This document shows positions 1-64,000 of a stretch of 64,000 bases of DNA, in pieces (position 1 is the stretch's first letter; each line of letters begins with the position of its first letter). The DNA lies in the NCBI RefSeq assembly GCF_028009165.1, contig NC_079244.1, positions 4,712,001 through 4,776,000 of the forward strand. Direction: 5' to 3'. The position numbers and the translations under genes were made by a program. This DNA comes from Akanthomyces muscarius (taxonomy: Eukaryota; Ascomycota; Sordariomycetes; Hypocreales; Cordycipitaceae). The notes below the pieces were generated by a model. That model was not told the DNA's origin. It was given only the letters and a program-made list of their open reading frames with translations, and ran no database searches.

Positions 1-703
1 GGCGGCGCTGTCGGCGCGGGCCTCGACCTGCGCGGCGGCAGCGCCGCTTCCCAGCAGGTTCTGGACGATCTTGGTGCGGACGTCCTGCAGGAGCGTGGCG
101 ACGGCGGTGCTGGAGACGAAGACGCGGTGCAGCTTGTCGACGAGGTCCTGGCGATCGCTGGTGTCGTTGCCGTCGGCGTCGAGGATGATGCGCACGGGCA
201 GGTTGCTGGACTGGACAACGTCGCGGATGGCCACGTCGAAGCGGTGTATGCCGTTGGTATCGGAGGAGGAGGAGGAGGGGGAAGAGCGTGTGCCGCGGAT
301 CTCGACCCGGGCGCCCATCTTGTCGACGCGGAAGATGTAGGTCGTCGGCTTGGTGTCTTGCTGCTGGTCGCCGTGGGTGTAGACGAAGCCGAGGGAGCCG
401 AAGCCGGCGTTCCAGCAGGCGGGGAGGCGGGGAGCGAGAGATTCACACTCGGCTGGTTGGGAGAATTTCTGTGTAAGTTTCGAGAAAGAGAGAGAGAGAT
501 GTGGAAGAGGGGAAGAGCGTACCTAGTGGTCTGTCCTCGTGGAAGCCGACGAGCTTGAAGCCCAGCGCTGTGAGGTACGAGTGGACGAGCAGGCCGACGG
601 CCTCGTATGAGCTGGCCAGGTCGGACGAGTCGTCGCCTTGCGTGTGCGTGGGCAGGGCCTTGGCCATGCCCTCGAGGACGGCCGTCGTGCTGAGCGCCGA
701 CAT
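1..703 (-). CDS. PI31-like proteasome regulator, 3' end cut by window edge
   Basis: Two exons are visible, 703..523 and 452..1, with a 70-nt intron (GTACGC donor, CCAG acceptor). Joined, they give the first 211 residues in one open frame and the C-terminus lies outside the window. The N-terminal part matches the PI31 N-terminal (FP) domain: a helical start with LGFKLVGFHEDRPL, then the ACWNAGFGSLGFVYTH strand region and a TTYIFRVDKMGARVEI strand pair. PI31/Fub1-type proteins bind the 20S proteasome core through a C-terminal proline-rich, HbYX-like tail, which cannot be seen here. A run of serines follows the fold near residue 115. The start is the first ATG of the conserved domain. Assignment rests on family pattern recognition. 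Confidence 0.75.
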
Positions 704-1345
704 CTTTTTTGAGCGGAGATGTGATGAACTGTGGCGGGGGTTGGAGGAAAGAAGGAGGGGTAAAATCCAGATGGGTCGAGGAGCGCACTGTGAAGTATCG
801 GGAATTGAAAATGCGTTCGTGATCGGGACTAGTGTCGATGGAAGATGGAGGCTTGATGGAGAAGAAACGAGGTGGCGAACCGTTGGCCCTTATAGATGGA
901 GAGACGGAGAGGGAGAGAGAAGGGGGATGGATGCTGATGCTAAGTAGAGCTTCGTCATGGCTTTTGCTGCCTTCTGCCCGCCTCAGCCCTATATGTGGAG
1001 TCGATGCCCGGCCAGACGCGGGGCAGAAGGGCCGCTAACAGGCTTCATGTAGGTATTTAGGCAGCCGGTGTTGGCGTGACGGCCTCGGCTCGGAGTATTT
1101 CTCTTCTTTTATTTCACATCATCTAATGCAACTCTATCTACAATTGGCCTGGCGGCAGCATTTCGGAAAGACTGACCATATAGCGCGCTAGCCTTGTCCT
1201 GCTCATACAGCTCTGCCTCGTGAACCCCGTCCTGCATGTACTCTTGTGGGTACGGTGAGCGGTGCAAGTATGACCCCGCCGTCTGCCACCATGTTGAGTA
1301 TATGGACTCTGATCTAGCATCAATTGGTCTGTTGGCCTCAGTGCC
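704..1345. other. Intergenic, tail-side of the kinase-fold gene and promoter of the PI31 gene
   Basis: No coding potential is recognisable. The purine-rich stretch at about 890-935 (repeated GAGA) lies in the presumed promoter of the minus-strand PI31 gene. Confidence 0.5.
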
Positions 1346-2634
1346 TCAGTAACCCCAGTGCTCCAAGTAGGCTTCGATCCGCTTCCGCGACTTGGCCACC
1401 CATCCCTGGATCTGCTCCGCGGACTGGCCCTCGTAGAACCGCGGCAGCAGCCAGTGGAACGTCATCAGCTCCTGCGCGAACCACCACACGTTTGAGACGT
1501 CGTCGGCTCCCTCCACGCTGCAGGGTCGCCGGGCGCCTTGCGCGGCCAGGGCGTCATTCCACGCTTTGCCAATCGCAAACCGCGCATCCACTGGGCGAGG
1601 GCCGACGAAGCCGTTGAGCACCAGGTCGCGCAGACCGTCCTCGGGCTCCGCGACGCCGAGCAGAATACCCTGAAATTCGGGAAACGAGTAGAGAAACTCG
1701 GTGATGGTGCTGCCGACGTGGCCAAAGTCAAAGTCCACGACGGCGACGAGGCGGTTTGAGGGCCAGTCGAAGAGAAGATTGGGCAGAGCTTGCTTTGTTA
1801 GTCCTACCGGTGGTCTTGTTTGGGGCATGGAATCAACACACTCAAATCGCCGTGAACTAGCGTCGGCTTGTGTTCAGGCACGTTGGACAGGATCTTGCCA
1901 AGCCCGTTTGCGACAAACGCATCGATTCGCTCTCGAAGGCCAGGCGTGTCCCTCCAGCCGTTGAGGGCTGCGACACTTTCGCTCTGCGCCAGCTGCCACT
2001 CCAGCGTTGCCTGCAAATACTCGGCATATGTCGCAAAGGGCCCTCCTGTGCGGAAGATGATTTTAGTGGTCGACATGTTTCCGGCGTCATCAAACGTGAG
2101 GCCGCCGTACCCATCAACGGGCAGTTGATAGTCTTGCAAGGCCTTGGCCACGGCGGCTAGCTGCTTGCAGACAAAGGCAACGTCTGGCTCGCTCAACGCG
2201 CGCAGATCATTATGCGATAGTTGCTCGCCGTGCTTGAACTCTTGGAGAATGTAGCCCAAGTCGCTTGCGTCTGCCCAATCGAAGACGCGGGGGACCAGCA
2301 AAGGATCAACATGTTCAAGAGCCTTTCGTGCCAGTGTAAGACACGAAACCTCGTTGCGGATCCGGACGGAGTCCTCGACGTTGTTGTCGCCCTTGGCGAT
2401 GCGCATCACCAGGCGCGAAGTGCCAGCAGGAACTGCTACGGTCAGCGGCTTGGGGTTCTGGCATGTCTTCTCCGACTCGCTGGCTTTGGAAAGGCTGATC
2501 ATGTATACATGGTTGTTTGTGGCCACGATGTTCTTCTCAATGGTGAAGTCGTGTGCCGCAACACCAAGCACATCGGCCATGGCTTTGTCAATCAAAGAGT
2601 GATGGGCGTCTTGCTGAACCTGGGATGTCATCAT
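1346..2634 (-). CDS. APH family (aminoglycoside/choline kinase-fold) phosphotransferase
   Basis: Exons are 2634..1842 and 1788..1346, giving 411 residues. The 53-nt intron (GTGTGT donor, CAAG acceptor) falls inside the catalytic loop. Among the possible acceptors only this pairing gives a correct HxDxxxxN Brenner motif (HGDLTLPN), and the metal-binding VVDFDFGH follows about 20 residues later. The N-terminal lobe carries the TSRLVMRIAKG strand and a probable helix C. The fold phosphorylates small hydroxyl substrates or fructosamines. Fungal expansions of PF01636 are mostly uncharacterised, so the substrate cannot be named and an antibiotic-resistance role should not be assumed. A TATAAATA element lies about 138 nt upstream. 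Confidence 0.85.
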
Positions 2635-2995
2635 GCCAGTCAGTTTTTGCGAGTGGACGAGATTTCTGTCTTGCTGATCTGCTTGCAGGCCGGGAGATTC
2701 TAAACTGTCGACGGAGGTTCCAATGATTATTTTGCAAATCTACGAGGTGCGCAATACAGAGTCGAGCACGTTATTTATATCAGTAAAGGTCCAGCCAGCT
2801 ACACTCAACTGGCCGTCTAGAACAGGATATAAGATGCTCTTGGACACGGTACGGGCACAAGTGCCCGCATTCACCCCCCGACCAGCTAAAACTGTTAGTG
2901 CGCACACTAACAGCGCCACTACTTGGCTATCTTATTTTAACGACATGTCACCACGAATTGTGCTAAATCTCACCAGCCGAGTCGGCGAGAGCTAG
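2635..2995. other. Intergenic, promoter of the APH-family gene
   Basis: AT-rich and non-coding. It holds a TATA element and nothing else that I recognise. Confidence 0.5.
2772..2779 (-). promoter_or_regulatory. TATA-like element of the APH-family gene
   Basis: TATAAATA on the minus strand, about 138 nt upstream of the start codon at 2634. The position is plausible but function is inferred. Confidence 0.4.
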
Positions 2996-4868
2996 TTAAT
3001 ATCGACTGAAATAATCTCGCCCGGTCTGCCTCTCTCCATGCATCGCACCATGCACAAAACAGTAGCCTCGGACCCGAAAGCCACGTTCACCATCCGGCCG
3101 CAGCACTAGAGGATACGTGCATCCAAGTGGAACAAATACACCATCGCCTGGGGCGACAGGGGCAATGCAGCATCCCATGCTCCTGTCGTGCATGACGAAG
3201 AAGCTCGACTCTGGATACTCGAAATCCCACACCGGCTTTCCAAACACAGTGCCATCGCCTTGCTCGTCGGGGCCTGAGAAAGATGATCCCGTGTACTTTG
3301 CAGAGTCCTCGACGCCAAGGACCGACTTCAAGTATGCGACAAAGTTCCTCGCCAATTTCGCTTCCTCTGCCGGCTTACAAGCCTCGTCTTGTCCATAGCA
3401 GAGTGACGTCGCGCAAGCAGTCAGCGTGTCCTCGGACAGTGGAAAGCCGTTATCCTGGCTCTCGGCGACTAGACAAAGAATTTTCTGCCAAGTGGACGCC
3501 AGATCCAGATCGAGTTCGCCGGATGCCGGTGGTCCGCCGCGGAACACCGTCTCCCGGTAGGTCGATGCGGACCGCACCCCCCCTAGAAAAGAGCCCTTCA
3601 GTGACAGGTTGAAATTTTCTCTGTCCACGGCCCAGTGCGCTTCAAAGTCTCCTGCCGGCCTCCAAGGCATGGGGCTGCCGAACCGAACGGGGTTCCGTAA
3701 CAGCATGGCCTCGTCCCAAAACGGGATCCAGGAAGGGCGGCCCTCGACGGCCGAAACGTACAGCAGGGCATTCGTGTTCTTGTAGTTGAGCAGAGACGCC
3801 TCCACCACATCCCGGTATGTTTGAAGCGTGGCCTAGCTGTAATCAGGATCGAGAAGCGCGCCGCCCGCGCGGCAGTTCATCATCTCCCGCAGTCCATACA
3901 CCACGTCCCGCGCGTCGGAGGCGACAAAGTTGGACGCGAGATACAGTATGTGCAGCCAGTTGCTGGCCGAGCGCAGCTCAGACGGCGCCGTCGACGCCCA
4001 GTAGCAAAAGGTGCTGCCAAAGTCGCCGCATTTGCGGGCAAAGGTGGACTCGAGCACCATGTACCCGGCGACGAGCTCCATAGCCTCCCACGAGATGACA
4101 TGTCTTCCACAAAATGTTGGCCGGCTACGGTTGGCGTTGATCTCCTGGATGAACCATACGTGCGTAAAGTAGGGGTGCCTGTAGAGCCAGAGCACCGCAT
4201 CCCACATGTCGCGCGGGACGACGCTGCACTCGCTCGGCAGAGCCAGACGGTGGCGGTTCTCGAATAGCACCGTGTGATAGATTTACTCCACGGCTGACAG
4301 ACCTTCTAGAGAGATGTCGAGCTGCTGGCATATAAGCTCTGCGACTTGCTGCACAGAGCGGACAGCGAGCGCCGCTTGTCCGGCGTCGTTGTCGGGCCCG
4401 AGCCAGATCAGCACCGAGGTTGCCTTTTCGAAAATGCGGCGCATCTGTCGAACCTGCGCGCCGCGCTCAGGGATATCATTCTGATTCGTGCTATTTACAG
4501 AAGGGAGGCGTGTCGGGTTCGTGAGAGATGCACATTATTGAGATGGAGAAGAGATCAATTACCAAATTGCATCAACCCATATGTATCGTGGCATCTCTTC
4601 GTGTCGCAAGTGAAGCAGCGCACTGTGAAGATTTTTGGTCACTCCGAGTATCCTATCGTGCACTAATATCAGGTCTTTGGGGGTCGGATCCCCCGCAAGC
4701 GTAGGATATGGCCTCGTACTGGCACCCGTCGGACCACTGGACTTCTTCCAATGTGCATTGGACTGGCGCATAACCATGTCCAGGCAGAAGCTTTGCGATG
4801 TGAAAGGATATTGCATGTCGCAGAGCAGAGTATTCATATGGCCCGGGAGCTTCTTGTACTGTCTCCAT
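2996..4868 (-). pseudogene. Heterokaryon-incompatibility (HET) domain protein, decayed
   Basis: The whole HET architecture is present but in pieces. From the start at 4868 the frame runs through YEYSALRH and QYEAISYACG. It is then broken by a one-base shift in a run of five G (plus-strand 4690..4694) and continues in the next frame as DPTPKDLILVHDRILGVTKN and PRYIWVDAI. A normal family intron (4562..4491) splits the conserved DAIC-INQ site, here DAIC-TNQ, and leads into ERGAQVRQMRRIFEKA and LIWLGPDN. The frame then hits an in-frame TAA at 4283..4285 and, after WFIQEINA, an in-frame TAG at 3833..3835. The C-terminal half resumes with TYRDVVEASLLNY and ends with the family's GYCFVHGAMHGE tail. 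No plausible intron removes the three lesions, so this is a pseudogene. Intact HET proteins trigger non-self recognition and cell death. Confidence 0.88.
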
Positions 4869-5377
4869 GGAATCAGTTGTCTTGCCGATACGCTCGCTGG
4901 ATGCGATGAACGATAATGGAGCCTGGCCGCCCCCGCATTGCTAGCTGAGTATAAAAGCTGAATAATTGGACTGGACTTTTACATCTACCAATCGTGACTT
5001 GCAGGAGACAGGGCTGCGAGGCAATGCAGGGTGGCGTTGGTAGAGCCGTTCCATATGAAACGGGCATACAAAGCAGCCGAGTGATCTACCGAAAGAGATA
5101 TCTTTCCTTTGTGCTAAAAAAAAGAAGAAAACAACCATTCGAGCTCACAAAATCTTCTGCACAAGACCGTAAAGTTTTTCTGAGCGACGTGGGATCGGAG
5201 CAAGGTCGTCGTACAAATGTTCTCTTACACGCCCTGGCTGGCACATGGGTCTGTCTGTTGAGACACGGCGTCGTTGCCCCTCACGTTGACCACCTACAAA
5301 CACCCGCCACTCGTACGGCACCGAAGCACACTATAGCCTGCGATTCCGCGACGTAAACAGTTCCCGACGAAGAAAAT
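4869..5377. other. Intergenic between HET pseudogene and NIF3-like gene
   Basis: A divergent promoter region. It has short A-runs near 5118-5132 and no recognisable gene. Confidence 0.45.
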
Positions 5378-5792
5378 ATGGCATCTCCAGCAGTGCCTCG
5401 ATTCAGCTTCATCTTCCACGCGCCGCTCGCTGCCGTGGACGCTTGCAAGGCCGCCATCTTCAAGGCGGGCGCGGGGCGCTATCCGGGTCCGGGAAGCTAC
5501 ACCGAGTGCTGCTGGTCCATCAAGGGAACTGGCCAGTTTCGACCGGGAGCGACGGCGAATCCCAACATTGGGTCTGTTGGTGCTTTGGAGCATGTGGAAG
5601 AGGTCCGCGTCGAGACGCTTTGCGTCGGCGAGGATGTTGCGCGACGCGCAGTGGCCGCGCTGAAAGAGTAGGTACACGATTTGTTTCCCTGTCCAGAAAA
5701 GAGAGAGAAAAAATATACTAATTTTTGCAACATTCAGAGCCCACCCATATGAAGAACCTTCATACAAGGTAATTCGGTTGGAAGATTTCTAA
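5378..5792 (+). CDS. Stand-alone NIF3/YqfO C-terminal-type (CutA-like) domain protein
   Basis: Exons 5378..5667 and 5738..5792 flank a 70-nt intron (GTAGGT...CAG) and encode 114 residues. Almost the whole protein is one small domain. It carries FIFHAPLAAVDACKAAIFKAGAGR, TECCWSIKGTGQFRPG, the NPNIGSVGALEHVEEVRVET segment, and AHPYEEPSY near the end, which is completed across the intron. These are hallmarks of the PII/CutA-like insert of bacterial YqfO/NIF3 proteins. In bacteria that insert sits inside a dimetal NIF3 protein; here it is alone with no dimetal core. Its biochemical role is unknown; nucleotide or metal sensing is only an inference from the fold. The clean splice that restores HPYEEP strongly supports the model. 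Confidence 0.88.
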
Positions 5793-6183
5793 ATTTTGTG
5801 ATTTTTGCCTCAACTGCACAGTGCTCAACCAACAATACCTAAACATCATGGTGCTGGGGAAGTAGCCACCAGATGGGTTGTGCAGAAATAGATACATTCG
5901 CAGAGAAAAACACTGTCAAAAGCGATTATTCTCTTTTAAAGATGTAGACTCGTATTTCTTGAATTATCCTACTTTATTTTGTAATGTCTCGGTTGTGTGC
6001 CGGCCGGGCGTCTGCACGTGCGCTAGCATCACCACTTTGGCGGAGCTCATTCACGACCAGCGTACAACACCGTTTGCGCCTCGAACACTGTCAAGCCACT
6101 TTTCAGAACCTCATTCCAGCCCTTCCGATAGCTACGAGGGGAGACAAGACCCTCTACGATGACGAATTCTAATTCATAGAACA
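5793..6183. other. Intergenic, promoter of the Rev7 gene
   Basis: AT-rich at 5800-5980. Nothing coding is recognisable. Confidence 0.45.
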
Positions 6184-7005
6184 ATGACTTCATCCATCAC
6201 CGCAGACCAGGCCGGACGCCTCCTCTCGTCCTTTTCCAGCTTCCTCACCGTCGCCATCCACTCACTGCTCTTCCACCGCGCCCTCTACCCGGCGCGCAGC
6301 TTCCTCACCACGCGCGCGTACACCCTGCCCGTGCACCAGTCGCGCCACCCGGGCGTCTGCACCTGGGTCACCGATGCGGTGGCGGCCGTCGCGGCGCAGA
6401 TCAGGAGCGGCGCCGCGCGCGCCGTCGTGCTCGCCATCCACGCGCCCCAGTCGATGACGGTGCTCGAGCGCTGGGTGTTTGATCTGCAGTCCTTTCCGGC
6501 CTCGTGGGGTGATGCCGTCGGAGATGGCGGCCGCGGCGGCGACGGCGCGCCGGTGGTTGATGCTCTGGGCGTCGGGCCCTCTGCAGCGTCGGGGGCCGCG
6601 GCGGCGGGAGGGCTGGCGGAGACGTCGGTCGAAGGCGAGGACGAGGTCAACTGGACAGATGTGAATGAGGGTCTACGGGGGGCTTTGCGCAGAATTGCCT
6701 ATGCAGGGGAGAAGAGCCCGCCGCTGCCTGAGAATTGCACCTTTACGCTCGCAGTCGAGCTGCGCGACGAGTCGGAGGCACCGATTGGGGTATGTGGCTC
6801 GGAGTTCTTGTTTGGATGGGCCGTCTTTTGTACTGACGCTGTTTAGCATCCCCAGGCCTGGATTCCAGCACAGGCAAAAGTGAACGGCGTCCCTGGGCCA
6901 CGAGACATGAATACTGCGCCGATTCGCTCGGTGAGAGCCGGGCCGCTCTTTTTCGAGTGCTGGCTCGAGAAAAAGACGGAGGCGCAGGAATCACAGGATT
7001 CATGA
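6184..7005 (+). CDS. REV7: HORMA-domain protein Rev7/Mad2B, DNA polymerase zeta accessory subunit
   Basis: Exons 6184..6789 and 6847..7005 with a 57-nt intron (GTATGT...TTTAG) give 254 residues. The HORMA core shows LSSFSSFLTVAIHSLLFHR, LYPARSFLTTRAYTLPVHQS, the VLERWVFDL strand and ENCTFTLAVELRDESEAPIG. The C-terminal exon holds the safety-belt end (IRSVRAGPLFFECWLEKK). Rev7 bridges Rev3 and Rev1 in translesion synthesis and also serves in checkpoint and repair complexes in the nucleus. A glycine/alanine-rich, GC-rich insert sits at about residues 112-150 and is probably a disordered loop. The alternative HORMA protein Mad2 is less likely because of length and the VLERWVFDL pattern. Confidence 0.87.
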
Positions 7006-8692
7006 TTTACATGTGCGTCAATCTGTCGACAACATATCTTTCTGTGCTCGTCGGTGGTCGCTGCTCTCAGACCTGTCGGAAACATGGTTGTGCAAGAGGA
7101 GTGCGCTTGCAAGGCTCGGAAGCTTGTCATGCAAAGGATGCAACCAGTCTTGGTCGCATTCCTGCACGAGCTCGAAAAAAGTGCACCATCGACCGTTCCT
7201 GTCAGAACCATAACTAAAGACGCGTCAAAAAAGTCTCCGGTTGAGACACGCTTCACTGATCGACAGGCACACGTCCGCGCCGCATATTGATCCATTAACG
7301 GGAAACTACCTTTTACCAGTATATTTTACAAGGCACCAGAAGATCCTCGGCAACAACAACTTGGCTTCGGCAGTGATGTCTAGCGACGGTCGCAGTGGCT
7401 GTACGTCTGCGCGGATTCAGCCCGTGGCTGGCACTGTTGTCAGCGGGAACGGTTCTAGACCATTTGCCGGCAATAGAAATTTTACTATAAACGATGTCGG
7501 TCCAACTTGCAAGGCTCTTTTCCTCTCATTCGCATAAGCACAAGTGCGGTAGGTGATTCGATAATCTAGACCGATTTGTGCCATGTGTATGGACAAGCGC
7601 TTACACGCTCCCCACAGCATTTCGGCAGGATCCGATTTAGGTTAACCATTCATGCGCATGTATATTTCCAGGGCGCCACGGCGCAAAGGAAGCAAATCGG
7701 CGGTGATTCAGCTGAAGAGAATGTTTCCGCTGGATCCATGCAAGGCTGAAGCAGATGTGCATGCCCAAGAAACCGAGGGCGGCCACAGTTGTAGGTGCGC
7801 CTCTAGGTGGGCTTGCTCGAGGGATCAGTTGCTGCAGGGGTAGCGAATCCTTCGGTTGGTCAATGTGGGCTAAATTTGGCTCTGCTCTTCGAAGAGGGAC
7901 CAAAATGCTTACAATCTCCAGGAGCACTACTTTGAAGAAGCGCTGCATAGTTACCGAGAATCTGGTGGGTGTATTCCCTGCAGCCCATGTGCAGCGAAAC
8001 AAGACGCCAAAGACGGCCAGCACCACTAGATTTAAAGGCAAGGCACAGTGAGGTTTCAATAAAGTATACCATGGCTGCGCTAGAGTCTTTTCAAGCATTC
8101 TACGTGCAATCAGTACATCTTCTTCGCCGACATGAGCACCGCGCTCCACCGGAAGTAAGCCAACGGCCCCTGGCCATCGCGTCCACCCGCATCACCAGCG
8201 ACTTGCACCGACGGCTTGGCGATGCAGTCAGCCAATATTTCCGCGGTGTTGCAGCCATTGTAGAAAATCTAGACAGTACGGAGACATTACTATCCTTCTA
8301 AATACCAGGCTCAGACGACTAGCACCTCCGTAAAGAGTGTGCAGCTAGAGTGGCTAGGCATAATTTTCACGATGGATGAGATGGGAATCCTCCGGAGACA
8401 TTGAGACGCTGAGGCATGCAGATAGCAACCGCCTTTTGCCTCCGGGGTTTCCGATTACAGACTCCCTAGCTATGCGTGAGAAGAAAATGGGCCGGTGCAG
8501 TTTTGGGGAATAAGATGGAGTTTGCACTCTTGGAACCAGCAGAGTCTAGACCAGGACCAAGAGATATAAAAGGTCAGCCCATCTCATGAAAGACCCAAGA
8601 AACTTGCATCAGCACCAGCCCCAACAATCTCACAGCCAGTCCAAACGTTGCCCAGCTGTTAAGCTCTCCTCACCAGAGCCACTTCCCTCAAG
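7006..8692. other. 1.7-kb intergenic, no supported gene
   Basis: A 170-codon minus-strand open frame at 7637..8149 has one hydrophobic stretch (LNLVVLAVFGVLF) but matches no family I know and has no clear partner exon. The right end is the promoter of the secreted-protein gene. Confidence 0.4.
8565..8572 (+). promoter_or_regulatory. TATA box of the secreted-protein gene
   Basis: TATAAAAG, about 120 nt upstream of the ATG at 8693, in a pyrimidine/adenine context. A strong TATA fits an inducible or abundantly expressed secreted protein. Confidence 0.55.
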
Positions 8693-9570
8693 ATGCGCGC
8701 CTTTGCTGCCATTGCTGCCGTTGCAGCCCTCGTTGGCTTCACCAACGCCGATCTCACCCACTCCGAGATGTAAGCCACGCCTCGCAGACCAAGCCCACAG
8801 CTCAATCCGCACCAATCACTAACACATTCCGCCCGCCACCTCCCAGGGCCAACGACACCTCGGTCAGCACCCTCGCCGCCGGCGGCTTCTCCTGCGCCAA
8901 GCTCAAGCCGCACCTCAACAAGGCCGACTGCGAGTACATGTCCAAGATTGGCATCCGCGGGCAGGGCGAAAACGCGCTCTCGCCCAACGGCAAGGCCTGG
9001 ATCGGCACCCAGGGGCCCTACACCTTCAAGTTCACCAACAACGCCATCCACCCGGCCGCGCGCCCCGTCACGCTCATCCTCTGGACGTGGCAGAACGCGC
9101 AGGACTACCAGGCCATGTGCGTCAACGTGCGCGCGCCCAAGATCAGCGTCTCCCTGCCGCGCCCCGGCGACTCCATCACCATCTCGCTCGCCGCCGGCGT
9201 CACCGGCGCGTTCGCCTCGCTCGACGGCCACGAGACGCGCCTCAACAACGTCGGCCAGGTGGACAACACCTGGGGCGAGTTCAACACGGGCAGCTACGCC
9301 ACGTTTGACGTCTCGCGCGAGGTCAACAGCAAGGGCCACGCCATGGACATTCGCGGCAGCAACGGCTGCGTGTCCAACCTGGTGACGTGCGTCTTCAAGT
9401 GCAAGGACGCCAACGCGAGGACGTGCGGCGCCGCGGGCTCGTACCACCTCGTCAACTGCGGCGGCAAGAACCCCGGCGCGCACACGGACAATGGCGGCGC
9501 CGACGGTGGCTGCGGCGGCTGGGGCAGCGGCCGCAAGCATCTCGATGTTCTCCTCCGCTGGGCCAAATAA
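8693..9570 (+). CDS. Small secreted protein, Asp f 4-like family
   Basis: Exons 8693..8769 and 8847..9570 with a 77-nt intron (GTAAGC...CCCAG) give 266 residues. The first exon is a signal peptide (MRAFAAIAAVAALVGFTNA). The mature part has WIGTQGPYTFKFTNNA, LILWTWQNAQDYQAMCVNV, ISVSLPRPGDSITISLA and NTWGEFNTGSYATFDVSREV, and a cysteine-rich end (NGCVSNLVTCVFKC, TCGAAG, LVNCGG, GGCGGW). This pattern resembles the widespread fungal secreted family typified by the Aspergillus allergen Asp f 4. The molecular function of that family is unknown. Codon use is strongly C/G-ending, which suggests high expression. A TATA box lies upstream. The family name is from memory and should be treated as likely, not certain. 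Confidence 0.8.
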
Positions 9571-9879
9571 AGCCAAAAAAAAAAAAAGGCGACCTTGCGG
9601 CGACCGTCGTCGTCTTGCAGCTTTTGCACGCCCTTCACGGAACGACATGGCCAAACACGTATATAACCGGTACAGATTTTTGTACATAGTCTGCAGCTAC
9701 GCTCTGTCCCTCTCTCCTTCTATAGTACATATACATATACTCGTTCTTGTCATGTCCATGCTCTTTCCAAGTACAGTCTTTTTTTCTTCCCGACGTACCT
9801 CGACCAAATCAATCATATATCATTGTACCCAGCGTAAATACACATGCTCCTTAAATAATAGAGAGAAAACAAAACCAGT
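9571..9879. other. Convergent 3' region
   Basis: Short tail-to-tail spacer with an A-run just after the stop at 9570 and AT-rich 3'-UTR-like sequence on both sides. Confidence 0.5.
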
Positions 9880-12800
9880 TTACTCGGGTTGTTGCTTCAA
9901 CGACGCGCGGAGGCTGATATTCTCCCTCTTCAGCCGGCCATTCTCCCGTCTCAGCTTGGCCGCTGCTTCCGACTGCTCTTTGAGCTTGGTCATGAGCTCT
10001 TCCTTGTCCTCCTTGCCCTTGCTACGGAGCGCCTTGACGATCTTGCCGAGCTCGTCGTTGAACTTTTCGTAAATCAGCTCGTTTTCGGCCGAGACTTCCT
10101 TGTGGAGCTGGTCTATGGAGCGCATCTTAGCTTCAGTAGCCTTGAGAGTCGTATCCATTTCCTCTTGCAAGACAGAGTACTTGTCTTGCAGCTCTTGCAT
10201 AGTCTTGTTGAGCTTGCCTTCCAAAGTTTGCATCGCCTGCGCGTCAAAGGTTTCCCTGCTAGAGAAGGCGTTGCCATAGGAAGCTTGATCCGTGGCCTTT
10301 TGCATCTCGGCTCGCAATGCAGTGCTGGCTTCATCCACGGCAGTCTTGCTTGTCTGTAGGCGTTCTCGAAGTCGTTGTGGCGACTGCAGCCTCAGGCGCG
10401 CCGGCGATCGTGTAAGCCCACCGGCGGCTTTGTTGGCAGATGCTGCTGTGGACGGGCCAAGCTGGATGGGCTTCAGCATGGGGATATTTGTTACAGACAG
10501 CGCCTTGGCATGCTTGACAACGGGCTTGACAGGCGACGACGTTTTGCTAGGCACGCTGCCGCTATCTAGAGTCATCAAGCTCTCAGAGGACTCCATATTT
10601 TCCTTCTGCAGCGAGCCACCACTAATGTCTCGCGGCAACCCTTGTCCGGCAGCAGTATTTGCTTTTCCGGAGGTCTGTTTTGAAAGCTGCAGCGGTTGGA
10701 CAGCCTCTTCCTTGTCGTCAAGGGTCGTCGCCTCCAACAAGCTCTTCAGATCGGACAAGGAGCTTCGGCGTTTGTGCTTGAACCTCGATGGCGATGCGCC
10801 TTCGTTCTTGGGCTCACCGATTGTGCTTAGCGGGAACTCTGCTCTGTGTGAGCTTGTCGGTCTGCTCGGGGCGTCAAAAGCACCAGCAATTGTTGGCCGC
10901 TCTCGAGCGCTGTTGCCTCGCTGCAAGAGCCTAGGCAAGGTACCATCCTCGCCCATCAAACCCTGCTTCATTGTGCGTCTCGAAAAACTAGAGGGCTCCC
11001 CCGTTGCGGGATTGCGATGTTTGCTGAGGCTCCTCCAAACAGAAGGCCGCTCCGGTCTGTCGTCCTTGCTCTGCCGCATGAGCACATCCAGGCCAAACTT
11101 TTTACGCAGCGACGAGGCATTTGACGCAACAGAGCCCGTCATCGATACTCCTCTGCGCAGCGTTGTGGATCGGACAGATCCTGTCATGGAAGCGGCCTCG
11201 AATGAAAAGCTCTGGTTTGGGCTTGTGCCGCCAAAGATTCGATCGCAATCTTCCACCAGGCGATCCAAAAGATTAATATAATAAGAAGCCGTTCCGTCCA
11301 TAACGAGCAGCTCAGCAAAGGCAATCGTCAAAGCACCTCGGTCGCCGTCGTCGCTGCATCCATCGAGAAGATCAGCCAGTAGTTTGATAAGGGCCGCAAA
11401 TGCGCGGCGGTTCTGGGGTGCCATGTCGGAGAACAAATAGCGGACAAAGTCTGCAAAGTCGCCGAGCGCCCTGCGGTTGGCCCGATCTTGCAGAGTGTTC
11501 ATGGACTGCTTGGACATGACTGCACCCATTTGCTCCGTCCATGCTATGCGCAAGAAGTTTTCGAAAGCAACAAAGATGACTTCGGTGCTCACATCCACCG
11601 GCAGTTCATAGTCGTAGGGATTCTCAATAAGACGGTTGTAGACGTCGTTGACCAACACCTCGTCTACGGAAGATCGATTCATCAGTGTTCTGCCGTTGAT
11701 CGCGCCTTTCCGTTCCTGCAAGGCCGCTGCATATGCTGTGAAGGTCTCCTCTAGTCGTACGATGGGATTATCAGGTGGTGTATCTTCAATAAAGGAGCGC
11801 TCGCCGCGAATGGATCCCAATATTGAGTGGTAGCTGTTGCTGCGATGAAGTGATGGCTGGCGCGCAACAGTCGCAGTCGATATTATCGAGTCCGGAGTTG
11901 CGGTGCTAGTATTGCTGGCAGCATTGTTACTGCTGGTTCCACCCCACAAGTTCGACAGCAGCTTCACTGGCGATGCACTTGAGAGAAACGATCGAGTCTT
12001 TTCCGCTCGGGACACAGGGGTCGTCTGTCCGGTAGCAAAGTTCAAGCTGCGCAGGATTTTACTGTTGTAGGAAACGAGGGCCGCTGTGAGATTCATATTG
12101 GCAATGTTGAATTGAGTGTTGAGGAGTTGAATTACTGTTGCCAGTTAGCACGTTATTTGATTGATGGTGGCAGCGCGTGCTCACTTCTTCGAGACATTGT
12201 TGGAATAAAATCTTCCAAAGCAACATCGTCTTGATACTGCTTGCCGTGCAGACCGACGGTGAGCATTGATATTCGTCGCAGATCGTTGGCGGCCACTGTA
12301 ATGACAATCTCTACACCGTAGTGTCCGACTGGCGCACCCTTTGTCCCTCTTTCGTGATCGACAACAACGCGCACTGCAGCAGGCTCGCGACGGCCCTCGA
12401 CAAGCTGATCGGCGCCTTCTTGGAAAACGGCAGTGTGGAGCCCCAGATTGCTATCGGGCATACGGATGGTGCGCAGCGTCCAGCACGGATCCTCTCTTTC
12501 GGACTCTGAGAAGCGTGCTTCAATCCTAGCTCTGGCGACATCCTCTCCCCACCGGGACGCTTTTCCTTCATACAGCTCCTGCAGCAGGAAGCATCTCGCT
12601 GTTGGCGACGGGCTGATGCGGTGCTCGCCAGTGTGCACGGCTTTCATATTCTGCGTCGACGTCATCCACGCGAGGCTGCCATTAGCAGACTCGGTGAAGC
12701 GCACGCTGGCAAGGTCGTGCCAGCCCGTAAAGGCAAACTCGTATGCTGCGGAGCCGCCTGCGGCATTCGTCATAGAAATGAGCAATTCTGCAGCGGACGG

Positions 12801-14444
12801 CTTGCCAATCTCCCTCAGCAAATCTCTGCCCGTGAGCCGGCCAGTCTTCTTGAGAATAGCCACGCAGTCGGCAAACAGCAGCAGGATGCCCCTGCTATCG
12901 CTTTCGGTGAGGGAGACCTCAAACGGAGGAGAAAGTTCGATGAAATCGGCGGCTCCGATGAGACGGCCCTTGGGCTCAAGATCTGCCGGCCACGCCTCCA
13001 CAATATTTCGAAGCTGGCTGGCAAGCTGAGGCTTGGTCGTTTCGGCCGTGTCTAGTGAGCAGATATTCGTAATAATGTCTCTGGCTTTCAGCATCGACTG
13101 CAGCGCGGGATGTGTAATGGGTAGCGAAGCGACTATCTGATCAATCAACAAGCTATAGCGAGGCAGGCGTTGCACAGGCTCAATCAGGGCGGATTTTGTA
13201 GCTTGGTCGCCTCGTTGGGGTGTCGCCTGCGGGTCCAAGAAGCCATCCATTGACGATGGGAAATGCTGGCTGGCCTTGATGTAGTCTCTGTAGCAGTCTG
13301 AAAATTTCGGGAACCACTCCAGGAACACCTTTGCCATGGCTAGCGCACCAATGGGGTCTTTGATGCGCGCCATGCCGGCCTGGCGAGGACTCATGAGGTG
13401 TGCACTGTTGCCCTCCATGTCAACCAGCGCCTCTTCCTCGGTCTCGTCCATGACGTTCTGCAACTCTGACAAGAATGCAGAGTTGAGGTTTAGAATCTCG
13501 TCGGCCGCACCTGGGAACAAGCGCGCCAGCTCCTCTTCAGCAGCAGTGAGGGTCTGTCCTAGTCTTTGCTGGGCGCCATCGCGAAACTTGTCGACGACGG
13601 CGTGAGCGAGCTCGTTGAGCTTCAAGACATAGCGCTCCTCGGTATCGACGAGCTCCGCAAGCTTCATGCGCAGCTCAATCTTTTGCTCCACGGTAAAGGT
13701 CTTGCTCTTGTTTATCGATGTCGGCTTTGACGGTGCGCGGCGCAGTCGACTCGTCGGGATGAAGACGGGCTCGCCCAGCAGCTTCACCAGGGGGGTATAT
13801 CCGCCGTACTGTCGGAGCGTGGGGTCGAGGATGTCGTCTTCGTCTTCGGGCACGTCTTCGAGGTCCTCTTCCTGCATCGGCACGATGGAGCCCGGGGGCA
13901 GGATGAAGTCAATGTCGAGGTTGCTCACGTGCTGCGGCTGGAGGGCATCCTGGAGGGCCGTCACGACGGCGGCAATGTTGTCGCTCTGGACCATGGACGC
14001 CACGACGTTGGCAGCGTGCTGGTCGCCAAACAGCGGCGCCGCGTCATGGGCGGCGGCCGTCGTCGTCGTCGTCGGGAGGCGGCCTCTGGTGGGGTAGGCA
14101 TTGCGCAGATGGGCGCGGACGCCGTCGGGCAGCTCGGCGAAGCAGCGAAAGAGGCCAAAGGCGAGGGCGCGGTAGACGTCGTCGCCCTGGAACTCGCGCG
14201 GCAGGCGGGCGACGACGCTGTAGTAGGGCGAGTTGGGGGAGATGGTCAGGCGCGGGAAGCTGCGCAGGCCGGCGGGCGAGAGGACGTGGATCTGGACGCG
14301 CGAGCTGTTGTGGTGCGCGAGGTTGGCCGTCGTCGCGGCGCCGTAGAGGACGACGATGGGGAGGTGGCCGAGGAGGGGATCCGAGGCGTGGTATGCGACG
14401 AGCTGCTCCGGCGCGAGCTCAATGTCGTCGGTGACTCGAACCAT
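9880..14444 (-). CDS. Large DH-PH Rho guanine-nucleotide exchange factor
   Basis: Exons 14444..12185 and 12134..9880 with a 50-nt intron (GTGAGC donor, CTAAC branch, ACAG acceptor) give 1,504 residues in one frame. Residues about 262-470 form the DH domain (LAELVDTEERYVLKLNELAH, then PIGALAMAKVFLEWFPKFSD, VQRLPRYSLLIDQI). A PH-like region follows to about 660. The N-terminus is a conserved fungal extension. The middle of the second exon is Ser/Pro/Arg-rich and probably disordered and phosphorylated. The last ~120 residues are a charged coiled coil (KLNKTMQELQDKYSVLQEEM). DH-PH proteins load GTP on Rho/Cdc42 GTPases at the cortex to control polarity and septation. Which yeast GEF it matches is not clear. 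Confidence 0.88.
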
Positions 14445-15517
14445 GACGGGCGGCGGCGGCAGGCGACAAAGGAGGGCGGGGGATCAACGGCCGCAGACCA
14501 TAGCCGTTGCGCTGGCTGGAATGGAAAATGCGCAAACAATTAAAACAGTTCTGGGTCGAGAAAACGGAGCATTAAGAAAAATAAGTATAAAAAAAAGGTT
14601 CCAAGTCTGGGGCGGATGGTCTCAGGTAAACGAGGCGGCGGAGCGTTCCAGCACAGTGCCCGCTTTGTTTGCCTTGAAGGGCCTGTTCCTTCAACGGTCG
14701 CCCTGGCCGCAATCGTGATGACTCAGGGGCTTGCAGAAACCGAGAAGCCGTCTTTGCAGATGAGATTCGGGCCGTCTAGGCGGTCACCAAGCTATTTTTT
14801 TGCCTTTAGTCGGCCGCGAGAACAGGTCGTATCACGTCGAAAGAATCGCTGCTAGGCTGAGTCAAAAGTGGTTGCAGACGGTTTGCTCCAACGCGGTGTG
14901 GGACGCGTCTCAGCTGGTGCCGTGTTGCTTTATTTAGCTCCGCCCAAAGTAAACAAATAACGTGAGTTGGGTACTTGTGCCGCCTGCAAGATTTCGCTGT
15001 GGCGGCGTGTACCTCGTTAGCGCGGGGGATAGTCCAGTCGCCAATTATAGAGGCATAATTGTAATGATTCGGGATACCGCTCAGTACTGTCCGCGGCAAG
15101 GGATTGCATAAATGGAAGTGCAAAAGTGTACAATTTACATCAGTCATCACTACCAATATGGTTGTCCATCTACTCGCACACTAATCACATGCACAGTAAT
15201 AAACGGCCGCGGTTGAGGTTGTCCTTGTTCATATTGCAGCGTAGAAATCCAAATGGTATCATAATAGTATGGCAAGCTGAAAAAAGGTAACCAAAAAACT
15301 CCTCAAGGCCAGTAATCCAGGCCATATACAAAAAGGTTCCCAGAAAACCCTTTCCCTTTTTTTTCTTCCCAAACGCCAAAGCAAATGCATAGCTCGCTTG
15401 TTCGTTACTTCATCCAAAGCCGCAAAATACTAAAGTACAGAAAAATTCATAAACAAGAAAGTAGTTAAAAAAAAACAAGTCATGCTCAAGTGCTTCCTTC
15501 ACTGAGCCATGACAGCC
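14445..15517. other. Intergenic, RhoGEF promoter and 3' region of the AT-hook gene
   Basis: No recognisable gene. AT-rich with A/T runs at 15350-15480, consistent with the 3' UTR of the gene to the right. Confidence 0.45.
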
Positions 15518-18500
15518 TCACTCGCGCTGCCTCTCCTCCCGCAGCCTCGCCTCCCGCTGCGCTCGCCTCGCCTTCCGGACCCGTTCTCCCACCAGCAGGC
15601 CAAAGACACGCTTCACCAGATCCGCGTCCTGCCAGCCGCCGACCTGCGTCTGGAACTCCTCGACGCAGTCCAGGTGCCAGCATTCGATCCGCATGGCCAC
15701 GTCCCGGGCCCTGACGAACTTGCCGATGAGCCTGTTCAGGCGGCGCTCCGAGCGCTCCGCCTCCAGGCGCTCGCGGCGGATCTGGACCATCCTCTCGAGA
15801 GCAATCCAGTGCTGGCGCGACCATTGCGTCTGCGAGAGGGCGGCGCCGGCAGCTGCTGCTGCTGCTGCCACCGGCTGCGAAGCTCTAGCCTCGAGCGGCG
15901 ACGCGTCCTGCATGGAGACGTCGGCGATTTCCGACGACGACGAGGGGCGCTGGTTCTCCTGGCCCTGGCTGCTGCCACGGCCCTGCTGCGATGCCGTTCC
16001 TTGCTGGAACAGCGGGGGTTCGCGGCGGTTGTCGTCCCTGTCAAAGGCCAACGACATGCTCTGCGACAGCCGCAGCGTCTCCGCAAACTCCTCCACATCA
16101 GCCTCCCGCTCCCGGCGCTTCTGGCGCGCCAGCTCCTGCTCGGGCGGCGACAGCACGCTGCTCGTAAACTCGACGACGCGGCCAGGCGTGCGCGGCTTGG
16201 TCGCAGGGCGCAGGCTCGACTTCTCCGGCGACGCGTCCTTGGGCGGCAGCGTGCGCAGGAGCGGCGGCCGAAACGAGTCTTCGCTGCTCGTGGGCGACCA
16301 CGCCGAGTCGCGCTGCCACCGGCGGATGTCGTTCCGCGTCAGCTCTCGTCTAGGCGGCGCCTTTGCAAAGGGCGCCGACGACGACAAGGGCTGTGGAGGC
16401 GCGTTGCTGCCAGCCGGCCGAGGCTTCAGCGCAGAGTTTCGGTTCCCGCCGTGCTTCTTGATGCGCTGATCCATGTTCTCGGCGGCTCTGCGAAGGTCTG
16501 CGGCCCGTAAGCTTTGCTGGGCCGACTCGCGGCCGGCAGCAAGGAACGGGTTCGGGGGGCGATAGGGCTCCCGCAGCCATTCTTCCTGCCCCGGAGGAGC
16601 CGGGCGAGCGAAGACTTCTTCCGAAAAAGTCAGAGCGCGAGCCGGGGCTGGAGCCGGAGCAGGAGTCGGGACAGGGGCAGGAGCAGTAATCGGGACAGGA
16701 GCAGTAATCGGGACAGGAGCAGTAATCGGGACAGGAGCAGTAATCGGGACCGGAGCAGGGGCAGGACTAGCCTCAACCGTTTTGCTCCATCCCGGAAAGA
16801 ACATCCCGAACGCTGTCGAGCGATTAGTAGCCGCTGAGCTCTGCTGGGCCTGCTCCCGGCCTAGCGTCTCAGCAGCAGCAGCAGCAAACAGGTTTGGCCG
16901 GCGAGGAGTCGCGGCGCGATCCTCATCCGACCTCTGCGAACCCCGGGTGCTCGTTGTCGTCGTTGCTGCCGGCGCAGGAGTGGACGCAGTTTCACTAAAT
17001 CTGCTCCCTCCTGGCAAGAAGTCGGCCATCAACACGGGCCTTGGGGCCGCAGGGTTCAGTCGCGCCTGTTCGCGGGACAGGTCCTCGGCGGCGGCAAACA
17101 TGTTTTGGCGGCGAGGAGCTGACACCTGCTCCATCGGTGGCGCCTGGGGAAACAGGCTGCCTGCCGTCATCGCCGGCGCAGGAGCCGGAGCGGCAGCCTC
17201 GGCAGGCTTGCTCTTCTTCGGAAAGAACTTGCCCGCCAGCTTGCCCGCCATGGAGATTGGCGAGGAAAAGAACTCGGACAGGTCAAACCGGCTCGCCTTG
17301 ACCGCAGAATCCGTGAGCGTCTGCTGCTCTCCCGCTGCCCGTTGTCGGGCGAGAAGTGAAAACTCCTCTGCCTCGGACTCTAGGCGCGAGTGGTCCTGCT
17401 GGCGCGACGACGAGCCAGTCTCCTCAACCGCAAGCGGCGAAGGCGGCGAAGGCGGCGAGGGCCGCACAGGCTGCGCACGCTGCGTGGGCTGCGTGGGCTG
17501 CGTGGGCTGCGTAGGCCCGGGGAACCTCCTGGGGACGCTGGTGGAAAGCGGTTGGAAGTTTTCCCGCATCCACTTGGCCGGCCTGGGTGCCTGTCCTGGG
17601 GCGTCCTGCGACGCCTTCCTCTTCCTCCTCGAGGTACCAAACGGCTTGTTCCTCTGCCGTTTCGGAGATTCTCTCTCCGCCTCGAAATCCCAAATGTCGG
17701 TCGAGTCGTCTCTTGCTGGCGGGAGCACCGGCAGCTCAGGCTCAGACATCTCTGGCGACGGCTCGCGCTGACGCGGCAGCACCGGCAGCTCCGGTTCCGA
17801 AAACACGGGCGACGCAGGTTCACGCCGAGGCGCCTGCAGCTCAAGCTTCTTAAGCTCGGGCTGCTCGGGTATCGACGGAAGCCTTGTCCGCGCAGGCCCA
17901 GAGTAGATGTCTTCTTCCGACTCTACTTCCGGCTCCTGTCGTGTCGGCTTGGGCGCAGAGTAGATATCTTCTTCCGATTCTGCTTCTGAATCCGAGTCGG
18001 ACGACCATGGGTTCGGTGCGCGGAAAGTGCGCCCGGGCTCCGGCTCCTCTTCTGCGTCAGGAACAGGTGAAGGCGTCACCGTGGACTGTCCGAGAAGGCC
18101 GCCGCTGCGGCCAGTCCCGGGCTCGGAAGCAGCAACAACATCTTGCAGAGTGTTGTCGCCGCGCAGTCTGGGGCTGATCGGGCCCTCGTCAGCGACCCAG
18201 CTCATGTCGCTCTCCGGCGAATGACGCAGAGAGCTGTTCGCCGAGACGCGTCCAGGTGTCGGCATTTGCGCCGCCCGTGGAGCCTCATCCTCAAAAGATG
18301 GGCTCGCTGTCGCGGGAGGCACAGCCTCAACACTCTGAGTTCTCTGCCCGGAGAGAGACGATCGCTGCGGCGACACAGATGCCTGTGCCTGGCTCACCGT
18401 CGCGGCCGGGGGCTCGGTGCCTCTCGTGCTCTTGCTGAAGAGCGACGACCTTGGCGGCGACACGGAAGGTTGGCGCGGGCTGCGCTGCGGCTGCTTCGAG

Positions 18501-21500
18501 ACCGCGTTCCCCCTTGTCGATTCGCGGAGAGGAGAACGGGTCTGACTCGGCGAGAGCGACGACTGGCTCTGCCTTCCAAGAGTCCCGATGCGCGATGTCG
18601 GGCTTTTGCTGACCCGGTGACCGCTCGGGCTTCTGCTAGGCAGGCGGCCGCTGCTGCCCTCTCGCTCCTTGGAGCCGGATTGGGGCTCTTTGCTGCCGGA
18701 ACTTCTAAACGGACTGCGCAGATGGCGGTCTCCGGCTTCCGGAGACGGCGGATCCGAGGTGACGCTCTGAAGGACGCGGCCGGCGCGGACAATCGAGGAC
18801 AGCGCAGGGCGAACCTGCTGCTGCGTGGACTCGTGCGCCACAGACTGCGGCTGCACGAGCGAAGAGATCGGGTTGCGCGGGGTCTCTTCGAATGAAGACC
18901 CGCTGCGCTGAGCAGCCGCCTCGGGCTGCTGCATCGCCGAGGACGGATGGGACCTCGGCGTGGACGATGGCTGGCGGCTGGGGCCTGCCTGGCCGAGGGG
19001 CTGCGAGAGCAACTGCACCTGAGGCTCTTGCTGGGTCGGGACGGGCGCTGCTGGAGCCGGGGAGTTTGGCGGAGAGGAGTCTGGGGTTGGCAGGCGACGG
19101 GGTCCAGACTGCACCACGGGAGCATCGGAGGGAAGAGGCTGCTCTTCGGCCGTCTCTTCTGTCGCCTCTTCTGCTTCCTGCGCGTCGTCTCCTCCTTCTG
19201 CCATCAATGCGTCATCTTCAAGCTCTGATGACTCGCGTGCTCCAGCAGCCTGATCGGCCGGCTCGAGGCTATCGGGCCGGGCCTGCTGCTCTGCCTGCTG
19301 CGAAACTTCTGCTACTTGATGCTCCTCTGTTATGGCAACATCTTCAGCAAGGCGCGCAGCCTCCGCAGCCATCGCGTATCGTCCATGGCTGGCTTCCAGC
19401 TCACCCATAATCTCATCCATTTGCTCATCATCGAGCTCCTCAACCTCCCTTGCCGATCTAGGCTGTCTCGGCGCTGCTGCCGCCAGAATATCCTCGGGAA
19501 TGTCCGAGAAGGAGTCTTCGTCCATCATAGAATCCTGTCTAGATTCCTGGACTTGGGCGCTCCCTGCCGAAGATTCTCCTGTTCGCTGAGGAGAACCCGC
19601 TGCTCGTACACTGCCGGGCGGAGAGCCTCCAGTCTGGTATCGCTTGAAGACGCGATAGCGGAGCGGAGACGAGTTCGTCGCCTTTCGGGGCGATTGCGGT
19701 TGTCTCGCGCTGCGAGGCGTGGCCGAAGACGGGCGGCTGGACGACTGCCTAAATGGTGTCATCTCAGGCTCCGGCTCCGGCTCCGACTCTCTTGCGGCCT
19801 TTTCCGCGGCTGCTGCCTCGACCTCTTTCAGGACCTCTTGCTCAACTTGTCGTTCAAATTCAGCATTGTCCTCCTCCGCCATTCTTGCGAGCTCTGCCTC
19901 GAGATCTCCGTCGCTGTCGCTGCCTTCTGCAGATTCCGATTCGGACTGTGCTGCGGGTTCCGCAGCCTTGGGTTGCGACTCGTCTAACTGAGCTTCAAGC
20001 TCGGGTTCAGGTTTCGAGTCGGCAGCCAACGGCGCCGGCGCAGCAAACTCGTTTCCAGCCGTTTCATTTTCAGATTCACGGCCATTCTCATTGGGATCCG
20101 CCGCCTGGGGCTGCGACGCCTCTGGCTGCGCTTCAAGCTCAGCTTCAGATTCTGGGTCGGCAGCTAGCGGCTTCGGCGTGGCAAGCTCCTCTTCGGCTGG
20201 GTCGTTTTCAGATTCCCGGCCGGTCAGAGTATCCGCGTCGTCATCTTCGTCGTCTTCGCCCTCGTCTTCTCGATCGGCAACTTCGCCTTGGCGAAGAGGC
20301 TCGAGAGTGCTGTTGATGATGAGATTGGTGTCATCGCCAATCTCGCTGTAGTGGGACGGAGGGGGCGCAACGCCGCGCGTGCTTGCTTGCAGGGAGGGGA
20401 TCGAGTCCGCGAGAATCATGCTGAAATCTTCACCACGAGCAATGGTGTCGTTTCTTCTCGTTGTCATGGACTCGACAGGCAGTTCGTCATCAGCAGACGA
20501 GAGGTCGCTGGCAGCTGGGGCAAGGGAGCCGTACTCTCCTTCCGAGAAGGAGACGGACGGCCGTCGCTCTTCTTCCCGCTCTTGCGTTTGCGATGCGGGT
20601 TTCGTGGCTGGCCTCGCAGAAGCCTTTGGAGTCGCGTCTTGCGACATTGTCGTCATCCAGATATCCGATTCTGGCTCTGCGTCGGCCGCCAGTGTCGACA
20701 TTCCACGGTTTCCAGGTAATATTCCCGTGACTGTCGTATCTCGTTGTAGGTCATCTTCGCTCGTAGGCACTTGATTGACCATTGCCGTATCGTCGGCAGC
20801 ATCCGCGCGCCCGGCTGACCGGTCTGAAGCGACAGACTGTCGCCGGCTGCGCACGATGCGCCTTACCGGGTTGGCTACCGGTGCGGGTTCTGTGCCCAGC
20901 TCGCTGGACGGCTCCGCGGCTCGACTTCTAGGCGAGCGCAGGCGTCGTTTCGGCGTGGGCGACCGCTGGGTAAGATCGTCGGACATGGAGTCGGAATCCA
21001 TGCTGTCTTCGACGGTCTGTGGGCGGCCAGATACTCTTCGGCCAGGCGGGGTAGGATCTCGGCGTCGCTTCCCCGTGGTCGGTTTAGGAATGGGCGTCCC
21101 ATTCGATGTGCGGATTCGGGTTTTCCGCGGCCGCGGCGTAGCATTCGTAGAGCCGAGTACATCACTAGACTCGTCCTCGACCGAATACTTTAGCGGCACC
21201 GTCGTTGTCGTAGTCGTTGGTTCGCGGGGTCGCGGCGTTGACGACGCGCCTGCGTCCGGGCTTTGTGTCGCGACGGCGAGCGTGTCGTCGTCCTCGTCCG
21301 TCTCTTCTACGCTGAACACGAGGCCACCCCGCGCGGCCCTTCTGTTGCCGGCGTCGAGCTCAAACGCCTGCTTTCTAGGCGAGGTGCCGAGCGACAGGAA
21401 CTTGTGGGCGCGCTGGCTGCGGGTGACGCGACGGGTGTTGGAGGAGGGGATGTGGTCAGCGGTGATTGTGTCGTTGAGGGGGTCCGGCGACGACATGATG

Positions 21501-21601
21501 TCGAGGCTCGGAGTGTCGGGGTTGGCGACGCTGTGCCAGCGCAGCTGCACCGACGAGTCGACCTGGGCGGCGCCGGCGTTGGTGTTTCGGCGTCTAGACA
21601 T
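15518..21601 (-). CDS. Giant disordered AT-hook-type DNA-binding protein
   Basis: One intron-free frame of 2,027 residues from the chosen ATG at 21601 (MSRRRNTNAG). The frame stays open a further 125 codons upstream to 21976, but that part lacks family features and overlaps the probable leader. The N-terminus has an FELDAGN motif and basic clusters (GRRVSGRPQ, GKRRRDPTPPGRR) like those of the fungal 'AT DNA binding protein' family. The centre is low-complexity acidic, Ser/Pro and Gln-rich. The last ~110 residues form a conserved ordered domain (QWSRQHWIALERMVQIRRER, ECWHLDCVEEFQTQVGGW, VKRVFGLLVGERVRKARR). Internal duplications occur around GRESEN and EEDIYS. A nuclear chromatin role is inferred. 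High confidence as a gene, moderate for function. Confidence 0.85.
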   Translation of the reverse strand: MSRRRNTNAGAAQVDSSVQLRWHSVANPDTPSLDIMSSPDPLNDTITADHIPSSNTRRVTRSQRAHKFLSLGTSPRKQAFELDAGNRRAARGGLVFSVEETDEDDDTLAVATQSPDAGASSTPRPREPTTTTTTVPLKYSVEDESSDVLGSTNATPRPRKTRIRTSNGTPIPKPTTGKRRRDPTPPGRRVSGRPQTVEDSMDSDSMSDDLTQRSPTPKRRLRSPRSRAAEPSSELGTEPAPVANPVRRIVRSRRQSVASDRSAGRADAADDTAMVNQVPTSEDDLQRDTTVTGILPGNRGMSTLAADAEPESDIWMTTMSQDATPKASARPATKPASQTQEREEERRPSVSFSEGEYGSLAPAASDLSSADDELPVESMTTRRNDTIARGEDFSMILADSIPSLQASTRGVAPPPSHYSEIGDDTNLIINSTLEPLRQGEVADREDEGEDDEDDDADTLTGRESENDPAEEELATPKPLAADPESEAELEAQPEASQPQAADPNENGRESENETAGNEFAAPAPLAADSKPEPELEAQLDESQPKAAEPAAQSESESAEGSDSDGDLEAELARMAEEDNAEFERQVEQEVLKEVEAAAAEKAARESEPEPEPEMTPFRQSSSRPSSATPRSARQPQSPRKATNSSPLRYRVFKRYQTGGSPPGSVRAAGSPQRTGESSAGSAQVQESRQDSMMDEDSFSDIPEDILAAAAPRQPRSAREVEELDDEQMDEIMGELEASHGRYAMAAEAARLAEDVAITEEHQVAEVSQQAEQQARPDSLEPADQAAGARESSELEDDALMAEGGDDAQEAEEATEETAEEQPLPSDAPVVQSGPRRLPTPDSSPPNSPAPAAPVPTQQEPQVQLLSQPLGQAGPSRQPSSTPRSHPSSAMQQPEAAAQRSGSSFEETPRNPISSLVQPQSVAHESTQQQVRPALSSIVRAGRVLQSVTSDPPSPEAGDRHLRSPFRSSGSKEPQSGSKEREGSSGRLPSRSPSGHRVSKSPTSRIGTLGRQSQSSLSPSQTRSPLRESTRGNAVSKQPQRSPRQPSVSPPRSSLFSKSTRGTEPPAATVSQAQASVSPQRSSLSGQRTQSVEAVPPATASPSFEDEAPRAAQMPTPGRVSANSSLRHSPESDMSWVADEGPISPRLRGDNTLQDVVAASEPGTGRSGGLLGQSTVTPSPVPDAEEEPEPGRTFRAPNPWSSDSDSEAESEEDIYSAPKPTRQEPEVESEEDIYSGPARTRLPSIPEQPELKKLELQAPRREPASPVFSEPELPVLPRQREPSPEMSEPELPVLPPARDDSTDIWDFEAERESPKRQRNKPFGTSRRKRKASQDAPGQAPRPAKWMRENFQPLSTSVPRRFPGPTQPTQPTQPTQRAQPVRPSPPSPPSPLAVEETGSSSRQQDHSRLESEAEEFSLLARQRAAGEQQTLTDSAVKASRFDLSEFFSSPISMAGKLAGKFFPKKSKPAEAAAPAPAPAMTAGSLFPQAPPMEQVSAPRRQNMFAAAEDLSREQARLNPAAPRPVLMADFLPGGSRFSETASTPAPAATTTTSTRGSQRSDEDRAATPRRPNLFAAAAAETLGREQAQQSSAATNRSTAFGMFFPGWSKTVEASPAPAPVPITAPVPITAPVPITAPVPITAPAPVPTPAPAPAPARALTFSEEVFARPAPPGQEEWLREPYRPPNPFLAAGRESAQQSLRAADLRRAAENMDQRIKKHGGNRNSALKPRPAGSNAPPQPLSSSAPFAKAPPRRELTRNDIRRWQRDSAWSPTSSEDSFRPPLLRTLPPKDASPEKSSLRPATKPRTPGRVVEFTSSVLSPPEQELARQKRREREADVEEFAETLRLSQSMSLAFDRDDNRREPPLFQQGTASQQGRGSSQGQENQRPSSSSEIADVSMQDASPLEARASQPVAAAAAAAGAALSQTQWSRQHWIALERMVQIRRERLEAERSERRLNRLIGKFVRARDVAMRIECWHLDCVEEFQTQVGGWQDADLVKRVFGLLVGERVRKARRAQREARLREERQRE
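16683..16754 (-). repeat. 18-bp tandem repeat in coding sequence
   Basis: Four head-to-tail copies of an 18-bp unit (plus-strand GCAGTAATCGGGACAGGA, last copy with one change) encode a repeated six-residue Pro-Val/Ile-Thr-Ala-Pro unit inside the giant AT-hook protein. Copy number is likely to vary between strains. Confidence 0.9.
19940..20225 (-). repeat. Tandem duplication of an acidic ~46-residue unit
   Basis: Two adjacent diverged copies begin GRESENDPAEEELATP and GRESENETAGNEFAAP and run through PLAAD, ELEAQ and SQP blocks. They lie in the acidic part of the AT-hook protein and do not break its frame. Confidence 0.7.
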
Positions 21602-22462
21602 TTCCACAGATGTCGCGGGGCAAAAGAGGGCAGAAAAAAAAGATGGTCTTTGTCCCTTGATTCCGGACCGTTGATCTGGAGAGCCATGGAATGTTGCGGG
21701 CGGCGAGCGGGGGGATTTAATAGAGAAATGTGCTCTGGCTAAGCGCTGAAGGGTTTCGTGAGCGCGCCTTGCGATACCTTGTACAGCCAAGTACAGCCAC
21801 GTACAGGCCAACTGCTGTGAGATGTGAAATTCAATATTGTTTACTTTGTACCCGATCTGTACTAGCTCAATACGAGGTAGGACCGTTTCGTGAGCCGGTG
21901 GGGCGGTGAAGCGGATCAAGGTCCTGCCGCTCCGACGAGCCACAGGGCTACTGGTACACACTGTCGCTGTTCGCACCTATTTTAGCAGTCACATGCGACC
22001 TGCGACCTGCGAAAGATACCTCTCGGATGCTGGGGATAGCTAGCAAACAGCAAGTACCGCCGGGTGCCCATCATCACCCACCATGCCACCCCAGCACTCT
22101 CCCACATCTACCCAGCATGCACTCTAGCGCATGACGCTGCTGCTGCTGTTGCTGCTATTTCCCTGTGCTTGCAGCCGACAGTGCGGGAGGTCCCACGCTT
22201 CGGCATCCACCCCCACGGGACCTCGGTTGAGAGCTCGCATCGTGCTAGACCACGGTCACATTTGTAGATCCATCAATCGTTTGCGCCGACTTGTTTTCTA
22301 ATTTAATACCATCATCGCCATCATCTTCTCCCTTGTTTCTCCCCTGCCCTCTACTCGTTCCTTTTCCTCTGTGCCCCATCTCGATGATACAAGCTCTCAC
22401 CTGCGCTTAAATAATCCCTGCCGTACCACGCCACCACCAAGCACCACCGTCTTGAAGCAGCC
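21602..22462. other. Divergent promoter region, AT-hook gene / peroxisomal carrier
   Basis: Non-coding on the plus strand. A short CTG/GCT-type run (ctgctgctgctgttgctgct) lies at about 22137-22157. The CT-rich leader at 22290-22460 precedes the carrier start. Confidence 0.5.
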
Positions 22463-23484
22463 ATGGCCGCCGCTCCCCAGAACGACAATGTCACGCATGC
22501 CCTCGCTGGCGCGGGCGGTGGCATCCTGTCCATGGTCCTAACGTGAGAAGCAACCTGAAACCGTACTTGTCCTGCTGTGCTACGACGCGTCGCTGACCGC
22601 CTCTTCTTCCCAACTTTTTCAGGTACCCTCTCATCACCTTGTCCACCCGCGCCCAGGTCGAGTCGAAAAAGGCCGACAGCAAGTTCAGCGACGCCGTGCA
22701 AAAGATCATTGCCCGCGAGGGCGTCGCCGGCCTCTACTCGGGCATCAACTCGGCGCTCTTCGGCATCAGCGTCACCAACTTTGTCTACTACTACTGGTAC
22801 GAGTGGACGCGGTCCTTCTTCGAGGCCGCCGCCGTAAAGGCCGGCCGCGCCAGCAAGAAGCTCACCACGGTCGAGTCCATGATTGCCGGCGCCATTGCCG
22901 GCTCGGCCACCGTCGTCCTCACCAACCCCATCTGGGTCGTCAACACACGCGTCACCACGTACAAGCACGACGCCAGCGCCGACCTCGAGGCCGGCGTCAA
23001 GCCCGTCGCGCCCCCGGGCCGCCGCCCGTCCACGCTGGCCACGCTCATGGCCCTGCTGCAGCGCGAGGGTCCCCAGGCCCTCTTCTCCGGCGTCATGCCC
23101 GCCCTGGTGCTCGTCATCAACCCCATCCTGCAGTACACGCTATTTGAGCAGATGAAGAACGCCGTCGAGCGCCGCCGCAAGGTCACCCCCACAATTGCCT
23201 TCTTCCTCGGCGCCCTCGGCAAGCTCTTCGCCACCTCGGTCACCTACCCCTACATCACCGTCAAGAGCCAGATGCACGTCGCCAGCGGCTCCAGCAAGAA
23301 GGAGGGCATGTCCCAGACCCTCAACCGCGTCGTCCGCGAGGAGGGCTACGCCGGCCTCTACAAGGGCATCGGCCCCAAGGTCACCCAGAGCGTCCTCACG
23401 GCCGCCTTCCTCTTCGCCTTCAAGGACGTCCTCTTTGACCAGATTGTCAAGCTCCGCGCTGGCCGCAAGATTGCCGCCAAGTAA
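22463..23484 (+). CDS. Peroxisomal adenine nucleotide carrier (PMP47/ANT1 type)
   Basis: Exons 22463..22542 and 22623..23484 with an 80-nt intron (GTGAGA...TTTTTTCAG) give 313 residues. Three mitochondrial-carrier repeats are visible. Their signature sites are YPLITLSTRAQVES, NPIWVVNTRVTTYK and YPYITVKSQMHVAS. The NPIWVVNTR form of repeat 2 is typical of the SLC25A17/PMP47/ANT1 branch rather than of ADP/ATP carriers. Each repeat ends in a GLYSGI/ALFSGV/GLYKGI loop. It exchanges ATP for AMP across the peroxisomal membrane to feed fatty-acid activation and beta-oxidation. Strong codon bias suggests high expression. The enoyl-CoA hydratase-like gene at 40.6 kb is too far away to be co-regulated by position. 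Confidence 0.88.
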
Positions 23485-23807
23485 ATGCAAGGGGCGTGGA
23501 ACACCGGTCTTAGTTTGCAATTTTTTGGCCCGTCATGGCTAGACGGCAGAGCCCAGTGAACTCTGTGACCAGAAAAGAAATGTGAGAATGAATGGCTGTG
23601 ATGGATGTTGGATCTCAACACTGAATTAGAATGGGCGGCGAATGCGGAATGAAGCGAATACCCCAAGGGGCGTGTAAAAACATACTAGGAACAATTTAGA
23701 CTGGTGGTTGGTATTTAGATGCATGGCTGCATGCTTCACAACAAAAGAAAAACATACAACAAACAAGGCTTTCTATCAAATCTATCATGAACCACCCGGC
23801 CTCAACA
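23485..23807. other. Convergent 3' region, carrier / MAK10
   Basis: Tail-to-tail spacer, AT-rich, no gene. Confidence 0.5.
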
Positions 23808-26530
23808 TCAATTGGGTATAACTGTTACTCTAGGTACGATCCAAGATGGGTGATAAGTCTTGTCCGGCGTCGGAATCTCAACCTTCAAGCCCAGCGCCTT
23901 GCCCTTCAGCAGCTCCTCGCCCGGCTTCTTCTCATCCACACCCGCCAGCGTCTTCTGTAGCGTCGTAATCGCAATGCCCGTCGCGATGCACGACTTGAGG
24001 CCGTTCTTGACGTCAACCACCCAGCGCTCGTGCGAGCCGACCGAAAACGACTCTTCGGCCGAGAGCCTGCTGAGGGCCTCGAAGCCCTTTTTCGCGCCGA
24101 CAAGCGCGCGCTCGCCGTACGCCAGAATCTCCGCTGATGGCGTCGTCGCCTGGCGTGACTCGGCCTCAAAATCGGCAAACGACGGTAGCGAAGGCAAGCC
24201 GATGGCGGCAAAGGGCCGCATGCGCAGCTCGTAGCGGAGCGCGTCGTCGCTGTAGGGCCGCGGTGGGCTACGCACGAGCTTGTGGCGCGCGAGGACAGTG
24301 TGCAGGCACGAAAGGGCATCAGAGAGCTCCCAGGTAACGGCGGCGTCGAGGAGGGTGAGGCGGGTGGCGGCGAGGGCGCGCTGGAGCTGCTTCTCCGCGT
24401 CGGGATCTTGGCTGGGCGAGGCGCGGAACTCCTCCACGCGGTGGATGATGAAGGACTTGATGCGCTCGGCATGCTGCAAGCGGCCCTTGGCGAGGTAGTT
24501 GAGGTACCAGTACATGCCGAGGTGCTCATCCGGCTGGTAGACCTCGAGCTCGAAACCGAGTTGGACAATCGTCTCCATCAGGCGCAGCTTGTAAAGGTAG
24601 GCCCAAGAAGACAGCGAGAGGGCATAGGACTCGACGGGTCGGGCTGAGCTGCTCAGCATAGAGGCGCGGTGGACGAGGGGCTGCTCGTTGGTCTTTACCT
24701 GCAAGACGTGGTCAATGTCCTCGGCGTCCATTTGCAGGTCCTCCCAGTCGCGGATAAGATGGCAAAGCGTGCGGCGGATGCGGCAGCGGTTTTGGCAAAA
24801 AGTGCGCAGAATGTCGAGGAATGGCTGGGCGGCACGCTGGCGGAAGAGTTCCGTCTGCTGCGACATTATGAAACGGACGTCGTGAACGGCCTCGATATCA
24901 TCGTTGCTGCGCGCGAGGAGCGGGCTGGCGGGGAGCGTGAAGATGGAGAGATCATCGTCGAGGAGCTGCCGAATGCTCATATGTCCGAGAATCTGCATTT
25001 CATCAAAGAGAAGTGTCTGCAAGAGAGTTCTCACGTAGACGAGGGGTTGGGGCTTCTTGGCCTGGAATGTTGACACAAATGTCTGGTTCGAGTTAGCATT
25101 GCTTAACTGCGCATACACAGGCGATGTGGGCTACTTACCAGGAGGCATTGGGAGTCAGTATACTTGAGTACGTTGATGACCTCGCGGCCATCCTCAAACA
25201 TGCGGGACAGGTGGGTAAAGGCTTCCTTAAAGTCGAGCTGCACGATGGGACGCGGCGGCATGGTACTGGCTAGCTTTCTCTGCAGTTTGGCTGAAAAGGC
25301 TTCGTCGACATCTTTTGCCAGTGCATGCGTCTTTTCAATGATGGGGAGATAGTCGGCCGCTTCGATCCAAGGCGCTTGAGCCTTGGCAAAATCCCGCTTG
25401 TTCTCCGGCGACTCTGCAGCCTCGAGAAAAACGCGGCGCAGGCTCAGACGAGCCGATAGCGCCTGCAGAACTTCCTCAGAAACATCATCCTTCAACAGGG
25501 TGAGTAGCCCTTGGGCTTCGCTGAGGGCGGAGTGAATGTTGCGTGTTGATATGCGCCTGAGCAGGGTGCGGTTGTATGTATTTATCACGAAATCCTCTTC
25601 CTACGAGATGTCGCAGACGAATTAGCGTCATGTGTCTGCACATGTGAGAAGATTGGCCATACCTCATAGTAGTGTTCCATCTGTATGCGCTCATTCACAT
25701 AGCTGCAACCTTTGAGCATGCCCAGACAGTAGGCCCGGAGAATCTGCAGCATGGGCTCAGTCCTACTCTCGGAGCTGCTGGATCTCACAAACTGGGCCTC
25801 GCCAATACTGGCAGGGTCGGGCATGGAAAGCGCCTCGACATAGACGCTGGTGAATAGCGTCTGTGATAATGGGTAGCCGAGGTGCCATGAAATCTGCCGC
25901 TGTCAGTACCCGAACGGCTTGAGTGGTTCTTGAAGGGTTCGCTAGCACATACTTCATGGCAAATGAGCTCATCGATTATGCCCAGGACCTCTTCCGGAAG
26001 CAGCCTTCGCGAGACATCATACTCCTCCTCAAACTTTTCCCCTGGGGCGACACAGCCACTGTCCATTTTTGGATCACCAATCTGTCACGGAGAAAGGCAA
26101 TGTCAGTACGCTGAATAGTGTACAGTCAAAAAGGAGATGGGACTTGTCAGACATACCTCGAGTGCCGAGACGGACTCAAAGAGTGTAAAGAAGCCATCTT
26201 TGACAAGTTCCCCCGGTTCCAAAGCTACTCATGCGGTTAGCATCGCGAAGCATACCACAAACCACCGGCCGGCCGGTTTTCTAAAATCCCAGACGTACTC
26301 TTGACAGCCTCGGCAAACTTGGCCGTTATGTCTATGGGAACCACGCCCGGGCTGTGAATAGATGGCGGCGGGAACTGCTCCGAATCCTGGGCGAGGGAGA
26401 GCCTGGCTATCTCTACGCGACACACGGTGGTGGTGGGTTAATCATGACGGACAAGGTGGGGGTGAGGAAACTGAATGCAAGGCTTCTGGCGACGTTGCGT
26501 ACCTTCTGGGTCGACCGCATAGTCCGCCAT
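23808..26530 (-). CDS. MAK10: NatC N-alpha-acetyltransferase auxiliary subunit Mak10/Naa35
   Basis: Seven exons: 26530..26503, 26412..26299, 26224..26157, 26081..25953, 25893..25663, 25600..25139 and 25061..23808. They join in frame to 761 residues, and every junction has GT-AG ends. The N-terminal part has VPIDITAKFAEAVK, LEPGELVKDGFFTLFESVSA and IGDPKMDSGC, the diagnostic Mak10 block. HLGYPLSQTLFTSVYVE and LRAYCLGMLKGC follow. Mak10 anchors the NatC catalytic subunit Naa30 and Naa38 on ribosomes to acetylate Met-Leu/Ile/Phe/Trp N-termini. Six introns bunched in the first 40% of the gene are typical for this locus. The start at 26530 gives a short 28-nt first exon and is supported by the frame across intron 1. 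Confidence 0.92.
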
Positions 26531-27198
26531 TTTAGTTACTATTGTTGATCGATGGTGAAATACCGGGCGGGCATCCTCGGTAGCCGTTGCTGGCGCCAGG
26601 AAGCAGAGAAAAATTCCTTTTGAAAGCGGACAGTCTTGTTTATGGAAGATTCGTGCTGGTGGCTTGTCCCGGCTGTAGCGGGCATCTTGCGGGAGCCAGG
26701 CGGAGCGTTGAGGGTCGCACTTAACCTACAGCGTGCTGAGTCGGGACCATGGAATTCGGGTGCCTCCCGATCGGATTGTTGCGACCTGTTTTTACCGTCC
26801 GTACTGGGTATTGAAACAAGCAAGGCTCGAATTATTAGCTGCCTTTCCCAAGTATTGATTTTACAATTAGTAGTCAAGCACAGTAGTGTCGGCCCGGTCA
26901 CCGGCTTACGGCTCGGTAGCCGTGGTACGCAGAACGAGGTAACAAAATAAAATGGCCGATCAGAGCCGAGTTTCAATTCCCCGACCCCGTCATGCTTCGG
27001 GTTGGTTTATTGTATCAATCGTATTGTATGGTACAGTGTGGTGGTGGTTAATTGTGCACCGAGTCTAAAGTACGTGGTGGTATTTCGCTGGCGTCCCCCG
27101 TGTGCCCTGCTCTACACCTCTCCTCCCAGGCTGTGGTTTTCGACCTTGATGCGCGCGCGTCGTCCATTTCTCGAAATCGTAATCGGAGTAAGCATCGT
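26531..27198. other. Intergenic, MAK10 promoter and ATP15 3' side
   Basis: No gene recognised. Open frames here lack family resemblance. Confidence 0.45.
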
Positions 27199-27633
27199 TT
27201 ACGAGGAAGAGCCGTGCTCAGCCATGGCAGCGTTGTTGGCCTTGGCAAGGTCCTTGGGCTCACCCATCTTGCCGTTCTGTTGCGGTATTAAGCATTAGCA
27301 TCAGCCGTCACTCTACTCTCCGGCCCCCACCACCTCCGAAGGGATAAAAGAATACATACCTCCCACTTGGCGAAACGGAGCTCCATGTCGCCACGGCGCT
27401 CAGCAGCGAGTCTCTTCTCCTCGTTGAGGCTGCGGCGGATGGTACGGGCGGCAATGGCCAGGTAGCGGTTGTAGCTGTTTCGTTCGAAAATTAGCTTCCT
27501 AGTTCGGGTCCCCTATGCGCGCGCGCGACAAAATATTGGCCGGTCATCGAGGCGGTGTGCCAATCGAAAAGGGTGTAAAAATGGTCGGAGGGCAAACGTA
27601 CGTCAAACCGGCGGCTTTCCACGCAGCATTCAT
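27199..27633 (-). CDS. ATP15: Mitochondrial F1-ATP synthase subunit epsilon (Atp15)
   Basis: Three exons, 27633..27602, 27474..27360 and 27276..27199, give 74 residues. The N-terminus is MNAAWKAAGLTYNRYLAIAA, the classic eukaryotic epsilon start (a Trp followed by KAAG and a YNRY/YAAY motif). RTIRRSLNEEKR follows, then a short charged tail. The first exon is only 32 nt, so the gene is easily missed by ORF search. The protein sits in the F1 central stalk, binds subunits gamma and delta, and is needed for stability of the complex. No cleavable presequence is evident, as is normal for this subunit. The introns are 127 nt and 83 nt with GTACGT and GTATGT donors. Confidence 0.93.
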
Positions 27634-28105
27634 ATTGGCGGTGTTGATTGAGAAGAGGTTGAGATTCGGGAATTGGTGAGGTGCTTGGCTGTACCAATTG
27701 AATCTTTGCTGGAAATGAAGCCCGTCTGGCGGAGCTGTCGCCTCAGGCAGGAAGCGGGATCACGTGAGCTGCTGGGTGTGCCTGGATTTCCCGACGCTGC
27801 CAAGGTGGGTCCTCGAGATAGATTCACCTATTTACAACATCGCACGCGTTCGCCGTGCGGCGGCCCAGTACAAGATGAGGCATAGAAAAAAACAAGAGAA
27901 TTATTTCAAGTACAAACAGCTCATGATTATTTCTCCGAATGGGCACTGAGATGGTAAATAAGAGTGGACTTATAAATGGTGTGTCGAAATTGCATTCAGC
28001 GCCAACTATACAAACGGAAATCTCTATGTGCTCTAACAAAAGTCACTGATTGGGTATAATACAAATCTCAATCCATCATCCGGCTCTACCTCATCAGGAC
28101 TGTGC
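27634..28105. other. Intergenic, ATP15 promoter
   Basis: AT-rich in its right half. No gene recognised. Confidence 0.45.
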
Positions 28106-29038
28106 TCAAGGACCACCGCTAGCGCCTCCACTAATCATCATCATTTGCTGGACGCGACGCCTGTCAATCTCCTTCTTGAGCATGACGATGCAGCTGGAAA
28201 TGGCGATTATTTCCATCTGCTCATGCTCGACCTTGGTATCCGCCCACTCTATCAAGTTGAGCAGAAGACGACCTCCATTACCAGCGGTGCATCCATTCGT
28301 GCCGTGCGTGCGCAGCTCGGCGTTGCGGACAAACATGCCGAGAATGGTGCGACGCTCCTCCTGCTTACCACCGGCGAGCGCTACCGACGTGACGCGCTCA
28401 AAGAGCAGCAGGCTGTTGGCGCCCACGGCCTTGCGTTCACCGCGGCTCGCGTAGCGCCACTCAAAGGTGCCAAGGTGGGTGCGGAGGCTCTGGGCGCGTG
28501 TCGTGAGGCCCTTGCCTTGGATCTCGTAGACCTCGTTGGGGTCGAGGCGGCCGTGCAGCTGCATCTGCGGGCTCTTGCCCGGGCCGAAGCGGTAGGTGGT
28601 GCTGCAGACGGGCGCCTCAGAGACGCCGTGGCCGGCGCGGACGAGGGCGCAGTTGCCGGAGCTGCGCTTGTTGCGCAGCGACTCGTAGACCAGATCGCCA
28701 ACAGCGCCGTCGTCGTCAACGCGCAGCACGGGGATGGGCACGGCCTTGGGCGGCAGCGGCAGGTAGAAGAGCGGGTGGCCGGGCGTGTCAATCTGGAAGG
28801 TGCTGTTGTGGTGGAACGACGTCACGGCAGAGGCGGCGCTGCTGGCAGAGGGCAAGGCGTCGAGCGTGTCGTAGTCTGGCAACGAGGACGACTCGGACTG
28901 GGAGGCGGTGCCGGAAAGCGCCTGGAGCTGGGCATAGTCCTCGAGCTCATACTCGGGGGGAGCAGACGTGGTTGAGATCTGCGAATAGCGTCGGTGAGTA
29001 CCAGACTCTGCTGGTTGTAGCTTGGTAAGAGTGGCCAT
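28106..29038 (-). CDS. Uncharacterised 310-residue fungal protein with a PPxY motif
   Basis: Single exon of 310 residues starting MATLTKLQPAESG. I do not recognise a named domain. The N-terminal ~75 residues are Ser-rich and hold APPEYELEDY, a PPxY site of the sort bound by WW domains of Rsp5/Nedd4 ubiquitin ligases. From about residue 80 there is a beta-rich pattern (STFQIDTPGHPLFYLPLP, VYEIQGKGLTTRAQSLRTHL, GTFEWRYASRGERKAVGANS, LLLFERVTSVAL). It is reminiscent of the LURP-one/Tubby-like DUF6593 type fold, which is a weak inference. The last ~50 residues are helical and end in a Met-rich tail. No transmembrane segment is clear. A TATATATA element lies about 200 nt upstream. Confidence is high for a gene, low for function. 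Confidence 0.75.
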   Translation of the reverse strand: MATLTKLQPAESGTHRRYSQISTTSAPPEYELEDYAQLQALSGTASQSESSSLPDYDTLDALPSASSAASAVTSFHHNSTFQIDTPGHPLFYLPLPPKAVPIPVLRVDDDGAVGDLVYESLRNKRSSGNCALVRAGHGVSEAPVCSTTYRFGPGKSPQMQLHGRLDPNEVYEIQGKGLTTRAQSLRTHLGTFEWRYASRGERKAVGANSLLLFERVTSVALAGGKQEERRTILGMFVRNAELRTHGTNGCTAGNGGRLLLNLIEWADTKVEHEQMEIIAISSCIVMLKKEIDRRRVQQMMMISGGASGGP

Positions 29039-29885
29039 GGTGGCTATATGAGTGTCGATGCCGGCGCGTAGACAGTGTTGTACCAGTGCTGTGGTGTAGT
29101 GCTGTGTCTAAGTGAGAGGCAATGTGTTAAATTGCGTAGTCGTAAAGAAAATGGTTGAGAATGTTGGTCTTTGTGATGGCAGAGATGCTTTTGCAAGATG
29201 TATCCAAAGCATGCCGATGCAACAGGACATGATGCTATATATATGACTGTCCTGGAGACGTTGACACCAGGCGCATTCCATCGAGCGTCATCGTTCTAGA
29301 ATTCGTTCAAGACACCTGGGGAAAGCAGCGCCCAGCCAGAACGGGTGCTGGCGGCCATACGGGGGATACGGTCGTAGCCCGGCGGCACGCGATTGGCGCA
29401 TGGCTCTGTTTAAGTGGGTAATCTCGCGAAATACGATGAATGCGTGGTGGATCCCCGGCGCCACAAGCTGACCCTACCGCTGGGAACAGCGCTGTAACCA
29501 GCCCCCCAGGCAGGCACTGTAGGGCTCGACGGTGGAACACCACCCGCTTGACTACTGCTGCATCTGTTTTAGCGGTCGCCCTGCTGTGTGCCCGGCGTGG
29601 CTGTGCTGAGCCTTGTGATGACAGCTTCGTCGCCTCAGACTGACTTGTCGGACAAGGGCGGCGCGGTGCTGATCGAGGCAGGACATGGGCTAAAAGTATC
29701 GCGCCGGATTCTGCGTATTTTCTACAGCCGCATACCCCGCCTCATGATGCTCTCACCAGGACGTAAGCACTGGGGTCAAGAGTCGAAGCTATCGGGTAGG
29801 CAGTCGAGGATCGAACTTGATTAAATTAAATTCCATTAAACTCATCAACGTAAGATGCTGGCGTGACGACTTTACATTTCTCTTC
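29039..29885. other. Intergenic between the PPxY protein and the Zn2Cys6 gene
   Basis: Promoter of the PPxY gene (left) and 3' side of the regulator (right). No gene recognised. Confidence 0.45.
29235..29243 (-). promoter_or_regulatory. TATA-like element of the PPxY gene
   Basis: TATATATAG on the minus strand, about 197 nt upstream of the ATG at 29038. Confidence 0.35.
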
Positions 29886-31437
29886 TCAACTCGCCCTCCG
29901 CCCGAAAAAGGTCAGGTCCCGATCGAGCTGCTCCTCCACCCACATCGGCCACTGGTTGTACATTTGATGCTGGTAGTCGACGCGCGCATTCAGATACTTG
30001 AGCCAGCGCAGGAACCCCGGGTCCATCCTGCTCTCCTGCCTCGACGGGTACTTTTGCCGCACGCTCATCTCCTGCTCGTTGATAAACGCCATGATCTGCG
30101 ACAGCGCGATCCAGTGCGTGTGCAGCAGCACCATGGTCTGGTTCCGCATGTTGATGAGCTCCTGGAACGTGCCGTGCGGGAGCAGCATCCACCATCCGTA
30201 CTGTTTCGAGTTGGTTTTGTATGCTGGCAATCGTTAGCAAGGAAGATGGCATTAAAAAAGTCGTCAAGCCAAAAAAAAAAAAAAAAAAAAAGGCCCTACC
30301 CTCAAAGGAATTCTCGTAGAGCTTCTCCGCAATGCCCAGCAGCTGCTCGCGGTACTCGCCCTCGAGCTGCGTCCCGCACAGCGGCTTGAGCCCGTCCAGC
30401 GCCCCGACCGCCGCGTCCACCCACGCCCTCTCGATGAGCGGCAGGTCCTCCATCTGCGTGGCCAGGTGCTCGTTGGGGTCGTTGTCGAACAGCGTCGTGA
30501 AGACGGGCGCAATGTTGCGGAAGCTCATCTGCATGCCCACAATCACGATGCCCCGGATAAACGTCATGTACTCGGCCATGCCGTCCTCGAGGCTGACCGA
30601 CTGGAACGTGAGCGCAAAGCACGTCGCCACCAGCGCGTTGGCCTCTTCGTAGCTGGTATCGGTCCGGGCCGACTCGGCCAGCCGCTTCTTGATGGCCTTG
30701 ATGGCCTTGATGCGGTGGTTCATGGCTGCCGCGACGAGCGTGCCGTCCTGGTGCACGAGCTCCGACGCCGCGAAGCCGAGGATGGCGTGCATCAGGAACT
30801 CGTGGTTGTGCGCGATGCAGGGGATCTCGTGCGTCCAGACCTCCTCCTGCTTCAGGGGATGGTGCGGGTAGCACTGCGTCAGGAAATGCTGGAAGAAGCG
30901 CATGTCTTGTAAGCTAAACAGGGGGATTTGATGATGCGGCTATACACACCTTGTTAGAGTCGCCATAATCTCCATATGCTACTGCGGTATAGTCTCACCT
31001 GATGAATGATTTGCGGCGCTGCAGGATACTCGCACTTTAGGCCCGTCTTGACGCAGTGCCCGCATGCCGGATGCGTTTCCTGACACTATCGAGTCTAGTT
31101 AGCATCCATAATCTCATCATGACCAGCACGGCCTGTTTACCTTGATGCGTCGTCTCTTGCAGTTGTAGCAGCCGCGACGGCTCTTGGTGTGGCCTCTTCG
31201 CTCCAGGCGCTGCTTGGCGTTTGCCGCACGACGAGCAACCTCACTGCTGGGAGGGCTTCTGCTCTCCGAGCTGGGCGGCGTCACTTGGCCGGGCGACTGG
31301 GCCAGCGCCGCTTGGTTCTGCGGCGGCGTCAGGTCCTGGAACTGCATCGCGCCGTCGCCGCCCAGGAAGGCGCTGTAGTCGAACTGGCTCGGGTCCGGGT
31401 ACGGCAGCATGCCGGACGAGTAGCTGTTCATGTCCAT
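29886..31437 (-). CDS. Zn2Cys6 transcription factor, Upc2-like
   Basis: Four exons, 31437..31141, 31085..30999, 30939..30300 and 30223..29886, give 453 residues. The zinc cluster is split by intron 1: GCYNCKRRRIK in exon 1 and CQETHPACGHCVKTGLKCEY in exon 2. Using the TAG acceptor at 31086 is what supplies the third cysteine. The short basic lead (HTKSRRG) before the first Cys and a C-terminal fungal regulatory domain (FFQHFLTQCYPHHPL, IPCIAHNHEFLMHAILGFAA) match the sterol-uptake-control Upc2/Ecm22-type group. Such factors activate sterol biosynthesis and uptake or, in other members, local gene clusters. Intron 3 (30299..30224) contains a 21-A run. The adjacent MFS gene is a candidate target by position only. 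Confidence 0.87.
30271..30291 (+). repeat. Poly(A) run of 21 inside an intron
   Basis: A homopolymer of 21 A on the plus strand (poly-T in the transcript) within intron 3 of the Zn2Cys6 gene. It could act as a polypyrimidine tract and is prone to sequencing-length error. Confidence 0.9.
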
Positions 31438-31857
31438 CGTGAAAAGGGGGGCACGTCTGTTCCCTCTGTCGTTTGAACCGTGCCAGCGTCTGAAGTCAAC
31501 GTGGCGAAACCGTATCGTTTCTTTGTTTTTTGCCCCGAGGGTTTTGTGAAAGTAAGAAGAGAAGCCTTGTCCATTCGGTCTGGAAACGGTCAAGGGGCCT
31601 TGCGGGGCGGGCTGAATGAAGCTGGTCGTTTAGGTCGCGATATGGTGGGTTGCTAAAAGTCTAGGGCCACCCCATGGTGCGCCGCGTGTAAGCCACTAAC
31701 CATAAATAAAGGTTGTCGCAGGACGTATCAATGTATGTTAAAGCTATGATAAAAATATACATCTATTATAAAAGGCTCAAATCTCTATACATAAAGTACA
31801 ATATGGGCCAAGTTTGTCCTGGTCCCGGGCCTTTACGCGCGTTCTGGTAACTACTTT
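31438..31857. other. Intergenic, Zn2Cys6 gene leader and MFS 3' side
   Basis: Non-coding. The open frame of the regulator extends to 31593 but shows no conserved features upstream of 31437. Confidence 0.45.
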
Positions 31858-33417
31858 TTACTCGTCTCGAGACACTCTCCTGCTCCCAGGAATGTAGTTG
31901 ACACAAATCCTCAAGGCGATGGCCAAAGGAATAAGAATAACCCATACAAGGTAGCCCCATAATACTTGGCTTCTGACGCCAACTGCAAAAATTACCGTGG
32001 AAACGCCAGGAACAAACGATCTGAAGACGCTGGCGCTCGTCATGGAAATTCCATTCATGGTAGCCATTATGTGGCGACTCGGGGATGCATCATTAATAGC
32101 CAGCTGCGCGCTGGTGAAGCCCATAGACACACCAGGTCCCGTAACTGCGAGAAAACTACCCAATGTCCATGCCCAAGCCATGGCAGACTTGCCGCCGATT
32201 CGGAGGAGTGCATTGAGGAGTATGATGCCAGCAAAAAAGAACTGATAGGCTGTTGCACACATCTTCAGCAAGTTCTTGGTGCCGTAGCGACGCTGCAAAA
32301 TGGGGAAAGCAATGATGAGCCAAAAGGCTTGACTGGCTCCTTGAACGGCCATGAAGGCAGATATTTGCGACGAAGAGAAGCCAGTACCGCCAATATTAAC
32401 GGGAGTGAATAGGAATACTGGCATAAGAGCCGTGACCGCAAACGCAAGAAGCATGAAGTGGGTATAGACCCAGATAGTAATCGCGACCTTGGGAGCCATG
32501 AGAAGCTCTCGCATAGAGAGAGCCCGATGGGCGGCGGCCTGGCCATCACCATTGGAGGAGACGGCTTCCTCATCCGAGTCGAGAGTCTCTTCAAGGAAGA
32601 GAAAGGAAATGACAACACCTGCGGTACCGACAGTAGTTAATACAAAGCCGACGAGGGCATAAGGGTAATTCTCAAAGATTGCAATTCCCTTGAAGATTCT
32701 CGGATACTGGGCGACAGGATCCGCCAGCAGGCCACCGATAAGCGGACCGAGAGTGGTGCCGATGTTATTGGCAAAGCCGAACCAGCTGTATGCCCTGGCC
32801 TCATTCTCGGGTGTGCAGTGCTCGAAGAGCATAGTGCGCATCACCAATCGAGATCCGGAGAAAACACCGGCCAAGCAACGGAACAAGATCATCTGGGGAA
32901 TCGTAGTGGCCATGGTGTATGCCATTGTGAAGACGACCATGCCTGCCAAGGTGATGATCATGACGGGCTTGCGGCCAATCGAGTCGGCGAGACGACCCCA
33001 GACGATCAGGACGAATATCTGAACCACGGAGAAGAGGGACTCGATGAGGCCGCTGTAGAAGCCCACGTCCGAATCTGCCAAGTGGCCATTGCGCTTCACC
33101 ATCTGCGCAATGAAGGGGAAGATGGCGAAGAATGCAATGGGCTCCATGGTTCGCGCAAAGCATAGCAGGAAGATCTGAAGCTTGGGAAGTGGCTTGCTCT
33201 CCTGAGAAGCCTTGCCTGCTGGAAGCACCCCATCTTCCAGCTGAGACGATGAAGTGCTGGCATCGAGCTCAGGCTCATCGCTTCTCTCAGAGAGCAGCGG
33301 AGTCGTCTCTGTGCATTTTGGAGGCAATGCTTTGCCGCCATTGTCGTCGTTGAGGGTGTTCTCCGAGGTTGAAGATCCCGCAGACCGGAGAGGGGGCGGC
33401 GGCGGTGGTGGCGCCAT
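31858..33417 (-). CDS. Major facilitator superfamily transporter (ZIFL1/YCR023C-like)
   Basis: Single exon of 519 residues from the ATG at 33417 ([12 protein letters not shown]). About 80 residues of proline/serine/acidic cytosolic tail come first and include an ETTPLLSE acidic-dileucine-type motif. Twelve hydrophobic segments follow. Segment 1 (LQIFLLCFARTMEPIAFFAI) and the loop 2-3 motif A (WGRLADSIGRKPVMIITLAG) place it in the DHA1-type group near fungal YCR023C and plant ZIFL1. SRLVMRTMLFEHCTPENEAR is also typical. The substrate is unknown. The dileucine motif suggests vacuolar or endosomal targeting. It is transcribed away from the divergent adenylosuccinate synthetase gene across a 1.2-kb shared upstream region and points the same way as the Zn2Cys6 gene. 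Confidence 0.87.
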   Translation of the reverse strand: MAPPPPPPPLRSAGSSTSENTLNDDNGGKALPPKCTETTPLLSERSDEPELDASTSSSQLEDGVLPAGKASQESKPLPKLQIFLLCFARTMEPIAFFAIFPFIAQMVKRNGHLADSDVGFYSGLIESLFSVVQIFVLIVWGRLADSIGRKPVMIITLAGMVVFTMAYTMATTIPQMILFRCLAGVFSGSRLVMRTMLFEHCTPENEARAYSWFGFANNIGTTLGPLIGGLLADPVAQYPRIFKGIAIFENYPYALVGFVLTTVGTAGVVISFLFLEETLDSDEEAVSSNGDGQAAAHRALSMRELLMAPKVAITIWVYTHFMLLAFAVTALMPVFLFTPVNIGGTGFSSSQISAFMAVQGASQAFWLIIAFPILQRRYGTKNLLKMCATAYQFFFAGIILLNALLRIGGKSAMAWAWTLGSFLAVTGPGVSMGFTSAQLAINDASPSRHIMATMNGISMTSASVFRSFVPGVSTVIFAVGVRSQVLWGYLVWVILIPLAIALRICVNYIPGSRRVSRDE

Positions 33418-34590
33418 CCCTTTCGAGAAAGAGTGGTGGATGGAGGACGTGAGCAGGTCACGATGCTGGGAAAGCTCGATTGACTGTCGAACACGCGTAC
33501 AGACGGGCTTTCCATACGACCCTGTCCATGTTATATGCCGCAATCGGGGTTATTTGTCTTGAGAGGGGTTTGTCGTGCCCAACCGCAATCTCGGTGGCGC
33601 ACCGGAGCCGTTCGTGTAAGACAAGACCGGAGTCATGTAAGACAAGACATGTCAACCTGCGGCCCTCACTGCAAGCCCGATGCTTAAAGTTTGGTACAGC
33701 ATGGCCAATCAAAGGTGCCGTTCGACTGAGCTGGTTGGGTGCCACCGGTGCTTGGGTGCATCACCTTGCGTGTCGTTGCGTCTTCTAGGGGGCGCCAATC
33801 CGGCAGATGAAATGGGGATTCAGTCGATCAGAATGAAGTCACTGGATCAAAAGTGCCAATGCAATGCGTGACCAGTTGCCTATCTTGCTCAATGTCTCGG
33901 AAAAGGAGCATTGACGGCTTGGATTCCGAGAAGACATTTTTTTCATACGGAATCTGAACGCGCCAATTGAAAGCCGGCCGAGGAAGAAGAGATGCTTGCT
34001 GAGAGGCGCTTGGTGGCTTGCGGAGGTGAACTGGCATAGCTGGAACTGAAGCTGTCTCGGCAACAACCATGTGCATGTAAAAGGAGAATCATGGCTGAAA
34101 AATTACAGAAGCACTTTTCAAGCTCGGCATTTGGGGCCTTTGCGCACGCCTGGCGCCCTCGGACAGTGCCTATACGCTCCTATCTATAGCTTACAAGCAG
34201 TTCTAGGTCCTCATCCTTCCCCCTCTTCTGTCACCCAGCCAGCCCAATATGCAGACAGCGACGCCAAACCTGCAGAAGCCCCATTCAGCTATGGGCCAGG
34301 TCTCAGCCAAGGGCAAATTTCAGCTCAAACAATTTTTTCAGCTCCAAGGTGCGAATCCTTGCATCTGAGACATGCCAACGGGCCGCAGATGAGGACGACC
34401 GAGACATGCAGTCCGCGCGCCACACGTAACTGTAGAGGCTCCGGGCGGTTCGACCCGACCATGCAAATTGTATATATATCAGTCTTCTGAAGCTTTGCCA
34501 CTGTGATTACCTTTGTAATCTCCCAGTGCCTTGACTGGATTCTGATCTCCTGGCAGACTTTTCTTCTCGATATTATTCTTTCCTTTTACT
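33418..34590. other. Divergent promoter between the MFS and adenylosuccinate synthetase genes
   Basis: 1.17 kb between two head-to-head genes. No further gene recognised. A short direct repeat (gtaagacaagac / gtaagacaagac) lies at about 33616-33647. Confidence 0.5.
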
Positions 34591-36260
34591 ATGACTACTA
34601 CAATTATTATCGGGACGCAATGGGGTGATGAGGGCAAGGGCAAGCTCACAGACATATTTTGCTCCAAGGCAGATGTAGTAGCTCGCGCGGCTGTAAGTTT
34701 ACCCAAATATTTGAGCCAGTCCGCTTTCTCGAAGATGCCACTGCAAAAAAATGTTTGTACGTCTTGTGTTGCTTGGATTCGACTAAGAGAGTTTTGAAGG
34801 GCGGCCATAACGCCGGGCACGTTGTGCAGGCCAATGGCATCTATCACAACTTTCGTCTCCTCCCCTCTGGCCTCATGGTGCCCAAGTGCCTGGCTCTCAT
34901 CGGCACCGGCGTCGTGTTCCATATCCCCACCTTCCTCGAAGAACTTGCCGACATTCAGGAAGAAGGAATCAAGGATGCCAGTGACCGTGTCTTTGTGTCG
35001 GACAGATGCCATGTCAACTTTGATCTCCATGCGGCGGTCGACACCGCCCAAGAAGAAGAGCTGCTCGGCAAGGCCGTCGGTTCCATGCGGCGTGGAATCG
35101 GGCCTTGCTATAGCACCAAGGCTATTCGAAGCGGTATACGAGTTGCGGAAATCTTCGACGAGGAGGCATTTGAGGACAAGCTGCGACGACTGGCAGCTGG
35201 GTACCAGAAACGCTTTGGGGGCCTCCTAAAGTACGACGTTGAGGACGAGATTGAGCGCTTCAAGAAATATCGAGTGGCGATCCAAAAATACGTGGTCGAT
35301 GGCGTGCTATTCATGGCCAAGGCCAAGGAGAGAGGCGCCAATATTGTTGTCGAGGGAAGTCAAGCTATCCTGCTCGATGTTGACTACGGCACGTACCCAT
35401 ATGTTACAAGCTCCAGCACAGGCTTAGGTGGTACCATTTCCGGTCTTGGGCTCGGCATCAGAGACATCAAGGAGGTTATTGGAGTCGTCAAAGCGTAAGG
35501 AAGATGCATGGATTCTCGAAGCTATCTGTCATGGTCTGGAGAAGCTAACTGTTTGGATGCAGCTATACGACTCGACTTGGTCTGGGAGGTTTCCCAACGG
35601 AGGATGGCGGCGAGGTTGGAAAACACCTGCAAGAGTTGGGTGGCGAGTATGCTGCGGTTATTCGCCGCAAGCTGAGAGTAAGAATTCCCGTGTTCCTTTA
35701 TTCAGGATAAAGGAAATATGCCAGCCATATCGCTTCTGGTCTTGTGTTCATTTTACCTATGATTGATGGCTGACTTTGACGCAGTGTGGGTGGCTTGATC
35801 TCGTGGCCTTGCGCTACTCTTGCATGGTCAATCATTATGACAGTCTCCAACTAAGCAAACTCGACGTTCTCAGCACGTTTGAGACGATCAAAGTCGGCAT
35901 CGCATATCGAGACAAGGAGACCGGAAAAGAAATTCCCTCTTTCCCAGCAGATCACGCGGTGCTCGAGCGTGTGGAAGTTGTCTACGATGAGTTGTCAGGC
36001 TGGAATACCAGCATTGCCAAAATGCGCGAATGGTCTGAGCTGCCCAAGGAAGCGCATGATTATGTTGAGTACATTGAACGGTTTGTTGGTACCAAGGCAA
36101 GTACAATTTCTTTCATGGGCGTCTTGTCGCGGCTAGTGTTGCTGGCTTGCCATGACCATCTGTTTCTCGTGTATTGCGATACTGGCTGCTAACAAATAAA
36201 TGATAGATCAAATGGATTGGAACTGGCGCAGAGCGAGAGGATATAATTACGCGGGCCTGA
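34591..36260 (+). CDS. Divergent adenylosuccinate synthetase homologue
   Basis: Five exons, 34591..34692, 34800..35494, 35563..35677, 35785..36096 and 36207..36260, give 425 residues, the normal family length. AdSS joins IMP and aspartate with GTP in AMP synthesis. Conserved parts: [11 protein letters not shown] with D13 and K16, GGHNAGH with H41, [11 protein letters not shown], the guanine-site LSKLDVL and a C-terminal [12 protein letters not shown]. Odd parts: T42 is V; the IMP-phosphate threonine (E. coli T129) is M130, in GSMRRGIGP; the aspartate loop, normally G-V/A-T-T-G-R-x-R-R, is AAVIRRKLR at 296-304; and GAGPFPTE reads GLGGFPTE. The last intron uses a GC donor (AAG|GCAAGT). Fungi usually have one canonical AdSS, so this is probably a second, altered copy. 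It could be an enzyme with a new substrate, a resistant copy or an inactive one. Confidence 0.86.
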
Positions 36261-38188
36261 GCTATTGCGTCCTCTCTTGGTATATAACAACGGTACACCA
36301 CTCAAGTACTACACTTGAACGAGCTCCATTCCAGGTCTTGAAATATTAAAAAAAATATATACAGAAGTTTGGGTTTTCAAATACTTCCCTTGAATTTCCA
36401 GTTGTGTATCATCATATATCACCTTTTAAGTATTCATTTCATGAGTTGGGGGCAACGGTATAGCTAACTACTCGACTATGTGTAAAGTAGCAAGTCGTCA
36501 CGGGGGTGAGCGTAGTGATTGTCGCGACAGCCGTTGCGCCCGACCCAGCAGGGCGGTCTCGATACCCGCATAAGGACGGCCAAATGCCACTGATAGAACT
36601 GCGTCCAGGTCTCTACGCCCCGCTAGTGGCAAGTTAAACAGCTTTTGATTGCCCTGATCCATAGCACAGCCCCGAAAGCGCGAACCTGAATGGCGGGAGC
36701 TTTAAAGCAGACAGGGCCAACCCCCACCAAGAGCAGTGCGGCTGAAGACTGTCTACGGCAAGCTCTGCGATCGGCCGAGCAAGCGTCATCGTCCGTCGAC
36801 AGCGAAGCGTGCATGCAGCAGAGCGGCACCGTGGATGATTGAGGCACGATGCTATGTTCCCGGAGCTGCTCTATGACCTCTCCGGCATCTCAGAACAGAT
36901 GGATGTGTCGGGGATGGTCTGGTTGCTGGACTTTCGCCCATAGATGTTATGGGATCCTTTCACAAAGCGGCGGCATATCTATCGTGACGAGAGGCCCACC
37001 TTGGATACACGAGCCCAAGCTAGATGCAGAGGGTAAGAGCGCACCATTTACGTGAATGGCTGTCCTCGCTGCAGTCAGATCGGCTGTTCTAGGCAGCAGC
37101 GATTCTATGAATCTACCAGGAACTCTAGCGGGTTATTAGCTCGCCTTACAATAAGCAGCTCAGCCGCAAGCGCTAGCAGTGCATGTCTTGCACAGGCAAT
37201 CGTTGGAACACGGCTAGCCGTCCTCACCACCTAGAATTGAAGCTCGACCATGTAGCCAAAGCTAGCAGTAATTACACGACAAAAATAGAGAATAATTATT
37301 GCTCAATTATAGTATAAGGTCTAGCACTACTAGTACCGACAGCGAGACTGGCTGTTCTTTTTTCTTTTTCTTTTTCCACTCCGGCCGATGATATTAGTTT
37401 CGGCATTTCCTTGTACATAGCCCCTCCAGAGCGGTAAAGCCTATCACTCTCGTTCAGTGTCCGATCAGAACTCCCCACGTCAAGACTCTTTTCCCCTCAA
37501 CGGTAGAAATTGTTTTATCTTACGCGACTATTATCACCAATATTGTATATCGCGGACGAGATTCGTTTATACTTTCAGTTGGGAGCACATGAAGGCAAGC
37601 GTGGCCCAAAGCAGAGATGTCATCCTTGCCGGCGCCTCAATCAGTAGTCAGGCTCTTCAATTCATAATCACGCGATGCAGGTTTTGTTTTAACCCGAATT
37701 GCTTCGTTTCATTGCCCTCACTGTATCTTTTGCTTCCCAGGCTGCCGTGACATTCACTGCAGTAAGCCAAGTAGCGGATGAGTTTCTATGCAATTGTCAG
37801 AGATGCAAGAAAAGCACGCAATCTTGGAAAGTTATGAGTCTAAGATCATCGGATTGTCGTGATAAAAATGACTGGCCCTGGAAACGGCCATTCAGTCGAT
37901 CCATTGCTATTGCAGATGCTTAATGCCTCATGCATATGGCGTCATTGGGTCATGTGCAAGCTTGTGTATTATAAGGCTAGGCTGCCTCGTCTTCTTATGC
38001 TTGGTAAAGCAACTCGCGCAAACCCATCTCGAGAAAGACATAGTTACTACCAAATTTTAGGAGGATATAATCAAGTCTTTTGACTTTTAGGGCTCGTGTA
38101 CTTGATCAAGGTGAATGTACCTATTCTTAAAGAATGGTCCGAGGCCCCAGGCAGCTGACATGGCTAGTAATCGATCCAAGCAACCACC
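36261..38188. other. 1.9-kb intergenic with possible gene remnants
   Basis: AT-rich at both ends, GC-richer at about 36500-37230. Two short protein-like frames follow one another at 36692..36841 and 36842..36946 in different phases but match nothing I know. A pyrimidine tract (ttttttctttttctttttcc) lies at about 37359-37378. Confidence 0.4.
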
Positions 38189-40067
38189 ATGAAAGCCTTC
38201 TTTTGGCTATCGCTTGCGGCAGCAGCGTTACTGCAGCCCGTTGCCGCAGACTGGCAGTTTAGATCGCGTCCAGATCTGGCCCCGCCGCGACTCAACATCA
38301 CCATTCCCGCCACGGACGCTGTTGAGGAGGGCTACCTCTTCCTCGCGCCATTTGCCGGTTTCCCCGACACTCCGACCGCCCAGTATGGCCCACGTCAGGC
38401 CGGCCCGTACATCTTCAAGGGCAATGGCGACCTAGTGTGGTCCGGCTACGCCATCTTCAGCATCTGGTCCACCAACTTTCAGGCCGGCCGCTGGAAGGGC
38501 AAGGACATTTTGTTCAGCTTCGAAGGTGACCACAACGCCGGGTATGGCCATGGCCATGGCCACATTACGTTTGTCGATCAGCACTATGAAACGATTCGTG
38601 AGCTTCGCGCCGGAAACCACAAGCTGGTTGACAAGCACGAGTTCCACATTGTCAACGAAGCAACGGGCTTGATTCAAATTTACCAGCCTGTACCGCGGGA
38701 TCTGTCAGAGTGGGGTGCCGGCCCGGAGCAGCAATGGATCGTGAACTCCATTATTCAGGGTGAGTAATATTTTTATAGTAGTGGTTCTCTTACTTGGCTG
38801 TCGTCACTACTATTATTGTTTCTGCTGTTGCTATTGCTTTTGTTGGTGAAACTGTTCGTTGCAAACGACAGCATCTCCCCGAGCGAAGAGATGATGTTCG
38901 TGGCGGGAAGAAAGAATCGATCGCGCAATCAAATTGGATAATTTGGCTGACGGCTTTTCTAGAACTTGACATCTCCACGGGTAAACTTCTGTTCGAGTGG
39001 TCTAGCCTGGACCATGTAGCTCCCGACGGTACGTGCAAGAAGCAAAATATGCCATGTGACGAACCAAGTCTGACTCCATCACAGAGGCCATACTTCCAAT
39101 CAATCCAGGCCAAGCCGGCTCTGGATACAACTCCTCAGACGCATGGGACTACTTCCACATCAACAGCGTCGACAAGGACTCTCAGGGCAACTATCTCATC
39201 TCGGCCCGCGATGCCTGCGCCGTCCACAAGATCAACGGGACGGATGGCTCCATCATCTGGCGCCTGAACGGAAACAGAAGCGACTTCAAGATGGGCAACG
39301 GCACCAAGTTCTGCTTCCAGCACCACGCGCGCTGGCTCAGCCAGAAAGAAGGTGTCGAGGTCATCAGCCTGTACGACAATTCCGCACATGGCACCGAGCA
39401 CAACGGCGGCTCCGAGGTGCACACAGCACCGACGAGCAGTGGCAAGATCCTCAAGCTCGACACCAGCTCATGGACCGCCGAGATCGTGGGCGGCTACTTT
39501 CCGCCCGATGACCTGCTGTCCAAGTCCCAGGGCAGCACCCAGGTCCTGCCCAACGGCAATGTCCTTGTCGGCTGGGGCTCCGAGGGAGCTGTGACCGAGT
39601 TCAGCAGCGACGGCACGCCAATCTTCCACGCATACATGGATTCTGGTGCCCTCGGTGACGGGGTCCAAAACTACCGCGCCTTTCGCTACAACTGGACTGG
39701 TCTGCCAAACGAGGACCCCGCCATTGTTTCACTCGAGAGCGCTGATGGCACGACCGTCTACGTCTCCTGGAACGGCGATACCGAGACTTCCCTGTGGCGA
39801 TTCTACTCTGAAACCGACGACTTTGGATCCCGCCAGTTTCTCGGCGAGGTGGAGCGGGAGAGCTTCGAAACGAAACTTTTTGTGCCCAAGAAACAGCTCA
39901 AGTCTGTGTCCGCGGAGGCGATCGACGCTTCTGGCAAGCACCTCGTGTCTACTGCGACAGTCAAGACAGAGCAGGAAATCGTCCCACCTCGTGCCAAGGG
40001 AAAGCAGCCCACGAAGCTCACAGACAGCGTGCAGGACCAAAAGTCCCTCAAGAAGTCCAGGTTCTAG
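38189..40067 (+). CDS. Secreted arylsulfotransferase-fold protein (Arylsulfotran_2 family)
   Basis: Exons 38189..38759, 38963..39028 and 39085..40067 give 539 residues. A signal peptide (MKAFFWLSLAAAALLQPVAA) is followed by DWQFRSRPDLAPPRLNI. The rest is a beta-propeller-like family pattern: GYLFLAPFAGF, GPYIFKGNGDLVWSGY, DILFSFEGDHNAGYGHGHG, AWDYFHINSVDKDSQGNYLI, KINGTDGSIIWRLNG, FCFQHHARWL and GSTQVLPNGNVLVGWGSEG. It resembles fungal proteins annotated with the Arylsulfotran_2 domain (PF14269). In bacteria the related ASST transfers sulfate between phenols in the periplasm through a catalytic His. The two conserved histidines here (YFHIN, FQHHARW) fit that. Fungal members have no proven function. 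The tail is Lys-rich. Intron 1 is 203 nt, longer than most in this window. Confidence 0.87.
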
Positions 40068-40569
40068 CAGATTGTGCTCTGCGCAAGCTCAGTCAGCCCC
40101 GTTTCCCACCTGGAGACGGCTGCCGAGTCTTGCTGCGCCTGTTGATGGCTCAAAATTGTCATTCTTATTCGCTCCTTTGCCGCTGTTATTTCACTTACGT
40201 CGTAGTCTAACTTAGTCCGTCTTTACCGATAGATTTTACTGAATACACTGGTTAGCACACGCTCGGCCAAGCCAGAGCATGGTGCGCTGGCTCATGCTTG
40301 CTCATGTGAAGTCACGATGCGCGAAGCTGACAAGAGCCGTATCGGCCTTGCAGGCAAATTTGCGCATGGCACCTAGCCTAGGCTACATTCCTTTCGCGAA
40401 CTAATTTCTTTATCTCTTGTCCTATGAATAGTCTTGCTATCAATCTTGACCTGCATCTAAGCCCTTCTCGTCTCATCGGTCATTCTTGCAGCGACCAGTG
40501 GATCAATCGCAGTCCTCGGCACTCTAGTACATGCCATTCATCAGCCCAGGATGGTCGCGCCATATCGAT
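40068..40569. other. Convergent 3' region
   Basis: Tail-to-tail spacer between the arylsulfotransferase-fold gene and the enoyl-CoA hydratase-like gene. No gene. Confidence 0.5.
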
Positions 40570-41687
40570 TCAAATTTTGCTCTTCGCAGGCTTCTCCGCG
40601 GTTGCTGGGACTTCGACAGATACTGCATCCCACCAAGGATATGTGCGCGGGGCATCAGTAGACACTTGGGCGTGAAAGCTAGGCGCTCGCTTCCCGAAAA
40701 AAGCGTTTTTGAACTCGAGGTGGTCCCTGGTGAAAATCATGAGTAAATCAGACGAAGGATAGCATTGTAAAGGCCAAAAGCCTCCCCGCAGAAGGGAATA
40801 AAAACTTACTCTCCACCAAACATGTCGTATAAGAGGGGGCTATCGACGAGATGTGCGTGCTCTGCAGAACCAGGATTCCGCCAAATGAGCTGGCGATTGA
40901 GATGAACAGCCATCAAGCTGACGTTGGTCAACATGTCGGTCGCCAGTTCTATAGCGCGCGGCAAGACATCCCTTGACTCTGGCACAATCTCTGCAAAGAT
41001 GCCCTGCAGCACCGACGCATCGGCGGGATACCTTTTACCCGTCGCCAGCAGATATGTCGCGTTGCTGTAGCCGACCATTCGAGGGAGGAAGAAGGAGCTG
41101 CAGGATTCCATCGTGAGACCGATACGAGCAAATGGGAAGCCGAATTGGGCAGTTCGCGGGGCAATCCTGTAGTGAGGTTTCTTCGTTAATACGGCAGACT
41201 ACCTTTGCAGAAGAAACGCCCGTGGATTTCGGACGTACCGGATAGTGCCCGCGAGGGTCGATGTCATGCCGATGCCAACAGATAAACCGTTGTAGGCGAC
41301 GATGACTGGCTTGCTGCAGTCGAGCATGGAAAGCGCAAGCGTGCCACCTGGGTCTCTCATCAGTTTGGAAGGGACTGTGTTCTTCAGCTTGCTCGTGTCC
41401 ATGCTAAGATCGATGCCGGCGCTGAAGGCCTTGTCGCCGGCTCCTGTCAGGATGACGACCTTGACGCGATCATCTAGATGCACCGTCCTGAAGAAGTTGA
41501 TAAGTGTCTCAATCATTGTTCCAGTAATGGCATTGAGCTTTTTCGGCCGGTTTAGGGTCACAATTTGGATCGGTGTGACTTCAGCGCTAGAGGGAGGGTG
41601 GTTCGTGATGAGAATCTCACTGGATGCCTCCGTGACATAGCTGGCGGGGATGATGATATTCTGGCTGGACATTTTCGGGAAGGGCAC
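40570..41687 (-). CDS. Enoyl-CoA hydratase/isomerase (crotonase) family protein
   Basis: Exons 41687..41239, 41166..40810 and 40726..40570 give 320 residues. Crotonase landmarks: IVTLNRPKKLNAITGTMIET at the start, VVILTGAGDKAFSAGIDLS for the CoA adenine loop and first oxyanion-hole NH, and PVIVAYNGLSVGIGMTSTLA for the second oxyanion-hole region. IAPRTAQFGFPFARIGLTME follows. The usual hydratase pair of glutamates is only partly present. One Glu survives in GLTMESCSSFFLPR, a pattern more like peroxisomal dienoyl-CoA/delta3,delta2-enoyl-CoA isomerases. Because the tail has no clear SKL, peroxisomal targeting is uncertain. The C-terminal exon carries the FKNAFFGKRAPSF helix common to the family. 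A second in-frame Met is at 41672. A TATAAATA lies 65 nt upstream. Confidence 0.87.
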
Positions 41688-42851
41688 AAGATCTTGAGAA
41701 ACTATAATGCGCTTCTTAATTTCGCAGCTGCAAGAGTTGCGCGTGCTCGATTATTTATACGTTCGTCGCAAGGGGTCTGCTTGCGCTCCTATGGCGCCAT
41801 CGCGACGGAGATCGAGGGTCATCATGCCGCGAGAGTTGGGGAAGTGATCGCGGGGTATTCCCAAGCCCACAATATCAGTGATTTATCATCGACACAGCTC
41901 GTTTCCAGCCAGAAGCTACTCGCTGTCAAGTAACGTTGGTGCCCCGAAGGAGTATGATTACGCGATCTAGCTCGGCAATCGGTGGGCCTGCCGCATTCAC
42001 TTCACAGGTGGAGCGCAATCGGAGTGATGAGCTCACGGAAATAAGTCCTGTTTACCATAAGTCTTGTATTTCTCGTCGCTTTCTTTGGTTTTAAATTTAG
42101 GCTAGCAACGTACATTTCCCAACGAATGTCACTAGTTAAATGCCTTCGTGGCTACCAGCCCTCCATCAACCCAACCCAGGGACAGACGTAGACTCGCGCC
42201 GGCGGCATACTATTAGTCCCCGTTGCGAGGTCATTGTAGCATAAGTTGATAGGGTCTCTATTTTACTGAGCGTGTAATCTTCTGTATACTGCCCTTGTGC
42301 CGTTCAACGGTCATAAGTTCATGCCAGGCCATGGGGACAAGTTGACACGCTTATACACAGCGCTTCTATTGGTGCACTTGTTCACAAAACTGAGCATCAA
42401 CAAGTCAGTTTTGGTGGAGATGTTGAGTCTTGAAGCATCCTCATTGGTAGTCATAGTATGCATGGCACACAGGGGAGAGCATGCCCATAGTAGGTGTCCC
42501 ACTTACTACAGCTTTGGGGCGGAATTGGGGCTGCTTTTGGACGTCACCATGTTTGGTCACAACATCGCCGAGATGAACACGTTTACAAAACTGATATGGA
42601 TATCTTTATCCAGCTTTTTGCTTTTTACTGGCCCATTTTCTGGTATTGCAGTATACTTAAAGTTTCTTTCAGGCTCGGCCAACTTGGTGAAGTGACGTGA
42701 ATGTGAACGCCGCCGACAGCTACTAAGCCGCTGCCGCCTGCTCCAGCATGCGCCGTTTGCTGCTGCATTCACGTAGAAACTGAAAATGCTTCCAGTCCGC
42801 CCTTCTATTCTCCCTCTCGTTTTCTCGTCCTTGACCCAAACTAGCCTTATC
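41688..42851. other. Left part of the gene-poor region
   Basis: Promoter of the enoyl-CoA hydratase-like gene, then AT-rich sequence with no recognisable gene. Confidence 0.45.
41752..41759 (-). promoter_or_regulatory. TATA-like element of the enoyl-CoA hydratase-like gene
   Basis: TATAAATA on the minus strand, about 65 nt upstream of the ATG at 41687. Confidence 0.45.
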
Positions 42852-43410
42852 ATGGACGCACCGTCCTTCGATTTTGATGGCTTCTGAGACGAGGCTGCAT
42901 CGAGCATGCTTCGGTCAGCTTGCTCCTGACTATTTCATCTGCACCGTACACGCTAACGTTCGAATTTCGGATCTCGCAAATACGGCAAATTCTGCGATTT
43001 CGAATTTGTTTGCCAAGGAAAAGGGATGCCTGCCCACAAAGCGGTTGACTGTTTTCAGTCGCCCGTCTTTGAGACTGCGTGCTCTGGAGAATTCAAGGTC
43101 GGCGTCATAATTGTCGACTTTCATTCCTTTGACATTAGCTAACGAGCCCAACTAGGAGGCTGTTTTAAATTCTACGAAACTCTCGATGCTGATATCGAGA
43201 CAGTCGAGCGCATGGTTCAGTACATGTATGTACACGTGCTGCTACATCTCTGCTGCGGAATTTCGCCACGTCTACAACATGCGGGTTTTGCCACGCCTCA
43301 AGATGCACCCAACCCTCTTCCGACGACGAGAAAGACGAGAGAGAAGAGCATCTGGCAGTCTTGTCAGCTCATGATACGACGTCTACAAGTTGAATACTAA
43401 GCTATGCATA
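42852..43410 (+). pseudogene. BTB/POZ-domain protein, decayed
   Basis: A frame starting MDAPSFDFDGF is stopped by TGA at 42885..42887, with more stops before 42960. In the same frame at 42981 comes the BTB core: YGKFCDFEFVCQGKGMPAHK, then QSPVFETACSGEFK. A normal-looking 58-nt intron (43098..43155, GTCGGC donor, CTAAC branch, CTAG acceptor) sits at the place where BTB genes continue with an EA... segment. After it the frame changes by 2 bp near CTCTC at 43180..43184, then reads LDADIETVERMVQYMY, the diagnostic BTB helix. Further pieces (EEHLAVLSAH, YDVYKL) appear in other frames, separated by a deletion. Intact relatives are Cul3 adaptors or nuclear proteins of unknown role. Multiple independent lesions make this a pseudogene. 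Confidence 0.8.
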
Positions 43411-46290
43411 CTACGGCGAGAACATTCATGGCGAAACATAATTCGGGCGGTCAATTACACATGGGTGACTGAAAACCAAGGAATCCGAGTCAACTCACCA
43501 GTATTTCTTTGGTGCGACTGTAACGTATGTATTGTTTGTTGTATGGGAAGAATGACGTAGACTGTGCTAAAGAAGTGGTGTGACTCGGTGATTCGGACAG
43601 CATTCAGATACCAGGTCACGCAAAACAGCAGCTGCGAGAAGTAGTAGGTTATGTGCCACTCTGCATGCACTACAATCCTTTTACGAATTGCTGCTGTACC
43701 TCTACATAATAAAAGATTTTTAGACAAAGCTGTTGCAGAGGTTTTCAGTCGTGCGACTAACTAACTATCTGCTTTGTACTGAACTGTGTAGGGTAGTGAC
43801 TGCTTTGAAACAGTCCGCCTTGGATTCGACCATTGTATGGCTTGCAGAAGACGACTGACACGCCAATTACGTGTGTTGTTGCCAGAAAGTAGAGAAAGAC
43901 GTAAATTCGAACTTCTTTATGAGCATTATCAAGTAGCTCGGTTGAGGAGCCTGGGCAACACGCACACACAGCGGCCCAATACACCCATCCAAGTGTATAG
44001 TGGCGAGATTGTCTGTCAGCTAACTACAAGGCCGTCGTGCGTAGCTCGAGTAACTGGTGCGCATGATCGATATACATGCGCGGCAGAGTCTAGATTGTGA
44101 TGTGCTGGCCGTGTTCCTGCTGTGCTTGTGCACCTGGCGACGCAGCAGGTCCAAGTTTGAATAGCACGGACGGCATGTCCAACGGCCTGCGCTGTGCAAC
44201 CGACCCAGAGTGCAAAGCAGAGCACAGAGAAAACAAGCAATTGCGGGCCCAGAACCAATAAACAACCGTACCTTTCGAAAAAGAAAGAAAAAGAAAAAGA
44301 TACTGGAAAGAGATTTGCAATCTTGCCCGACGAGTTTATACTGTGGGCTGGGCCGACGACTTTCCGTCCTGGAGCGGCCGAAAATAGATGGACCATCCAA
44401 TAGGAGAGGGGGAACTCGTGTTTACAGCTCATTTGAGTTTACGGAGAGTACGTGTCATGGGACGAGTATACCACGGAAACTACGGTGCGTGCCTGTTGAG
44501 CCAGCGTGCCGAGTTGTTGGCCAGACGAGCGCCCGCCGGAATTCTTCTGTCGATGAACATGGCTGAGGCGCACAACGAACGACAGGAATTTCTCGGCCAA
44601 TTCTACTCGCCATCAGATGACGCAGTCACTCATCTGTCGTGCTGATGAGCCACATGCGGCAGGACAACGACGCCAAGTGGTGCTGTCATCTGGAGAGCTT
44701 CAGGTACGGTGTCGGCAGCGCCAAGGCGAGCGGCACACCACACCACGGGAAATGAGGGCTTGCGTAATGCTGGAATTTGGCGCTGCCAGGGAAATGAAAG
44801 CGTCAGACGAGTAAACAGCGTGGCGGCGACAGCGTCATGATTTCCCAACGGCTTTGTTTGCTGAGAATGCAGCTGCGCGTGCCATGGCCAGGCTGGGGAC
44901 GACCTTGTGCCGGCAGCCGTGACAGGTACCAGGGGTTTCAAAACCAGCAGCCAACAAGACCAGGAAAATGGACGGCAAAGTCGGGCGCTAGCAGGCAAGG
45001 ATGGCAGCGTAGTGTCTGGGTTTTACAGCGAATCGATAATCAATCGGCACACGACTGCCGCGGGACGACTGGGTTTATTAGTTTACAAGGATGGCGGATA
45101 TTTTCGTCCCGAGAAAACAAAGGCACAATCGAAGCGCCTTGCCGTGTAGAGTAAAGTCGTCGATGTGCGGCGGCAGGGGCGAAACGACATGAGACAGGCA
45201 TCGAGAGGCCATCAGAGCAAATCAGAGAGCAGAATGGCTCTGTTGTAATTTCGCTTGAGTGTGGACGGAGGAGATGTGGGAGGGTAAGAGGGGAGACTAG
45301 CGCGGGAAAATCGTCCGTCTTCCTTTGTTTTAATTTCAACAAGGGGGGGGATGGGGGTTGGCGGCTTGTTTCGAGTTGCAGGGGCAAGAGGGCAATTGTG
45401 TGGCAAGTTGTGGGTCTATGAACCGGTTTATCGGGATGTTTCAATGATGAGAGAACAAAAAAAAAAGAATCAGCAAAAAGGGTTGATATTGCAAATTGGC
45501 CTGGAGAAAGGGAGATTGTTTGATGGCAACCTGGGGAGCCAGACCTGGACCTTGAGACGAGCAATGAAGTGGGAAGGCCAGAGTATCTGACTGCAGACCG
45601 TGGCGCTCTCAAGCAGTGAATGCCTCGGTGACACGTAATGCGCTGTCAGAAAAGGCGCCTGCCGAGGAACATATGCACAAACTTCGGAATCTACAACACA
45701 CAGACCGGACGAGAAAGGCATGTGCGGAGAGGAGTCGATCAGGCAGGTGAGCAGACAATATGCACACCGACGGTCGCCGGTGGACGGACGACTCCTCACT
45801 ACTGTTCGCATTATTTACACTAGCGGACGCCATGAGAGGCACCTAGGGTTTGTGTTGAACAAAAAGAGGGTTCTCGCAGGTCACTAGCATCAACGTGGCA
45901 GTTGGGTAGTGTGGTAGTTTGGGAGCCAGGCACACTCACGCACCGGTTCCTCCAGCCGGACGTCCCGGAGAAGCTTAGCCTGAGGGGAAGAAGAAAAAGA
46001 AGACGCCATTGAGGCTTCTCACATGTGCTACACACACACGCACATACACATGGAATCAATACATGTGGCCGTATGCAGGACGATGATGTAAACCACTGGG
46101 AAGAAACGAGGTGGCTGGGGAGGATCATGAGCCTGAAAGAATGCAGGCTGCGTCAATAAACAATATTATTGCTGCCATTACGTGTTTTTGGACAATAGCT
46201 GGCCGGTCGGAATGCGGAGCCTCAGGCGTGGCTTGGAACAGAGGAACGCAACACCGACGTGCGCTGTGCTTGGCCGCCGAAGATGATTTT

Positions 46291-46313
46291 AAAAAAAAAA
46301 AAAAAAAAAAAAA
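46291..46313 (+). repeat. Poly(A) run of 23
   Basis: Homopolymer of 23 A in the gene-poor stretch. No retroelement is recognisable on its left, so it cannot be called a retrotransposition tail. Confidence 0.9.
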
Positions 46314-48493
46314 GACTGCGAACAAGCCGAGGTGCATGCACTGCATGTTCCGTTGAAGAAAGAAAACGGGCAGCGAAAGATCAATTGAGGCTGAATTTAC
46401 GTTTGGCTTCCCCATGGGCTGATCTGTCAAGCCGTGGCTTACTGGTTGAGCATCGGGCCAGACGATTCGTGCGAGAAACCGACTCGTGCGGGGAAGTTTC
46501 TCTAGACGTTCAGAAACTCTACCAGTATAACTTTGAGCTGCTCAGTAGCAACGCTTCTCGCGTGGCGCAAATGATTCGCCGAAAGAGAACAAACGGCCTC
46601 GGCTTCGGCCAGACGGGGGGCTACGATTTAGGGTTTATACGCCAGAGGAGCCCGAGATGCTGCAACCTGCCTGTACCGGAGCAAAAGACGCCACGGCGTG
46701 TTCAAGACGGATTGAGAAGAGAAAGATGCTACAGTAGCAGGATGCGGGCTGCATGACATGCCGTGACATGCTTTTCCCCCGCAGGTTTGTGCCTCTTTGT
46801 GTTTGGTGGTGCAATCATATGTAGGTAGTCGAGGTAGCACGCTCGTTTTGTCGTAGCCGTTCGACGGCTCTCCGCAAAAGGCAGACGCCTCGTGTTAAAC
46901 CCAGCCGGGCAAGTCGCGGACAAACGTTACTGTACCAGCAGTAACAATAAAGCCTGAGGGTTTTAAAGTTGCAGATCCAAAGGGTCGAGAACGCGGCCTT
47001 TTTTTTTTGTGTGCCCTCTTTTGCCCTCTTGTGTTATCGGAGATGGACCAACAAAGCGGTGCTGCTGCGCGACTTCTCCGCAGTCCAGTAAAGAGGCCCC
47101 AGCCGAGGCGGAAAAACCAAACTAAATTCTCCTTAGTCTGACCGAGAGACTCCATCTGTTATGTGGTCCCTGTTGTTGCATTCGGTACCTGTGCAGGCAT
47201 TGCGAATAGTCTGGCTGAATTAATGGCGAGGCTCGGGGTGATTCCAGAAGCTGCGCCCGCCCGCCGGCCGCCGGACAAGACAGGGAATGGACAGCGGTGG
47301 TGGTCCGGCACGGCGGCGCCGCTTTCCCTCGGGACAGGGCAGGGGACCCCCTGCTCTTCACTACGCAGAATATGGCAATAAGATGGACGAGTCAAACAGG
47401 TTCTCGGGTCTTGTGTTTTTGGCAATGCGCCGGTCGCCGGTTGTGGAAACTGAGCCGATGCAGGCTTGCGTTCGTGTGGAAGCAGAGACGGGGCGCATAT
47501 GTGCAGGCGGAACAATTGACCCAATCTTTTTTTAATAGAATAATTAACATTTATTCAGAGTTTTTGTCTCCAGTGGCTTCCCGTTTTGAGCAGGTTGGTT
47601 ATCGGTACATAATAGCTATCCGCTCAAGTGGACTCGCGAAAGTCACAAAGTGGACGCGCCATTTTTTTTCCGGGACAAGTGGTTGTTTGGCTGGCTGATG
47701 CGGTACCTGTAACAGTCAGCGCCCCCTACCTAGTGGAAGAGGCAGGGAAACAAATCGAGACTGACGACGACGGCGGCGGCTGGTTTAAAAAAAGAAAAGA
47801 GGCTAACAAACAAAATACGAGCTCATCAGGGAAGACAATGGCCCGTCGTGGCTGTTCATCCCTGGTTTTGCTGTTTACAGTCTTTGTTTCCCTTGTTTGC
47901 TGGTGCGGCAGGCCCCTGCAGTTTCACCTGAAAACTCGGGATCCCTTTGGCGGGTCCTGATTGGCTGGATCTGGACCACCGTACCAGGGGCCACGTTACC
48001 CTTGGTCTGCTTTGGCAGATGCGATCCACTGGCGGCTGATTGGTCTGGCGCTGGGATCAGCGAGCCTGGCGATTCGCTGACTGTAAAACGAAAGAAGCCT
48101 GGTTTGAGGGAATTCATCTGTGTGGTGGTGTGTGGACAATTGAAGAATTAAAAATCAGAGTGCCGAGAAAATGGTCCTGACTTTGGCGTCTTGGCTTCAG
48201 GGATCACAATTGACAGGTTCTCCTATTTCTACGGATACATACTGGTAGAGGTCGAGAGCTTGGTCTGTGGAGAGGGGGCAGTGTCAAGGTGAGCCGCTGC
48301 AGGTGGCTGGGGATTGCAAACGGCGAATGCAAGGCTCGTTTGCTGGCGGGCAGTGCGAGGCATGCAAGGAAAAGGTAAGAATCCATAACAAATAGTAAAC
48401 AATAAAGATGAGAATAGAAATAAACCTGCTCGTTCTAGCTTGGTATCCAGGCTGCCTCTAAAGCTCTAGATGCTTTTACCAGTATTACAGTAC

Positions 48494-48498
<5 letters not shown>

Positions 48499-48544
<46 letters not shown>
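48499..48544 (+). repeat. (TG)23 microsatellite
   Basis: An uninterrupted TG run of 46 bases, preceded by TATA. It could adopt Z-DNA and is likely to be length-polymorphic. Confidence 0.95.
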
Positions 48545-48545
<1 letters not shown>

Positions 48546-50023
48546 CAGTCAGTCGCTTGCAGTCCCCGAATCTGCATTAATTGTCATCGGTAGAAGAACG
48601 CGTCAAGGGGGGCCGCGCGATTTGTTTAACAATGATGAAGCCAATCAATTCTACCAGTAATAGATGGTGTTCCTGTTTCAGAACCTGGCTCCTCAAGAAC
48701 GCGGTGCTACAGAACTGAATGCCTTTTGTCCCAGGGGCGCACGCGACGCCAAGGGAAATACAGTGCCAGTTGGCAGTGCCTGTTGGCTTTGCCTACAGCG
48801 ATTACGTGGTCAGGCAGGGGTTGTTTTTGGCAGGGCATCAAAGGCATGTGCAGCCAAACTATTGCTTGCTGTCTTGGTGTGCACAACAGCAGACTTTGGG
48901 CTGCAATTGAATCATCAAACGAGCCTTTTTCTTTCTTCCTTTGATCTTGGCTGGCTCGCTGTCAAAAACTCAAGATGACTGATACGACGCAATCGTCCCT
49001 TCATTTCTTCCCGACCCAAAGAAAAAAGGAAACAGCGCATCGTGTCGCATGATTGATGAGCTGCCATCACCCCGACCTAATTTCATGTGGTGGGCTGCTG
49101 ACCACAGCTGTAACAGACCACTTCCAGGGGAACCGTAGCGCTACAAGCCACTGTGACAGTAGGTACCATTGACCACTGACTCTGGAGGGTGCGCCTCTGC
49201 TGCAGGTACCACTTCCACACTGCAGGTTCGCTGCTCAGGCACACAAGCACGCCTGTTGGACTGGTGACTGGGTCTGACCTGACAGGCTGGGGCTCTGGCA
49301 ACTGGTTAATGTTGGCGCCCACTGTTGCCACGCACCCACTGTGCATCTGGCGCTAGGCGTTGGATGGCATGGTCGGTACCTGATGGCGCCCGCCGCTTGG
49401 ATGGATCCCTGCACCGCTCTAGCAGTAGCGGCCCCGGCGTGCGGTCCTACCCCTGGTGCGCCCCCCTCCCCTCCCCTCCATCTTCTTTTCCTTCTGGGCC
49501 GAGACGACTGACGACCTGTTGGTGAGAAGCACGTTGGCACGTCCGTCTTACTCGTCGTGCTCGTACGTCGGGCTTGGTCTGGGCCCCCCAACGATGACCC
49601 GCCTTCCAGAGCCTCCTTGGCGCCCGGATTCGCACAAAGATACATACTTTTGGGTACGTACCCGCCCGAGGGCCACCGCTAACTACCACAACCACCAAGG
49701 CAAATGGATACTCGGGCCCCGCCCGCCTGTGCTCCTTCCTGCCACCTGCCTGGGCGCCGCCAACTCAACGCCAAAGGGACAGACATATGGGCACGCACGG
49801 CACGCTGGCATTGGCATGGCACGCAGAGCAATGGTACGGTACCTGCATGACGGGTGGCAAACGCACCCCCATTCCAGGTACCATCGTCCGTTTGCTCACC
49901 TGCCAGGTCTGCCAGTTGCCAGCTGCCCAGTGCACACACACGCACACACTGACATGGACCGCCCAGGCCTGCACTCCCACTCCCGTGCCGCTGCCCTCTT
50001 GCCCTCCTCCTAGCGTCCCCTCC

Positions 50024-50222
50024 GAGCCTCCTCCCACAAGTCTCTCTTCACCCCATCCCTCTGCTCTTCTTAATCCTCCCTTCTCCCACACTTCTTCTCT
50101 TTCACAATCCTTTCCCGTCCTTCCTTTTCTTTCACGTCGTCAAGCTAGCTTCGACTCCTGCTCTGCCACAGCCTCTTTTCGCTGTTTGCCTTCCTTCCTT
50201 TTATCCAACCCCAAGTTAAACA
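50024..50222 (+). promoter_or_regulatory. CT-rich core promoter/leader of the GH128 gene
   Basis: A pyrimidine-rich tract of nearly 200 bases (many TCTC, TTCC and CCTCC runs), starting about 450 and ending about 250 nt upstream of the ATG. Such tracts commonly precede transcription starts of highly expressed filamentous-fungal genes. Confidence 0.55.
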
Positions 50223-50474
50223 GTCTTTGATAGACTCACTTCTTGTCACCACTCCTTCTTATACCGGCCGCGCCGAATCACTTTCGACTCACGTTGCGCA
50301 ATCTTGTTCCTCATACAAGTCAAATTTTACAACACCACGTTTCGAAACATTTCACCACTTTCCTTCAGTTCGCAACTCGAAAAGAAGACCCCAGTAGCCG
50401 ACTAGATTTCTCACTCGTCGACTTACAACAGCAACAAAACACAAACACCAGCAGCAAAACAACAACCCGTCAAC

Positions 50475-51599
50475 ATGATCTCCAAGACCGCCATCGCCCT
50501 GCCTCTGGCTGCCTCGCTCCTCGAGCAGGTCAACGCCTTCAGCCTCCATCGCCACCAGCACGCCGCCGACAAGCGCGACAACGTCGTCTGGCACACCGTC
50601 TTCGAGACCGTCTACGTCACTGCTGGCGCCGAATCTCCCGCCGAGACTCAGCAGGCTTTCGTACAGGACAGCCAGCCAGCCAATGCCGCCAATGCTGCCG
50701 TCGTCACTGTCGACGCCACTCCTTCCCAGGCTCCCGCTGCCGCCGCTCCCGCTCCGGCTCAGACCACTCTGTCCACCGCTGTCAAGCCTGCTCTCAGCAT
50801 CCCTGGCCTGGACGGCATTCTCCCCACCAAGGCCTCCTCTTCCTCGGCCCCGTCCAGCACCGCCCTCGGCTTCGCCAAGCAGGGTATCGCTTACAACGAT
50901 GTATCCATGGCCAAGTCCTTCGGGAAGGCATGCGGCGAACGGTGCGGCTGGTACTACAACTGGGGTTCCAGCTCCGGCGGTCTTGACTCCGGTGCAGAGT
51001 ACATTCCTATGCTCTGGGGTCCCCTGGATGTCCACACCAGCCACTGGGACAGTGATGCTGAGAAGGCTCTCTCCAACGGTGCCAAGGCTATGCTGAGCTT
51101 CAACGAGCCCGATATGCCTTCACAGGCCAATTTGTCTCCCGACGCCGCTGCCAAAGATCACGCCAAGTACTTCTCCAAGTACAAGGGCCGCGCCCAGATT
51201 GGCAGCCCTGCCGTTTCCAACTCTAATCTGGCCGGCCAGGGTATCAAGTGGCTCGAGAGCTTCGTCACCGCATGCAGTAGTACCCCTGACTGCCACTTCG
51301 ACTTCTGCGCCGTTCACTGGTACGCTGATGCCAATGCCCAGAACACGCTGTTCGACCACCTCGAGAAAGCCAAGGTCGCCTGCCAGGGTAAGGCTATCTG
51401 GCTGACCGAGTTTGCTCCCATCAACCCCCCCACCGACACGGTCGCTATCTCCAAATTCATCAAGGACGTCATTCCCCAGCTCGACTCTCTCGACTACCTA
51501 CACGCCTACTCCTACTTCATGGTTGCCCAGCCCGCCCTCATGGACTCGACCACCGGTCTCAGCACCATCGGCAAGGCCTACGCTGCCATTGCCAACTAA
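50475..51599 (+). CDS. GH128 glucanase, Asl1-like cell-wall glycoside hydrolase
   Basis: Single exon of 374 residues. A signal peptide (MISKTAIALPLAASLLEQVNA) is followed by a Ser/Thr/Ala/Pro linker (about 50-130), probably O-glycosylated. From about residue 131 to the end is the PF11790 catalytic barrel: KQGIAYNDVSMAKSF, CGWYYNWGSSSGG, YIPMLWGP, FNEPDMPSQANLSP, GSPAVSN, FDFCAVHWYA and AIWLTEFAPI. E211 in FNEPD is the expected acid/base and E312 in WLTEF the expected nucleophile of the beta-1,3-glucanase mechanism. Fission yeast Asl1 is linked to the cell wall and relatives act on beta-1,3-glucan during growth or sporulation. No GPI signal is seen. Strong C-ending codon bias, the CT-rich leader and a very long upstream region suggest a highly and perhaps complexly regulated gene. 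Confidence 0.93.
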   Translation: MISKTAIALPLAASLLEQVNAFSLHRHQHAADKRDNVVWHTVFETVYVTAGAESPAETQQAFVQDSQPANAANAAVVTVDATPSQAPAAAAPAPAQTTLSTAVKPALSIPGLDGILPTKASSSSAPSSTALGFAKQGIAYNDVSMAKSFGKACGERCGWYYNWGSSSGGLDSGAEYIPMLWGPLDVHTSHWDSDAEKALSNGAKAMLSFNEPDMPSQANLSPDAAAKDHAKYFSKYKGRAQIGSPAVSNSNLAGQGIKWLESFVTACSSTPDCHFDFCAVHWYADANAQNTLFDHLEKAKVACQGKAIWLTEFAPINPPTDTVAISKFIKDVIPQLDSLDYLHAYSYFMVAQPALMDSTTGLSTIGKAYAAIAN

Positions 51600-52634
51600 G
51601 CATGTTGAATCTCTGCGACGATCAAAATCCCACAGATACACCCAACGCAAATACCGACTTGACGGTCGCTATTTGACATGTCATTCTTTTACGCATCTGT
51701 TTCACTTCTTGCACACTCACTAGGGATATACCCGGACAACTTTTTTCTCATTCCATCGCTTTCTTCATTTTTCTACATTTTGATGTCACGGTTACGGAAT
51801 TTTTCTTCATGTTGGTAGAAACGAATACATTTGGAACAAACGGATTTTGTTTTTCTAAGGGCGCACAAAACCACACAATACAGAGGCTTGTTTTACCCTT
51901 CTAGTTGTATATATATTTTCAAGACTTTCTTTCTTCCACATGCACGACGTTCGTTTGCGAAATGGTTATGTTTTTGCAACTACTCGACGTGCGCCAAGGA
52001 CCTGGGTCGTGAAAAAGAAGGCTTGACTCGTAACGCGTCACGTTGACTATAAGCAATAGGTATCTACAATGCAAACTCTGCAAATAACGTATTACGTTTC
52101 CTTTTTTCACTGGTGGATTGCCCTATGCATGTTTTCTTTTCAAGATGATTTCTTTGTGCATGTTTTAGCTGACTGAGATTGTCTATTGCCGCCACCTGAC
52201 TAGTCTTGACGCGTTGCATTGTTCGCGCCCTGGAATTCATCAACTCAATCAATGTCTCGCTCATATCGACAACAAACAAAAAAAGGGCGTCTCGGCTCTT
52301 CATTCCCGCCCCAGCTCAGCAAAATGTCCCGCTTACACATGTGCGCGCAGGCCGCTGCGGCTGCGGCTGAGCTTCACAGCTGATTGGCTATGCAAAAAAG
52401 AAGTAGAGGACAGGGAAATAATGGAATAATTATGTGAAAGGGAGGCAGAAGGGCTTCCACCGAAAGAATAGGCACCATTCAACCAAGGCAAAAGGACATA
52501 AAGGTGTATTATGGAAATCTCCTGTAGAAACGGCCCGCGACCAGCAACGACCAGCTAAGCGGCCGGACCCCGGACAACATGCCGCCCTTTTCTCCATCTT
52601 CTTCTTTGCCTCCATCTCCAAAATCCCTCCAAAA
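51600..52634. other. Convergent 3' region
   Basis: About 1 kb between convergent genes, AT-rich in the first half. No gene recognised. Confidence 0.45.
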
Positions 52635-54460
52635 TCACGGCGACGACCTTCCATGCAGCGTATGCCCCGTGTACGTGGCCCACGGCGCAATGCTTTTGCT
52701 GCTCTGCCTCTGTTCGCCGGGAGTGCATGGCGCAGTGGCAGCCACCTCGGTGTCGACCTGGGAGTTGCGGTGCCTGCCCAGCAGCTTATGCGGCAGCCTC
52801 TGCGACAGCGGCGACAGCTGCAGAGAGCCAATGGGCGCTGTTTCGCGCTCAATCGTCGTCGTCACAATGACAGTCGGACGCTTCTGCTCCGCGGCAAGCA
52901 TCTTGGCCGCCGTCATGCTCAGTGAGTCGCACGACTCCACATCGTAGTCGGCGCCGTGTGAGCAGCATCGTGTCGTGGTCGTGAGTGCTAGGTCGGCTGG
53001 TGTCGAGGGCAGCGTGCTGCCTGCGTCAAGAAGGCAAGGCGAAAAGCTCCGGCGGGGACTGTTGCCGCCACGAGCTGCCGTGGAAGGCCGGTGATGCGGA
53101 CCGTCATTGCCGTTGATGTTGCAGGCCCGGATGGAGCTGTGGATGGATGTGCCGGCATTGTCCTTTGATGTCACCCATTGTATAACAATGGCAGAGAATA
53201 AAACTGCCCAGTTAGCAGCTCGTAAGAAGACGGCCGATCAGGCGCGTTACGTACTATCACAGTTGCAGCACATGAGGCATACCCAGCCAGGTTCACCATT
53301 CAGCCCCATCAGAACAGACAGGTTGCTTTGTTGAGTTAGCATATAAAGTCTCTTTGGGCACACGACGACATACACAATGCTGCTCACCAGCGTGCAGCAC
53401 GAGCCCACAAAGGTCCGAAAAGCAACCGTTCGGAGTCGTGCATTGGCATGTGTCTGTGGCATATTTTTATACGAATGCAAGTCTGTGATGTCAGGATGCG
53501 TCTTCTCCTTTCAAATCCGAGTTGCCTGCTGAGACTCACTCTTCAAGGGAATAAGAAAGAGCACTGTCAGATAGACATTGACGACGGCGTCAAATGATAT
53601 CAGCGGAATCATGGAGATGCTCTGCATACCAATGATGCACTGTCCGTTCTCCATCCGAGCGATTCGGCTGCGCTTGTCAGGGCCATGTGAGGACTTGGGG
53701 TCATTGAACTACTAACAAGATGAAATTGAGAATGACGACCACAACGTATACTCCCAGCATACCGAACGAGTTGAAAATATACAACCTGGACTGCAGCCGG
53801 CGCTTGGCAGATCCTCGAACAACATGCTAGCGACGTTTTAGTCAGCTATCCGCGCTTTGCTGGCATTTCTACTCACGGCCTTTTCGACGAGAAATAAATA
53901 GATAAACTGCCAATGTTAGAGCACCGAGCGGCCAGCCGATGTGAAATACTAACAATCTGCCATTTCAGTTAGCTGATTTCATCGCGAAAGAAAAGGGTGC
54001 TTCATGTACCTTTGTCGTCACGTAGCAGACCAGACATAGTAAAATTGCGCCGCGACAAATAGTCAAGTTGCGATTTACTCCAAAGGCATGCTGTAGCATA
54101 GCCGTCGCAAACACGAAGCAATACGAGTCGACGTATATAGCAAAGACGACTGCACATGCCAAAATAAGCGTCAGTCATCGCATTTGTTGCAATCACTCTC
54201 TGATCGGGGAATGGAATGGACATACGCCACGCAACGAAAGGAAGCCGTCGCCAGATCTTGATGACAAGTATGCGCTGCGCTAACAAGAATTTTAATTATT
54301 AGCTCTCTAATAAAATATGTCTGCAAACGTCGCATTTCGACGGCGAGGAGCACATACTCAGGAAATGCGACAGCGCCGTCGTGGCCGCCAGGGACAACGC
54401 GACATTGACCACCTGGCCGACCAAGGGCACTTTCGCCTGGCCATCCAACGACGATGACAT
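52635..54460 (-). CDS. Nine-exon multi-pass membrane protein of unknown function
   Basis: Exons: 54460..54358, 54279..54226, 54149..54010, 53906..53877, 53826..53717, 53667..53540, 53482..53374, 53325..53255 and 53203..52635. All junctions are GT-AG and in phase, giving 437 residues. Exon 4 is only 30 nt (FIYLFLVEKA). Hydrophobic segments include VPLVGQVVNVALSLAATTAL, VFAIYVDSYCFVFATAML, GAILLCLVCYVTTK, MLGVYVVVVILNF, LISFDAVVNVYLTVLFLIPL, TFVGSCCTLVSSIV and ILFSAIVIQWVTSKD, so about seven passes. NARLRTVAFRTFVG and GEPGWVCLMCCN are conserved in a fungal family I remember without a name. The C-terminal ~175 residues are hydrophilic, Ser/Thr-rich and probably cytosolic. Seven passes with a long tail suggest a receptor-like topology, which is only an inference. 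Confidence 0.85.
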
Positions 54461-56132
54461 GACCTGATTTCCGATCCGCTGTGGAGTCCCAAAACACAAG
54501 CGTCGGGCTTTTCTTGTCCAGTTCGAGAAAAGGGTATCGAGAGAGGATGGGGAGTTGCAACAGGAAGAAGTGCCAGGTTTCGAGGAGTCGGCGTCGTCTG
54601 AATCGGTCGTTCGTCGAGGGCAGCCCAGAGGAAGTGTCCTGGCAGAGTAGGATTGCGGGCGACGAAAGACAAAGGGTCCAGGAGTCGAAGCAGAATCAGA
54701 ACATGAAGAAGAAAAAGAAGAAGAAGAAGCAGATACTCGATGAATAGGGGAGAGAAACGTCGCGCGCAGCAATGGGTTCGGCGTTACCAGGCGAACGGGT
54801 ATGTTCCGTTGGGGCGAGCTCGAGGGCGTACCTTCCAAATTACGGCCACGAGGCAAAATACGACGTGTTTGTTTCTTCCGGGGTAAGAGTTGAAAGCCAG
54901 ACGACAGAATAGCCACTTGAAAAAAGGACGTAAAAGCAATCAAGTCTCGCCTTTCCCTCAAGCCCCGAGTACCAAAAGCCGATGGTGCAGGGGTGTATAC
55001 CGACAATCTTTTATTGCCAATTGACAATGTGGCGAAACGGTGTGTGCATTAATGAGCATCATTTCAGAGCTGAATATTTTTCCAAATCTGTCCAATTAAA
55101 TTAACAAGGAACGGGAAAGGGGAAAGGAAATAAGCAATAGGTGATGCAGACTATTGCCTGTTGTGCAACCAACCGGTTCAATCCCTCCCCATCACCGCTA
55201 CCCGCCCCCTCACCTAGCCTCGGCCTCGGCCCTTTCGTTGACCCAGGGGCCAAGCTGAAGAGAGGAAAAAAGGTGGTAAACGCTGTACATGTCCAGGGAT
55301 GCCAATGGCCCGCTGGACGCCGCAGAGGTGTTGGGAGTGACGAGCCGTCGAACAAGCGAGCTCTGTTGGCTTGGCGGGCTTGCCATGTACGAGCGCACGA
55401 GCAAAAAAAGGCCCCTTGCGGGCAATGTACCCAAGTCAGACGGGAATTCAGCAAAGTTCCTCGAACGATTGGCTCTTTATACGTTGTGCAGTGGACTGAA
55501 AATGCGACTTGCTTGCAGCAGCACGTCATGCACACCAGGGATTTGGACGGTTCCATGGCCAGAGGGGCGCGGAGTAGCCTCACTCAATCCCACGATCAAG
55601 AGGCCACGCAAAAAGGACGACACTCGCCGTTTTTTTTCGTATCGAATACGGTTACGCAAGCTCTTGCGCCATTTCTCTCCGACTTACTCTTCGGACAAGT
55701 CACGGCCGAGCGGCGCGGAAAACATGTCGCGAGGAGGTAGCACAGCTGAAGAAAAAGCCGAAATCAAAAAGCCACCGGCCGAGCATGGTTCTCCTGCAAG
55801 ACCTAGCAGTTACACACTTCATTCGAGACCAAGTACCAAGACAAGCTCAGGAAAACTGGTGTTTGATCATGTTCAAATTCAATTCAATTGCTGCACAAAG
55901 ACCATCTAAGCAAACTCCGCCGTCCTTGTCTTTGATAAAATAACAATAGTAAATGGCCCAACGCCGTAGATAATCCGTATCGTAACGATGTGTTCCTGAC
56001 TCCCCGTCGTCCCCAAGCATAAAAGCAGATAATACATGTCAATCATCGTTTGGTCAAGTGTTTGTGTCCGATGTCGCAACCATGACATTCTTAGCAATCG
56101 TCCAAGCCCATCATAATCGGCGTGGCGTAAAC
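54461..56132. other. Intergenic, membrane-protein promoter and RING-gene 3' side
   Basis: No gene recognised. A GAA-rich run (aagaagaaaaagaagaagaagaag) lies at about 54705-54728. Confidence 0.45.
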
Positions 56133-56229
56133 TCATGTCTGAGCCCTGGTCCTAATTCGGAACTTGTCGCGCAGTTTCGCCGCCAAGCTGGTGGCGCGCC
56201 CGTCTTCTTCGCTTTCGGCCGTGTCGCGA

Positions 56230-56264
<35 letters not shown>

Positions 56265-57873
56265 TGCCTCTCGGGCCCCCTCCTGCTCCTCGCCGCCTTG
56301 CGGCTGCTCTTCATTTCGGCTTCGCATTTCTCGGAGGGCTGCTAAGCGCTCGCGCTGCGATAGGTGCCGCAGTCGGCTCAGCTCAAATGTACGTGATGCT
56401 CTGTGGCGCGACGACATTGTCGACTCGTTGTCCTCGGCCTCCAAGGCTAAAGGCGGTGGCAATCCTGGTCCAGCCTCCGTCGTCGACGTCGCACTTGCTC
56501 GACGGTCCGGCTGAAGATCGTAACGGCTGTAGTTGCGAGTTAGCACACTAACCGTTGCTTGGATGAATAGGGACACAAAACTTACCAGAGAGGACAAGTT
56601 CCAGATACATTGACCAGCCATGGATCAACACAGCCTGGGTGGAACTGGTGGTTACAGGGCAAGACTCGCACATCCTCGCCGAGGGTAAAGTCTTCGGTGC
56701 AAATGGAGCACCCGAGATGCTCCTCTCCATGCTCAGAGCTGCCCTGGGCACTGGCAGATTCGGCCACGGCAGGCTCTGCCACAGATGTCTCACCATTATT
56801 CGTATGAGCACCAGCCATAGCACCAGCTTCTGGTGCTTTGCTCGTTTCTTGATTCTCCTTTGAGGTTTCCTTCTTGGCAGTAGCTTCTGTTCCGCCGCTC
56901 AAACCTCCTGCAGCGACGGCATTCTCTTCATGACTGCCATTTTCCGTCGCTGTATGCTCCAATTCCAGATCCGGGTCCGGTTTCGCATGCTCGTTGTTGC
57001 CGAATTTGACAATGGGCAGCGTCTCCAGCACAGCGCGAGCAATGCCCTTGGCGCGGCTCTGTCTTGGCCGGCGGCCGAAGCCGCTGTGGGGACCATATCG
57101 CTCAGGATGACGATGCGCGCGCACAGTGCCGGCGATGATGATGGCGAGGAACAGCAGCGTGATCAGCCCCGTGATGCTGTAGAGCACGCTCATGGCCACC
57201 GTCGAATGGCCGCGGTCGTCGCCGGCCGTGTCGGGTGTGGTAGTGTTGCCCTTGATGGATACCATCAGCGTGTCGTTGCTAGATCTGCCCTTGATATGGG
57301 CGAGGACGTCGGTGGCGTCGCCTTTGTCGGCCATGGTGACGATGCTGGAATACGAGGGCCCGCTGTTCCTGTCAAAGGAGCACCAGTTCGTATTGGTCGA
57401 GTAGAGGATGATGGCAGAAAGGCCGGAGCCCATGAGCTGGTTGAGCATCTTGTTGGGGTCAATATTGAAGCTATCTTGCTTGTCGGCATTATCGCAGCAG
57501 AGGTAAGCAATATAGTCGGCCCCGGATAGTTTGTTATAATTGTTCTGGTCAGCGAGGGTAATGGCGCCTTGGATGTTCATGGTCTAGAAGCGCAGTGTTA
57601 GTTTGTCTACTTGGATTTCTGCCAGGCTTGAACACGTACTAGACCGGTATTTTGTGATTCGTTCAAGCCCATGTTGCTGGTCAGCGGCAGGACTGGATAT
57701 TGCAGACCGGGCGTGGCCGAGTTGACGAGCGTCAGCGCCAGGCTTTCTTTTTGGAGCCAGCCGGGTGTATCGGTCTCTGGCGATGTCGTCGAAATGTCGT
57801 CCGCTGCCGCCGTCGTATACATTACCCTTTGAGCGAGCGCCGTGAGGGCCGCGGCCCGGGCCAGTCGAATCAT
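56133..57873 (-). CDS. Membrane RING-H2 E3 ubiquitin ligase, PA-TM-RING-like
   Basis: Exons 57873..57640, 57583..56586 and 56526..56133 give 541 residues. The N-terminal ~205 residues are lumenal/extracellular with an N-terminal hydrophobic stretch and a PA-like segment ([27 protein letters not shown]). A transmembrane helix at about 210-232 ([20 protein letters not shown]) is followed by a basic stop-transfer (HRHPERYG). The RING-H2 spans about 370-412: [26 protein letters not shown], then TCPL and CRYDL across intron 2. The order PA-TM-RING matches secretory-pathway or vacuolar membrane ligases of the RNF13/Tul1-like sort. The C-terminal tail is acidic and carries a 12-Ala run coded by a CCG repeat. 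All eight zinc ligands are visible. Confidence 0.88.
56231..56263 (+). repeat. (CCG)11 trinucleotide repeat in coding sequence
   Basis: Eleven CCG units on the plus strand code for a polyalanine run near the C-terminus of the RING protein. The repeat keeps frame and is likely to be polymorphic. Confidence 0.9.
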
Positions 57874-59520
57874 GATGGTCGGCGGTCGCTGGTGTCGTTT
57901 GTATCGCTGACCGGTTTTCGGACCGGGGGACGCCGTTTGGGGTTTGCACGGCTACGAGAGGCGGGTGCAGTCCAATATGCTCAGGACGGGTTGTCAAGGA
58001 CCCGCGAGAACATTTGCTTAAGTAGCTGGACGAGTCATTTGGGGCGCTAATCGAGTTCGACGGGCGCGCGCACCAATCCGCTAGAGGTGACGCAGACGAT
58101 TTGGTTGATGCGGAAGCTGCCGATCCGAGCAGAGAGCGATGTGATGCGATGCGGGGGGGTGTTGAGTGCCGTCGTTTGTTCAGAGTTCTTTTGCCGGTCG
58201 CGACCAGTGCAATGAGTTGAATGGGAAGAGTAAACGCAGATGGGACGGATATGAGGACAGGAGAGACGAGGCAAACGGGCAAAAGTCTATTGCAGCCCAG
58301 AAGTCGGCTGGCTTTGGTTGGTATGATATGGGTGGGCGGTGGTTGGTGGAGCAGAAAGTCGAGGCATGACGGGTTTTACTATCAGATACCTAGAGCGGGA
58401 CAACCGGGCAGCACGTTCGCCCAAGTACCCTCTTCCGCCTACTGGCACGTTTTAAGCCTACCAAGAGGGTTATAAAATAATATAAAAATCGTATTCGCCT
58501 TTTGAGTTTGTAGATGCATCGAAATTGTATTTCTCAAGCAGAATTCGATCAGAGCCTAGCAGAAAATACACGTCAACTGCCAGAAAAGTACCTACGTCGA
58601 TAAATAGGTACTTGCTGCAGTGGGGAGCCATCGCCAAAGAACGGCCACTGCGCCACCCCCAGGCCCGCTGTAAACGCTTCTGACAGCGCTGCGCCATGTA
58701 CCCAAGTACCTATTTACAGCGCACCGATATCACTCTACACTCTACTGGCACGCACGATACAACTCTGACACCCGCAGTATCCGGAGCCGAGATTCCACGG
58801 CTTTGCAAATGCACCACCACATTTGACAGCATACTTAAAAACAATTCCTCATATTCTTATTCTTCCTCTCCTCGCTCTTCTCTATAAATTGTCCTCCCGT
58901 GGACAATGTCGTGACCAAGCCAAGCTTTTGCCCAGGCCACATTAACGCCTTTTGGCTTCCACCGCCGCCACCACACATACTGATACTTTTTGCGCTCTAC
59001 CACCACCACCCAACTTGGCATCATCTGTCAGTTTTAGACTTTCTGCCAGCAAGACGCCTCTTTTCTCTTCTTCTGCTGCTGCTAATAGATTGTTGACAAA
59101 TCAATCACATGAGCAAAAGTTCCCAGAAATCGTTTCACTGACAATCAGAGCCGTTCCGTGTTCCCCCTGCTACGCTTGCCGCAAAGCATCAATGCAAAGA
59201 CTGCACACACCAACAACGCTGGTTTCAGAAGCTGCAAAAAATAGAATCACAATGTAAACTCCTCGGCACTTTGGTGTGATTACAAAGGAAAACAGCGTCG
59301 ATGACCCAACTCTCAACGCCATGTCCAAGAGAGCATTAGTTGCCGCTTTCGCGTAAATCTTGAAGGCTTCAACCGCTATCAATGACGAGCGGATGACCCG
59401 GAACGGGCGAATGCGCAAGACTGCTGGACAACATTTGACATCAAAACACTCGTAACACCGTATTGTAGACGTCATGATTCTAAATATGCATCAGTATTTG
59501 TTTTACCTTGCCATACGCAC
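57874..59520. other. Intergenic between RING and tubulin-cofactor genes
   Basis: About 1.6 kb. The left part is the RING promoter, the right part the cofactor 3' side. No gene recognised. A short GTACCCAAGTACC inverted repeat lies at about 58697-58709. Confidence 0.4.
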
Positions 59521-60630
59521 TCAAATCTCCTCCATGTCCTCCAAGTCGTCCATGGCCGGAAAGTCGCCCACCTCGACCCGCTCCGGCCGCACAAAGACGC
59601 CGTGCTTCATCGCCGACTCGGCGCCCCAGTACCGCTTGCCCGCGATGCTGCCGTCGTTCTTGCCCACGGGCTCGTCCAGGTGCACACCAATCCACGGGCC
59701 CGCGCCGTTGGGAATCTCTCCCACCTCGCCCACGTACTGCACCACGCCGCGGCGCGTGTCCTCGCCGCCGACCCGGCACCGCCTGCCGACCGCGATGCCG
59801 CGTTGCTCAATCTCCTGCTCGAGGGCAGCGAGACGCGCCTGCTCCTGATCCGGCGCGTTGGGATCGAAGCGGCCGAGCTTCTGCGCCTTTTTCCAGGCGA
59901 GCACGGAATCGGTCTTCTTCGAGTATTCCTCCTCGGGCATGACATATCTCTCCACTCCCGACGTGTCGTTGAAGTTGACGCGCATACCCGCGGGACGGGT
60001 ATCAGCTACCTGTTTCGGCTGTTAGTATTTCCTTTTTTCACCTGTTTCTTGCAGCATTATGGCCAGGTCCAGCTTCGTCCTCGATTGTTTTTTTGGAGCG
60101 TTGTAGATCTCTCCAGCTTCTTGCGTAGCATGACCAGAGTCGTGCGTAAATGCATCCGCAATTCTTGCGATGCTGCCACAACTTGTGCACGAGCATATGA
60201 ACATGCACCGGCGTATGCATGTCATCTTGTACACAGATGCAAGCAAGCACGAGCTTGAAACCATGTCTGACCAGCTTCGCACAACCGTTTCCCCCAGATG
60301 ATGGCCATCATCCTCCTGCCTCTCAGACGCAAGCAAACAAGAAAAACAGACGCAGGGGAAATTGCAAACGTGAACAACAAAGAAACTTACATGAATCTCG
60401 CCATATGCAGCCAGTGGGAAGCTGTTCAAAAAGGTCCTCTCCTCATCTGCCGCCTCCAGGGGCACGCTCTCGGCCGCCTTGGAGCTCTTGAGACTGAGAC
60501 GCTGAGCCGACGGGGGGATTCCCGTAATGGGCTCGAGCTTTGTCTTGAACGTATCGATGCTCCACGACGGGGTGATGCGACGTTCAGACGAGGCATTCTC
60601 GGAAATGACGTACATGGGTACGTCGGCCAT
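59521..60630 (-). CDS. Tubulin-folding cofactor B (Alp11/Alf1 homologue)
   Basis: Exons 60630..60391 and 60009..59521 give 242 residues. The N-terminal ~85 residues are a ubiquitin-like fold (MYVISENASSERRITPSWSI, DTFKTKLEPITGIP). A linker with GVERYVMPEEEYSKK and KKAQKLGRF is typical of the family. The CAP-Gly domain follows: VGRRCRVGG, RGVVQYVGEVGEIPNGAGPW, GVHLDEPVGKNDGS with the hallmark GKNDG, and HGVFVRPERVEVGDF. The protein ends in DMEEI, an EEY/DEI-type acidic tail. Cofactor B works with cofactor E to hand on alpha-tubulin for heterodimer assembly in the cytosol. The single intron is 381 nt, several times longer than most in the window. A 17-base poly(A) leader on the coding strand ends 10 nt before the start codon. 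Confidence 0.93.
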
Positions 60631-63101
60631 GGTTGCAGTCTTTTTTTTTTTTTTTTTGCCGACCTCGCCCCGGTGTTCGTTCTATAACGTCCTTTCCGTT
60701 AAGATCGCGATGAGCTGAATTGCAACACGGCCTCCAGAAAAGCAAAACGAGAAGCTAAGGTGATTTTTTCCGGGGTGCGACGGCAATATGATCCCTGTCC
60801 TGAGCTCTGCCAGGAGGTGATGCGTCGTTTGGTCTGTTCTACACACTGGAAAGACCTCGAAGAAGGAAGAAAGATGTTAGCCACTTTGCGGTCCGTGTTT
60901 CGGTTAATAATAGGCAATGTATCAAGCGAGGAACAAATAAGCGCCGCAGGTTCCCGTCCCTTGTAAGGTAAAAAAAAAAGCAAAGGAACTGCTACCGCTC
61001 AAAATCGCCCCCTGCAATGCTGTTTGAGACTAAAGAAAAGAAGAAAGGTTCATCCCATTGTTTAGATGAATCTTTTTTTCCTTCTTTTTTTTCTCAAGTC
61101 CCCCTTGTCGATTGCAGGTAGCCCCCCCAATTTCACAACGCTTTGTCCTTGTCTTGGCCATTGTGTGTCGCGGGTGCGGCAACAGTCGTTCCTCTCGGCT
61201 CTGTCATGCATGGGGATGGAGGGGGGTCTTACAGAACAATAAAACAGAAACGCTCAAGCCCCGTTGAATGACTGCTTTTTCTTTCTTTCTCGACGATCCT
61301 AGCAGAAAGGGTCTGAGACAGTCGAGAAAACTTTTTCCTCTGAAAAAAAGTAAAAAAGAAAGGGTCAACCCGTCCCGAGTGCCTGGTTGTTGCGAAATTG
61401 CTTAATTTTTGGTGACGGCCGCAACGGTTCCCGATTGGCGGAAGCGTGGGGTGTTCTTCAACTGAGGGGTTGCTCTCGACACAGGGGCGTGCAGGCAGGC
61501 GGCTGGTTACGCTGGCGTCAAAGAAAATGGCGTGAGATTGGATATCAAATGTCTCTTGGTGCAGTATGTGTCTTGAAATCTTTGTGTATCCTGGCTTGGG
61601 AAACCAAAGCGGGCGTGCAATGCGAGAGGGAACGACGTGGTTCATCAGGCTCGGAGCTTTTGGTGTCTCGAGGTGGGGGGGATTTTGGGGAGCTTTGTAG
61701 CCACATCAGGCCACTTGCTACCCAGCCACCTGTGGCGATGCTAGAACGTTCCAGGGTAGCTGCCATGCTATCAAGCGCCTTGGTCCTCGTGCTTTGGAAA
61801 CGCGAATATGTCCATTGTGACATTGGAGAGTCACATATCCGGTATGCGACGGTTTGAAATTTGTGACTACAGGTTGTACTGGCAAGTCACGCATAATGAA
61901 ATGTCTTTTTAAAAAAGCTCGTGCTTCTTGTGATGTGTCATAAATACGGCAAGAAGCGCGCCGAAATCCATGTGCAAGGCTGAACATGTTCAACTCAAAT
62001 GAGTTCGCCTAAAAACCCCAAATTGATCATGTGACCTTTCATTAAATAGCTATTATCCACTGGATTTCAGGACATATGCGCGTTGAGTCCAGACTGCTTC
62101 CGATATCCGACGTCCGACGGCCGACGTCCCACAAGCTGCTACGCACAATGGCAAATCTCGATATCATGGTTCTCAGACATGATGCAAATGGCTTTTTCAT
62201 CCATGGCCGCACTGACAACATAGCATGACAAGGTAAAATGAGGCGGTGACATCTTTTGATTATATCTGTGTTGTGGAAGAGGGAAAAAAAAGCACATATG
62301 AGCTCCGCTTATTACACGCATCGAAAGGATGGGGAGAAAAGAGACATCGACCCCAATCCTCTTTTGTCCTCGTTTACAACGTTCGATACTGCAAGCCTTG
62401 CAGACGGACTCAGACCGTCTGCAGGCCGTACATGGCTGAGTACTCACAGGTAAGGTATGTGCATCAATCAATTTCCGCCACAGGTAACGCAAGTCGATAC
62501 TTTGTCTTTTCGAATTGCACTACGTCACCAACGAAGCCACACCTGCAACATACTTATTCCACCCCCACGCTGCAAGTCCGTGTCGTGCAACAACACACGG
62601 CAGCATATTAAATGATATATAGATTCCACTAGATTGCGCTCTAGGGACGGGATGACAAAGAAGAAAAAATCTCCGAGAATACACAACGGAAACTAGATCA
62701 GCCAATAACGCCGGTAGCCGTTTAGGGGCTAGCCGTACAGCGGAACGGTACAGTCGTCTTGCACTCCGTGAGCAGACCGGATATAGCTTCTCGCGTACCA
62801 GATGTCTTAATTCATTCTCCAAAGACCGTGTCGATGCGAAGGTAGCCCGCTGGCATAAGGCGGAGAAAGTACACCGAGGCTCCGCTTGACAAGGCTGCAA
62901 GTGTAGCGACCACAACTGCCCGACGCAGATCGCTGGGAATGACTCCTACAAGTAGCTAATATCAAGACTCGCCCAAGGCTCAAGATCGGCACATCAATTC
63001 GGGGCATCCCAGAACCCTTTGCGTACGTGCTGCACCCTGTGGCGTGGGGTGTGTCAGTGGACGAGAGTATAAGGAGCTGATGTGGAGGGACACATCACAA
63101 T
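60631..63101. other. Gene-poor right end
   Basis: Cofactor B promoter with a 17-T run at 60641-60657, then about 2.4 kb in which I recognise no gene. A small tandem (CGACGTC CGACGGC CGACGTC) lies at about 62108-62128. Confidence 0.4.
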
Positions 63102-63365
63102 TCAGCACCATTCCTTGCCCAGCTCAATGTGCATGAACTGCTGCAGCTGCGCAAGGTACTGCCTGTTGTGATTGGGCCGCTAGATCATTGACCGAATGTT
63201 CTGCAGCAGGCAGCACGCCTCTGACCTGTCTCCAATGATGCGCAGTGGGTTGCATACATGATGCCAGCCTGGCAGCACGTATTGATGGCGCTTCAAGCGG
63301 TAGGCAGACTGCACCTTCTACAACACGAACAACCAGGCAAAAAATAGAACTGTGGAAACTAGCGG
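63102..63365 (-). pseudogene. Possible gene remnant, unrecognised
   Basis: One minus-strand frame is protein-like for 88 codons but interrupted by two TAG codons (63318..63320 and 63180..63182). It reads VLFFAWLFVL, stop, KVQSAYRLKRHQYVLPGWHH, VCNPLRIIGDRSEACCLLQN, stop after RSMI, then NRQYLAQLQQFMHIELGKEW and a final TGA. The composition (Trp, Cys, His, hydrophobic) looks coding, but I know no matching family and chance cannot be excluded. An alternative with introns would need weak donors. Confidence 0.25.
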
Positions 63366-64000
63366 TCAGCATCTTGAAATGCAATTCTTGACCGCAAGCA
63401 CAGCCCAGCCCAGCCCAAGGCAAAGCGTGCATCGCCGGCATTGACCCAGATTTTGTCCGATTTGCCCAACCCGCTCTAATGCAAAACGCCAACGCACGCG
63501 GCTGAGCATATGGGGCCAGGTGGCTTTCATAGAAGGGCGGTGGCGGCCCGACGGTCGATGAACACGTACGCCAGCACCAACCAAATGTTTGCCCATCACG
63601 GGACGAGGAGCCTGGGCTCGCTTCACTCGCTTGACTTGGAACATGTTCACCCAGCGACCCGGTCCGTGGTGTACCGAGGAGATGGTGCTGAGGGGCGTGG
63701 CAAGCGTGGCATGCCTGCCAGGGCGTTGATGGCGCCGGGATCAAAAGAAAAGAGACAACTTGCACGCACGTACGCCTTTTCTAGCTGCTATTGCTGGTGG
63801 CGGTCAGTAAGGCCATGTCCCGGAATGGGATCCGGCGACTTATTCGTGCGCCCACGGCTATCATGCTTGCTTTTGCTTTGCATCGGTGCTTGCTTTGCTC
63901 TCAGCCACCGTTTCTTACACCCCGGTTGCCTAGGAGGCGGGAACGAACAAGTGAGGCGTCATAGGTTGGGCGGCAATCCGGCCAGGTGAGCGTCGAGCAT
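63366..64000. other. Right window edge, no supported gene
   Basis: Continuation of the gene-poor end. A long minus-strand open frame (63124..63765) is Ser/Pro/Ala-rich, matches nothing and conflicts with the frame described just to its left. Confidence 0.35.

Follow-up and report, generated by a model that had tools for sequence, protein, structure and literature searches.

What does a fungus do with a second adenylosuccinate synthetase (AdSS) that has kept its catalytic residues and lost most of those that hold aspartate? This question is raised by a stretch of 64,000 bases from Akanthomyces muscarius, referred to here as the window, which covers positions 4,712,001-4,776,000 of a contig of 4,856,708 bases and ends about 80 kb before the contig end. 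A preliminary description of the gene, made from the letters alone, saw in it either a paralogue with another substrate or a drug-resistant target copy. We compared the gene with its relatives, with the other AdSS copies of the genome and with its neighbours.

The gene model is that of an intact gene. Its five exons (Table 1) join into a coding sequence of 1278 bases, stop included, with no internal stop codon, and all four introns have usable splice sites, in agreement with the preliminary description, which had called length, introns and frame intact. Intron 4 requires a GC-AG donor. Of the two donors tried, the GC donor yields the C-terminus of 12 residues seen in relatives, and the GT donor 4 bases downstream departs from the homologous C-terminus. 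The PF00709 profile gives four exon-wise matches spanning positions 1-407 of 416, three of the four being individually above the curated cut-off. The best database match is P0001 from Akanthomyces lecanii RCEF 1005, with 98% identity. In addition to the residues listed in Table 1, exon 2 encodes S129-M130, R144, Q222 and T237 in the numbering of the window protein. A further GT is present at 35657-35658, directly after codon 297; used as a donor, it would skip VIRRKLR, and the database model of Cordyceps javanica, P0003, appears to use the GT after codon 297 in this way.

Table 1. Positions of the AdSS gene, its parts and its neighbours in the window, and of the other AdSS copies in the genome.
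Feature	Position	Strand	Remarks
Rewritten AdSS paralogue, whole coding sequence	34591..36260	+	Five exons, 425 aa
Exon 1	34591..34692	+	GDEGKGK (D13, K16)
Exon 2	34800..35494	+	GGHNAGHV (N38, H41, V42), R53
Exon 3	35563..35677	+	L271 (V273 position), GLGGFPTE, substrate loop
Exon 4	35785..36096	+	Guanine-site KLD; GC-AG donor
Exon 5 and stop	36207..36260	+	Encodes 17 residues
Met130 codon	35085..35087	+	Position of the IMP-phosphate threonine (E. coli T129)
AAVIRRKLR loop, residues 296-304	35651..35677	+	Aspartate-binding loop in PurA; stops at exon 3 donor
MFS transporter	31858..33417	-	519 aa, one open frame; PF07690, E=9.8e-31; divergent from AdSS
Possible regulator (Fungal_trans_2 fragment)	29875..30939	-	PF11951, E=4.1e-06
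L001	1489-2760 (profile match G000:C5:3362604-3363851)		Contig 5; intact, intronless, canonical T129 and TSTGR
L002	1501-2451 (G000:C4:3574836-3575786)		Contig 4; 5'-truncated relic, at least one in-frame TGA
L005	910-1049 and 1277-1825 (G000:C2)		Degraded remnants of a second L001 copy

Residues were compared in 234 aligned AdSS rows, of which eight belong to the rewritten clade and 226 do not, and are given from here on in E. coli numbering. All eight clade rows keep the catalytic D13, H41 and K16, the GTP-site K331 and D333, and the further nucleotide contacts N38, R131, R143, Q224 and T239; the GDEGKGK motif, H41 and KLD had already been described as intact. Against this background seven letters are specific to the clade: S128, M129, L273, A298, V300, I301 and L305. 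Each of them is identical in all clade rows that have a letter there (8 or 7 of the 8) and is found in none of the 226 others. The methionine noted earlier in place of the IMP-phosphate threonine is present in 8 of the 234 rows, all of them in the clade, and T occupies this position in 220. I301 and L305 are each found in 7 rows, again all within the clade, the eighth clade row being P0003, a database gene model that does not contain the loop. At the positions expected of a functional AdSS, T300/T301 together with R303/R305, the clade has V, I, R/Q/K and L, with the window gene keeping R303 alone. A299 is likewise common to the clade rows wherever they have letters in the loop. The motif exceeds chance by far.

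The window protein itself reads V42, S128, M129, L273, A298, A299, V300, I301, R302, K304 and L305, so that G298, T300, T301, G302 and R305 are lost. The replacement of a TTGR-type loop by AAVIRRKLR, as first described, is therefore real, but it is less complete than it seemed, as the equivalent of R303 is still an arginine. In the clade, position 302 varies between R, G, K and C, and position 303 between R, Q and K; R303 is retained in 5 of the 7 rows with letters, C. militaris having Q and Aphanocladium K instead. The reading of GAGPFPTE as GLGGFPTE was confirmed in the window protein. V42 was also read correctly, but this letter is shared by 13 of the 234 rows, which include the eight clade rows and the canonical-site copy L001 of the same genome, the usual letters being S (105 rows) or L (76 rows); V42 is thus weak evidence for a rewrite. 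Two changes that were absent from the preliminary description are V273 to L and H53 to R, and all 222 other rows with a letter at position 53 have H. When columns at least 95% uniform in the 225 other fungal rows were considered, 22 of 175 were altered in the clade, H53R being one of these changes (E. coli was left out, and each column had at least 150 letters).

In E. coli PurA, T129 serves the IMP phosphate and T300/T301 serve aspartate, and the 42-53 loop has a role as well. We take the changes at T128/T129, H53 and positions 49-50 to lie on the nucleotide side. For the Helicobacter pylori enzyme it was reported that Thr121 contacts the IMP phosphate through its side chain and backbone, that Val264 and Arg294 contact the ribose, and that a sulphate in the active site is bound by Arg294 and Arg296 (PMC11571797). 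By numbering offset, these four residues map to E. coli T129, V273, R303 and R305, where the clade has M, L, R/Q/K and L. R303 also touches free aspartate (PMC8342488). In the clade, one of the two arginines is thus replaced by leucine in every row with a letter and the other is sometimes replaced, and the loop has turned hydrophobic. The simplest reading would be that the incoming amine carries no carboxylates while IMP is still activated. The changes at T128/T129, H53 and positions 49-50 are not explained by a switch of the amine to ethanolamine alone. An AF2 model of P0001 was built from a 50-row alignment, which omitted the clade rows P0005 and P0007 because their gene models carry extra sequence. 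Its mean pLDDT was 74.5, with the active-site loops partly below 50, and a Foldseek search with this model ranked AdSS first with a TM score of 0.64 and an rmsd of 19 A. In view of these pLDDT and rmsd values, no pocket geometry was drawn from the model.

Seven database proteins carry the rewrite, from A. lecanii, Beauveria thailandica, C. javanica (two), C. fumosorosea, C. militaris and Aphanocladium album, so that it is common to six named species in four genera (Akanthomyces, Beauveria, Cordyceps and Aphanocladium). They come from the best 120 of about 8000 proteins scored, and weaker members may have been missed. Beauveria and Cordyceps belong to the Cordycipitaceae. A tree was built from 50 rows out of the 234, with E. 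coli, P0019 and P0023 deliberately omitted; the eight rewritten rows form one group in it with support 100/100, which answers the question whether they make a clade of their own. The stem of this clade, with 0.438 changes per column, is the longest branch; the next inner branch has 0.199 and the inner median is 0.034. An 80-row tree that includes the three omitted sequences gives the same clade, and there the branches of those three exceed the clade stem. Within the clade, 278 of 409 columns are invariant. This pattern, a burst of change and then conservation, agrees better with an altered function than with decay.

The rewritten eight and 12 canonical-site sequences make up a group of 20 (100/100). 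Within this group, the rewritten eight together with Trichoderma evansii, Xylariales and one other, 15 rows in all, split from the Diaporthales copies with support 99/92, and the rewritten clade is drawn beside Whalleya and another Xylariomycetidae sequence with weak support (94/0). The 12 canonical-site relatives retain T128, T129, V273 and a GVSTGR-type loop. As a gene of Hypocreales is nested here in a mostly Xylariales group, the tree, which was rooted at the midpoint, suggests that the rewritten AdSS was horizontally acquired. Daldinia, Hypoxylon and Biscogniauxia are Xylariales. The proteins among which the rewritten clade nests (P0008-P0018, P0030 and P0070, from Xylariales, Diaporthales and T. 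evansii) are patchy, extra-looking AdSS with a canonical site. They may include the AdSS homologue of the Hypoxylon BGCs (PMC12616698).

A search of the genome for a second AdSS revealed one other intact copy with a canonical site, L001, together with two broken relics. The possibility that the window gene is the sole AdSS of this fungus, which would have spoken against a special role, is thereby ruled out, and the window copy need not make AMP, provided that L001 works. One relic, L002, is 76% identical to the AdSS of Beauveria bassiana (the P0087 type). In the other (L005/L006, contig 2), the remnants match L001 and its 3' flank with 79% and 74% DNA identity, and what is left of L005 looks like the result of RIP. 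It seems from these sequences that the P0087-type AdSS was lost here and that its work was perhaps taken over by L001. L001 is 92-93% identical to Verticillium and Diaporthe proteins, and Venturia too falls into its group; so patchy an occurrence suggests horizontal transfer. In addition to V42, L001 has A at position 37. The Pfam-matching open reading frames around it look ordinary (ALAD, acyltransferase and amidohydrolase; 5 of 10 were scanned).

HEA is a purine nucleoside that carries ethanolamine at C6. Our preferred reading, which we regard as probable with modest confidence, is that the window gene encodes an HEA-forming synthetase, which would convert IMP, ethanolamine and GTP into N6-(2-hydroxyethyl)-AMP, the likely precursor of HEA. 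IMP would still be activated as 6-phosphoryl-IMP. A small uncharged amine, most simply ethanolamine, would then attack C6 in a pocket that no longer draws a dicarboxylate, and a phosphatase would convert N6-(2-hydroxyethyl)-AMP to HEA. The choice of ethanolamine is based on the chemistry of the site, on the distribution of HEA and on a hypothesis already in print. HEA was obtained from Cordyceps in 1983 and serves as a marker of the quality of Cordyceps products (PMC8719641). It is reported to act on insects via adenosine receptors and is cited as insecticidal (PMC7354514), in keeping with a family of insect pathogens. Reported sources are C. militaris, C. pruinosa, I. tenuipes and B. bassiana (PMC6059059), C. 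cicadae (PMC5577849) and C. fumosorosea (PMC8976864), the last also yielding an acetylated form. C. militaris and C. fumosorosea have both the gene and a report of the compound; in Beauveria the two come from different species, the listed gene from B. thailandica and reported HEA from B. bassiana. No rewritten AdSS of C. cicadae was found among the 120 best matches listed, and no HEA report from Akanthomyces or Lecanicillium among the literature matches listed.

The biosynthesis of HEA is described as unresolved (PMC8719641, PMC11129637), and in the literature searched, which covered few subscription papers, we found no tested HEA synthetase and no proven biosynthetic gene. The reaction itself has already been proposed in print: a 2021 review refers to a bioinformatic proposal in which IMP and ethanolamine are joined by a C. 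militaris enzyme 74% similar to AdSS (PMC8719641, citing Chen et al. 2021). This 'adenylohydroxyethyl synthetase' (ADHOS) is AdSS-like and probably belongs to the same gene family as the window gene; it differs in that the part of the review available presents it as a pathway hypothesis and offers no sequence, residues, phylogeny or test for it (PMC8719641). The C. militaris member of our clade, P0005, shows 73.7% positives to L001, 74.7% to P0087, 72.8% to P0122 and 72.2% to P0103, compared with 81.6% to P0008 and 58.9% to E. coli PurA. As its positives to four fungal canonical-site AdSS thus lie at 72-75%, P0005 is probably the enzyme of the printed proposal. Other routes have also been put forward, with adenosine as the HEA precursor or glutamate as a critical substrate (PMC11129637). 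The same study describes two ADSS expressed in C. cicadae, one of which changes 27-fold between cultures differing in HEA, with neither direction nor sequence given in the accessible part of the paper (PMC11129637). What is new here is the gene family, the residue logic, the single long-branch origin among canonical-site relatives and the transporter partner.

This proposed partner is the MFS gene on the opposite strand (Table 1). Of 792 matches within the E-value limit, the best 120 were considered; 13 of them are at least 65% identical and the others are at most 62% identical. Those of at least 65% include A. lecanii (two), Beauveria asiatica, C. militaris, C. fumosorosea, C. javanica, Lecanicillium saksenae and Cladobotryum mycophilum (two), and none of them is named Aphanocladium. 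Among the matches listed, close orthologues of the transporter thus appear mainly in fungi that bear the rewritten AdSS. A. lecanii, C. javanica and C. militaris each have a second, more distant MFS paralogue. Both genes lie on contigs of equal size in A. lecanii RCEF 1005 (5,461,016 bases), C. fumosorosea (771,264) and C. javanica (682,717), which supports a conserved AdSS-MFS pair without proving adjacency. The AdSS and MFS trees agree in uniting C. fumosorosea with C. javanica but place C. militaris differently, with Akanthomyces in the first and with the two other Cordyceps in the second. The two Cladobotryum proteins (P0235, 82%, and P0244, 65%) are named 'efflux pump azaK', and no rewritten AdSS of Cladobotryum was found among the matches listed. 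The transporter may carry HEA or a precursor across a membrane. In B. bassiana, HEA was found in the mycelium and was not found in the medium (PMC6059059), which is ill suited to an exporter; for Cordyceps, a titre of HEA in the broth is cited (PMC8719641). Elsewhere in the window, an arylsulfotransferase-like gene (PF14269; 38171-40064) follows AdSS downstream on the same strand, and an open frame of 2152 aa (15521-21976, minus strand) has no Pfam match at E 0.001. In the 30 scanned of the 197 window open reading frames of at least 110 aa, Pfam revealed no PKS, NRPS, terpene or P450 domain.

Other explanations have to be weighed against an HEA-forming synthetase. A resistant target copy, the main rival, would still make adenylosuccinate and would evade, at the IMP or the aspartate site, an inhibitor made by the fungus itself or met in its environment. 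A second AdSS in the genome, here the intact L001, is the usual sign of such a copy, and an MFS gene lies next door. In Hypoxylon, ALS-containing BGCs carry an AdSS homologue (PMC12616698); a Hypoxylon sequence and other Xylariales are among the nearest canonical-site relatives of the window gene. These relatives, which possibly have the same role, retain the canonical site, however, and the 30 window open reading frames scanned, out of 197, showed no core biosynthetic enzyme. Moreover, the joint loss of T300, T301, R305 and T129 would likely cripple the use of both aspartate and IMP. The groups removed are those that a working AdSS should need to bind aspartate, and we therefore consider a resistant copy unlikely. 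The binding site of hadacidin is the aspartate site of AdSS, and self-resistance to this compound was considered as a first choice. It was dropped, as no matching fungal cluster was found: in the literature searched (titles and the beginnings of abstracts) there was no fungal hadacidin cluster with an AdSS copy, and nothing that we found specifically implicates hadacidin, which the preliminary description had named as an inhibitor of AdSS. Of its two alternatives, the change of substrate is now favoured by the presence of L001, the clade-wide rewrite and the retained catalytic residues, and resistance has become the less likely one.

A substrate-switched N6 synthetase could also use another amine, such as a small hydrophobic amine or ammonia, or another 6-oxopurine nucleotide. 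This reading draws on the same evidence for a substrate change as the HEA reading, and M129 and R53 leave room for a different nucleotide. On the other hand, HEA is the N6-modified adenosine repeatedly reported from Cordycipitaceae, with its acetylated form in C. fumosorosea, and we know of no other abundant candidate product; we regard a different substrate as rather improbable. The loss of several substrate contacts could mean that the paralogue is catalytically dead and serves in regulation or binding, but D13, H41, K16 and the GTP site are unchanged in all eight rows, and there would be little reason to keep them in a dead enzyme, which makes this very improbable. That the gene is a decaying duplicate without function is hardly credible. 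Copies do decay in this genome, as the broken L002 and L005 illustrate, but in the window gene the frame and the splice sites are intact and the rewrite is common to all six species. The earlier judgement that simple decay is less likely is supported by these same observations.

Comparison with known systems places the HEA-forming reading in context. With PurA/Ade12 (EC 6.3.4.4, PF00709) the window protein shares family, length, GDEGKGK, H41, KLD, R143, Q224 and T239; it is 56-58% identical to L001, P0087, P0103 and P0122 and 38% identical to E. coli PurA. It differs at T128, T129, V273, G298, T300, T301 and R305, which are S, M, L, A, V, I and L. The phage enzyme PurZ/DgsS, which acts in 2-amino-dAMP synthesis, is likewise an AdSS-family enzyme with an altered substrate, and in PurZ D13 is replaced. 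A PurZ-like enzyme is ruled out here by D13, which is present in all eight clade rows, and as far as D13 goes the gene was rightly described as not PurZ. PurZ alters the nucleotide and keeps the loop that contacts aspartate, the T273-T276 tip being conserved in S-2L and phiVC8 (PMC8342488), whereas the window gene keeps D13 and alters the aspartate loop. The self-resistance copies of fungal BGCs (the ALS protein PtsB; the Hypoxylon AdSS homologue, PMC12616698) are also duplicates of essential enzymes, and the nearest relatives of the window gene are partly from Xylariales; unlike them, the window gene has no core enzyme beside it in the 30 of 197 open reading frames scanned and has lost its own substrate-binding residues.

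Taken as a whole, the comparison of sequences leads us to a wider proposal, which we hold only tentatively: an AdSS lineage of insect-killing fungi may have exchanged aspartate for ethanolamine in one burst and, together with the divergent MFS gene, may form a two-gene cassette that makes and moves HEA. It would be the first enzyme of the AdSS family to use an amine other than aspartate, and to our knowledge no such member has been described. For the biosynthesis of HEA, a candidate gene family, the residues that would control its substrate and a likely transporter can now be named. If the proposal is true, a near-invariant site of a housekeeping enzyme would have shifted, along one branch and with catalysis kept, from a dicarboxylic amino acid to a simple amine.
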